A stretch of 39,773 nucleotides of DNA from a virus. A program made the position numbers and the translations under genes. Shown piece by piece: positions 1 to 39,773 of the stretch. Below the pieces are notes generated by a model. That model saw nothing but the letters and a program-made list of their open reading frames with translations. It had not been told where the DNA came from and did no database searches. Positions within the stretch are counted from its first letter, which is position 1. Each line of letters starts with the position of its first letter. Location: positions 1 to 39,773 of the IMG/VR virus record IMGVR_UViG_3300005563_000062; one strand, written 5' to 3'.

Positions 1-190
1 CCCAGCGGTCCTGCATGTCCATCATGCGTTCGACCTGATCGAGATTGGCACCTTGCCCGAGCGCGGCGAGCATGAGGGCGGCCGGCGAGCTCGCGGCCAG
101 CGCGCCAGGCTGCGCCACGACCGGAAGCGGCTCGGCTATCGGTTCAAGGTCGAGCATCGTGATCTGCTCGGGCTTCACGGCGGCATTCAT
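1..190 (-). CDS. ERF/RecT-type single-strand annealing protein, N-terminal fragment
   Basis: The gene runs leftward off the window, so only about 63 N-terminal residues are seen. The ATG at 190 is preceded by a GGAG box. The visible part has a low-complexity Ala/Pro/Leu lead-in followed by NLDQVERMMDMQDRW. This resembles the start of phage ERF-family recombinases, where a short linker leads into an 'LM.LQ.RWE' helix. Such proteins anneal single strands during phage recombination and genome circularisation. The position, at the far end of a pL-type leftward operon, suits a recombination gene. The identification rests on a short stretch; the conserved core lies outside the window. Confidence 0.5.
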   Translation of the reverse strand, partial: MNAAVKPEQITMLDLEPIAEPLPVVAQPGALAASSPAALMLAALGQGANLDQVERMMDMQDRW

Positions 191-218
191 GAGGTGGTGC
201 TCCGTTGAGGGGGTGGAA

Positions 219-572
219 TCAGGCGGTCGCTTTGGCCTGTTGTCTCGACTTGGCGGCTTCCGGCGACCAGACCCACAGCGCGTAGCCGACAGTCGCTTCC
301 TTGGCCTCGTGACTGGGGCTCCATGACGACAGCCACGCCTTGATCGCGCGCTTGGCCTTCACTGCATCAACGTCATCGCCAAACTCAGGGAACGCGCCGC
401 CCTCGTAGAACATGCGCATCGCTTCGGCCGTGAACTTGCGTGGCACTTCGGGCAGATCGCGACGCATGAAGTAGTCCTTGGCGTCGGCGCCAAATGCGCA
501 CTGCACATCAGTGAAGTCGGGGACAGGAAGGAACGTGAGGCCCTTCATCGTGACGCTGGGGGTTTTGCTCAT
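219..572 (-). CDS. Hypothetical phage early protein (117 aa)
   Basis: I do not recognise a family. The frame is open further upstream, but the start at 572 (MSKTPSVTMKGL) is chosen because AGGAG lies just ahead of it and the upstream codons read as low-quality Arg/Pro-rich sequence. The protein is soluble-looking, with aromatic residues spread along it (FTDVQCAFGADAKDYFMRRD, then AIKAWLSSWSPSH), and no membrane segment. It lies between the recombinase-like gene and two small membrane proteins in the leftward early operon, so it is probably an early accessory or recombination-associated protein. Confidence 0.7.
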   Translation of the reverse strand: MSKTPSVTMKGLTFLPVPDFTDVQCAFGADAKDYFMRRDLPEVPRKFTAEAMRMFYEGGAFPEFGDDVDAVKAKRAIKAWLSSWSPSHEAKEATVGYALWVWSPEAAKSRQQAKATA

Positions 573-652
573 TGGGTGCTCCTGTTGCTGGGATGGGTGG
601 GGCGGCGTTGCATCCCCCGCGAGCCCGCAGAGGCGCCGGACCGTTGAAGGGG

Positions 653-781
653 TCAGGTCGGAATAGCGCGGGCGATCGTCACGACAACATGCGTCAGGAA
701 GATCACTCCGAGGGTGAAGCCGACGGTGACGAGCAGCGCGTCGCGCAGTTCCCACTCGTCGGACTGGTTGTTGTCGTTCAT
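653..781 (-). CDS. Small single-pass membrane protein (42 aa)
   Basis: A 42-residue frame starting MNDNNQSDEWELRDALL. It has a polar, acidic N-terminus of about 14 residues followed by one hydrophobic helix (about residues 15-38: LLVTVGFTLGVIFLTHVVVT). Only five bases separate it from the next small membrane gene upstream (786-941), and both run leftward. Function unknown. Small membrane proteins in early operons can be exclusion or membrane-targeting factors, but nothing here selects among the options. The hydrophobic segment and tight operon packing support a real gene. Confidence 0.55.
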   Translation of the reverse strand: MNDNNQSDEWELRDALLVTVGFTLGVIFLTHVVVTIARAIPT

Positions 782-785
782 GGCT

Positions 786-941
786 TCACCCGATGTGGAT
801 GGGGAGGAAGGTGATCAGCGCGGAGAAGATCAGCGCGACGATCACGATCACCGCCGCGGTGCCGGGCCCGCGCTTCAACAGCGCGCGCTCCCAGTTGCGC
901 AGCGCGCCCATGCGGGTGCGGGTGTGGATGACGTGGCGCAT
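786..941 (-). CDS. Small basic membrane protein (51 aa)
   Basis: The start at 941 (MRHVIHTRTRMGALRNWERALLK) has GAGG upstream. The N-terminal half is strongly basic and would stay in the cytoplasm by the positive-inside rule. A hydrophobic C-terminal helix follows (about residues 29-47, AAVIVIVALIFSALITFLP). It lies between the 42-aa membrane protein and the SGNH lipoprotein gene in the leftward operon. A holin-like role is possible from shape alone, but one helix and an early-operon position make that weak. Function unknown. Confidence 0.55.
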   Translation of the reverse strand: MRHVIHTRTRMGALRNWERALLKRGPGTAAVIVIVALIFSALITFLPIHIG

Positions 942-949
942 GGCGTTCC

Positions 950-1555
950 TCACTTGCAGATGCGGGATGCGATGGCGTCGCCGATCGCGGGGCCGACGAG
1001 ACGGTTGGTGACCTGCTCGCGCAGCCACTCGTCGGGGTGGTAGGTGTCGGGGACGTGCTGCTCCCATCCCGGCTGGGACCGCACCCAGGCAGAGACGTCG
1101 ATCAGCGGTCGTCCGAGTTCAGCCGCGACCTCACGCACTGCTGGCGCGTAACCGTCCAGCGTGGGGTTCGGGGTCTCGAAGATCGTCGTGTTGGCGCGGC
1201 GCAGAGCGGCCTTGAAGACCTCGACGCTCACGCTCTGGTGCTGGTCGTTGATGCCGTAGTTGCTCACCGTCGTGGCGCTAGGCTTCACGAGTTCCACGCG
1301 CATCTGTTCCGCCGTGGTGCCGCTGACGCCCAGGTTCTCCACCACGACGCGGCCCGCGCCGAAGCGCTGGTCCATGTAGCGCTGCAGATTCGACCCCTGC
1401 TGCTCCTGAGTGGAATCGCCGAACATCTGCACGACGACCGGAACGCAGGCGCTTTGCGGTTGGGCGGCTTCCGGAGCGTCGCTACCGCCGCCGCCGCAGG
1501 CCACAACCAAGCCGGTCATGACGGCGACGACGATACTGTTAGTGGTGGCTCTCAT
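950..1555 (-). CDS. SGNH/GDSL-family esterase lipoprotein
   Basis: Predicted secreted hydrolase of 201 aa. It has a lipoprotein signal peptide (hydrophobic residues 8-19, lipobox VVAC with Cys20) followed by a Gly-rich linker. The residue after Cys20 is not Asp, which is usual for outer-membrane sorting. The SGNH blocks are in order: FGDST with nucleophile Ser48; GVSGTT around Gly76-Thr81; YGIND with Asn103; DTYHP with Asp170 and His173. The family hydrolyses ester bonds, often O-acetyl groups on polysaccharides. Its start overlaps the stop of the coiled-coil gene by ATGA. It is clearly related to the esterase at 2343-3050. Inference: it edits a cell-surface glycan early in infection. Confidence 0.85.
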   Translation of the reverse strand: MRATTNSIVVAVMTGLVVACGGGGSDAPEAAQPQSACVPVVVQMFGDSTQEQQGSNLQRYMDQRFGAGRVVVENLGVSGTTAEQMRVELVKPSATTVSNYGINDQHQSVSVEVFKAALRRANTTIFETPNPTLDGYAPAVREVAAELGRPLIDVSAWVRSQPGWEQHVPDTYHPDEWLREQVTNRLVGPAIGDAIASRICK

Positions 1556-1911
1556 GCGGCCTCCGGAGAATCGTTGGTGGTAGGGAACTGAACGATCACA
1601 GCGGTCTGGCGCTGGAGACGTTCGAACATCTGTAGGTTGCTGATGCGCTGCAGACGCTCGTCTTCGATCCGATTGCGGATTGCAGATACACGATTCTCTT
1701 GTTCATGGCGCTTGGATGCCATCGCATCACGCTCGCGCAATGCATTCAGCGAATTCGCCAAGTACTGAGCTTTGGAGAAAGACACCTCAGCTTCGTCGGA
1801 CAGTCCGCGCTGTTCGATGAAGATCGCATCGAGACGGCTGACCTCGCTGGTCAACATGTCCAGGGTCCGCTGCTCCAACGCGAGCTCTTCTTGAAGGGAT
1901 TCGACTTCCAT
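1552..1911 (-). CDS. Coiled-coil hypothetical protein (119 aa)
   Basis: Starts MEVESLQEELALEQ and is nearly all charged helix with heptad spacing of Leu/Ile/Val through about residues 3-100. No signal peptide or membrane segment. It is translationally coupled to the esterase lipoprotein (ATGA overlap at 1552-1555). No family recognised. A structural or partner-binding role is likely from the coiled coil alone. Confidence 0.7.
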   Translation of the reverse strand: MEVESLQEELALEQRTLDMLTSEVSRLDAIFIEQRGLSDEAEVSFSKAQYLANSLNALRERDAMASKRHEQENRVSAIRNRIEDERLQRISNLQMFERLQRQTAVIVQFPTTNDSPEAA

Positions 1912-1964
1912 GCCGCACTCCTGTTAGAACTCCACTCGCCAGCCGCGCAGGCTGGCGGCTGGGG

Positions 1965-2219
1965 TCAGTCTTCTTGTTGACTCAGCTTGTATGCGCGCTG
2001 GTCGTGCTTGATGGTATTGACCGCCTGTCGGCGGCCCACGCGCTGCACCAGCTCGCGCCGCATCTGCTTCTCAGGCGCCGCCTGATGCAGCACGAAGCCG
2101 AAGTCCGCGCCGCCCGGCGATCGCGCCGGCTGCGCCTTCTTGTGTCCGGCCTTGTGGTACCGGCCCGGGCCCTTCTTCGTTGCGCTCGGCTGACGGTTGG
2201 TGATCAGGTAGTTCTGCAT
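1965..2219 (-). CDS. Basic first gene of the leftward operon (84 aa); possible antiterminator-position protein
   Basis: Highly basic protein. The N-terminal half has many Lys/His/Pro/Gly residues (TKKGPGRYHKAGHKK), and a stretch MRRELVQRVGRRQ lies near the middle. GGAG precedes the ATG at 2219. It is the first gene behind pL, the place lambda uses for N. The arginine-rich stretch and a 5-bp/5-nt hairpin in its leader would suit an RNA-binding antiterminator, but this is positional inference only; no N-family match is claimed. It could equally be a DNA-binding accessory protein. Confidence 0.6.
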   Translation of the reverse strand: MQNYLITNRQPSATKKGPGRYHKAGHKKAQPARSPGGADFGFVLHQAAPEKQMRRELVQRVGRRQAVNTIKHDQRAYKLSQQED

Positions 2220-2234
2220 CTGGACTCTCCAGTT

Positions 2235-2249
2235 GCCGCGTCAGGCGGC
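2235..2249 (-). promoter_or_regulatory. boxB-like hairpin in the pL leader
   Basis: On the leftward transcript, GCCGC-CTGAC-GCGGC forms a perfect 5-bp stem with a 5-nt loop, the same geometry as lambdoid boxB. It lies between pL and the first gene. No clear boxA was seen upstream, and no matching hairpin was found in the short pR leader, so a nut-site role is only a suggestion. Confidence 0.3.
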
Positions 2250-2279
2250 TTGTTGTTGAAAAATTAACCGTTTGTGCAT

Positions 2280-2293
2280 AGCCATTATCGGCT
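2280..2293. promoter_or_regulatory. Repressor operator OL1 (AGCC-N6-GGCT)
   Basis: AGCCATTATCGGCT, an inverted repeat with arms AGCC/GGCT and a 6-base centre. The same pattern occurs four times, only in the two control regions flanking the repressor gene. It overlaps the pL -10 box. Confidence 0.75.
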
Positions 2294-2311
2294 TGCATGG
2301 CCGAATGTCAA
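2284..2311 (-). promoter_or_regulatory. Promoter pL (leftward early)
   Basis: On the minus strand there is a perfect sigma70 -35 box TTGACA (2311-2306), a 16-base spacer and a -10 box GATAAT (2289-2284). It points into the leftward operon beginning at 2219. One repressor operator (2280-2293) covers the -10 box and another (2311-2324) abuts the -35 box, so it should be silent in the lysogen. Confidence 0.8.
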
Positions 2312-2324
2312 GCCATAAACGGCT
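2311..2324. promoter_or_regulatory. Repressor operator OL2
   Basis: AGCCATAAACGGCT, same inverted repeat as OL1, with centres 31 bases apart. Read on the opposite strand with flanks (CATAGCC...GGCTTG), it matches OL1 at nearly all arm positions. It touches the pL -35 box. Confidence 0.75.
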
Positions 2325-2342
2325 ATGAGCGAGCAAAATTTT

Positions 2343-3050
2343 TTAGGTGCAGAAGTGGCGGACCTGTTCCACGACTGCGGGCGCTAGGCTGTTGCTAACA
2401 ATCAGCTCATACATCCGCTCGGTTGGGTGATAGTGGTCTGGGATCAGAAGGGGCCACGTCAACATGCGTTTTGTATAGGCGTGCACGTCGGCGACCGGTA
2501 CGCCGCGGCGCTGAGCCTCATCGCGCATCGCCTGCGCATATGGGCGCACGTCGTAGTTTTTTGTCACGACGTTTGGCGTCTCGAAGACAAGTCGACCAGG
2601 CGGATTAGCCAACTGGCTCAGCGCTGCCCGATATTGGGTAAGGTCAGAATCCCGCGCGTCGTTGATGCCGTGGTTGATCACCACAACATCAGCGACTGCC
2701 GGCTGTGGCCACCGGGCGTTCTTCCCGTCCGCACCTTCCACAAGCTGAAGCAGGGTGGTTCCAGACACTCCCCGTCCTTCGACGACAACCCGGCCCTTCC
2801 CGAAGGCAAGGTCGAGTTGTCTCTGAAGAAGCTTCTCCGGTGTCCTGCCACCGATGCGATGTTTTGAGCCATCCCACCCAGCTTGCGTCGAGTCTCCGAA
2901 GAGTTGGACGGTGATGACCCTAGGAAGCCTACAGTCAGTGACTGTAGGCTGGTCCGGGGCCATGTACAGCCAAGGGCGGGAGATGAGGAGGAGCCCCATG
3001 GAAGTGGCCGCCGCTACGCCCCATCGGTATCGAGCCAGCAGCGCCATCAT
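2343..3050 (-). CDS. Membrane-anchored SGNH esterase in the rexAB position; candidate lysogenic conversion gene
   Basis: The start at 3050 (MMALLARYRWG) overlaps the repressor stop by ATGA, which is why it is preferred over upstream in-frame codons. It gives 235 aa. Residues 11-23 form one hydrophobic helix after a short basic tail, a signal anchor or uncleaved signal peptide placing the enzyme in the periplasm. SGNH blocks: FGDST with Ser54; GVSGTT at 94-99; NHGIND with Asn130; DHYHP with Asp205 and His208. It is translationally coupled to the repressor and lies between the repressor and pL, exactly where lambda has rexAB. Inference: it is expressed in the lysogen and modifies the host surface, perhaps excluding related phage. 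The substrate is unknown. Confidence 0.85.
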   Translation of the reverse strand: MMALLARYRWGVAAATSMGLLLISRPWLYMAPDQPTVTDCRLPRVITVQLFGDSTQAGWDGSKHRIGGRTPEKLLQRQLDLAFGKGRVVVEGRGVSGTTLLQLVEGADGKNARWPQPAVADVVVINHGINDARDSDLTQYRAALSQLANPPGRLVFETPNVVTKNYDVRPYAQAMRDEAQRRGVPVADVHAYTKRMLTWPLLIPDHYHPTERMYELIVSNSLAPAVVEQVRHFCT

Positions 3051-3688
3051 GCCGGCCAATCCACACCCCGCATGACCGCAACCAGGACCAGCCCATCGGT
3101 CACGCTGTCCAGCGTCGCAAATCCTCGAGCCCTTGCTGTGGCTTGCCAACGGCCGCCAGCATCCAACTGATAGTCTCTTAGGTAGTGGTTGCCATCAGCA
3201 TCACGAACAAGCACGGGTCGCCCGGCTCGCGGCGTGGCCGATGCATCGAATCGAGCGATGCACCCCTTGTAGATTTCGGGCGACAACGCATCGTCGATGA
3301 CCTCCAGCTCGAACGGCTGGCTTAGATCTGCATCCATCAATCCCTCCCAGGTGAGTCTGCGAACCTCGATTGTCTGGCGGGCATGGCTCACAGAGTGAGC
3401 CATGCCCCGGGATAGGAGTCCGATGGGACCCTTCCCTTCTGCCAGACGTACGAACTCATGGGGAGGGAGATATAGCGAATCCACGTCGACGCCAAACGCT
3501 GACGCGATCCGGCGCAGGTTCTCTGCAACCGGATTGGACTCGCCGCGAATGATGCGCCCGATGGTTGTCTGAGCAATTCCCGTCCGCTTGGCTACTGCTG
3601 GCTGGCTGCTCAGTTCAATGTGTGACGACATCAGATACGCGATGTTCGAGCCTACGTTTGGGTTCGGTGCGATCTTGTGTTTAGCCAT
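3047..3688 (-). CDS. cI: Phage repressor, HTH_XRE with degenerate S24/LexA-like C-terminal domain
   Basis: 213 aa. The N-terminal helix-turn-helix covers about residues 25-80 (QPAVAKRTGIAQTTIGRIIRG, then a Cro/CI-type tail). The C-terminal half is S24-like: FELEVIDDALSPEI, then GCIARFDASATPRAGRPVLVRD. In self-cleaving members the motif is usually D-S-M-x-P with a later catalytic Lys. Here the Ser position is Ala (DDALSP) and the Lys region reads HYLRDY, so autocleavage looks lost. It should bind the four AGCC-N6-GGCT sites. There is no clear Shine-Dalgarno before the ATG at 3688, so a leaderless transcript from a maintenance promoter (as for lambda cI) is possible. Confidence 0.9.
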   Translation of the reverse strand: MAKHKIAPNPNVGSNIAYLMSSHIELSSQPAVAKRTGIAQTTIGRIIRGESNPVAENLRRIASAFGVDVDSLYLPPHEFVRLAEGKGPIGLLSRGMAHSVSHARQTIEVRRLTWEGLMDADLSQPFELEVIDDALSPEIYKGCIARFDASATPRAGRPVLVRDADGNHYLRDYQLDAGGRWQATARARGFATLDSVTDGLVLVAVMRGVDWPA

Positions 3689-3712
3689 ATGAGGATAGTC
3701 GCGCAGACATCA

Positions 3713-3726
3713 AGCCATGTGTGGCT
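3713..3726. promoter_or_regulatory. Repressor operator OR1
   Basis: AGCCATGTGTGGCT within the longer perfect palindrome CAAGCCA-TGTG-TGGCTTG (3711-3728). Its right end shares one base with the pR -35 box. Confidence 0.75.
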
Positions 3727-3754
3727 TGCAAGTGGAGCCATTAACGGCTAGGAT
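3726..3754 (+). promoter_or_regulatory. Promoter pR (rightward early)
   Basis: TTGCAA (3726-3731), a 17-base spacer and TAGGAT (3749-3754). The start point would fall near 3761, just before the AAGGAG box (3766-3771) of the Cro-like gene. OR2 lies in the spacer and OR1 at the -35 box, so repressor binding should block it. Confidence 0.7.
3736..3749. promoter_or_regulatory. Repressor operator OR2
   Basis: AGCCATTAACGGCT, lying inside the pR spacer, with its centre 23 bases from OR1. A half-site AGCCAT also occurs at the repressor start codon (3683-3688) and might be a third weak site. Confidence 0.75.
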
Positions 3755-3778
3755 CGGGTGTCCTCAAGGAGCACATGA

Positions 3779-4009
3779 ATGAGCACCCAAGTCGAACCGA
3801 TCCTTTCCTTCGTGCGCCGCAAGCTGGAGGAGTGCCGTGGCACTTGGGTCAGCGTTTCGGCAGAAAGCGGAGTGCCGTACCACACCCTGACCAAGATCGC
3901 CCAAGGCCAGGTCGAGAACCCGCGCATCGATACCGTCCAGCGGCTCGTCAATCACTTCAGCGGCGTCGAGACCGCCGAATCCACTGCCTCTGGTGCCTCG
4001 GAGGGCTGA
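3779..4009 (+). CDS. cro: Cro-like regulator
   Basis: 76-aa single-domain DNA-binding protein. Helix-turn-helix at about residues 20-60 (WVSVSAESGVPYHTLTKIAQ, then NPRIDTVQRLVNHF), followed by a short Ser/Ala/Glu tail. AAGGAG at 3766-3771 fits the ATG at 3779; a second ATG four bases upstream is in another frame. It is the first gene behind pR and diverges from the repressor across the shared operators, the classical cro position. It would repress the repressor promoter and set up lytic growth. Confidence 0.85.
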   Translation: MSTQVEPILSFVRRKLEECRGTWVSVSAESGVPYHTLTKIAQGQVENPRIDTVQRLVNHFSGVETAESTASGASEG

Positions 4010-4012
4010 GCC

Positions 4013-4179
4013 ATGGCTGAAAGCTGCGCCAGCACCCTGACGCTTCGCGCAACCAGCCGCCCAACGATGGCCAGAGCCTGCAGCCGCTGGATCAGCGCTG
4101 GATCAGCATCGGCGCGACGGATCTGCAGCGCGGCTTCATGGCCGTGATTCGCGGCATCGCCCAGCCGACCACGTTCTAA
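4013..4179 (+). pseudogene. Frameshifted small early gene
   Basis: A GGAGGG box (4000-4005) and an ATG at 4013 follow Cro closely, but the frame opened by that ATG does not give a phage-like product. The -1 frame from 4021 reads [11 protein letters not shown]..., then [19 protein letters not shown], ending TTF at a TAA (4177-4179). That frame looks like a compact phage early protein and has no start of its own. One extra A in the AAA run at 4020-4022 would join ATG-GCT-GAA to it, giving 55 aa. So this is a one-base deletion, a base-calling error in a short homopolymer, or a programmed -1 shift. Confidence 0.5.
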
Positions 4180-4196
4180 GCCATGTCGCGCGGCGC

Positions 4197-4331
4197 TCAC
4201 CTCTCCTCCCTCAGCCTAGCGGCGAGCTCTGGCTCTCCTGCTTGGGCGAGTTGTCGCGCGACAAGTTCCAGCATTTCGCAGTATTTCAGGTATGCCCATT
4301 CGACGTCCTCTGGGGTGATCAGTCTCTTCAT
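4197..4331 (-). CDS. Small antisense-oriented protein (44 aa) inside the rightward operon
   Basis: The start at 4331 (MKRLITPEDVEWAYLKYCEM) has an AAAGGA box at good spacing, and the product ends LAARLREER. It is helical, charged and protein-like, whereas the opposite-strand reading here is Ser-rich nonsense. It opposes every other gene of the pR operon and diverges from the gene at 4480. A leftward transcript through it would also run antisense to cro and into the repressor, as lambda pRE does. Function unknown. Confidence 0.5.
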   Translation of the reverse strand: MKRLITPEDVEWAYLKYCEMLELVARQLAQAGEPELAARLREER

Positions 4332-4371
4332 CTGTTCCTTTCGCGCCGCCTGTGGCGAGCGCATGACTCGT

Positions 4372-4385
4372 GATGCCGCGGCATC
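4372..4385. promoter_or_regulatory. 14-bp perfect palindrome in a divergent gene gap
   Basis: GATGCCG-CGGCATC, a perfect inverted repeat between the leftward 44-aa gene and the rightward gene at 4480. Possible operator for a regulator of either direction; no binding protein is identified. Confidence 0.35.
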
Positions 4386-4479
4386 GCTTTTCCCCATTGC
4401 GGATGCAACGGTGAATCGGGTTGTGCGCTCACCAGAGGCCGTCGAGCTTCCGCCCTTCAACAACGCAATGGGGATTGCC

Positions 4480-4839
4480 ATGAGAGAGAGTCTGAAACCG
4501 AAGCTCGGGAAACCGCGCGATACCGCAGGAAACCGTGAGCGATCGGATGAGTTCGCCATCGAGTTCCTGACGCCGACGCAACTCGCGTCGTTCACTGCGA
4601 TCAAGGTCATGGACGAGGTCATGTGCGCCAATGCGCTCGATGACCAGACCACCGCCAAGTTGATCGGCAAGTCCAAGGGCGACTTCTCGAAGGTGCGTCG
4701 ATCACGCATCGACGACATGTGCCGGACCATCGCCGCGCTGACCCGGATCAAGGGTCATGCCGGGCTTATCCAGAAGATCGCCCATGACGCCGGAGTCACG
4801 CTACTTCGTCGCCCTCGGCGAAAAGGAGGACGAGCATGA
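4480..4839 (+). CDS. Hypothetical regulator-like protein in the cII position (119 aa)
   Basis: Start chosen at 4480 (MRESLKPKLGKPRD) because GGGGA precedes it; the frame is open back to 4363 (159 aa) and that start cannot be excluded. The product is basic with a helical core (LTPTQLASFTAIKVMDEVM, then TTAKLIGKSKGDFSKVRRSR), which could hold a helix-turn-helix, and a basic tail. It follows cro and is coupled to the next gene by ATGA. The position matches lambda cII, but family membership is not shown. Confidence 0.6.
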   Translation: MRESLKPKLGKPRDTAGNRERSDEFAIEFLTPTQLASFTAIKVMDEVMCANALDDQTTAKLIGKSKGDFSKVRRSRIDDMCRTIAALTRIKGHAGLIQKIAHDAGVTLLRRPRRKGGRA

Positions 4840-5123
4840 CCAACATCCACGCCCGGAACCGGGTCGCCCAGCATTACTGTGAACTCAATGGCGTTACTGA
4901 AGAGGAGCGAGTCGCTCTCATCGCTTCGCTGTATCACTGCTCTGAGCGGATGGTGCTTGAGGTCGTCACCGCAAGAGCAGTGTGCGAGTACTTGCATGCT
5001 CTGGGTATCACCCACGAGCCCGCACTTGAGGTGTTGATCGCTGCCGCGCGCAAGTTCCACATCCCGACCGAAGCGCTGCAATTGGCGGTCGACGAGCACC
5101 TGCTTTCCGTGGAGGCGTCATGA
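4836..5123 (+). CDS. Hypothetical early protein (95 aa)
   Basis: The ATG at 4836 is inside the stop overlap of the previous gene and has a strong AAGGAGG box. The protein is acidic and helical (VTEEERVALIASLYHCSERM, then HEPALEVLIAAARKFHI). No known family recognised. Overlapping ATGA junctions on both sides support real translation within the operon. Confidence 0.7.
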   Translation: MTNIHARNRVAQHYCELNGVTEEERVALIASLYHCSERMVLEVVTARAVCEYLHALGITHEPALEVLIAAARKFHIPTEALQLAVDEHLLSVEAS

Positions 5124-5395
5124 CCATCAGGGCCGGAGACCTCGCCGAAGTCATCGGCGGAATGCTCGGCGAGAAGAGTCCCAACCTGGGCCTCATCGTC
5201 CGCGTGAAGGAGTTCCGCGGCGAGCACTCGCAGTTCGGCCGCATCTGGAGGTGCGAGGCCGAGTTCGCTGAGCGCGGACAGCCGGGCGTCAACGTTCCCG
5301 ACGGAGCGGTCGACTTCGCCCAGGACTGGCTCCGCAAGATCGAGCCGCCGAAGCAGTCCACCACGGACAAGACCGAGCGCGAGGTTTCGGCATGA
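5120..5395 (+). CDS. Hypothetical early protein with small beta-barrel look (91 aa)
   Basis: Starts MTIRAGDLAEVIGGMLGEKSPNLGLIVRVKEFRGEHS. This beta-rich pattern with Gly turns recalls small SH3/KOW-like domains of phage accessory proteins. The Glu/Lys-rich C-terminus is probably disordered. Coupled to both neighbours by four-base overlaps. Function unknown. Confidence 0.7.
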   Translation: MTIRAGDLAEVIGGMLGEKSPNLGLIVRVKEFRGEHSQFGRIWRCEAEFAERGQPGVNVPDGAVDFAQDWLRKIEPPKQSTTDKTEREVSA

Positions 5396-5676
5396 ACTCC
5401 GCCTTCAGCCCCAACTACCAGTCGGTCCTGCCGTCTGAGGTCGCGAAGCGTGAGCCAGTGACTCCGGAACTGACCATCCTGCAAGGCACGGTGCTGGACT
5501 TCATCCGCGACTTCCGTCGCTCACACCAGATGCCACCCACCCGCGCCGAGATCGCGCGGCACTTCAAGTGGGCCTCGGCCAATGCCGCCGAATGCCACCT
5601 CCGCGCCCTTGAGAAGAAGGGCGCCATTCGACTCTCCGCGACTCCTCGCGGCATCTTCGACCTGGAGACAGCATGA
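5392..5676 (+). CDS. Stand-alone LexA-type winged-helix DNA-binding protein
   Basis: 94 aa. Residues about 25-90 read like the LexA N-terminal domain: LTILQGTVLDFIRDF, MPPTRAEIARHFKWAS, NAAECHLRALEKKGAI and a closing RGI. The LexA peptidase and dimerisation domain is absent, so it cannot be cleaved in the SOS response. It may regulate phage genes or occupy host LexA-type sites. It is coupled to its neighbours in the early operon by ATGA overlaps. The fold assignment is strong by motif; the target is unknown. Confidence 0.8.
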   Translation: MNSAFSPNYQSVLPSEVAKREPVTPELTILQGTVLDFIRDFRRSHQMPPTRAEIARHFKWASANAAECHLRALEKKGAIRLSATPRGIFDLETA

Positions 5677-5903
5677 ACGACGACGACTCCATCAAGCCCG
5701 TCACGGTGGCTAATCTGGTCGCCCACCTGCAGACGTTTCCACCGTACCTGCCGGTGGCCTTCCAGCGATTCAGTGAGGCGTGCCTCTTGGAACTCGACGA
5801 CCTCAAGGTGGAGTTGGCTCAGCCGCCGCGACCGGATGGCTGGGTCCACGACGCCCGTCCTGACAAGCCTTGCCAGGACTACCTAATCTTCCCCGGGAAT
5901 TGA
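5673..5903 (+). CDS. Hypothetical early protein (76 aa)
   Basis: Begins MNDDDSIKPVTVANLVAHLQ and has an acidic middle (LELDDLKVELAQP). It resembles short phage early proteins of about 70-80 aa that follow regulatory genes, without a known function. Coupled to the LexA-like gene by a four-base overlap. Confidence 0.65.
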   Translation: MNDDDSIKPVTVANLVAHLQTFPPYLPVAFQRFSEACLLELDDLKVELAQPPRPDGWVHDARPDKPCQDYLIFPGN

Positions 5904-5906
5904 GCC

Positions 5907-6116
5907 ATGAGCCTCCGCACACCCAACGAGCCGACGGACGACTTCCGTCTCCCCGCGAAATCGCCCGCCGCGGCGCCGCAACCGAAACCCGACGTCTGGC
6001 GCAAGACCGACACGCCGGGGATCGAGATCAACCAGGACGGGAAGCGGCGCACGGACCTGCCGACGTCGAAGCTGGTCGCGACGACCATCGTCGACACCGA
6101 AGACAGCGACGAATGA
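5907..6116 (+). CDS. Hypothetical disordered protein (69 aa)
   Basis: Rich in Pro, Lys, Asp and Thr (PAAAPQPKPDVWRKTDTP) with an acidic end (DTEDSDE); probably unstructured. Its TGA overlaps the ATG of the cytosine methyltransferase, so it may couple translation to it. No recognised family. Confidence 0.6.
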   Translation: MSLRTPNEPTDDFRLPAKSPAAAPQPKPDVWRKTDTPGIEINQDGKRRTDLPTSKLVATTIVDTEDSDE

Positions 6117-6880
6117 GCGCGCGGTGGGCCTACTACAACGAGATCGACGACTATGCAGCTCAGTGGCTTGAGAACCTCATCCGGGGGGGGCGCATCGCTC
6201 CCGGAGTCGTCGATCGGCGAAGCATCGTCGACGTCCACCCAGACGACCTGCGCGGCTTCCGGCAGTGCCACTTCTTCGCCGGCATCGGTGTGTGGTCGCT
6301 CGCCCTTCGGCGCGCAGGGTGGCCAGACGATCGACCTGTTTGGACCGGTTCCTGTCCTTGCCAACCTTTCAGCGCGGCAGGCCAAGGAACTGGGTTTGCT
6401 GACGAGCGGCACCTCTGGCCGGCGTTCTTCCACCTCATCAGCGAGCGCCGCCCTCCAGTCATCTATGGAGAGCAGGTTGCGAGTCGCGACGTCGACCCTT
6501 GGATCGACCTTGTATCGGATGACCTGGAAGCCCTGGACTACGCCGTCGGGGCGGTGCCGTTCCCGGCTGCGGGCGTCGGCGCGTTCCAAGCGCGAGAGCG
6601 GACGTACTGGGTGGCCCACGCCCAGGGCCACCGACGGCAACAAGAACATCCGCACCCTGGCTGGGGCTCTGAACGAGGTCAAGCGCAAGGGGGGGGCGCA
6701 GGACTTGTGTCAGGCCGCGCTGTTGTGTGGAGGCGAGGCCTCGACGGCTTCGAACGTCCGCTTAAACCCGGACTTGAGCCGGTGGCTCATGGACATCCCA
6801 CCCTGCTGGACCAGCTGCGCGCCTACGGCAATGCCGTGCACGCCGAAGCGGCGCGCGTCTTCATCGAATCAACCATGTGA
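6113..6880 (+). CDS. dcm: DNA (cytosine-5) methyltransferase
   Basis: 255 aa, start in an ATGA overlap. Motif I is FAGIGVWSLAL (about residues 56-66). Motif IV is GSCPCQPFSAAGQG with catalytic Cys83. Motif VI appears as YGEQV, Gln replacing the usual Asn of ENV, as in a set of phage enzymes. Motif VIII is QARERTYWVA, and motif X is LRAYGNAV near the end. The target-recognition region is short. It transfers methyl from SAM to C5 of cytosine, most likely to protect phage DNA from host restriction. From about 6288 the same DNA also encodes a conserved protein in another frame. Confidence 0.85.
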   Translation: MSARWAYYNEIDDYAAQWLENLIRGGRIAPGVVDRRSIVDVHPDDLRGFRQCHFFAGIGVWSLALRRAGWPDDRPVWTGSCPCQPFSAAGQGTGFADERHLWPAFFHLISERRPPVIYGEQVASRDVDPWIDLVSDDLEALDYAVGAVPFPAAGVGAFQARERTYWVAHAQGHRRQQEHPHPGWGSERGQAQGGGAGLVSGRAVVWRRGLDGFERPLKPGLEPVAHGHPTLLDQLRAYGNAVHAEAARVFIESTM

Positions 6881-6890
6881 GGCCGCATGA
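6288..6890 (+). CDS. Conserved phage protein overlapping the methyltransferase in another frame
   Basis: In a frame shifted from the methyltransferase, the DNA reads QTIDLFGPVPVLANLSARQA, STLYRMTWKPWTTPSGR, GWPTPRATDG and, near the end, LNPDLSRWLMDIPP. These are hallmark segments of a protein family I recall from many phages next to C5 methyltransferases, not random translation. The start is uncertain: GTG at 6288 is placed just ahead of the conserved part, while an ATG at 6153 is also in frame. The stop overlaps the next ATG (6887-6890), consistent with translational coupling. Function unknown; it may be a methyltransferase partner. Confidence 0.55.
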   Translation: MCGRSPFGAQGGQTIDLFGPVPVLANLSARQAKELGLLTSGTSGRRSSTSSASAALQSSMESRLRVATSTLGSTLYRMTWKPWTTPSGRCRSRLRASARSKRESGRTGWPTPRATDGNKNIRTLAGALNEVKRKGGAQDLCQAALLCGGEASTASNVRLNPDLSRWLMDIPPCWTSCAPTAMPCTPKRRASSSNQPCEAA

Positions 6891-7057
6891 GCGCCGTTCC
6901 TTCATTCCCTGCCCAGATCCGGCGGGAGCCCAACCTGGTCCCGCGAGACCGCGAGCGAGTCGTCATCGAAGACCGTGAGTGCTGGCCTGTCCGAGCTCCG
7001 AGGCGAGAGGTCGCTGCGTCGGCGCGGGTGATGAGGCGGGCGGGGAGGGTGGCTTGA
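6887..7057 (+). CDS. Small Arg-rich hypothetical protein (56 aa)
   Basis: Starts MSAVPSFPAQIRREPNLVPR at the ATGA junction with the overlapping frame of the methyltransferase. It ends with TGA overlapping the ATG of the adenine-type methylase (TGATG). The C-terminal half is very basic (VRAPRREVAASARVMRR). Tight coupling on both sides supports translation; no family recognised. Confidence 0.5.
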   Translation: MSAVPSFPAQIRREPNLVPRDRERVVIEDRECWPVRAPRREVAASARVMRRAGRVA

Positions 7058-8361
7058 TGTCAGCGGTGCAACTCATGCTCGGCGACTGCCTCTCGGAGAT
7101 GCGCCGCCTGGCGGACGCGAGCGTGCATGCCGTCGTGACCGATCCACCCTACGGGATCGGGTTCATGGGCAAAGCCTGGGACGGCGCCGACATCGAGAAG
7201 CGCGCTGCGGCGCGCCGAGCATCCACGGGCGGCGGCGCGACTGGTGAGAACGGTGCCCATCGTTCGAGCGCCGTGTCCGCCGGCATCTACAACCTAGCGC
7301 CCGCCGGCATGCGTGCGTTCCAAGAGTTCAGCGAGGAGTGGGCTCGCGAGGCGTTCCGCGTGCTGAAGCCAGGCGGCTACATGCTGTCCTTCGCCTCGCC
7401 GCGCACCTACCACCGGATGACTGTCGGCATCGAGGATGCGGGCTTCGAGGTGCGCGACCAGATCATGTGGGTCTTCGGCTCCGGTTTCCCGAAGTCGAAG
7501 AACGGGGACTGGGGCGGCACGGCGCTGAAGCCGGCGCACGAGCCCGTTGTCCTGGCGCGGAAGCCGCTCGTCGGCACGGTCGCGAAGAACTGGGCCGAGC
7601 ACGAGACGGGCGGCCTGAACATCGATGCGTGCCGCGTCGGCTACGGCGATATGTCGCTGGATGAAGTCCGTCGACAGGCAGGATCCCCAGGCTCGAGCAC
7701 AGGCGTTCCTCGCAACGCATACGGCAAATTCGCTGGAGTAGGCGGCGCGCCGATCGAATTCAACGCCGTCGGCCGCTGGCCCGCCAACCTCATCCATGAC
7801 GGCAGCGACGAAGTACTCGCGATGTTCCCGGAGGCCCCCGGCCAGATCGCGAAGGCAAGCAGCAGCAGCAGGAAGACGCAGAACACCTACGGCGCCATGG
7901 CGCGCAGGTCTGGCGGCCAAGAGCCGCGCGATGCCGGCGGCAGTGCCGCGCGCTTCTTCTACTGCGCCAAGGCCAGCCGCGCCGATCGCAACGACGGCGT
8001 GGGCGGCGGTGAGGCGCCGGCTGTCGCGACCGACGCGACACCGCGCGACTGCGAGACCGCCGACTGGCCGGCCCGCAACGGCAACCACCACCCGACCGTG
8101 AAGCCCACGGACCTGATGCGCTACCTCGTGCGACTGGTCACGCCGCCCGGCGGTGTCGTGCTCGACCCGTTCATGGGCAGCGGCAGCACCGGGCGCGCCG
8201 CAGTACTCGAAGGACTCGGCTTCATCGGCATCGAGCGCGAGGTCGATTACTGGCACATCGCCCAGGCTCGGATCGAAGCGGCGACGCGCATGGCCGAGGA
8301 AGCCGCCAACGACGCTGCCATCGATTCCGCCCAGCAGGATCTTTTCGGAGACGCAGCATGA
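7057..8361 (+). CDS. DNA N6-adenine/N4-cytosine methyltransferase (beta class)
   Basis: 434 aa. The catalytic motif IV, DPPYGIGFMG (residues 29-38), comes first. The SAM-binding motif I, DPFMGSGSTGRAA, is near residue 370, preceded by HHPTVKPTDLMRYLVRL. This order defines the beta class. The long insert between them holds target recognition. It follows a C5 methyltransferase, so the phage can add two kinds of DNA methylation, which would broaden protection from restriction. The substrate base cannot be fixed from DPPY alone, although DPPY is commoner in adenine enzymes. Confidence 0.9.
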   Translation: MSAVQLMLGDCLSEMRRLADASVHAVVTDPPYGIGFMGKAWDGADIEKRAAARRASTGGGATGENGAHRSSAVSAGIYNLAPAGMRAFQEFSEEWAREAFRVLKPGGYMLSFASPRTYHRMTVGIEDAGFEVRDQIMWVFGSGFPKSKNGDWGGTALKPAHEPVVLARKPLVGTVAKNWAEHETGGLNIDACRVGYGDMSLDEVRRQAGSPGSSTGVPRNAYGKFAGVGGAPIEFNAVGRWPANLIHDGSDEVLAMFPEAPGQIAKASSSSRKTQNTYGAMARRSGGQEPRDAGGSAARFFYCAKASRADRNDGVGGGEAPAVATDATPRDCETADWPARNGNHHPTVKPTDLMRYLVRLVTPPGGVVLDPFMGSGSTGRAAVLEGLGFIGIEREVDYWHIAQARIEAATRMAEEAANDAAIDSAQQDLFGDAA

Positions 8362-8600
8362 CCCAAGCCAAGAAACTCATCCAAGCCATCCGCAAGCGGG
8401 GAGGGAAGGGTCTGACCTATGGCGAGCTCGAAGCGCTGAAGGTCAGCACCTGCCCGTGGCGCCGGATCACGGAGTCCGGGGCATCCCACCTGATGGAGGG
8501 CGAGGTGCTGCAGCGGCTCACCGGTGACGACGGCCTGGTCCGGTTCGTGATCGTGAAGCGCGCGGCGGCCAACGCGCCCGTGATGGTCGAGGCCGCCTGA
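8358..8600 (+). CDS. Hypothetical protein with winged-helix look (80 aa)
   Basis: Starts MTQAKKLIQAIRKRGGKGLTYGELEALKVSTCPWRRITE; the helix-turn-helix then wing pattern suggests a small DNA-binding domain. Overlaps the methyltransferase stop by ATGA and lies just ahead of the replication gene. Function unknown. Confidence 0.65.
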   Translation: MTQAKKLIQAIRKRGGKGLTYGELEALKVSTCPWRRITESGASHLMEGEVLQRLTGDDGLVRFVIVKRAAANAPVMVEAA

Positions 8601-8602
8601 AC

Positions 8603-9712
8603 GTGACCGCAGTACCTCTCACCCCGCTGGATTGCGACCTGCGGGACTACCCCTCGATGCTGGTGGACGTAGCGCGCGTGCGCGACTCCGGGCTGGCATC
8701 GGACGAAACGCACGAGACCTGCTGGGCCGCGTTCCTGCTGTGGTGCGCCGCGTGGCACCAGGTGCCGGCCGGCTCGATCCCCGATAACGACGGCTGGATC
8801 GCGAAGACCGCCGGCTACGCGCTGCGGGGCAAGATCGACAAGGCCTGGACCAAGGTGCGAGAAGGCGCGCTGCGCGGCTTCGTTCGCTGCAACGATGGTC
8901 GCCTCTATCACCCAGTCGTCGCTGAGAAGGCGCTCGAATGCTGGATCGACAAGCTGGGCCGGGCCATCAGCAGCGGCAACGGCAACGCGAAGCGCTGGGG
9001 CGGAACCTTCGATGCGGCTCCCATCGAGGCGCAGATCGCCGCGGCCAAGGACCTGCTTCGCCCCCTCAACTCGCACTCCCGCGCACTGACAAAGCGGAAG
9101 CATTCGGGACACCCGATGCAGTCCGATCAGCATCCCGACGGGACTCCCAATGTTGTCCCGTCGGGATCGCAAGGGAAGGTAAGAGAAGAGAAGGGAAGAG
9201 AAGGGAATGAGTATTCCGCTACTGACGTAGCGGGATCCGCTGGCGCGGCTCCGGCTGTGGATAACTCGGCCTCGGACCCAACAGCCCGGGACGAATCGAA
9301 GAAGGCCCTGTGGCGTGACGCCAAGGACTGGCTGATCGCCGGAGGCTGCACGGCCAAGGACGCCCACAGCTACGTCAACACCCTGGCGAAGGAGAATCCA
9401 GCGGTTATCGAGCAGGCCCTGCGCGAGGCCATCAAGGTCCGGCGCGAGCCCGGCGATGCGAAGCCCTACCTCAGCGGCATCGTCGAGAGGCTCGCCGCGG
9501 AGTCGCGGAAGTTGACGCCGACCGACCGGGCAGAGCGAGCCGTCGAGGCCACGCAGCAGCGTCTCCGCGAGCAGGCCGCGCGAGAGCCTGAGCCTCCATC
9601 CGAAGCTGTGCGCGAAGCCCTCGCGGCGTCCCGCGCGAAGCTGGCCGCCAGCGCTGCCGGACTGGCGCCGAAACCCGCCGGTGCGCCGGCATCCGAAGGA
9701 GCGACCGCATGA
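8603..9712 (+). CDS. Phage replication initiation protein (O-like, DUF1376/YdaU-type N-terminus)
   Basis: 369 aa from a GTG at 8603. The N-terminal domain (about residues 10-110: DYPSMLVDVARVRDSGLAS, AWHQVPAGSIPDNDG, CNDGRLYHPVVAEKA) resembles the DUF1376 domain found in many temperate-phage replication proteins. A charged linker with KVREEKGREGNE follows, then a helical C-terminal region. The linker DNA holds an inverted repeat and a purine tract that look like an origin, as in lambda O. No helicase or loader gene follows, so host DnaB loading would be needed. Confidence 0.7.
   Translation: MTAVPLTPLDCDLRDYPSMLVDVARVRDSGLASDETHETCWAAFLLWCAAWHQVPAGSIPDNDGWIAKTAGYALRGKIDKAWTKVREGALRGFVRCNDGRLYHPVVAEKALECWIDKLGRAISSGNGNAKRWGGTFDAAPIEAQIAAAKDLLRPLNSHSRALTKRKHSGHPMQSDQHPDGTPNVVPSGSQGKVREEKGREGNEYSATDVAGSAGAAPAVDNSASDPTARDESKKALWRDAKDWLIAGGCTAKDAHSYVNTLAKENPAVIEQALREAIKVRREPGDAKPYLSGIVERLAAESRKLTPTDRAERAVEATQQRLREQAAREPEPPSEAVREALAASRAKLAASAAGLAPKPAGAPASEGATA
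9132..9233. other. Candidate replication origin inside the replication gene
   Basis: In order: a 13-bp perfect inverted repeat (ATCCCGACGGGAC at 9132-9144, complement at 9155-9167, 10-base loop); a purine-only tract at 9171-9207 broken by one T; then a 7-bp hairpin CCGCTAC-TGAC-GTAGCGG (9216-9233). Its place within the linker of an initiator gene matches lambda ori in gene O. No iteron set was found. Confidence 0.4.
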
Positions 9713-9954
9713 ACGTCGTCCAGTCCGCGCTGATCGCCGCGCGCGAGCCTCTCTCCGTCGCCATGCTGGTCGAGAAGACCCAGCTCGACCGCGAGGAGGT
9801 CTACACCGAACTCGTCGCCCTGGAAGCCCGCGGTCGCGCCGCGCCGATCCTGGGCTACTTCCCGCAGCGCCCGCACATCCCCGCCGCCGGCTGGATCTCC
9901 ACCGGCCACGGTGCGGCACGCGACTTCGACTTCAATCCAGAGGACGATCTATGA
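9709..9954 (+). CDS. Hypothetical winged-helix protein (81 aa)
   Basis: Starts MNVVQSALIAAREPLSVAML, followed by VEKTQLDREEVYTELVALEARGR, a typical winged-helix pattern. Overlaps the replication gene by ATGA. It could be a replication accessory or regulator; no family is recognised beyond the fold. Confidence 0.65.
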   Translation: MNVVQSALIAAREPLSVAMLVEKTQLDREEVYTELVALEARGRAAPILGYFPQRPHIPAAGWISTGHGAARDFDFNPEDDL

Positions 9955-10166
9955 AGCACCCCAGCGAATGGAATCTCGGCAAGCGCCAAGCTGAATCGCT
10001 TGAACTATTCGCCGAACTCGGTTGCGTCAAGTTGGTTGCCGATCGAATGGGAGTCAGCACCAGCACTGTCTGGGAGCAGATCCGCCATGCACGCATCAAG
10101 TCCGGTCGCCGCTTCACGATGCAAGTCGTGATTGCATGGGATCGCCACAAGAGGGCCCAACAATGA
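9951..10166 (+). CDS. Small helix-turn-helix protein (71 aa)
   Basis: Contains VKLVADRMGVSTSTVWEQIRH (about residues 27-47), a compact helix-turn-helix, after a short basic lead. Coupled to both neighbours by ATGA. Probably a DNA-binding regulator of early or late transcription; target unknown. Confidence 0.65.
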   Translation: MKHPSEWNLGKRQAESLELFAELGCVKLVADRMGVSTSTVWEQIRHARIKSGRRFTMQVVIAWDRHKRAQQ

Positions 10167-10417
10167 CGAACGACGAAGTGTCGGCAAGACTTGGCATCAA
10201 GCCAAAAGAAGGCGCCTTGATTGAGGCCACCTTGGGCTTCGGCGACGGGCAGAGCGCTGCCGATGCGTTGCACATGAACTACCGCAGCTATCGCAACAAG
10301 ATGGGGCACATCAGGCGGACGATGAAGATCCAGTCGACGCTTCACCTCTGCGTGGTGTACGACAGGATCAGGCGCGGTCTGAGTGCGTCTGAAGCGATGC
10401 AGGGTTTGGCGACATGA
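10163..10417 (+). CDS. Small LuxR/sigma-like helix-turn-helix protein (84 aa)
   Basis: Starts MTNDEVSARLGIKPKEGALI. QSAADALHMNYRSYRNKMGHI has the spacing of a LuxR/sigma-4-type helix-turn-helix, and a second helical segment LSASEAMQGL closes the protein. Overlaps the previous and next genes by four bases. With 9951-10166 it forms a pair of small putative regulators ahead of the nin genes. Confidence 0.6.
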   Translation: MTNDEVSARLGIKPKEGALIEATLGFGDGQSAADALHMNYRSYRNKMGHIRRTMKIQSTLHLCVVYDRIRRGLSASEAMQGLAT

Positions 10418-10896
10418 GCGAAGACCGATTCATCGCTGACCTGCACAACGCGGTGCAAGCCCATGCCCAAATCCAGCGCGCCTGGCGTTGGGCAAAGGGC
10501 ATGCTTATCAACAAGAGCGGGTCCTTGATCCTCGAGATCGTGATCGCCAAGAGTAGGGAGCAGGAGCGGCTGTATCACGCCTGCTTCCGAGACCTCGCCC
10601 GTGACTGTCTGCTTGGTGGAGAGAAGCACGACGAGGAAGCCTGGAAGCGAGCCCTGCTCCAGGCCTTCTACGACGGCACCAAGGATGACCCGGAGTTCGT
10701 TGATGACTGGCGAACCCGGGCGCCGAGGATGGTCCCCACCCTGGATGGGTCTGGGGCTCTGATCACCGGAGTCGAGTCCAAGCGCTTCACCAAGCGCATG
10801 GCGCGCGGCTTCATTGAGTTCGTCCACGCCGAGGGTAACCACCGGGGCGTGAAGTGGTCGAAGACCAGTCTTGGACGTGAAACGGAAATGGCGTGA
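10414..10896 (+). CDS. ninB: NinB recombination protein
   Basis: 160 aa, close to the usual NinB length (lambda Orf, about 146). The conserved helical core is WKRALLQAFYDGT, DPEFVDDWR and PTLDGSGALITGVESKRFTK, ending in FIEFVHAEGNHRGVKW. NinB/Orf binds single-stranded DNA and supplies a RecFOR-like role in phage recombination. It is directly followed by NinG with a GTGA overlap, the typical lambdoid order. Confidence 0.85.
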   Translation: MSEDRFIADLHNAVQAHAQIQRAWRWAKGMLINKSGSLILEIVIAKSREQERLYHACFRDLARDCLLGGEKHDEEAWKRALLQAFYDGTKDDPEFVDDWRTRAPRMVPTLDGSGALITGVESKRFTKRMARGFIEFVHAEGNHRGVKWSKTSLGRETEMA

Positions 10897-11564
10897 AGCG
10901 ATCACCGATCCTCAGAAAGTCCCAGCCCCGGGAGAAGAAGCCCAAGCTCAGGACCTGCCCCAAGACCAAGGGAGGCTGCGGGGATGAGTTCATGCCGGTT
11001 CGTCCGATGCAGAAGGCCTGCGGGCCGGCGTGTGCGATGAAGATGAGCCGATTGCAGTTGGCGAAGAAGGAAGCGACGGCCGCGCGCGATGATCGCAAGC
11101 AGACCCGTGCTCAGCTGGAAGCGCTGAAAACCATCCCGCAGCTGAAGAAGGAGGCGCAGCAGGCTTTCAACGCGTTCATCCGTGCTCGCGATCGCGCCGC
11201 CGGCCACGCTTGCATCAGCAGCGGGAGGCCGCTGGACTGGGGAACCGCCGGTATCACCGGCAGCAAGGTCGACGCCGGCCACTACCGCAGCACCGGCAGC
11301 GCGGACCACCTTCGGTTCAACGAGGACAACTGCCACGCGCAGAGCGTGTCGGAGAACCGGGATAAGGCCGGAAACGCCGTCGCGTATCGCATCGGACTGA
11401 TCCGGCGGATCGGGCTCGCGCGCGTTGAGGCGCTCGAATGCAACAACGAGGTCGTGAAGTGGACGCGCGAGATGCTGCGTGAGATCCGCGACACCTACCG
11501 ACTCAAGGCCCGTGCGCTGGAAAAGGCCGCGGCGAACGACTCAACCATTCAAGACGCCGCCTGA
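10893..11564 (+). CDS. ninG: NinG (Rap-like) recombination endonuclease
   Basis: 223 aa from a GTG overlapping the NinB stop. N-terminal basic region with a zinc-ribbon-like CPKTKGGCG...C...C (about residues 22-47). A coiled segment follows, then the NinG core: FNAFIRARDRAAGHACISSG, DAGHYRSTGSADHLRFNEDN and CHAQ. The family resolves Holliday junctions and D-loops in phage recombination. The His and Asn residues in AGHYRS...FNEDN...CHAQ resemble an HNH-type metal site. Confidence 0.9.
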   Translation: MKRSPILRKSQPREKKPKLRTCPKTKGGCGDEFMPVRPMQKACGPACAMKMSRLQLAKKEATAARDDRKQTRAQLEALKTIPQLKKEAQQAFNAFIRARDRAAGHACISSGRPLDWGTAGITGSKVDAGHYRSTGSADHLRFNEDNCHAQSVSENRDKAGNAVAYRIGLIRRIGLARVEALECNNEVVKWTREMLREIRDTYRLKARALEKAAANDSTIQDAA

Positions 11565-11586
11565 GGCGGAACAGGAGAGCTAGATC

Positions 11587-11823
11587 ATGGGATTGGTGAC
11601 AGACATAAAATGGCGTTGCCCAGGCTGCGACAGCCTTCAGGTTGCCCAGGTCTATGGAGAATGGAACGACCCGATCGAATTCCCGGTGAACAGCGTGCCG
11701 GGTGACCGATCATTGAAGTGGAATCCACCGTGCGCGAAATGCGGGAAGTACCAGCTCAAAGAGCCGTCGACCGTCACCTATGCGCCGGCGCTGGTGAAGC
11801 AAGCTGAGGACGAAGACGAATGA
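11587..11823 (+). CDS. Small zinc-ribbon protein (78 aa)
   Basis: Two Cys pairs, CPGC near residue 11 and CAKC near residue 49, form a zinc ribbon around a beta-rich middle. An AGGAG box precedes the ATG. Acidic C-terminal tail (EDEDE). Function unknown; zinc ribbons in early phage genes often bind nucleic acid. Confidence 0.7.
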   Translation: MGLVTDIKWRCPGCDSLQVAQVYGEWNDPIEFPVNSVPGDRSLKWNPPCAKCGKYQLKEPSTVTYAPALVKQAEDEDE

Positions 11824-12239
11824 AGTACAAGACCTCAGAACTCGAAGGCGCGCTGCTGGATGCGGCGGTAGCGAAGGCGGAGGGCTACCTGGAAACATCA
11901 GACTTTGAGGACATAGGAAACGCGGTCGCTGGGATCGGTGGTCCCGTTTTGTTCAAGACCGAAAGCGGCAAGCTCGGTGCGGCTGGTGTCGGAATATCCA
12001 CTCTCACGAATGAATGGGCACCCTCTCGCTTCTGGCATTAGGGCGGCCCGATCATCGAGCGCAGCCGCACATTCTGCTGTCAAGCGCCGGATCGTCTCCT
12101 CGAAGAGATGGGCAAGAGCGACGACTGGAGCGCCACGTTCATTGGCCACGGCATCGGGTGGTACTTGGGACCAACGCTTCTGATCGCCGCCATGCGCGCC
12201 TTCGTCGCATCGAAGCTGGGCGAGGAGGTGGAGTTGTGA
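11820..12239 (+). pseudogene. DUF2591-like gene interrupted by an in-frame amber codon
   Basis: The frame starts MKYKTSELEGALLDAAVAKAEG, the usual opening of phage DUF2591 proteins. It stops at TAG (12039-12041). Without any frame change it continues GGPIIERSR, then FIGHGIGWYLGPTLLIAAMR and AFVASKLGEEVEL to a TGA at 12237-12239. In relatives the join reads Q-GGPIIER, so one C-to-T change (CAG to TAG) explains the stop. The 73-aa product would lack the conserved C-terminal half. The second half has kept a good frame, so the stop is recent, suppressed, or a base error. The stop overlaps the next gene's GTG start. Confidence 0.7.
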
Positions 12240-12700
12240 TCAGAGACCAGTTACCCAGGGTCCGTTGCGCTGTCTGCAACAAGCCGGTGGAGCGCATGGA
12301 GTGGGGTGAAGACTTTAGCCGCAGGGGTGGTCAATTCATCCGTGTTTTCTGTCACCGCGAGTGGGATGAAATGCGCTTGGACCCGGAGGTCATGCGCAAC
12401 AAGGCAGCCTACGACCAGTTGATGGAGCAGGAGGGCGTAGCGTTCGTGGACAAAGAGGCTGCCATGAAAATCGACGACCTCCGCGAGCGCTTCACCCGCC
12501 TGCCAAAGCTCGGCACGCCTGTCGCCGAGATGACGGAGCGCGACAAATTGGCGATCTGCTTCCACATGGGCGTGCCATGCAGCCTTGTCCAGGAAGGGAC
12601 CATGCTGACGATGAAGACCGACGTCCCGTGCGCTGTCGTGGATCGGGGTGACGGCGGGTACATCGTGGCCCAGGCAGTGCATCGGGAGTTCAAGTCATGA
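12236..12700 (+). CDS. Hypothetical protein with N-terminal zinc finger (154 aa)
   Basis: GTG start at 12236 in a GTGA overlap, with GAGGAGG just ahead. Residues about 8-36 (VRCAVCNKPVERMEW...VFCH) form a CxxC...CH finger. The rest is mixed, with a helical stretch and a beta-rich end (TMLTMKTDVPCAVVDRGDGG). No family recognised. Confidence 0.65.
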   Translation: MIRDQLPRVRCAVCNKPVERMEWGEDFSRRGGQFIRVFCHREWDEMRLDPEVMRNKAAYDQLMEQEGVAFVDKEAAMKIDDLRERFTRLPKLGTPVAEMTERDKLAICFHMGVPCSLVQEGTMLTMKTDVPCAVVDRGDGGYIVAQAVHREFKS

Positions 12701-12942
12701 GCCGCAAGCAGAGCAAGAGAGCCAGGTTCTACGCCAAGCAGAAGCTGATCCGTCGAAAGCGACGAGTCTGGCGGCGCATTACGCAAGTCAAGATCCCGGC
12801 TGGGGTCATGGGGCCGAGCGACGAACTGGTTCTGACCACAACTCGTAGCGAAGACGCGGCCCTGTCGTTCGCGTGGTTCGTTAGGACGCAGAACCAGATC
12901 CGTGAAAGACTTGGCATTAGCGACTACTTCCGCCAGAATTGA
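12697..12942 (+). CDS. Basic hypothetical protein (81 aa), last early gene
   Basis: The N-terminus is extremely basic (MSRKQSKRARFYAKQKLIRR, then KRRVWRRI), likely nucleic-acid binding. Coupled to the previous gene by ATGA. It is the last coding gene before the structured non-coding region, a position often used for late-gene antiterminators, but no Q-family feature is visible. Confidence 0.6.
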   Translation: MSRKQSKRARFYAKQKLIRRKRRVWRRITQVKIPAGVMGPSDELVLTTTRSEDAALSFAWFVRTQNQIRERLGISDYFRQN

Positions 12943-12946
12943 CCCC

Positions 12947-13060
12947 GCTGACGCAGTAGCTTGATCTGGGACAGCGGTAGCGCGAACCGACTCCATCACT
13001 TCGGTGGTCGCGGTCGGCAAGGGCCACAGGATGTGGGTTCGAGTCCCACCCGTCAGCACA
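12947..13060 (+). ncRNA. tRNA-like RNA 1 with expanded loops
   Basis: The acceptor strands CTGACG (12948-12953) and CGTCAG (13051-13056) pair. The T arm is canonical: GTGGG-TTCGAGT-CCCAC (13033-13049). Directly before it come a 5-base variable region AGGAT and an anticodon-type stem GTGGT/GCCAC (13004-13008 and 13023-13027). But the anticodon loop has 14 bases, the D-arm region is about twice normal length, and the 3' end is ACA, not CCA. Total about 114 nt against the usual 76. Either a tRNA relic with insertions or a tRNA-shaped RNA with another job. Confidence 0.45.
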
Positions 13061-13166
13061 GACACACACCGAGCGCCCGGCGAAGCGGCTTACCCGGGCC
13101 ATGACAACCAGCAGTAGGGGAGACGCCTCGCCGAGCATGGCATCATACCCGCCAGGGTAGACCTGG
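13061..13166. other. Hairpin-rich non-coding spacer
   Basis: No convincing gene. Pairings seen: GCCCGG/CCGGGC near 13075-13100; GCCATG/CATGGC at 13098-13103 and 13136-13141; TACCC-GCCA-GGGTA at 13146-13159; and, overlapping it, CCAGG-GTAGA-CCTGG at 13152-13166. Several are mutually exclusive, so alternative folds are possible. Confidence 0.35.
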
Positions 13167-13368
13167 ATCCTCATCACAGCGGAAGCGCGGAAGTGGCCTG
13201 TTGGTCACGCCGGAGACGCGCAAAACAGCCGATACACGAGGGATTGCGACCTCGGGAAGACAGCATGTTCATGCCCAGGCGGGGAGAAATCCCGGGAGCA
13301 TGGCAGGAGGGGCCTCATTCGATGGAGGCCGCGCGGGGGGTGACGGTCCCGCCCGCTGTGATGAGGGT
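13167..13368 (+). ncRNA. Structured RNA of about 200 nt closed by a 16-bp stem
   Basis: Bases 13167-13182 (ATCCTCATCACAGCGG) pair with 13353-13368 over 16 bp with one G-U. Inside are local hairpins: GTGGCC-TGTT-GGTCAC (13193-13208), CGAGG...CCTCG near 13238-13255, GGCCTC-ATTCGATG-GAGGCC near 13311-13330, and GCGGG...CCCGC just before the closing strand. The last hairpin followed directly by the 3' closing strand copies the T-arm/acceptor order of a tRNA. No open frame with a ribosome site is convincing here. The 3' strand overlaps the 5' end of tRNA-like RNA 3, so the two folds compete. Confidence 0.5.
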
Positions 13369-13444
13369 GTAGCTCAGAACCTAGATAGAGCGCGCGGGTC
13401 AAACCGCGAGGTCGCGGGGATGGACAGTCCCGCCCCCTCAACCA
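13362..13444 (+). ncRNA. tRNA-like RNA 3: normal cloverleaf stems, all three loops abnormal, CCA encoded
   Basis: Acceptor TGAGGG/CCCTCA type pairing (13362-13368 with 13434-13440, innermost pair mismatched). D stem GCTC/GAGC (13372-13375, 13388-13391). Anticodon stem CGCGG/CCGCG (13393-13397, 13404-13408). Variable region AGGTC, T stem GCGGG/CCCGC (13414-13418, 13429-13433), discriminator A and CCA (13442-13444). The loops are wrong for decoding: a 12-base D loop without GG, a 6-base anticodon loop GTCAAA, and a 10-base T loop GATGGACAGT in place of TTCGANT. Stem conservation with loop loss suggests a tRNA mimic rather than a working tRNA. Confidence 0.5.
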
Positions 13445-13478
13445 TCCCCCGTCCCTGCCAGCCTCCCGCTGCGCCCCA

Positions 13479-13512
13479 GAAGCCCGCCCAGCACTCAAGC
13501 TCGGCGGGCTTC
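13479..13512. terminator. Strong hairpin at the early/late boundary, possible terminator
   Basis: GAAGCCCGCC (13479-13488) pairs perfectly with GGCGGGCTTC (13503-13512) around a 14-base loop. No run of T follows on the plus strand, so it would be a poor intrinsic terminator alone. It may protect the 3' end of the RNA cluster or act as an antitermination target before the late operon. Confidence 0.45.
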
Positions 13513-13591
13513 ACCTTCAATGCCTGATAGGCAAATTCAATCGCCTCAGATAGACTCTTAGCCCATGTCAATCAGCCGGGAGGCTGGATTC

Positions 13592-14290
13592 GTGGGCACC
13601 GAGGCAGATCAACCGAACACCAAGCGAACCCCTCCTGACTGGGAGCGGATCGAGGCCGACTATCGCGCCGGTGTTCTATCAGTCCGTGAGATCGCTGAGG
13701 GTCACGGGATCAGCCATACGGCGATCCAGAAGCGTGCCAAAGCCAAGGGATGGTCTCGCGATCTGAAGGACCGCGTGATGGCCGCCGCCAAGGCGAAAGT
13801 TGCCAACGCGTTGCCAGGAGTTGCCGAATCGGTTGCCGGGCGGGTTGCCGCGGCAACTGAGGACGCCATCGTGGAGGCGGCATCGTCGGTGGTGGCATCC
13901 ATCCTGATCACCCAACGCGAAGACATCGCCCGATACAGGCGGCTTGGCATGCGGATGCTCGGCGAACTGGAAGAGCAACTGGAGAAGTTTCCAGAGCTTG
14001 AGCAGATTGGTGAGCTGCTCCGCAAGGAAGACGAGAACGGCGTCGACCGACTGAACGACGCCTATCAGAAGGTTCTCAGCCTCCCCAACCGAAGCAAGAC
14101 CCTCAAGGACCTCGGCGATGTGCTGAAGGTCCTGATTGCGCTTGAACGAGAGGCCTATGGGGTGAAGTCGGTTGAAACGGAGGAGCGCGAGAAGGCTGAT
14201 CCGTTCGCTGGTAAGTCCGACAACGAAATCGCACGCCGCCTGGCGTTCGCACTGCACAAGGGCCTGACGGCCGGGAAGGGTGGGCAATGA
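13592..14290 (+). CDS. terS: Terminase small subunit
   Basis: 232 aa from GTG at 13592, chosen because GGGAGG lies eight bases upstream; the ATG at 13565 in the same frame has no ribosome site. N-terminal helix-turn-helix (DYRAGVLSVREIAEGHGISH, then TAIQKRAKAKGWSRDL) for recognising the packaging site. A long helical middle for oligomerisation follows (AGRVAAATEDAIVEAASSVV; LEEQLEKFPELEQIGEL). It opens the late operon. Large terminase is 3.8 kb downstream, an unusually wide gap filled with structural genes. Confidence 0.85.
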   Translation: MGTEADQPNTKRTPPDWERIEADYRAGVLSVREIAEGHGISHTAIQKRAKAKGWSRDLKDRVMAAAKAKVANALPGVAESVAGRVAAATEDAIVEAASSVVASILITQREDIARYRRLGMRMLGELEEQLEKFPELEQIGELLRKEDENGVDRLNDAYQKVLSLPNRSKTLKDLGDVLKVLIALEREAYGVKSVETEEREKADPFAGKSDNEIARRLAFALHKGLTAGKGGQ

Positions 14291-14574
14291 GCACGAACTC
14301 TGGGAACCTCACGAACGCGAGTGGGACGGTGACGACCGGAGGGTCGAGCAACGTGCTGCTGGCTGCGGCGCAACGGCAGTATCTGTTCATCGAGAACCCT
14401 ACGACAGGGCCAGGGCCGCTTTACGTGGCGTTCGGAGCGGCGGCGGTGCCAGGAACGGCCTACGAACTGGCGCCGGGAGGCTCGTTGACCTTCGAGACGG
14501 GCTTGGTGCCGGGGCAGAGCGTCAACGTCCGATCCGCCACTTCGGCGGCTCCGGTCATCTGCTGGTGGGCCTGA
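14287..14574 (+). CDS. Small beta-rich virion protein (95 aa)
   Basis: Starts MSTNSGNLTNASGTVTTGGS in an ATGA overlap with terS. Ser/Thr/Gly/Ala-rich, beta-strand character throughout (QRQYLFIENPTTGPGPLYVA, NVRSATSAAPVICWWA), like small receptor-binding or decoration proteins of phage. Function inferred from composition and context only. Confidence 0.6.
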   Translation: MSTNSGNLTNASGTVTTGGSSNVLLAAAQRQYLFIENPTTGPGPLYVAFGAAAVPGTAYELAPGGSLTFETGLVPGQSVNVRSATSAAPVICWWA

Positions 14575-14577
14575 GCC

Positions 14578-15270
14578 ATGGGAATGCAGAACCCTACCTC
14601 GCTGGCCAGTGGCTCCAGCCCCATCGCGTTCCCTGCCTACACATGGGCCGCCAAGCCTGCCGCGGCGAGTTCGTCCGGGCAGATCATTCGCATCACCGAC
14701 GTCTCTGCGGGACAGAGCGGTACCGGCGGCGGCGCGCTGTTCATCTCCAACGGCGTCCGCTGGAAGCCGCTTAACGGCGAGGTGGTGATCGACGGAATCG
14801 ACACCGCCAACGATGGCATCGCCAACACGGCGGAGAACATCGTCACACCGACCAGCGTCGTCATCCCTGCCGGCCTGCTGGCCAACTACGACAAGCTGAA
14901 GCTGCTGCTGACGGCCTCGAAGAACGGTGTCTCTGATACCTGCACGATCCGCCTTCTCTGGGGCTCGACTGGAACCGTAGCAGACGCCGCCATCGGTCAG
15001 ATCACGGCGCTGGCTGGCGGCAATCAGTCCTTCGGATCCATGTTCGTGTTCAAGCGCATCAGCGCCACGACGATCCAGAAGATGGGATCGGCGGACACGG
15101 CGGGCGGATTCACCGGAGCGTCTCTGACGGCGTTCCCTGCGCCGGTCACGGTCCAGAACATGGACAGCAACGCCATGCGTCTGACGATCACGATGCGGAT
15201 GACCAACGGCACCGAGCTCCCGACGATTCAAGACATGCAGCTGACGCTGAGCGCCAGCGACAACGCTTGA
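14578..15270 (+). CDS. Putative virion-associated protein (230 aa)
   Basis: Beta-rich, few charged residues. It contains ASSSGQIIRITDVSAGQSGT, a pattern common in phage proteins that sit on the head or tail surface, and later FKRISATTIQKMGSAD and MRLTITMRMTNGTEL. Four bases after the previous gene and clearly in its operon. Probably a decoration or tail-associated protein; no specific family recognised. Confidence 0.65.
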   Translation: MGMQNPTSLASGSSPIAFPAYTWAAKPAAASSSGQIIRITDVSAGQSGTGGGALFISNGVRWKPLNGEVVIDGIDTANDGIANTAENIVTPTSVVIPAGLLANYDKLKLLLTASKNGVSDTCTIRLLWGSTGTVADAAIGQITALAGGNQSFGSMFVFKRISATTIQKMGSADTAGGFTGASLTAFPAPVTVQNMDSNAMRLTITMRMTNGTELPTIQDMQLTLSASDNA

Positions 15271-15280
15271 CGGAGAAATC

Positions 15281-16045
15281 ATGAAGAAGCTCATGCTCCT
15301 CGTTGCCGCTCTGCTGCTCTGTTCAAGCGCGAAGGCCGCGAACTGCGATCTCGTGATCCGTCAGTTGGACCTTTGGGGCAGTGAGGTGCCGCGGCTCGTT
15401 GCCGTCCCGGCCGGGTGTATGGGAGCGAGCGGTGTCATCGTGTACGAGGCCGCAACTATGCAGCCCCAGGTCTACACGATCGACTCGACGTTGCTGTTCG
15501 CGAGCGGTCAGCTCCGTGTTGGCTCCGTTCCGCAGGCCAACGTGACTGGACTCGTGGCCGCCTTAGCCGGCAAGTTCAATCAGCCAGGAGGAACCACCTC
15601 GCAATACCTCCGAGGCGATGGGTCCGTCTTCCCGTTCCCGACCATTCCAACGGTACTGGCACCGGTCATCAATGACAGCCCAGGTCGCGCGTTGGTGACG
15701 TCGACCAGTTCGACCGGATACCAGATCAGCGCCACTCGGAACGCCCGAGCCTGCTATGAGGGCTCGTTCGCAACCACCTCAACCATTGGCGGCCCTGCAT
15801 CCGGAACCGTGGTGCTGGAGACCGCTGACACCAACAGCACGACACCTGGCGACTGGACCACCAAGGCTCGTCAGTCCTACAGCAACACGATCACGCTGGC
15901 TGTTGTGTTGAACCAGGTGCAGGGCAACAACTGGACGATCTGCCGCGACATCCCTGCAGGTAAGTACGTCCGCCTTCGATCAAGCGTTACCGGCGCTTCG
16001 TCTTCGGTCTCCATCAACACCGAGCAGCAAGAGACGCTGTACTGA
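15281..16045 (+). CDS. Tail-fibre-like protein with an N-terminal signal peptide (254 aa)
   Basis: Begins with a textbook Sec signal: MKKLMLLVAALLLCSSAKA, predicted cleavage after residue 19. The mature part starts ANCDLVIRQLD and contains GGTTSQYLRGDGSVF, a linker typical of phage tail fibres. A beta-rich C-terminal domain follows (TISATR-type strands, ACYEGSFATTSTIGG, CRDIPAGKYVRLRSS). Virion proteins assemble in the cytoplasm, so an export signal is odd. It could be an exported decoy or a receptor-masking protein, or the hydrophobic start may serve virion assembly. GGAGAA precedes the start. Confidence 0.7.
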   Translation: MKKLMLLVAALLLCSSAKAANCDLVIRQLDLWGSEVPRLVAVPAGCMGASGVIVYEAATMQPQVYTIDSTLLFASGQLRVGSVPQANVTGLVAALAGKFNQPGGTTSQYLRGDGSVFPFPTIPTVLAPVINDSPGRALVTSTSSTGYQISATRNARACYEGSFATTSTIGGPASGTVVLETADTNSTTPGDWTTKARQSYSNTITLAVVLNQVQGNNWTICRDIPAGKYVRLRSSVTGASSSVSINTEQQETLY

Positions 16046-16055
16046 AAGGCACACC

Positions 16056-17474
16056 ATGAGCGTCGGGCAAATCCTCACCTCTGTCCATGGCCGCGAAATG
16101 GGTCTGGATGACAGGGGTTCGGTCGTACTGAACAAGTTGGATGGCTCGACGCGTGTTCTCGTTGAGCAGGATCCGGTCTCAAAGATCCTGTACGGATCCG
16201 ATGGCCAAGCCCTGACGGCACCGAAGATCTCCGCGCTGTCGAGCACAGCGATCATCGGCGACTCGCTCCTGCGCAATGGCAACAACGACGGCGACCAAGC
16301 GAACTGGGGCGGGTGCTTCTCCGATTCGCATCTGCTGTATGCCAACGATCGGCTCGATGTGCCGCTCGATGTGATCGGACTGTTCGCGGTGGGCGGGAAG
16401 ACCGTCCGGGAAATCATCAACGAGCAGTTGCCGCAGGCTCTGGCAAGCCCGGCACGCACCGTGATCGTGAAGGCCGGAACGAACAGCCTGAACACGCAAC
16501 TCGGCACGACCGGGTCGAATCAGAGTTGGATCGCTACCGCTGCCGACATGGCCGAACTGATTGCCGCGCTGGCACCACAGAAGGACTTGGTCATCCTGCA
16601 ATCGGAGCAGCCGGTGATCTCGTCACTGACCACGAACACGAAGTGGCGCTCTGGTGATATCCCGCGCTTGAACCGCGCCTATGCCGATATCGCGGCTGGC
16701 TACAAGAACGTCCTGTTCGTGGACCTGTACAACCCGCTGGTGAGTGGAAGTTCCACCGATCGCGATGCCAAGACAGGATCCGTGAATGCCACCGACGGCA
16801 TTCACTACCAAGCCAAGGGTGCGCGCATCGCCGGTTATGCGTTGGCCGACGCGATCTTGGACCGCATCACGCTCACGAAGTACCGGACGCTTGGCGCCAA
16901 CCTGCTCCCGACTCTCAACTCCGCTTCTGGTGGAACGACGTCGCCGGCATCCGGTAGTGCCGTGAGCGGCAACGTGCCAGCAGGATGGAACCTGCAGATC
17001 GTTGGCGTCGGCGCCAACATCACGGCGACCATCAGCAAGGTCGGAGCGACGCGATGGCGCATGGTGACCAATGCAGCAGCAGCTGACGCCACGATCACGA
17101 TGCAGAACATCGACACGGCAGGCCTGGCTACTCTGGTCGCGTCTGGTGATGTGGTGCAGGCATTTGCGAACTTCGACTTCGTCAGCCAGAACGCAGGCGG
17201 TTCGAGCACTTCGCCTCAAGTGCTGATCGGACGCCTACTGATCAACAAGGACAGTGGATCCAGGTTTTGGACCGCGGGAGCGACGAATGGCGCGGGTGGA
17301 TCCACGGATGCGACGCCGGTCATGCCGCTGGGCCTGCAAGCCAACCGCAAGACCTTCCCCTGGACCGTCCCTAGCGCCAACACCAACTTGCTCGTCGGCC
17401 TTAGCTTCGCGGTCAAGAGCGGGACACAGATTCAGGTTGAGTTCAGCGACATCGAGCTTCGAAAGCTGACATGA
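16056..17474 (+). CDS. SGNH hydrolase-domain tail or receptor-processing protein (472 aa)
   Basis: After a short N-terminal adaptor, an SGNH domain spans about residues 60-265. Block I IIGDSLL (Ser near 70), block II Gly in FAVGGKT, block III KAGTNS (Asn near 143), block V DGIHY (Asp and His near 247-250). The C-terminal 180 residues are a beta-sandwich-like region (WNLQIVGVGANITATISKVG...VLIGRLLINKDSGSRFW), plausibly carbohydrate binding. Expected role: ester removal from a host surface glycan at adsorption. The SGNH blocks differ from the FGDST/GVSGTT/NHGIND type of the other three esterases. Confidence 0.75.
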   Translation: MSVGQILTSVHGREMGLDDRGSVVLNKLDGSTRVLVEQDPVSKILYGSDGQALTAPKISALSSTAIIGDSLLRNGNNDGDQANWGGCFSDSHLLYANDRLDVPLDVIGLFAVGGKTVREIINEQLPQALASPARTVIVKAGTNSLNTQLGTTGSNQSWIATAADMAELIAALAPQKDLVILQSEQPVISSLTTNTKWRSGDIPRLNRAYADIAAGYKNVLFVDLYNPLVSGSSTDRDAKTGSVNATDGIHYQAKGARIAGYALADAILDRITLTKYRTLGANLLPTLNSASGGTTSPASGSAVSGNVPAGWNLQIVGVGANITATISKVGATRWRMVTNAAAADATITMQNIDTAGLATLVASGDVVQAFANFDFVSQNAGGSSTSPQVLIGRLLINKDSGSRFWTAGATNGAGGSTDATPVMPLGLQANRKTFPWTVPSANTNLLVGLSFAVKSGTQIQVEFSDIELRKLT

Positions 17475-17532
17475 AATCCGCCGCGCAGCGGTTCTGCGCA
17501 TCTCCACCACTACGCAACAGCAGGAGTTCAAT

Positions 17533-18078
17533 ATGCCTCAAGACATCGGAGTTTCCCTCCACGGACGCCGCGTCGGCCTTGCCGCCGCAGGCCCCGGGAT
17601 CTCGGCCGGGTTGGTCATCAACCATGTGGCGCCGACCAACCACCAGACGCTGCTCGGCCTCTCGCGCACGATCCAACTGACCTCAGCCCAGCTGCTGGCG
17701 CTGAATGCCACGCCAATCGCGCTGCTACCGGCCCCGGACGCGGGAATCGCGACGGTCGTCACACGCTGGGCCATCTACAAGCCTGCTGGCACCGCCTACG
17801 CTGGCGTTGCGGCTGGCGCTGACCTAGTGCTGAAGTACACCGGCGCCGCCGGTGCCCAGGTGTCGAGTGTGATCGAGACGACCGGTTTCCTGGATCAGGC
17901 GACTGACCAGAACCGCGTCGCGGGCATGCCAGGGTCGACTGGCGCGACGGCCGGTGACTACGCGCCGATCAACGCACCAGTGGTGATTCACATCCTGGCA
18001 TCGGGTCTCACGACCGGCACGTCGCCTCTGTGGGTTCGGATCTGGTACGACCTGATCCCGCTGAACTACACGGTCTGA
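17533..18078 (+). CDS. Putative virion surface protein (181 aa)
   Basis: Starts MPQDIGVSLHGRRVGLAAAG after an AGGAG box. Rich in Ala/Gly/Thr with beta-strand pattern (VVTRWAIYKPAGTAYAGVAA, VVIHILASGLTTGTSPLWVR). Resembles small decoration or tail-associated proteins. It is the last gene of the block between the terminase subunits. No enzyme motif. Confidence 0.6.
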   Translation: MPQDIGVSLHGRRVGLAAAGPGISAGLVINHVAPTNHQTLLGLSRTIQLTSAQLLALNATPIALLPAPDAGIATVVTRWAIYKPAGTAYAGVAAGADLVLKYTGAAGAQVSSVIETTGFLDQATDQNRVAGMPGSTGATAGDYAPINAPVVIHILASGLTTGTSPLWVRIWYDLIPLNYTV

Positions 18079-18080
18079 GC

Positions 18081-19655
18081 ATGCAGCTGGCCGACGTCCT
18101 CGCAGCCCTCCGCGGTCTGCCCGCTGAAGAGCGGGCGATCGTGGAGCGCGAGGCGTTGGAGGCGACGAAGGAACTGGTCTGGGTGCCGAACCCTGGTCCC
18201 CAGACCGAGTGCTACTACTGCGAGGCCGATGAAACTCTGTTTGGCGGAGAGCCTGGGGGCGGCAAGTCTCAGGTTCTGATCGGCCTTGCGCTCACTGCTC
18301 ACGACCGTTCGTTGCTCCTGCGCCGGACCGGCAAAGAGGCAACGAAGTTCGTCGGCGAGATCGAGGACATCGTCGGGTCTCGCGACTGCTACAACGGCAA
18401 GGATGACCAGTGGCGATTCCCTGACTCGCGTCTGATCGACCACGGCGGATGCCAGCACGAGGATGACAAGCAGAAGTACAAGGGCTCGCCTCACGATTTG
18501 ATCGGCTTCGATGAGCTCACGGATTTCACCGAGAGCCAGTACATGTTCATCAAGCAGTGGAACCGCACGACCAAGCGCGGACAGCGTTGCCGCGTCGTTG
18601 CGTCGTCCAACGGGCCGAGCTCGGCTGCTGGCCTGTGGGTGGTTGGGCGATGGGCCGCATGGCTTGACCCGACCCACCCGAACCCGGCTCAGTCCGGAGA
18701 GATCCGCTGGTATCTCGTCGATGGCAATGGTGACGAACAAGAGGTTGATGGCCCTGGTCCGTATCAGGTCCTCGGGCGCACGGTGCGCGCCAGCAGCCGC
18801 ACGTTCATCCGGTCGAAGCTGGTGGACAACCCGGACCTCGCGGAGAGCAACTACGGCTCGGCCCTGATGAACCAGAGCAAGGAGAACCGCAAGGCCTACG
18901 CCCTTGGCGACTTCACGGGCGGACTCGAGGATGACCCATGGCAGGCGATTCCGACCGAATGGGTGAAGCAGGCGCAGGAGCGCTGGGGCCCGGTGCCGCC
19001 GGCCGGCGTGCCGATGTGCAGCATCGGATGCGACGTGGCTCAAGGTGGATCGGACAGCAGCGTCCTCGCCGCCCGGCATGACGGATGGTTCGCTCCGCTG
19101 GTGTCGAAGCCTGGCACCGACACGCCGACCGGCAATGAGGTCGCCGCGATGGTTCTGGCCAAGCGGCGCGACAACTGCACGATCGTCCTCGACGTCGGCG
19201 GCGGCTACGGGGCAGACGGATACGGACACCTCCGCGGCAACGGTGTCCAGAACATCGTTCCCTACATGGGCGTCAAGGCTAGCGAGCGCAGGACGGCGGA
19301 CAACCTTTGGAAGTTCGCCAACATCCGTACCCAGGCCTATTGGCAGTTCCGTGAGGCACTGAACCCTGACCAGCCGGGCGGCTCGCCGATCTTCCTGCCG
19401 GATGACCGGCTCCTGATGTCGGACCTCACCGCTCCCACGTACTGGGTGCAGTCCAACGTCCTGCACCTGGAGTCGAAAGAGGACGTGGTGAAGCGCTTGG
19501 GTCGTTCAACAGACCGCGGCGACGCTGTCGTCATGTCCTGGTATGCAGGCGCGAAGGCGGCCACCGACTGGAACAACTGGGTTGCAGGCCAAGGGCGCAG
19601 GGGCGGAAGGCCCGGCGTCGTCATGGGGCATCAAGCGGCACGAAGGAGAAAATGA
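18081..19655 (+). CDS. terL: Terminase large subunit
   Basis: 524 aa. ATPase domain: Walker A GGEPGGGKSQ (about 55-64), Walker B DLIGFDEL (about 139-146), coupling motif near VVASSNGP. C-terminal RNase H-like nuclease: IGCDVAQGGSDSS (about 314-326) and VLDVGGGYGADG supply acidic metal ligands, with a late RGDAVVMSWY. It packages and cuts phage DNA at the portal. The ATG at 18081 is taken as start because the upstream in-frame codons overlap the previous gene. Confidence 0.93.
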   Translation: MQLADVLAALRGLPAEERAIVEREALEATKELVWVPNPGPQTECYYCEADETLFGGEPGGGKSQVLIGLALTAHDRSLLLRRTGKEATKFVGEIEDIVGSRDCYNGKDDQWRFPDSRLIDHGGCQHEDDKQKYKGSPHDLIGFDELTDFTESQYMFIKQWNRTTKRGQRCRVVASSNGPSSAAGLWVVGRWAAWLDPTHPNPAQSGEIRWYLVDGNGDEQEVDGPGPYQVLGRTVRASSRTFIRSKLVDNPDLAESNYGSALMNQSKENRKAYALGDFTGGLEDDPWQAIPTEWVKQAQERWGPVPPAGVPMCSIGCDVAQGGSDSSVLAARHDGWFAPLVSKPGTDTPTGNEVAAMVLAKRRDNCTIVLDVGGGYGADGYGHLRGNGVQNIVPYMGVKASERRTADNLWKFANIRTQAYWQFREALNPDQPGGSPIFLPDDRLLMSDLTAPTYWVQSNVLHLESKEDVVKRLGRSTDRGDAVVMSWYAGAKAATDWNNWVAGQGRRGGRPGVVMGHQAARRRK

Positions 19656-19656
19656 A

Positions 19657-19941
19657 ATGGGCAAGTTGACGAAATTCGTCGCGCCGATCGCGACGCTGGC
19701 CGGCACGTTCTTTGGCGGCCCTGCTGGCACCGCCATTGGGGGTGCTTTGGGTTCTGCCGCCTCATCGGGCCTCGCTGGGCTGGTGAAGCAAAACCTGCCG
19801 AAGCCTGTGGCGCCAACCGTGATGCCGACTCCTGATGACGATGCGGTTCAGCAGGCCAAGAAGCGCCAGATTGCTGAGATCCAGGCGAGATCGGGACGAG
19901 CGTCAACCATCCTCAGCGGCGGCGACCGGTTGGGTGGTTGA
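19657..19941 (+). CDS. Small Gly/Ala-rich virion-associated protein (94 aa)
   Basis: The ATG at 19657 follows an AGGAG box. The N-terminal 50 residues are Gly/Ala hydrophobic (FVAPIATLAGTFFGGPAGTA), possibly membrane-active. The C-terminal half is polar with a helical segment (DDAVQQAKKRQIAEIQARSG). It sits between terL and the portal gene, where podoviruses often encode a small internal or ejection protein. Function inferred. Confidence 0.55.
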   Translation: MGKLTKFVAPIATLAGTFFGGPAGTAIGGALGSAASSGLAGLVKQNLPKPVAPTVMPTPDDDAVQQAKKRQIAEIQARSGRASTILSGGDRLGG

Positions 19942-19943
19942 TC

Positions 19944-21551
19944 ATGCAATCTCACGTCACCGAACTCATCAGTCAAGGCACCAACCTCTGGGGTCGGCGT
20001 GCGTCGCTGGACTCGCTGTGGCAGGAGCTCGCGGACAACTTCTATGTCGAGCGCGCCGACTTCACAACGAAGCGCTATCTAGGGGATGAGTTCGCCGCCC
20101 ACCTGACGACCAGCTATCCGCTGATGGTCCGTCGCGACCTGGGAAATTCGTTCTCCTCCATCCTCCGTCCATCGGACAAGGAGTGGTTCTACATGGCGGT
20201 TGATGGGGTCGACAGTCACGATGCGAAGGCATGGCTGGAGTGGGCCTCAAAGAAGCAGAAGCGCGCGATGTACGAACGGGCCTCGCAGTTCGTCCGGGCA
20301 ACGAAGGAGGGCGATCACGACTTCGCGGCCTTCGGCCAATGCGTGATCACCGTCGACATCCGTCCGGACCGGACTGGACTGCTCTATCGCTGCTGGCACC
20401 TTCGCGACGTGGTGTGGACGGAAGGCATGGATGGGCAGGTCGAGACGGTGCATCGCAAGTGGCGTCCCACGGTATCCACGCTGATTCAGACATTCGGAGA
20501 GAAGGCCGTCGGCGCCGAGATGAAGCGCCGGTATGAGAAGGACCCGCACTGCGAAGTTGAGATCCGCCATGTCGTTATCCCGACCAACCAGTACAAGGGC
20601 GAGCAGAAGTTCCGCACGAAGCTGGTTTCGATCTTCATCAACGTTGAGGACGGAGTTGAGATCGAGGTCTCCGGCGTCCGGGTCAATCCGTACGTGATCC
20701 CACGCTGGCAGACCGTATCCGGCTCCCAGTACGCCTACAGCGCAGCAACCGTGTGCGCGCTGCCTGATGCTCGTCTACTGCAGGCAATGACTCTCACTCT
20801 GCTGGAGGCTGGCGAGAAGGCTGTGAACCCACCGATGATCGCGACATCGGATGCGATCCGCGGTGACATCAGTCTCTACGCTGGCGGCATCACCTGGGTA
20901 GACCAGCAGTACGACGAACGACTTGGCGAGGTGCTTCGCCCGCTGGGAATCGATAAGACTGGGCTGCCGCTCGGCTTGGACATGACCAACGACACACGCG
21001 CGATGCTGCGCCAGGCGTTCTTCCTGGACAAGCTGGATCTGCCGATCCGTGGCCCGGAGATGACCGCCTACGAGGTCGGCCAGCGGGTGCAGGAGTACAT
21101 CCGCAACGCCCTGCCTCTCTTTGAGCCCGTGGAGACAGACTACAACGGCGGCCTGTGCGAGCGGACCTTCGACGTGATGCTGCACGCTGGAGCATTCGGA
21201 TCGGTCGATGAGATCCCCGAGGAACTAAGCGAGGCCGAGGTCCAGTTCAAGTTCGTCAGCCCGCTGCGCGACGCTGTCGAGAAGCAGAAGGGCCAGACTT
21301 TTGCCGAAGCCAGCCAGATCATCGCCCAGGCCGTGGCGCTGGATCCGGGCTCGGCCAATGTGATGGACGCCAAGGCAGCGCTGCGCGACACGCTCGAAGG
21401 CATCGGCGTTCCGGTCAAGTGGACGCGCTCGGTTGAGCAAGTCCAGGCGATCTCCGACCAGCAAGCCGCGATGGCTCAACAAGAGCAGGCTCTGGCCGCT
21501 CTCCAGCAGGGCGCCACCGTGGCGAAGGACCTGAATGAGGTGGCTGCATGA
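19944..21551 (+). CDS. Portal (head-to-tail connecting) protein
   Basis: 535 aa, the length expected for podoviral connectors. Typical segments: SLDSLWQELADNFYVERADF at the start; SSILRPSDKEWFYM; a central YRCWHLRDVVWTEGMDGQVE; RLLQAMTLTLLEAGEKAVNP; and GLPLGLDMTN. The C-terminus is Gln/Ala-rich helix (ISDQQAAMAQQEQALAALQQ). It forms the dodecameric DNA gate and binds terminase. The ATG at 19944 is preferred over a TTG two codons earlier. Confidence 0.88.
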   Translation: MQSHVTELISQGTNLWGRRASLDSLWQELADNFYVERADFTTKRYLGDEFAAHLTTSYPLMVRRDLGNSFSSILRPSDKEWFYMAVDGVDSHDAKAWLEWASKKQKRAMYERASQFVRATKEGDHDFAAFGQCVITVDIRPDRTGLLYRCWHLRDVVWTEGMDGQVETVHRKWRPTVSTLIQTFGEKAVGAEMKRRYEKDPHCEVEIRHVVIPTNQYKGEQKFRTKLVSIFINVEDGVEIEVSGVRVNPYVIPRWQTVSGSQYAYSAATVCALPDARLLQAMTLTLLEAGEKAVNPPMIATSDAIRGDISLYAGGITWVDQQYDERLGEVLRPLGIDKTGLPLGLDMTNDTRAMLRQAFFLDKLDLPIRGPEMTAYEVGQRVQEYIRNALPLFEPVETDYNGGLCERTFDVMLHAGAFGSVDEIPEELSEAEVQFKFVSPLRDAVEKQKGQTFAEASQIIAQAVALDPGSANVMDAKAALRDTLEGIGVPVKWTRSVEQVQAISDQQAAMAQQEQALAALQQGATVAKDLNEVAA

Positions 21552-21976
21552 CGTGCATTGCATGGGATGGTAAGACGCTGGCCGCCGACAAGGCTGCGAC
21601 GCTCGCTGGGTTTCGCTCAACGGTGACCAAGATCCAACGTGTGGGTGACGCCATTGTGGCAATGGCAGGCGACGAAGCGGCATTGATGGCCGGGCTTGCA
21701 TGGCTCCGTGCTGCCAGGAACCCTCATGAGTACCCGGAACTGATGAAGACCACTGACAGCGTCATGTGGGAGATCAACAAGAAAGGGCTCTTCACGTACA
21801 GCAAAGGACCGTTCCCGGGGCGCGTCGAAGACCGATTCTTCGCCACTGGGTGCGGTCGCGACTACGCGCTGGCTGCGATGTATCTGGGCCACGATGCGCG
21901 CCGCGCCGTTGAGGTTGCGTGTGCGCTTGATGCCAACTGCGGCAATGGCATCGACACGCTGGAGCTCGAGGAATGA
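21548..21976 (+). CDS. Proteasome/HslV-like Ntn hydrolase
   Basis: 142 aa. MTCIAWDGKTLAADKAA matches the beginning of HslV and proteasome beta subunits once Met is removed: Thr1 as nucleophile, an acidic residue in LAADK (Asp13), and Lys27 in TVTKIQRV near the Lys33 position. GDAIVAMAGDEA and FFATGCGRDYALAAMYLGHDA follow as the conserved Gly-rich turn and helix. It lies between portal and scaffold genes, so it may process scaffold or other head proteins. No HslU-like ATPase is present, so it would act alone or with a host partner. Cleavage activity is not proven. Confidence 0.8.
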   Translation: MTCIAWDGKTLAADKAATLAGFRSTVTKIQRVGDAIVAMAGDEAALMAGLAWLRAARNPHEYPELMKTTDSVMWEINKKGLFTYSKGPFPGRVEDRFFATGCGRDYALAAMYLGHDARRAVEVACALDANCGNGIDTLELEE

Positions 21977-22266
21977 GCGAGCGCCAGACAAAGCCGAAGG
22001 CGCCGCGCCAGCCCTGGCACCCCGCCGTGTGGGAGAACGGGGACGCCTCCGCGATCCAAGCCATAGCCCGTGGTGACGCTTCACCAGAACAGCAGCGCCG
22101 CGCGCTGGACTGGATCATCAACATGGCAGCCATGACCTATGACGAGACCTTCGTTCCAGGCCAGGCGGATGTATCCGACTTCCTCGCTGGGAAGCGAAGC
22201 GTCGGGACTCAGATCGTCAAGCTCCTGAAGGTCAATGTCAGGGCGATGCTCGAAGCCAAGAAGTAA
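21973..22266 (+). CDS. Bbp19-like head-module protein (97 aa)
   Basis: Polar N-terminus (MSERQTKPKAPRQPWHPAVW), then RRALDWIINMAAMTYDETF and GQADVSDFLAGKRSVGTQIV. This second half matches a small family seen between portal and scaffold genes in BPP-1-like podoviruses. Coupled to the Ntn hydrolase gene by ATGA. Role unknown, probably head assembly. Confidence 0.65.
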   Translation: MSERQTKPKAPRQPWHPAVWENGDASAIQAIARGDASPEQQRRALDWIINMAAMTYDETFVPGQADVSDFLAGKRSVGTQIVKLLKVNVRAMLEAKK

Positions 22267-22318
22267 CCACTGCCCGCAAGGGCCTCATCAACGCCGCGCC
22301 ATGAAAGGACACCCGGCA

Positions 22319-22537
22319 ATGACAACCACCCTACAGGCCATCAGAGTCGAATCCGAATGGGACGGAGACATCCGATCCCCTGACTTCGACAACCTGATCG
22401 AGGCCTTCCGCACGCGTCTGACCAACATGGAGCGACACGCGCAGTTCGTGCTCCCCATGATGTTCCAGATCCACTTCGACCGTGAGAACCAGCATGTGGC
22501 GCTGATCGGCGACTACATCGTTGACGAACAGCACTAA
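22319..22537 (+). CDS. Hypothetical protein (72 aa)
   Basis: The ATG at 22319 follows AAAGGA. Sequence begins MTTTLQAIRVESEWDGDIRS and ends in beta strands (QHVALIGDYIVDEQH). Acidic and soluble. It stands just ahead of the scaffold gene with its own ribosome site. No family recognised. Confidence 0.6.
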   Translation: MTTTLQAIRVESEWDGDIRSPDFDNLIEAFRTRLTNMERHAQFVLPMMFQIHFDRENQHVALIGDYIVDEQH

Positions 22538-22546
22538 GGAGAACCC

Positions 22547-23542
22547 ATGCTCATCCATCACCTGATCCGTCGCGCCGTCTACCAGGAGGAGAACAACGGC
22601 AACCCGCCGCCTGGAGGTGGTGAGCCGCCGGCCGGCGCTGGCAACCCGCCGCCGCCAACCGGTACACCGCCGAGCAACCCGCCCGCGAATGAACCGCCTG
22701 CAGGCGCTCCGCCGAGCCCGCCCGCCAATCCGCCCGAACCGCCGAAGCAGACCTGGCCGGAAGACTGGCGCAAGCAGATGGCCGGCGACGACGAAAAGGC
22801 GCAGAAGCTCTTCGAGCGCTACACCGACCCGGCTGCGGCCGGCAAGGCTCTTCGTGAACTCAACCTCAAGATCAGCAAAGGTGAGCTCCGTTCGTTGCTG
22901 AAGAAGGACGCGACGCCGGAAGAACTGGCCGCGTGGCGCCAAGAGCAGGGCATCCCGGAAAAGCCGGAAGGCTACGAACTCAAGTTCGACAACGGCCTGG
23001 TGATCGGGGACGACGACAAGCCCCTCGTGGACCAGTTCGTCGCAGCGATGCATGGACAGAACGCCTCGCCTGCGATGGTCAAGGCTGGCGTCGAGACCTA
23101 CCTCAAGATGACCGAGGCGGCGGCCATCCAGCGTCAGGAGATGGACGAGGCCAACAAGACCGAGGTCGAAGACACGCTCCGGCAGGACTGGGGCGGCGAG
23201 TACCGCAAGAACGTCGATGGCATCCGCTCCCTGCTGAGCAACGCCGGCAACGACATCGCTGAGGCGATCAGTCATGCCCGTGGTCCCGATGGCCGCGCGC
23301 TCATGAACAACCCGGCCGTCGTGAAGTGGCTGGCCGGGCATGCGCGCGAGATGGGCTTCACGGGCGGCACCGTCACCCCGGCCGGCGGCGACCGCCTGGA
23401 GTCCGTCGATCAGGAGATCGCGAAGATTGAAGCCATGCAGTACCAAGCGGATGGGACGCGGAACCCCGCCTACTGGAAGGACGAAGCGCAGCAGAAGCGC
23501 TACCGCGAACTGCTGGGTGCGAAGGAGCGCCTCAAGAAATGA
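22547..23542 (+). CDS. Scaffolding protein
   Basis: 331 aa. Residues about 16-70 are a Pro/Gly/Asn low-complexity stretch (NPPPGGGEPPAGAGNPPPPT). The rest is charged helix typical of scaffolds (WPEDWRKQMAGDDEKAQK, LRELNLKISKGELRS, then EGYELKFDNGLVIGDDDKPL). The C-terminus is coiled and Lys/Arg-rich (RYRELLGAKERLKK), where scaffolds contact the capsid. It lies directly ahead of the capsid gene. It could be a substrate of the Ntn hydrolase two genes upstream. Confidence 0.82.
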   Translation: MLIHHLIRRAVYQEENNGNPPPGGGEPPAGAGNPPPPTGTPPSNPPANEPPAGAPPSPPANPPEPPKQTWPEDWRKQMAGDDEKAQKLFERYTDPAAAGKALRELNLKISKGELRSLLKKDATPEELAAWRQEQGIPEKPEGYELKFDNGLVIGDDDKPLVDQFVAAMHGQNASPAMVKAGVETYLKMTEAAAIQRQEMDEANKTEVEDTLRQDWGGEYRKNVDGIRSLLSNAGNDIAEAISHARGPDGRALMNNPAVVKWLAGHAREMGFTGGTVTPAGGDRLESVDQEIAKIEAMQYQADGTRNPAYWKDEAQQKRYRELLGAKERLKK

Positions 23543-23544
23543 TT

Positions 23545-23639
23545 GCGATAGTGCAACGCTATCGCTAAACTCGCTGCGATAGCTGAAAGCTATTTGCCGC
23601 AGCGAGGCCCTGAAGCGGGTCAGTCGGCCCCTTCAGGGC
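23545..23639 (+). promoter_or_regulatory. Three consecutive hairpins ahead of the capsid gene
   Basis: Hairpin A: GCGATAG-7-CTATCGC (23545-23565). Hairpin B: CTCGCTGCG paired with CGCAGCGAG around an inner ATAGCT-GAA-AGCTAT (23570-23606). Hairpin C: GCCCTGAAG-15-CTTCAGGGC (23607-23639). This fills most of the 164-base gap. It may set mRNA ends or stability so that capsid is made in excess of scaffold. No T run follows, so plain termination is unlikely. Confidence 0.6.
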
Positions 23640-23706
23640 ACCCCGACGGATCAGCCACAAGACACCCCGAGCGAGGCGCAAACCTCAATCTCAAGGAGTC
23701 CACACC

Positions 23707-24543
23707 GTGGCTGATACCGCATTCCAGACACAGTACCGACAGGAGCTCATCCAGGGCTTCGAGCGTCGGCAATCCCTCCTCCGCCAGACGGTGACCACGG
23801 AAGGGGTCATCAAGGGCAATTCCATCGTCTTCGACGTGATCGACTCCGGCGGCGCCAGCGCGGTGACGCGCGGCGTGAACGGCCTGATCCCGGCGCGCAC
23901 GGACAACAACACGCAGTACACCTGCCCGCTGACCGAGTGGCACGACCTGGCCAAGAAGACGAACTACAACGTCTTCGCGTCCCAGGGCGACCAGCGCGCC
24001 GCCATGCAGGACACGACCATGGCCGTCATCAACCGCAAGGTGGACGACCAGATCATCAGCGAACTCGCCACCGGCACGCTGTACGCTGGTGTCGCGCCGA
24101 CAACGCTGAGCATCGCCAAGGCGCTGCAAGCCATCGCCATCCTGGGCAACAACAACGTTCCCATCGACGGCAACATCTCCGGCCTGCTGACTCCGGCGGC
24201 CTGGGCGTACCTGATGCAGGTCAAGGAGGTCACCTCCAAGGACTACGTCAACGACACCAAGCTGGTCGACGCGCCCATCCGCTTCCGCTGGGCCGGCGTG
24301 ATTTGGATGGTCCACACCGCCCTGCCGGGCAACGGCACCGCGAACGAGCGCCTGTTCGTCTACCACAAGTCGGCCATCGGCCACGGCATGGACGTCAAGG
24401 GCATCCAGTCGCCGGTCGGATACGACGAGGAGCAGGACTACTCGTGGGCCCGCTGCTCTGCCTACATGGGACCGAAGCTGCTGCAGAACAGCGGCGTAGT
24501 CTCGATCCGCCACGACGGTTCCGGCATCGCCGCGACCGCCTGA
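23707..24543 (+). CDS. Major capsid protein
   Basis: 278 aa from GTG at 23707 with an AAGGAG box. Typical segments: YRQELIQGFERRQSLLRQTV at the N-terminus, WHDLAKKTNYNVFASQGDQR, then AILGNNNVPIDGNISGLLTP and AWAYLMQV (an A-domain spine pattern), and GHGMDVKGIQSPVGYDEEQD near the end. Follows scaffold and precedes a small head protein, the standard order. Somewhat short for an HK97-fold capsid protein. Confidence 0.82.
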   Translation: MADTAFQTQYRQELIQGFERRQSLLRQTVTTEGVIKGNSIVFDVIDSGGASAVTRGVNGLIPARTDNNTQYTCPLTEWHDLAKKTNYNVFASQGDQRAAMQDTTMAVINRKVDDQIISELATGTLYAGVAPTTLSIAKALQAIAILGNNNVPIDGNISGLLTPAAWAYLMQVKEVTSKDYVNDTKLVDAPIRFRWAGVIWMVHTALPGNGTANERLFVYHKSAIGHGMDVKGIQSPVGYDEEQDYSWARCSAYMGPKLLQNSGVVSIRHDGSGIAATA

Positions 24544-24558
24544 CCCAAGGAGAACGAA

Positions 24559-24849
24559 ATGCCGTATTCCACCGCAACCCCGCCGCGACTCAAGTCCAAC
24601 GGCGGACTGTACGGAGCGGGCCAGACCTGGACCTACTCCACTGCCGACACCGTGGCGACGGTCGACACTGCCGGCTACATCACCAACGGCCTGGATCTGG
24701 GCATGAAGGTGGGTGACCTGGTCGAGGTCACCGTGACCGGCACCGGTGTGATCACCGATCACCGCGTGGTCTCCGTGGGCACCGTTTCGCCGGGTTCCGT
24801 GGACCTTGGCGACGGCACCGTCATCGGCGCGGCCACGAACACCGACTGA
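24559..24849 (+). CDS. Small head decoration-type protein (96 aa)
   Basis: All-beta look with Thr/Val/Gly repeats (TWTYSTADTVATVDTAGYIT, LVEVTVTGTGVITDHRVVSV). Directly behind the capsid gene with AAGGAG and ahead of a strong terminator. Consistent with a capsid-stabilising or head-fibre protein; family not certain. Confidence 0.6.
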   Translation: MPYSTATPPRLKSNGGLYGAGQTWTYSTADTVATVDTAGYITNGLDLGMKVGDLVEVTVTGTGVITDHRVVSVGTVSPGSVDLGDGTVIGAATNTD

Positions 24850-24882
24850 TGTCTCCTCCTTGATCCCTTGTGGGTCACCCGC

Positions 24883-24916
24883 GCCGACGCCATCCAAGGA
24901 AGGCGTCGGCTTTTTT
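24883..24916 (+). terminator. Intrinsic terminator after the head genes
   Basis: GCCGACGCC (24883-24891) pairs with GGCGTCGGC (24902-24910), followed by six T (24911-24916). A textbook Rho-independent terminator between the head and tail modules. It probably lowers tail-gene transcription relative to capsid unless antitermination acts. Confidence 0.9.
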
Positions 24917-24931
24917 CCAACTGGAGTCCAC

Positions 24932-25357
24932 ATGAAACCCATCACCCGTTCGCAGTTCTCTCTGGCAGATAGTGTGCGCACGCGCTATTCCGTGACGGTC
25001 GAGCCGGAAAGCACACTGGAAGACGTTCTGAAAGAGGAAGCAACGCAGCACATCGCGGCCCAGCTTCGCGTGAGCGACATCCTCGAAGTCACGCCGGCCG
25101 ACCAGTCTTGGTATGCCGAACTGATGGTGAAGGACTGCGGTCGAAACTTCGCCAAGTTCCACGTTCTTCAGTTCACGGAACTGGTTCCCACCGAGCCTGC
25201 CGGCGACTCTGGCAAGGAGTCGGCCTACGTCGTGAACTGGGGCGGACCGCATCAGAAGCACCGCGTTATTCGCAAGGCCGACGGCGAGGTCCTGAAGGAC
25301 GGCTTCTCCGACAAGAAGACGGCCAACGCCTGGATCACGGAACACGAGAAGGCCTGA
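24932..25357 (+). CDS. Hypothetical head-tail region protein (141 aa)
   Basis: ATG at 24932 after CTGGAG, just past the terminator. The N-terminal half holds ESTLEDVLKEEATQHIAAQL; the C-terminal part is beta-rich (VVNWGGPHQKHRVIRKADGE) and ends in a helix. No family recognised; probably structural or assembly. Confidence 0.65.
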   Translation: MKPITRSQFSLADSVRTRYSVTVEPESTLEDVLKEEATQHIAAQLRVSDILEVTPADQSWYAELMVKDCGRNFAKFHVLQFTELVPTEPAGDSGKESAYVVNWGGPHQKHRVIRKADGEVLKDGFSDKKTANAWITEHEKA

Positions 25358-25358
25358 C

Positions 25359-25679
25359 ATGACCACGATCAATCCAACTGTCGGGCGCAAGATCTGGTAC
25401 CGCCCGAGCGAAGCGGAGCGCCAGGGCTACCGGTCGCTGGCGCTTCTGCCTGATATCGATGGTGAAGGCTTCCAGCCATTGGACGCGACCATCGTTGGCG
25501 TGCACGGCGCCGACCGGATCAACCTGCTGGTCGTTGACGCGATTGGCCGGGCGTGGCCGAGACTCAACATCCTGCTCATTCAGGAAGGCGATATGCCGCC
25601 CGATGGTGAGGCCTATGCGCAGTGGATGCCTTACCAGACCGGCCAAGCTCAAAAAGCTGCTGAAGCGGCCAAGGACTGA
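25359..25679 (+). CDS. Hypothetical phage protein (106 aa)
   Basis: MTTINPTVGRKIWYRPSEAE, then LDATIVGVHGADRINLLVVD and GRAWPRLNILLIQEGD. This layout is common in small proteins of temperate phages near head-tail genes, with unknown function. One base after the previous stop. Soluble, no enzyme motif. Confidence 0.65.
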   Translation: MTTINPTVGRKIWYRPSEAERQGYRSLALLPDIDGEGFQPLDATIVGVHGADRINLLVVDAIGRAWPRLNILLIQEGDMPPDGEAYAQWMPYQTGQAQKAAEAAKD

Positions 25680-25681
25680 GC

Positions 25682-26320
25682 ATGACCACCAGCCGTATCC
25701 AGCTCTACAACGGCGCCCTGGTCAACCACCTGGGCCAACGCGCAATCGCCAACCTGACGGTGAACGAAGCCGCGCGCCGGTACCTGGACACGGCCTGGAA
25801 TAACGATGCGGTGAAGTGGTGCCTGGAGAAGGGGCAGTGGAAATTCGCCATGCGCTCCGTCCAGCTGGACTACTCGCCCAGCGTCGAGCCGGGGTTCCCT
25901 GGCTTGCAGTACGCGTTCAACCTGCCGGATGACCTGGTGCGTCTTGCCGGTGTGTTTCAGGACGAGAGCATGAAAGTTCCGTACCTGGACTATCGCGAAG
26001 AGGGTGGGTTCCTATGGGGCAACCTGGAGACGATGTATGTCCGGTACGTGTCGGATGACGAGTCCTGCGGTGGTGACTTCTCGCTATGGCCGCAAAGCTT
26101 CATCGAGCTCGTCGAGATCCATCTTGCTGCCAAGGTAGCCAAGCCGCTGACGCAGGACGACAACCTGCAGGACAAGCTCGAGGCCAAGCGCGATCGCATC
26201 GTTCTGAAGGCCGCCCTGGCCCGCGACGCGATGGAGGAGCCGACCAAGTTCCCGCCGCCTGGAAGCTGGGTCAAGTCTCGCTTCAGTGGTCAACGCTACC
26301 GCCGGGCGGGTGACCGATGA
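25682..26320 (+). CDS. Tail tubular protein A (T7 gp11-like adaptor)
   Basis: 212 aa, about the size of T7 gp11 (196). Starts with the helical adaptor pattern QLYNGALVNHLGQRAIANLT, NEAARRYLDTAWNNDAVKWC and GLQYAFNLPDDLVRLAGVF. The C-terminal helix contains VEIHLAAKVAKPLTQDD. It forms the ring between portal and nozzle. Overlaps tail tubular protein B by ATGA. Confidence 0.8.
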   Translation: MTTSRIQLYNGALVNHLGQRAIANLTVNEAARRYLDTAWNNDAVKWCLEKGQWKFAMRSVQLDYSPSVEPGFPGLQYAFNLPDDLVRLAGVFQDESMKVPYLDYREEGGFLWGNLETMYVRYVSDDESCGGDFSLWPQSFIELVEIHLAAKVAKPLTQDDNLQDKLEAKRDRIVLKAALARDAMEEPTKFPPPGSWVKSRFSGQRYRRAGDR

Positions 26321-28956
26321 GAGGAGACCACGAGATCCTGGCGTTCAACCGCGGCGTCGTGTCGCGGCTGGCTCTGTCGCGCATCGACCTGAACAAGATG
26401 AAGTTCAGCGCCGAAATCCAGCGCAACTGGATGCCGCGCGCGCTGGGGTCGATGATGCTTCGCCCGGGGCTCGGCTACCTCGGCGCTTTCCCTGGCCAGG
26501 AAAAACTGATCGAGTTCATCTTCTCGGCGCAGGACACAGCCCTGATCGAGATGTCGGCCGGGCAACTGAGGGTTTGGAAGGACGACGCTCTGGTGACTCG
26601 CCCTGCCAACGGCTCAGCCTTCACCAACGGAACTTTCAACACTGACCTGTCCGGGTGGACGGACCTTGACCAAGCTGGCGCGACGTCCATCTGGGTGGCC
26701 GGCGGATTCATGGGTCTCACAGGTGACGGAACCAACTATGCCATCCGTGAACAGCAGGTCGTCGCAGCGGCCGGGGACCAAGCGGTCCGCATCGTCGTGA
26801 CGAGAGGTTCGGTAACGATCCGGGCCGGATCCGTTTCGGGCGGAACTCAATTTTTGCGCGACACGACGCTGGGCGCAGGTACGCACAGCATTGTGATCCC
26901 GACCACAGGGGCCAGCTTCTTCTTCCAGTTCCGAAGCCGGACGTCGCGTCAGGTGCTGATTGACAGCATTGCAATCGAGGCGGCTGGAGCGATGACTCTA
27001 CCGACCCCATATGCAGCCGCCGACCTGCAGTACCTGCGGGCCATTCAGTCGGGTGACGTGATTTTCCTTGCGTGCCGCGGATACCAGCAACGCAAGATCG
27101 AGCGTCGATCGAATGGCTCTTGGTCCGTGACGCTTTACCAGCCGGTCGACGGTCCGTTCCGAGTTCAGAACACCACACCGACCACGCTGACGGCAACCGG
27201 CCTGAGCGGCAACATCTCAATTACTGCGTCGTCGGATGTGTTCGCGCCCGGCCACGTTGGAGCGCTCTTCTCCCTAACGTCAGTCGGTCAGATCGTGACG
27301 ACATCGCTGTCTGCGGCAAATACCTTCGGCGACCCGATCCGCATCACCGGAGTTGGTGACGCCCGCGCATTCTCGATCGTCAACTCTGGAACGTTTGTCG
27401 CGAACCTGACGCTGCAACGGTCCGTTGGGTCTCCTGGAACCTGGCAGGATGTCCCCGGCGAGACGTACACCGGGGTGGGCAGCAAGTCGTACAACGATGG
27501 ACTGGACAACCAGATCATCTACTACCGCGTCGGCATCAAGACGGGTGACTACACGAGCGGAACCGCAACGACGACGTTGAGCTACGCCAGCGGCTCGATC
27601 ACTGGTGTCGTGAGGATCACCGCGTACATCAGCCCGACGTCTGTATCGGCTGAGGTACTGAGTCCGCTCGGCGGTCTGACTGCCACCGACACCTGGGCCG
27701 AGGGACTGTGGTCGGACTTCCGCGGCTGGCCGTCTGCTGTCGCCATCCATGACGGACGGCTGTGGTGGTGCGGCAAGGACAAGTTCAACGGATCGGTGAC
27801 GGATGCTTTCGAGTCGTTCGATCCGGACTTCGAAGGAGATGCCGGGCCCATCTCGAGATCCATCGGATTCGGGCCGGTCGACAGCATCAACTGGCTGATC
27901 TCGCTGGATCGGCTCGTGGCCGGGACGGACAGCATGGAGTTGGCTTGCCGGTCGTCCGCGCTGGATGAACCACTGACGCCGACCAACTTCACGCCCAAGA
28001 AGACCGGCACCCAAGGAACGGCAGCCATCCCGGCACAGGAGATCGACGGTAGTGGGATCTTCGTCCAGCGCTGCCTGTCCCGGCTCTATCAGATGAGCTA
28101 CGGCAACTCCGCGCGCGAGTACGACGAGAGCGACCTTACTGCTCTGGTTCCGGACCTGTGCTCAGCAGGTGTCGTGGGGATCAAGATCCAACGCCAGCCC
28201 GACACCCGGCTGCACGTGTGGCTGGCTGATGGCACTGTGGCGGTCCTGATCATCGACCGAACGGAGAACCTGCTGTGCTGGGTCACGATCCAGACAGACG
28301 GCGTTGTCGAAGACGTGGCCGTGCTCCCCGGCGTGGAAGAGGATGCCGTCTACTACGCCGTCAGACGCGAGGTGCAGGGTGTTGTCGTCCGATACCTCGA
28401 GAAGTGGGCGCTGGAGAGCGAAGCCCGCGGCGGCGTCACCAACAAGATCGCCGACTCGTTCGTGATGGGTTCTGGTTCCTCGGTGAGCGCGCCACACCTG
28501 ATCAACCGTCAGGTCACCATCTGGGCGGATGGAAACGACGTCGGCACCGCCATCGTTGACGGTTCCGGCAACGTCGCTTTGCCGGGAACCTACGCGAGCG
28601 TCTGCGTTGGCCTCTTCTATGAGGCGATCTTCAAGTCGACCAAGATGGCCTATGTCGTTCCACCCGGGAAGTCCGGTCTGCATACCAGCAAGCGGCTGAA
28701 TGCGCTGGGTCTGGTGCTGGTCGATACACACGCGCAAGGGGTCCAGTTCGGCCAGCGGCTCGATGAGCTCAACGATATGCCGCAGGTTGAAGATGGATTT
28801 GAGATCGACGTCAACCAGGTCTGGAGCGAGTACGACAAGGACGTCGTCCCGATGGATGGTTCTTGGGACAACGACGCCCGCCTGTTCCTGCGGGCAGCAT
28901 CGCCTCGGCCGGCCACGGTCACCTCGGCGGTAATCACCATGGCGAACCACTCATGA
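26317..28956 (+). CDS. Tail tubular protein B (nozzle)
   Basis: 879 aa, within the range for gp12-type nozzle proteins. N-terminal FNRGVVSRLALSRIDLNKMK and MPRALGSMMLRPGLGYLGAF are hallmark openings of this family in podoviruses. It has a long beta-rich body, a central WSDFRGWPSAVAIHDGRLWW and a late ARDPSVPLTI-like region. Coupled to tail tubular protein A. It makes the distal tail tube through which DNA leaves. Confidence 0.82.
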   Translation: MRGDHEILAFNRGVVSRLALSRIDLNKMKFSAEIQRNWMPRALGSMMLRPGLGYLGAFPGQEKLIEFIFSAQDTALIEMSAGQLRVWKDDALVTRPANGSAFTNGTFNTDLSGWTDLDQAGATSIWVAGGFMGLTGDGTNYAIREQQVVAAAGDQAVRIVVTRGSVTIRAGSVSGGTQFLRDTTLGAGTHSIVIPTTGASFFFQFRSRTSRQVLIDSIAIEAAGAMTLPTPYAAADLQYLRAIQSGDVIFLACRGYQQRKIERRSNGSWSVTLYQPVDGPFRVQNTTPTTLTATGLSGNISITASSDVFAPGHVGALFSLTSVGQIVTTSLSAANTFGDPIRITGVGDARAFSIVNSGTFVANLTLQRSVGSPGTWQDVPGETYTGVGSKSYNDGLDNQIIYYRVGIKTGDYTSGTATTTLSYASGSITGVVRITAYISPTSVSAEVLSPLGGLTATDTWAEGLWSDFRGWPSAVAIHDGRLWWCGKDKFNGSVTDAFESFDPDFEGDAGPISRSIGFGPVDSINWLISLDRLVAGTDSMELACRSSALDEPLTPTNFTPKKTGTQGTAAIPAQEIDGSGIFVQRCLSRLYQMSYGNSAREYDESDLTALVPDLCSAGVVGIKIQRQPDTRLHVWLADGTVAVLIIDRTENLLCWVTIQTDGVVEDVAVLPGVEEDAVYYAVRREVQGVVVRYLEKWALESEARGGVTNKIADSFVMGSGSSVSAPHLINRQVTIWADGNDVGTAIVDGSGNVALPGTYASVCVGLFYEAIFKSTKMAYVVPPGKSGLHTSKRLNALGLVLVDTHAQGVQFGQRLDELNDMPQVEDGFEIDVNQVWSEYDKDVVPMDGSWDNDARLFLRAASPRPATVTSAVITMANHS

Positions 28957-29294
28957 CGATCCGATTCGCGACCAGAGAAGACGTCGCCGTCTGGTTCAAC
29001 GGACGCGTTCCGTCGACCATGCGAGCCGTTGTTCTTGAGCAAGATGGGCGAGTGACTGCAATCGCTGGGCTGGCCCAAGGTGCAGACGGAATGCAGGCCT
29101 TCAGCGAGATCCGTGACGAGAGCCGAAAGCACAAGGTGGCACTGACTCGGCTGGCCATCGCCTTCGGTCAGTTGCTGGCGGCCTGCCGAGGCCCGGTGTT
29201 CGCTATCTGCGACAGCCGTGAACCAACATCCCCTGGGCTCCTGAGTCATCTGGGCTTCCAACAAGTCACGAGTGAGGTCTGGCGCCATGGCTGA
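28953..29294 (+). CDS. GNAT-like protein in the tail module (113 aa)
   Basis: ATFATREDV-type start (MTIRFATREDVAVWFNGRVP), central VVLEQDGRVTAIAGLA and end SPGLLSHLGFQQVTSEVWRH, which is the strand-helix order of a compact GNAT fold with a closing LGF motif. The usual acetyl-CoA loop (Q/RxxGxG/A) is not evident, so it may be a fold without activity. Such genes are common beside nozzle genes in podoviruses. Confidence 0.6.
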   Translation: MTIRFATREDVAVWFNGRVPSTMRAVVLEQDGRVTAIAGLAQGADGMQAFSEIRDESRKHKVALTRLAIAFGQLLAACRGPVFAICDSREPTSPGLLSHLGFQQVTSEVWRHG

Positions 29295-29811
29295 ATTTGC
29301 TGCCTTTCTCCCGGTCGCATCGACCGTTCTGCAGACGGTTGCGCCAATCCTTGAAGGCAATGCGGCAGACAAGTCCGCCGGCTATCAGGCCGCGCAGCTT
29401 GAGCAACGGGCAGGACAGTCACGCGCGACGGCTCAACGCCAGTCCATTGAGGATCGCCGTCAATCCAGACTAGCTTTGTCGCGACTCCAGGCGCTGGGCG
29501 GAGGGGGTGGTGGCGACGAAACCATGGTCAAGCTCGCCAGCGACATCGCTGGCGAGGGCGAATACCGCGCCCTGACGTCGCTGTACGAAGGCGAGGAGCA
29601 GGCTCGCTCTGATGAGCAGCAAGCCGGCGCTGTGCGGGCAAGCGGGAAGAACGCAAAGCGGGCTTCGCGCATCAAGGCGATCCCTTCCATCCTCACGGGC
29701 TTCGGCGACATCTCCTCGATGTTCGGTGGTGGCGCGAAGTACAACTACAACAACGATGCCAGTGGGGCGAAGTTCTCCGCCGCCGGCTCTGACGTGAGGG
29801 CTCGTCGCTGA
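29287..29811 (+). CDS. Internal virion protein (174 aa)
   Basis: Start at 29287 (MAEFAAFLPVASTVLQTVAP) inside the end of the previous gene. A hydrophobic N-terminus is followed by long polar helix (QLEQRAGQSRATAQRQSIED), Gly run GGGGGG, ALTSLYEGEEQARSDEQQAG, then a Gly/Asn tail. This matches small ejection proteins encoded just before the transglycosylase-bearing one. Confidence 0.7.
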   Translation: MAEFAAFLPVASTVLQTVAPILEGNAADKSAGYQAAQLEQRAGQSRATAQRQSIEDRRQSRLALSRLQALGGGGGGDETMVKLASDIAGEGEYRALTSLYEGEEQARSDEQQAGAVRASGKNAKRASRIKAIPSILTGFGDISSMFGGGAKYNYNNDASGAKFSAAGSDVRARR

Positions 29812-31883
29812 TGCCTCGCCTCCCATCCCTCGATACCGTCGCGCGCGCTGCGCCGCGATCGCAGCGTTCTATCGCGTCGGTCAATGACGGTGGCATCGGT
29901 CAGGCGCTTGGAAGTGTGGCCGGCGCCGTCGACCAGCTTGCGAAGGAGGCTGATGCCCAAGCTGTGTTCAGCGCGCGTCGGCAGCTGGACGATTGGGAAC
30001 GGTCCGCAATCTACGATCCGGACAACGGCGCCATCAACAAATTGGGGCAGGACTCGTTTGGACTGCAGGAGGCGATCCCCAAGTCGTTCGACGAGGCGTC
30101 CGCGAAGATCGGAGAAGGACTCACTTCTGAGCGCCAGCGTCGCGCCTTCCGTGAACTCTCCGCTTCGCGCCGCAATCAGGTTCTGGACTGGACTGATCGC
30201 CACGTTCAGCGCGAGAAGGACACCTACGATCGAGGACAGTTTGAGGCCGACATCCAGTCCGTTCATGACCGTGCAGCCCGGTTCGCCGGTGATCCAGCGC
30301 GAGTGAAGGCGGAGATGGCCACGGGCGCCGCGCGCACGATCGGATACCTCCGCAGCAAAGGTCGCAGCGAAGAAGAGATCGCACAGACCATCCGAAATCA
30401 GGACGAGAAGACGCACGTGGCGGTGCTTGACACGCTGCTGGCCGGCGACAACTGGAAGGCAGCAAAGGGCTACCTCGACAAGAACGCCGAGGCGATGAAC
30501 CCGGCCGCCGTCCTGCGGCTTAGCAACCAGATCCAGAAACAGGAGGATTCCGTCGAAGGAACTGCCGCGGCTCACGCTGTGATCGGAGCCATCCAGCCCA
30601 ACATGCAGCCAACAGACCTGGACCGGGTGATGAACATCACCATGGCTTCGGAGTCCGGTGGTCGTCGGTACGGCACGGATGGGAAGTTACTCACGAGCTC
30701 TGCCGGCGCCAAGGGCGAGATGCAGGTCATGGACTCCACCAACCTGGATCCTGGGTTCGGTGTGAAGGCGGCCAAGGACAACAGCCCGGACGAACGTGCG
30801 CGCGTCGGACGTGACTACCTCAACGCCATGATCAAGCGATACGGCGGTGACATGTCGAAGGCATGGGCTGCGTACAACGCTGGCCCTGGCCGGGTTGATG
30901 AGGCTCTGGCTACCGCCAAGGAACAGGGCGATCCGGAGTGGACGATCTTCCTTCCCCAGGAGACCCAGGCCTACGTCGCCAAGAACATGGCGGCGCTAGA
31001 TGCCGGAGGCGGCGCCCCGCAGCGTCCGACCCTCAAGGAGGTGCATGACAACGTGCGCCGCACCCTGGTCGGCCAACGCCCCGAGCGCATCAAGGTCGCG
31101 CTAGACGAATCGACTCGTCTCTTCAAGGAACAGACCGATGAGATCAAGCAGCGAGAGGATGAAGCGCTTGCCACCGCGCAGCGAGGCTTGGCGCAAAACG
31201 GCGGCTCGTGGAACGCTCTGCCGCCGTCGGTTCGCAATGCCGTCCCGGCAGGGAAGGTGGATGACCTGCTGAACTTCGGCGCGCGGGTAGCCAAAGGAGA
31301 GGATCAGACGGATCCGATCGTGTTCCAGAAGATGGCCACGGACGATAAGTGGCTGAAGGGAATGTCCGACGCAGAGTTCTACTGGCAGTCGCGCAAGCTC
31401 TCCCAGGCGGATCAACAGCAGATGGCGCTGCGCCGCGGGCAACTGATTAGCGGCAAGGGTGGAAACGGCCCTGGCGATGTCGACTTCGCTTCGCTGAACT
31501 CGACGTTGAACTCGAGACTGAACCAGATGGGCATCGACCCGACGCCTCCGGATCGTGACAAGGCTGGACAGCAGCGGGTGGGTGCCATTCGCAACGCGGT
31601 TCAGAGTTACGTGCTACAGCAGCAACAGCAGGCCGGAAAGAAGTTCGACGACGCCATGATGGCCAAGACCATTGATCAGGCGATCGCAAGGAAGGTCCAA
31701 TTCCGTACGACTGGATTCTTCGGCGGCGTGACGGATTCCTCTGAACGGCTCCTGACCATGCAGGCGGGCGACATCCCGCCAGCTGTACGAGAGAAGCTCA
31801 AGGCCGACTTCAAGGCCAACGGCGTTCAATCCCCATCGGATGGCGACATCCTGGGCGCATACCTTCAACTGAAGCTCCGCTGA
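29811..31883 (+). CDS. Internal virion protein with lytic transglycosylase domain (690 aa)
   Basis: Long helical N-terminal region (VAGAVDQLAKEADAQAVFSA). An SLT domain follows at about residues 265-370: ASESGGRRYG with catalytic Glu281, AGAKGEMQVM, and AAYNAGPGRV. The C-terminal half is helical with Gln-rich stretches. After ejection it would cut peptidoglycan glycan strands locally to let DNA cross the wall, as T7 gp16 does. It overlaps both neighbours by one base (TGATG junctions). Confidence 0.88.
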   Translation: MPRLPSLDTVARAAPRSQRSIASVNDGGIGQALGSVAGAVDQLAKEADAQAVFSARRQLDDWERSAIYDPDNGAINKLGQDSFGLQEAIPKSFDEASAKIGEGLTSERQRRAFRELSASRRNQVLDWTDRHVQREKDTYDRGQFEADIQSVHDRAARFAGDPARVKAEMATGAARTIGYLRSKGRSEEEIAQTIRNQDEKTHVAVLDTLLAGDNWKAAKGYLDKNAEAMNPAAVLRLSNQIQKQEDSVEGTAAAHAVIGAIQPNMQPTDLDRVMNITMASESGGRRYGTDGKLLTSSAGAKGEMQVMDSTNLDPGFGVKAAKDNSPDERARVGRDYLNAMIKRYGGDMSKAWAAYNAGPGRVDEALATAKEQGDPEWTIFLPQETQAYVAKNMAALDAGGGAPQRPTLKEVHDNVRRTLVGQRPERIKVALDESTRLFKEQTDEIKQREDEALATAQRGLAQNGGSWNALPPSVRNAVPAGKVDDLLNFGARVAKGEDQTDPIVFQKMATDDKWLKGMSDAEFYWQSRKLSQADQQQMALRRGQLISGKGGNGPGDVDFASLNSTLNSRLNQMGIDPTPPDRDKAGQQRVGAIRNAVQSYVLQQQQQAGKKFDDAMMAKTIDQAIARKVQFRTTGFFGGVTDSSERLLTMQAGDIPPAVREKLKADFKANGVQSPSDGDILGAYLQLKLR

Positions 31884-34800
31884 TGGACGAAGATACTCTC
31901 GATACTGCTGGCGCGGTTTCTCGCTATATCGCCGGACGCAAGCCTGATACACAGGTCCGCACCAGCATGGCTGTCGGTGTGGCCGCGCAGCCTGACCAGG
32001 AGGCGGAGTTCCGCCGCCTGGCTCAGCGCGCCGGAGTGCCGCTGGACACTGCCAAGTCCATCCCGGATGAGGTGAAGCGTACTGCAGCGCTGAATACGGT
32101 CGACTTCAACGACCTCGCCGTGCGCTTCCCGTCGACCACCCGGTATCTCTCGGACGTCAACAATGCCCAGATCGCGCATGACGATGTTGACGGGATGAGT
32201 CTGACAGAGGGATTGGTCAACTCGTTCAAGCGCGGCATCCCCAGCCTGAAGCAGAACCTGTCGGCCCTGGCCATCGGCGCCCGCCAGTCCAGCGTCGCAC
32301 GCCTGGAGCGAGAGTTGTCGGAGCGCGCCGCTGGCCGTGGACGTGAAGATCCTGGCCTTGCTACCATCTCTAACGATGGACTCCGTGAACGCATTGCCGG
32401 CATGCGTGGCGCCGATGTGCGTGAGGTCGGGACCATCGTGTCGACTCAGGGCGAGAAGAACCAGCTCCCTTCGGATCCAGTCGTCCAGCGGGTGATGGAT
32501 GCCAAGGGATTCGGCGATGCCATCTCGGCGTTCTCTACCGACCCGGTCAAGTTCGTCGCCAACATCGGACCGGAGAGTCTGATCCAGAGTGTCCCTGGCA
32601 TCGGAGCAGCTGTGGTAGCAGGCCCGGCCGCTGGCGCTGCGGCTATGGGTGGTGGGTCATTTGCTGTCGACTACGGCGCTACGCTGATGGAGGCGCTCCA
32701 GAAGGAAGGCGTCGATCTAAACAGCCCGGACGCGCTGGTCGCTGCATCCAAGGATCAGGCGCTGATGCGTCGAGCAACGGCCCAGGCCTTCGCTCATGCC
32801 GGCGTCGTTGGCACTCTCGATGCGATCAGCGGAGGTCTGGCGGGGAAGGTGCTGCTGCCCGGTCGTGTCGCAACGAAGCTGGCTGCCCGGCCACTGGCGC
32901 GCGAGATCGCGAACATGGGCGTGCAGACGCCGGTCCAGGGACTGCTTGGCGGCCTCGGTGAACTAGGCGGTGAACTGGCTGCCGGCCAGGACATCAGCCC
33001 TGGGAACATCCTGGCGGAAGTTGTCGGTGAGGCCTTCACTGCACCGGCAGAGGCCGCAGGCGTTGCACACACGGCCATCCGTGAGCGCATGCAGCACGCC
33101 CAGGCGGCCAAGGAAAATGCTCAGGTACTGACTCAACTGGCGGCGGCTTCCGAAGCGAGCAAGGTGAAGAAGCGGGATCCGCAGAGCTTCAAGGCCTTCA
33201 TCGACTCCGCGACGGAGAACGGACCGGTGCATGACATCTATCTCGCACCTCAGGCGCTGGCGCAGTCGGGGATCGACGTGCGCGCGCTGGCCGAGGCTTC
33301 GCCGGCTGTGGCTGATCAGATCGACGCTGCGACGGCGGCGGGGACCGACATCCGAATCCCGGTGTCAGAGTTTGCTGCCAATGTGGTCGACGCAGGTCTG
33401 GCCGAGCAGCTGATCCCTCACCTTCGCACCGATCCTGAAGGGATGAGCCTCACCGAGGCGGACCAGTTCATCAAGGACCACGGAGAAGAGATCCGCTCGG
33501 CTGTCGAGACCGAACTGTCTCGGCGCGACACGGCGGACGCGGCGCGCACAAGCCGCGATGCGGTGCGCGACAACTTCCTGCAGCAGATCCTGGCTACGGG
33601 CCGATACAACGAGGACATCGCCAAGCCAAATGCGGCGCTGGCCTCGGCCTTCTACGCCACGACGGCCGGTCGGCTCGGGATGACGGCGGAGCAACTCTAC
33701 GCCCAGTACCCGCTCCGCCTCCAAGGCGAGGACCTGCAAGGCAACGTGCTGAACCAGGGCGACATCCTGGACCTTGGTGATCTCGACAGCCTGATGCGTG
33801 GTAGCGGAGAGGAGTCCTTCGGGATCTCCGACAACGCCAGCGGCGAGAGTGCCGCAAGCCTGGAGGCACAAGGTCGTCTGCGCGAGGAGAGGGCGCTCGG
33901 CCGTCGGCGCTACGTTGTCGACACCCGAACCGGTCAGGTCCGTCCGCTGGTGGGCGTTGATGCCGTCGACACCAATGCCTCCGCCGACCAGATCATCGTG
34001 CAGCGCAACGTCGGCGCCACCGACTGGACGGTGATGTCGGCCGGCCCGGGCGTCACGCGGAATGCGGCGATGGCGGCTGTCGGCCGCGGTCAGGCCACCG
34101 GCGCGCTGGCCCAGGGTCAGCGCGGAGCCTTCAGCCCGAGCAACCTGACCATCTCCTTGTTGGCCAACGCCGACCTGTCGACGGCCTTGCATGAGTTCGG
34201 CCATGCCTTCCTGGAGATCATGGTCGACATCGCCGCGCGCGAGAACGCGGAACCCGGCGTGCAGCAGGACCTGACCACCGTCCTAGACTGGTTCGGCATC
34301 CAGCCGGCGGAGGGCAAGACACAACTCCAGACTTGGCAGGACATGAGCCTGGACGAGCAGCGCGAGAGCCATGAGAAGTTCGCGCGTGGCTTCGAGGCCT
34401 ACTTGTTCGGTGGCAAGGCGCCGAGCCTGGAATTGCAGGGTGTGTTCCAACGCTTCCGCGCGTGGCTGATGAACGTCTATCAGTCGCTCAAGTCGCTGAA
34501 CGTCACCCTTTCGGAGGAAGTCCGCGGCGTGATGGACCGCATGCTGGCCAGCGAGCAGGAGATCGAGACTGCGGAGGCTGCGCAGTCCATGGCCGCCCTG
34601 TTCCAAACACCGGAGCAGGCGAAGCAATTCGGCCTCGACTGGTCCAAGTACCAGGAACTGGGACGGGCCCAGACCGAGCAGGCAATCTCGGAACTCGAGA
34701 CCCGCTCGCTAAGGGACATGCAGTGGCTCGCCAACGCGCGCAGTCGCACCCTCAAGGCCCTGCAGAAGGATGCCGCGGAGAAGCGCCGCGCCGTCAGGTC

Positions 34801-37800
34801 CGAGGTTCGGACAGAGGTGATGGCGACCCCCATCTACCGCGCCTGGGCGTTCCTGACCGGCAAGGTGGCAAAGCCAGTTGAGCCCACGGAGGCCGAGGCC
34901 GAGTACCGCAAGGAACTCAAGGACTTCCGCCAGCGCCGGGTTGAAGCTGAGGAGCAGGCGGCCAAGGAGGAACGCGCCAAGATGCTGGCGGCCAACCCTG
35001 AGTTGAAGGGGTTGCAGAAGGGCCAGTTCCTCGCCAAGAACAAGCGCCAGATCGACATCAACGTCCAGCAGCGGATGCTGGAGTGGGACAACGCCCACCA
35101 AGAGCCGGAAGCGCCGCCGTCGGCACAGGGTGATGTGCCTGAGGGATTCGAGGTCGGAAAGCTGAGCACCGAGGCGGTCAAGGCCATCGACAAGGACGCC
35201 GCGGCAGCGCTGCAGAAGCGCCGCATGGCCAGCAAGGAAGGGATGGACCCGGACGTGCTTGCCGAGCAGTTCGGCTTCCAGTCTGGGCAGCAGCTGGTCC
35301 GCGCGCTGGTGCTTGCCGACACGCCGAACGAGGCCGTTGAGGGACTGACCGATCAGCGCATGCTGGAACGCTATGGCGACATCACCAGCCCCGAGGCGCT
35401 CGCCAAGGCCGTGAACGAAGCCCTGTTCAACGAGGCGCGCCAGCGCGCGGTTGCGACGGAACTGAAGGCGCTTGAGAAGGCGATGAAGGTCCGGAGCGAG
35501 GGGAAGAACGCCGACATCTCGGGCGGCACCGTGGCGACTTTGCCGGCGGCGGCGAAGACATTCGCAGAGGCGATGGTCGCGAAGCTGCTGGTCAAGGACG
35601 TGCGGCCGAACCAGTACGCCGCTTCACAGGCTCGCGCCGCGCGCGCGGCAACCCAGGCTCTCGCGAAGGACGACATCGCCGCGGCGGCGAAGGAGAAGCG
35701 CAACGAACTGGTGAACGGCTACGCCTTCAAGGCGGCGGTCGACGTGCAGAACGAGGTCCGCGAGACGCTCGCGTTCTTCCGCCAGATCCAGAAAGGCACG
35801 AAGGACACGATCGCCAAGACCAGAGACGTCAACCTGGTCATGGCCATGCGTGCGATCGTCGCAGAGTACGGCGTTGGTCTGCGTCCTGGACAACTGGCCG
35901 GCGAGTACCTGGAGAACATCCGCGCCTACGATCCGGCGACCTATCAGATCCTCAAGGATCGCGTCGACAACATGACCATGGCCGCAGCGCCATACCAAGA
36001 GGTCAGCGTCGAGAAGCTTCGCGGCTTGACAGACGAGCTCAAGAGCATGTGGCAGCAGTCGCGCCGACTGCGCCAGATCGAGGTCGACGGCAAGTTGATC
36101 GATCGCGAGATGGTCCAAGCCGAACTGATGGGCCGACTGGAGGAGATCGGCATCCCCGCACGGGTGGCCGGTGAGGGCATGGCGGTCACCGATTCTGAGC
36201 GTCGCTTGTCCAAGATCCAGACCATCGGCGCCGCGTTGCGACGCGTTGAATCGTGGGTTGGCGCCAAGGACGGCGGTCAGAGCGGCCCGTTCCGCACCTA
36301 CATTTGGCAGCCGGTGAAGGAAGCAGCAGATCGGTACCGCGCAGAGAAGGGCGGACATCTGCGCAAGTACCGCGATCTGCTCAAGACGGTCGAGTTGGGG
36401 CGCGGGCGTGTCGAGGCTCCTGAACTTGGCTATGTGTTCGGCTTCAGCCGCGGCGGATCCGGAAAGCAGGAGATCCTCCACGCGCTGCTGCACACCGGCA
36501 ACGAGAGCAACAAGCGGAAGTTGCTGCTCGGACGCGGCTGGGCGACCGAGAACGAGGACGGAACCATCGACACCTCTCGCTGGGATCGATTCGTCAAGCG
36601 CATGCAGGACACGGGAGTGATCGGCAAAGCGGAGTACGACTTCGCGCAGGGCGTTTGGGATCTGCTCGAGCAGATGAAGCCGGCCGCCCAGAAGACTCAC
36701 CGAGACGTGTTCGGCTCGTACTTCGACGAGGTGACGGCCGATTCCTTCGAGACGCCGTTCGGCCAGTACCGCGGCGGCTACGTCCCCGCGATGACTGACT
36801 CCGAGGTCGTCAAGGATGCCGCCACCAGGGAGCTGGCGGAGGCCGAGAATCAGTCTTTGGCCTACGCCTTCCCGACCACCTCCAAGGGATTCACGAACGC
36901 ACGCGTCGAGTACAACAAGCCGCTGCTGTTGGACCTGCGCTCGCTGGCGCAGCACATCGACAAGGTGCTGATGTTCACGCACCTCGAGCAACCGGTGCGC
37001 GACGTCCGCAAGATCCTGACCTCCGACGATGTCTCGACGGCCTTGCATCGCATCGACCCGACGGCTTTCGATGGACTGCTGACGCCATGGCTCAATCGCG
37101 CAGCACGGCAGCAGGTCGAGACCCCAATCGCCGGAACCAACGGCGTGATGCGGTTCTTCTCCCTGATGCGTCAGCGCGCCGGCATGGCGGCCATGTTCGC
37201 CAACTTCGCCAACGCCGCGCAGCAGATCACCGGGCTGAGCATCGCGGCGCTGCGCGTCAAACCGAAGTCGCTGATGTCTGCCACGGTGCAGTTCCTGACC
37301 CAGCCGAAGGCAACCATTGACGCCGTGACATCGGCTTCAACGTACATGGCCTCTCGCATGGACAACGAGGTGGCGCAGATGAATGACGCCATCGGCGACA
37401 TCCTGCTCAACCCGAACGTCCTGCAGTCCAGCCAGCAGTGGTTCGGAAAGCACGCCTACTTCCTTCAGTCGGCGGTGGACAACGTGATTGGTCCGATCGT
37501 TTGGACGGGGGCCTACAACGATGCCATCACGCAGGGCCTTAGCGAGCGAGATGCCATCCGTAGGGCTGACTCCGCCGTGCGCGAGACGCAGGGCAGCACC
37601 CTCCCTGAAGACGTCTCACGGATCGAGACCGGCAGCGCCTTCGCTCGCATGTTCACGCAGTTCGCAGGCTACTTCAACATGCAGGCCAACCTGATCGGCA
37701 CGGAGATGGCGAACACCTATCACGAACTCGGCCTGCGCAAGGGTATGGGTCGTGGCCTGTTCATCTTCACCTTCGGGTTCCTGGTTCCGGCACTGGTCAG

Positions 37801-38260
37801 CGAGGCGATCGTCCAGGCTTTCCGTGGTGGGCCGGAAGACGAGGACGGCGACGGTGAGGTTTGGGACGACTGGCTTTCCGCCCTTGGGATGGGAGCCTTC
37901 CGCGCCGGTGTTGGGATGCTTCCGGGCCTCGGACAGGTCATCAACGCCGGAGTGAACACCTTCAACAAGAAGCCCTACGACGACCGGATCAGCACCAGTC
38001 CCGCCATCTCGATGATCGAGAGCGCGGTGTCGGCGCCGCATTCCGTGTACGCGGCGGCGTCCGGCGAGGGGAGTTCCAAGAAGGCAGTCCGCGACCTCGC
38101 CACGTTGATCTCCATGACGGTCGGCCTGCCAGCCAGCGCTATGGCTCGACCGATCGGATACCTAACGGACGTCTCAGAAGGAAAGGTCAATCCCACAGGT
38201 CCTGTCGATGCGGCGCGCGGCCTCGTGTCGGGAACAGCATCGCCAGAATCAAAGCAATAG
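31883..38260 (+). CDS. Giant internal virion protein (2125 aa) with HEFGH metallopeptidase-like motif
   Basis: The largest gene of the window. The N-terminal 400 residues are helical ejection-protein type with a Gly/Ala membrane-like stretch (IGAAVVAGPAAGAAAMGGGS). ALHEFGHAFLEIM carries HEXXH at residues 770-774, and downstream EKFARGFEAYL offers a third ligand, a gluzincin-like layout. The middle is long Lys/Glu/Ala helix. The C-terminus (MRQRAGMAAMFANFANAAQQ, then MFTQFAGYFNMQANLIG) resembles the LPD38 region of large polyvalent proteins. Likely ejected into the cell with the DNA; the peptidase target is unknown. Confidence 0.8.
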   Translation: MDEDTLDTAGAVSRYIAGRKPDTQVRTSMAVGVAAQPDQEAEFRRLAQRAGVPLDTAKSIPDEVKRTAALNTVDFNDLAVRFPSTTRYLSDVNNAQIAHDDVDGMSLTEGLVNSFKRGIPSLKQNLSALAIGARQSSVARLERELSERAAGRGREDPGLATISNDGLRERIAGMRGADVREVGTIVSTQGEKNQLPSDPVVQRVMDAKGFGDAISAFSTDPVKFVANIGPESLIQSVPGIGAAVVAGPAAGAAAMGGGSFAVDYGATLMEALQKEGVDLNSPDALVAASKDQALMRRATAQAFAHAGVVGTLDAISGGLAGKVLLPGRVATKLAARPLAREIANMGVQTPVQGLLGGLGELGGELAAGQDISPGNILAEVVGEAFTAPAEAAGVAHTAIRERMQHAQAAKENAQVLTQLAAASEASKVKKRDPQSFKAFIDSATENGPVHDIYLAPQALAQSGIDVRALAEASPAVADQIDAATAAGTDIRIPVSEFAANVVDAGLAEQLIPHLRTDPEGMSLTEADQFIKDHGEEIRSAVETELSRRDTADAARTSRDAVRDNFLQQILATGRYNEDIAKPNAALASAFYATTAGRLGMTAEQLYAQYPLRLQGEDLQGNVLNQGDILDLGDLDSLMRGSGEESFGISDNASGESAASLEAQGRLREERALGRRRYVVDTRTGQVRPLVGVDAVDTNASADQIIVQRNVGATDWTVMSAGPGVTRNAAMAAVGRGQATGALAQGQRGAFSPSNLTISLLANADLSTALHEFGHAFLEIMVDIAARENAEPGVQQDLTTVLDWFGIQPAEGKTQLQTWQDMSLDEQRESHEKFARGFEAYLFGGKAPSLELQGVFQRFRAWLMNVYQSLKSLNVTLSEEVRGVMDRMLASEQEIETAEAAQSMAALFQTPEQAKQFGLDWSKYQELGRAQTEQAISELETRSLRDMQWLANARSRTLKALQKDAAEKRRAVRSEVRTEVMATPIYRAWAFLTGKVAKPVEPTEAEAEYRKELKDFRQRRVEAEEQAAKEERAKMLAANPELKGLQKGQFLAKNKRQIDINVQQRMLEWDNAHQEPEAPPSAQGDVPEGFEVGKLSTEAVKAIDKDAAAALQKRRMASKEGMDPDVLAEQFGFQSGQQLVRALVLADTPNEAVEGLTDQRMLERYGDITSPEALAKAVNEALFNEARQRAVATELKALEKAMKVRSEGKNADISGGTVATLPAAAKTFAEAMVAKLLVKDVRPNQYAASQARAARAATQALAKDDIAAAAKEKRNELVNGYAFKAAVDVQNEVRETLAFFRQIQKGTKDTIAKTRDVNLVMAMRAIVAEYGVGLRPGQLAGEYLENIRAYDPATYQILKDRVDNMTMAAAPYQEVSVEKLRGLTDELKSMWQQSRRLRQIEVDGKLIDREMVQAELMGRLEEIGIPARVAGEGMAVTDSERRLSKIQTIGAALRRVESWVGAKDGGQSGPFRTYIWQPVKEAADRYRAEKGGHLRKYRDLLKTVELGRGRVEAPELGYVFGFSRGGSGKQEILHALLHTGNESNKRKLLLGRGWATENEDGTIDTSRWDRFVKRMQDTGVIGKAEYDFAQGVWDLLEQMKPAAQKTHRDVFGSYFDEVTADSFETPFGQYRGGYVPAMTDSEVVKDAATRELAEAENQSLAYAFPTTSKGFTNARVEYNKPLLLDLRSLAQHIDKVLMFTHLEQPVRDVRKILTSDDVSTALHRIDPTAFDGLLTPWLNRAARQQVETPIAGTNGVMRFFSLMRQRAGMAAMFANFANAAQQITGLSIAALRVKPKSLMSATVQFLTQPKATIDAVTSASTYMASRMDNEVAQMNDAIGDILLNPNVLQSSQQWFGKHAYFLQSAVDNVIGPIVWTGAYNDAITQGLSERDAIRRADSAVRETQGSTLPEDVSRIETGSAFARMFTQFAGYFNMQANLIGTEMANTYHELGLRKGMGRGLFIFTFGFLVPALVSEAIVQAFRGGPEDEDGDGEVWDDWLSALGMGAFRAGVGMLPGLGQVINAGVNTFNKKPYDDRISTSPAISMIESAVSAPHSVYAAASGEGSSKKAVRDLATLISMTVGLPASAMARPIGYLTDVSEGKVNPTGPVDAARGLVSGTASPESKQ

Positions 38261-38268
38261 CGTTGAAC

Positions 38269-38327
38269 TATCAGCGATTAGTCGCTGATAATTTGCGCCT
38301 ATCAAGCCGGGCGGGCCGGCGGATAGG
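38269..38327 (+). promoter_or_regulatory. Hairpins in the leader of the tail-fibre gene
   Basis: TATCAGCGA-TTAG-TCGCTGATA (38269-38290) is a perfect 9-bp hairpin. Next, CCTATC (38298-38303) pairs with GATAGG (38322-38327) around GCCGG-GCGGG-CCGGC (38306-38320). A small ATAG-7-CTAT element (38257-38271) overlaps the preceding stop. The GATAGG strand lies at the ribosome-binding region, so the fold could gate translation. Confidence 0.55.
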
Positions 38328-38333
38328 TGTGAG

Positions 38334-39773
38334 ATGCCAGCGACTTCAACCGACCGACTGCAGGGATTGACCACGTCGGTCGCTGTGAAACCGCCATGCA
38401 AGGCGGTCACCACATCCGCAATCACGCTCAACGGTGAGCAGACCGTCGGTGGCGTGCCGTGCGTTTCCGGCGATCGAGTCCTCGTCGCAATTGCGGGCGG
38501 ATCGATCAGCAACGGGATCTGGGTTGTCGACACTGGGGCTTGGGAAAGGGCGCGTGATTTCGACGGGAACCGAGATGTCGTTCAGGGAACGATAGTCCTT
38601 GTGACGCCCGGTGTCGCAGCCAGATTCTGGCAAGTGCAGACTGCCAACCCAATCGTCATCGGAGCGACGTCGATCGTCATTGCTGCGATCGACCCGTCGG
38701 CGCTTTCGGTATCTGCAAATCAGATGCTGTTTGACTTCGATACGACCTATCTGTCTGGATCCATCGGGCTGGCGCTATCGACTCTCAAGCAGTATTCCGT
38801 CATCGACGTCGACGCGATCCAGCAATTGATGACCGATGTCGCGGCCGGGACAGGTCGCATCATCGCGTGCTTTGGCGACTCAACGATGTGGGGCGCGGAC
38901 CCTGCGAATCTCGCCAACCAAGTCGCGGTTCCGCCGCCCACCGCGCTGCAGAACTTCGTCAACAACTACCACGGCAACAGCGCGCTGACGGTCACGAACA
39001 ACGGCATCAGCGGCACGACGGCCACGCAGATGATTGCCGGGACCGACGGCAGCGGCACGACGTTCGCCGCGAAGATGGCGGCCAGCACCGCGCGTGCCGT
39101 GTTGTGCAACCACGGCATCAACGATGCCTTCGGTGCCAACGCGACGACCCTTGCGGCCTACCGCACGGCACTCCTCTCGTTCATCTACACGTGCCGCTTC
39201 TACAGCAAGACGCCCATCCTGGTGAGCCCTTTCCCGGCGCTGGCGGTGGCGGGCAACTACGGCGCCTTTGGCAGCCAGGCGCGCTCGGAGGCGACGTCTC
39301 GCTTCGCCGAGGAGATGCGCAAGGTTGCTCGCGACCACAGCGTTACCGTCGTCGACAACAACCTGCTGATGTCGCGCTTGCTGAACATCGACGGTCAGCT
39401 GCCGCTGTCGATCCTTCCGGATGGCGTGCATGCCAGCCAGGCCGGATACGGATTCGCCGGCAACAACATGGCGGGCGTTCTTCTGGACTCGCAGATGGAG
39501 GCGTTCAGCCGCCCGGCTCAGCGTCTGCCGTCCAGCGCGTCAGCCATCAAGGCCACCAGCCAGACCGTCAGTGCATCCAGCAGCTCGCGAGTGGGCGTCG
39601 TCGTCACCACCGGAATCGCTACGCCCCAGACCATGCGCATGGTGTTCCGAGTCGATGAGTCCGGCCTCGACCTCGTGCTGTCGCATCCGATCTTCTCCAA
39701 CGGCTCCGCGTCGATCGCGATCAATCTGGACGGCGGCGCGCTCGGCACGCTGTCCATGCTGCATGCCGGCTTC
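38334..39773 (+). CDS. Tail fibre with SGNH esterase domain, C-terminus cut by the window end
   Basis: 480 codons visible, open at the right edge. The N-terminus (TSVAVKPPCKAVTTSAITLN, GEQTVGGVPCVSGDRVLV, AWERARDFDGNRDVVQGT) is the tail-attachment module found in many podoviral fibres. An SGNH domain follows: CFGDSTMWG with Ser183, GISGTT, CNHGIND with Asn263, and PDGVH with Asp363 and His366. The blocks match the two leftward esterases more than the one at 16056. A beta-rich region begins after residue 400. Expected to bind and de-esterify the receptor polysaccharide. Confidence 0.85.
   Translation, partial: MPATSTDRLQGLTTSVAVKPPCKAVTTSAITLNGEQTVGGVPCVSGDRVLVAIAGGSISNGIWVVDTGAWERARDFDGNRDVVQGTIVLVTPGVAARFWQVQTANPIVIGATSIVIAAIDPSALSVSANQMLFDFDTTYLSGSIGLALSTLKQYSVIDVDAIQQLMTDVAAGTGRIIACFGDSTMWGADPANLANQVAVPPPTALQNFVNNYHGNSALTVTNNGISGTTATQMIAGTDGSGTTFAAKMAASTARAVLCNHGINDAFGANATTLAAYRTALLSFIYTCRFYSKTPILVSPFPALAVAGNYGAFGSQARSEATSRFAEEMRKVARDHSVTVVDNNLLMSRLLNIDGQLPLSILPDGVHASQAGYGFAGNNMAGVLLDSQMEAFSRPAQRLPSSASAIKATSQTVSASSSSRVGVVVTTGIATPQTMRMVFRVDESGLDLVLSHPIFSNGSASIAINLDGGALGTLSMLHAGF

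Follow-up and report, generated by a model that had tools for sequence, protein, structure and literature searches.

The window analyzed here, 39,773 bases that make up a whole virus record, comes from a temperate, podovirus-like phage, and its immunity region raises an unusual question: why should a gene for an SGNH/GDSL hydrolase directly follow the repressor gene, and what would such an enzyme do in a lysogen? An earlier note on this DNA proposed that the enzyme is made together with the repressor and strips ester groups from a surface glycan of the lysogen, blocking superinfection. This interpretation is partly supported by the present analysis and is strengthened by a prophage with the same gene order.

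An SGNH hydrolase gene in the accessory slot of the immunity region

The CI-like repressor, with an HTH domain and an S24-like C-terminal domain, is encoded on the minus strand (3047..3688; HTH_3, 1.8e-9; phrog_4, transcriptional repressor, 2e-10). On the same strand, the gene for the 235-aa SGNH/GDSL hydrolase, hereinafter E1 (2343..3050; characterized using Pfam, alignments, AF2, structure searches and hydropathy), starts within the repressor stop, the two overlapping in an ATGA (3050-3047). The sequence AGCCATNNNNGGCT is present in four exact copies in the 39.8 kb, at positions 2280, 2311, 3713 and 3736, all of which bracket the repressor and E1; when one mismatch is allowed, there are 8 matches compared to 2.8 expected by chance, and all 8 fall in the same two intergenic segments. 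The operator search defines two left operators, AGCCATTATCGGCT (2280..2293) and AGCCATAAACGGCT (2311..2324), and two right operators, AGCCATGTGTGGCT (3713..3726) and AGCCATTAACGGCT (3736..3749), the latter pair located between the repressor and a plus-strand gene for a Cro-like regulator (3779..4009; phrog_9425, transcriptional repressor, 6.7e-23). A pL-like promoter on the minus strand (TTGACA-N16-GATAAT, 2284..2311; 11/12 consensus positions) overlaps the left operators and is the sole promoter of such strength found in the first 6 kb. On the right, a weak pR-like promoter on the plus strand (TTGCAA-N17-TAGGAT, 3726..3754; 8/12) is below the promoter-scan threshold. No open reading frame lies between the E1 stop (2343) and pL. 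Thus, the layout described in the earlier note, namely the overlap of the two genes, their position between two operator pairs and the empty interval between E1 and pL, holds in each respect. E1 is encoded between the repressor and the left operators with pL, on the repressor strand, that is, in the rexAB/bstA slot, a moron site that is transcribed from the cI promoter (PMC7067206).

The right operators showed no consensus-like pRM, no consensus promoter of E1's own was found inside the repressor-E1 unit, and the ribosome-binding site ahead of E1 is weak. We infer that a maintenance promoter at the right operators drives both genes. Conceivably, E1 could instead be silent in the lysogen, with transcription ending within or after the repressor gene, or could be read mainly during lytic growth, as the lack of a recognizable maintenance promoter and the weak ribosome-binding site might indicate. 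However, the ATGA overlap suggests translational coupling, the same layout is found in the prophage described below, and the cI-bstA and cI-rexAB pairs show that the slot is transcribed with cI (PMC7067206), so silence appears improbable. Together with the operator bracketing and the lack of a separate promoter, these observations lend good support to the earlier prediction of joint production with the repressor. The minus strand showed no terminator-like site in the interval from E1 to the pL genes (2343-2219), so that transcripts of the repressor operon could possibly read through into the left operon and express its SGNH gene, E2, in the lysogen too.

A separate feature of the repressor is an Ala in the S24-like domain (DDALSP) that aligns with the catalytic Ser of the L024 repressor (DDSMAP; see below). 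Lacking this serine, the window repressor may not undergo self-cleavage upon SOS induction.

E1 is a predicted exported ester hydrolase

The assignment of E1 to the SGNH esterase-type proteins is borne out by Pfam, the catalytic residues and the AF2 fold. The intact open reading frame matches PF13472 (E=1.3e-17; 65.3 bits, with the curated cut-off at 32.9) and PF00657 (7e-10). The full SGNH catalytic set, S54, G97, N130 and H208, along with D205, is present in blocks I, II, III and V, and the blocks GDST (Ser54), G97, GIND (N130) and D205/H208 are invariant in the aligned phage relatives. The AF2 model (mean pLDDT of 81.5, with values of about 90 across most of the catalytic domain) adopts the SGNH fold and matches acetylxylan esterases, CE3 acetyl esterases and other SGNH enzymes with Z scores of approximately 17-21; a search of PDB sequences with E1 found little. 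Given these residues and this fold, E1 is predicted to be an active ester hydrolase.

The N-terminus of E1 contains a weak signal-like h-region (best 19-residue KD value of 1.16) but neither a lipobox nor a clear SPase I site, the first cysteine being residue 40. E1 is therefore not a lipoprotein, but is a homolog of the phage SGNH lipoprotein family all the same. Cys40, located before block I, and Cys234, at the C terminus, form a pair that is common to the closest lipoprotein relatives and suggests a disulfide, hence an oxidizing compartment. The signal-like N-terminus and the cysteine pair together support a putative export of E1 to the periplasm; given the weak N-terminal segment without a lipobox, the membrane anchoring proposed in the earlier note is uncertain.

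The same arrangement in a Burkholderiaceae prophage

A prophage in a Burkholderiaceae MAG (L024) shares the order of the elements with the window. An operator pair (TATTAGCNNNNGGCTCT, at 3011 and 3058), different in sequence from the window operators, is followed by a repressor (from 3086; 31% identical to the window repressor; S24 domain, 2.3e-8), an exported SGNH protein with an N-terminal hydrophobic segment encoded 5 bases downstream of the repressor (3729-4430; PF13472, 3.7e-13), a second operator pair (4469 and 4494) that surrounds a consensus-like pL, a gene matching the window gene at 1552-1911 in position, and an ortholog of E2 (4920-5546; 61% identity). The similarity between the rex-slot SGNH of L024 and E1 is only marginal (BLASTP E of 0.011, hhalign probability of 2%, tree branch of 5.3), and the two are not supported as direct orthologs. 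This far-reaching divergence suggests that the rex slot acquired this type of enzyme more than once, and the combination of a shared slot and enzyme class with far diverged sequences is a sign that selection has favored an exported SGNH enzyme co-produced with the repressor.

The arrangement is known from these two phages only. Searches of viral contigs with the rex-slot SGNH of L024, or with the window repressor alone, found little, and there is no annotated surface enzyme next to the repressor in the lambda-like phages PAJU2, D14E and BgManors32, which have similar repressors, or in Acidovorax phage AP1, a relative by TerL. In a further relative of the immunity module (L045), the interval between the repressor and the left operators (1244-2640) contains a BrnT-like/CopG-like pair, recognized by weak Pfam matches, and small open reading frames. 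To judge from this content, the rex slot is a variable accessory slot.

Two further SGNH domains in the left operon and the tail fiber

E1 is one of three SGNH domains in this genome; the other two, E2 and E3, are absent from the earlier note. The pL operon, on the minus strand, starts with an 84-aa open reading frame that has no Pfam or PHROG match (1965..2219) and continues with a conserved 119-aa gene (1552..1911), which has a relative at the corresponding location in L045 (34%) and, to judge from position and appearance, another in L024. The next gene, overlapping the upstream one in an ATGA, encodes E2 (950..1555), a 201-aa SGNH lipoprotein with the lipobox VVAC and a CGGGG motif. In the tree, E2 pairs with its ortholog from the pL operon of L024, encoded in the corresponding place (support 98/97), which is the only member of the E2 family that a search of 399 genomes of the order found.

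The early lytic location of E2 bears on another explanation, under which E1 and E2 are Ape-like peptidoglycan O-acetylesterases that prepare the wall for the endolysin or alter its turnover. The fold takes in peptidoglycan O-acetylesterases such as Ape1. A role in lysis, however, leaves unexplained the repressor-linked expression, the connection to the tail fiber and the links to acyltransferases described below, and we regard a peptidoglycan target as very improbable.

E3 maps to approximately 38868-39449 (PF13472, 1.8e-13), within a plus-strand open reading frame that matches tail-fiber PHROGs and is cut by the contig end (38334..39773). It clusters with tail proteins from two phages, HHU8 and PP99 ("putative deacetylase"; support 98/99), its nearest kin being deacetylase-type SGNH domains of tail fibers and tail spikes. 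The presence of this domain on the phage's own tail fiber suggests that the receptor is probably an O-acetylated glycan. In the maximum-likelihood tree, E1, E2 and E3 fall into three separate lineages and hence are not recent copies of one another; in particular, a recent tandem duplication that would yield E1 and E2 is ruled out.

In L045, one tail open reading frame shows a weak SGNH match.

Phage-borne relatives of E1 and links to AT3 acyltransferases

The homologs of E1 in IMG/VR and in phages Magia and PBR31 are mostly lipoproteins with CGGGG after the lipobox. In the tree, E1 belongs with the phage lipoproteins L007, L008 and L009 and the chromosomal L020 of Paucibacter (support 97/96), which places it in this family; searches of genome contigs with E1 alone found little. 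Many of the relatives are single genes that are antisense to the late operon, between tail-fiber and lysis genes, or are located near the integrase, and an antisense position among lytic genes is a recognized moron signature (PMC7067206). Esterase morons of this kind recur among betaproteobacterial phages, and Acinetobacter phage 5W encodes a related GDSL protein in a location that does not adjoin a repressor.

Most of the relatives are phage-borne, but free-standing homologs with no visible prophage also exist in chromosomes, for example L020, near a tRNA-Ser. Morons are often host-fitness genes, and E1 might alter the surface of the lysogen for the benefit of the host, in adhesion, predation or nutrient use, rather than for phage exclusion. 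L020 would fit such a function, whereas the predominance of phage-borne relatives and the SGNH domain in the tail fiber of the window phage argue against it; we consider this explanation unlikely.

Several relatives are linked to AT3 acyltransferases. An AT3 gene adjoins the SGNH relative in Magia and in L013, and in a Rhizobacter MAG (L023, 3792-5582), an AT3 acyltransferase is fused to an SGNH domain of the phage family that includes E1. In L043 and L044 (approximately 350-2184), a chromosomal gene for a membrane-anchored SGNH protein, akin to the rex-slot SGNH of L024, is directly followed by an AT3 gene, and PF19040, the AT3-fused type of SGNH domain, is weakly matched in chromosomal relatives of the same L024 protein. 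These associations tie the enzymes to O-acylation of surface glycans.

The same associations are compatible with the chief rival of de-esterification, in which E1 and a host AT3 protein would jointly make up an O-acetyltransferase of the OafA/OafB kind, E1 being its periplasmic SGNH half, so that acetyl groups would be added or relocated. The SGNH domains of OafA and OafB are required for O-antigen acetylation and also possess acetylesterase activity in vitro (PMC7448272). Against such a partnership, no AT3 gene is found among the window proteins examined, most of the lipoprotein relatives have no adjoining AT3 gene, and lipoproteins of the outer membrane would be distant from an AT3 protein located in the inner one. 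Furthermore, E1 lacks the AT3 domain (PF01757) and matches the general PF13472, with no match to PF19040 at E up to 1. Receptor change and exclusion would still be possible under this scheme, by the opposite chemistry. We deem it rather unlikely, although it is the alternative that has to be taken most seriously.

E1 as a candidate lysogenic-conversion enzyme

The explanation that we favor, with a probability of about one half, casts E1 as a lysogenic-conversion gene. Its product would remove ester groups from a surface glycan in the periplasm and thereby block phages that need O-acetylated receptors. From its place in the accessory (rexAB/bstA) slot of an immunity region of the lambda type, E1 would share with the repressor a transcript that starts at the maintenance promoter of the right operators and, judging by the N-terminal segment and the cysteine pair, the protein would cross the inner membrane. 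It would then take acetyl or similar ester groups off an O-antigen or capsule-type glycan during the periplasmic stage of the latter. A lysogen stripped of these groups is expected to resist phages that require them, probably including the same phage, the SGNH domain of which in the tail fiber is consistent with an O-acetylated receptor. E2, made early from pL, could perform the same de-esterification during infection and might stop re-adsorption or a second infection.

Ester removal from a surface glycan is supported as a prediction by the fold of E1, the AT3 genes beside or fused to its relatives and the SGNH domain of the tail fiber. Exclusion follows by analogy with phage G7C, in which the tail spike deacetylates the O-antigen and is required for infection, and host mutants without O-unit acetylation are completely resistant (PMC10743462), so that a lysogen deacetylating its own glycan would resist phages of this type. 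Several points weigh against this explanation: E1 has a weak export signal without the lipobox seen in its relatives, an SGNH enzyme in the rex slot is known from just two phages, known conversions of the D3/P22 type add groups rather than remove them, and tail and lysogeny esterases do not generally occur as matched pairs.

With regard to the last point, there is no SGNH match in the tail region of the L024 prophage and no SGNH Pfam match in the tail proteins encoded beside the moron relatives, so the notion that a lysogeny esterase is always matched by an SGNH tail fiber is unsupported. In a more specific form of the proposal, a periplasmic SGNH deacetylase encoded in the repressor operon would erase the very O-acetyl groups needed by the phage's own tail fiber, with immunity and receptor removal set by one switch and unrelated SGNH enzymes taken up independently; we regard this form as somewhat less likely than not.

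Comparison with known systems

The proposed role resembles seroconversion of the D3 Oac and P22 Gtr type, where prophage enzymes alter the O-antigen and block the adsorption of related phages (PMC11436027, PMC7067206). These enzymes, however, are membrane transferases that add acetyl or glucosyl groups and are encoded in their own transcription units, whereas E1, encoded in the operon of the repressor, is predicted to hydrolyze esters. Conversely, lambda rexAB and BTP1 bstA share the position of E1, with the repressor on one side and the left early operon on the other, and are transcribed from the cI promoter (PMC7067206), but Rex and BstA act intracellularly, whereas E1 is a putative exported enzyme with the envelope as its predicted site of action.

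Among tail proteins, G7C gp63.1, the PP99 and HHU8 proteins that E3 joins, and fibers of Klebsiella prophages are SGNH esterases that are shown or predicted to act on O-acetylated glycans; temperate Klebsiella phages commonly have SGNH tail fibers, and esterase activity has been proven for two of these (PMC13123978). All these are virion parts used for infection, unlike E1 and E2, which appear to be free-standing exported proteins. OafA and OafB also employ an SGNH domain in the periplasm to act on O-antigen acetylation (PMC7448272), as predicted for E1, but are AT3-SGNH acetyltransferases, a domain architecture that E1 does not share.

Serratia phage BZS1 was proposed to combine a tail-fiber deacetylase with a surface-modifying gene of lysogeny that would prevent superinfection (PMC7556043), much as suggested here for the window phage but with the chemistry reversed. 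The lysogeny gene of BZS1, located on the opposite strand among late genes, encodes an acetyltransferase, in contrast to the predicted esterase E1. Closest to E1 in sequence family are the proteins of Burkholderia phage Magia, encoded between tail/AT3 and lysis genes, and Xanthomonas phage PBR31, encoded between integrase and lysis genes, but these are lipoproteins in slots of their own, with no link to a repressor.

These comparisons bear on the earlier statement that no exclusion system of this form had been described. A review of exclusion mechanisms (PMC11436027) includes no esterase or deacetylase, in line with that statement. Annotated phage records, though, already describe family members in such terms: the PBR31 record reads "putative deacetylase, possible O-antigen modification protein", and that of Magia reads "outer membrane-associated lipid esterase". 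The slot (rexAB, bstA), prophage receptor conversion (D3 Oac, P22 Gtr) and annotated SGNH morons in phages are thus already known; the literature searched yielded no description of their combination, in which an enzyme that removes groups is tied to the repressor.

Known prophage blocks either add groups to the O-antigen or rely on intracellular exclusion from the repressor operon, and an enzyme that removes groups under the control of the repressor would unite these two modes. If the proposal is correct, the lysogen would be protected for as long as immunity holds, and the three SGNH domains in one phage would be explained, one using the acetylated receptor and two erasing it. Prophage carriage may also be an overlooked source of variable O-acetylation, of relevance for phage host range and serotyping.

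Beyond the immunity region, the closest relatives of the phage by TerL (about 38%) are Acidovorax phage AP1, Bordetella phage BPP-1 and a Limnohabitans phage. Between the structural genes and the tail fiber lies a 2125-aa open reading frame (31883-38260) that probably encodes a large virion protein.
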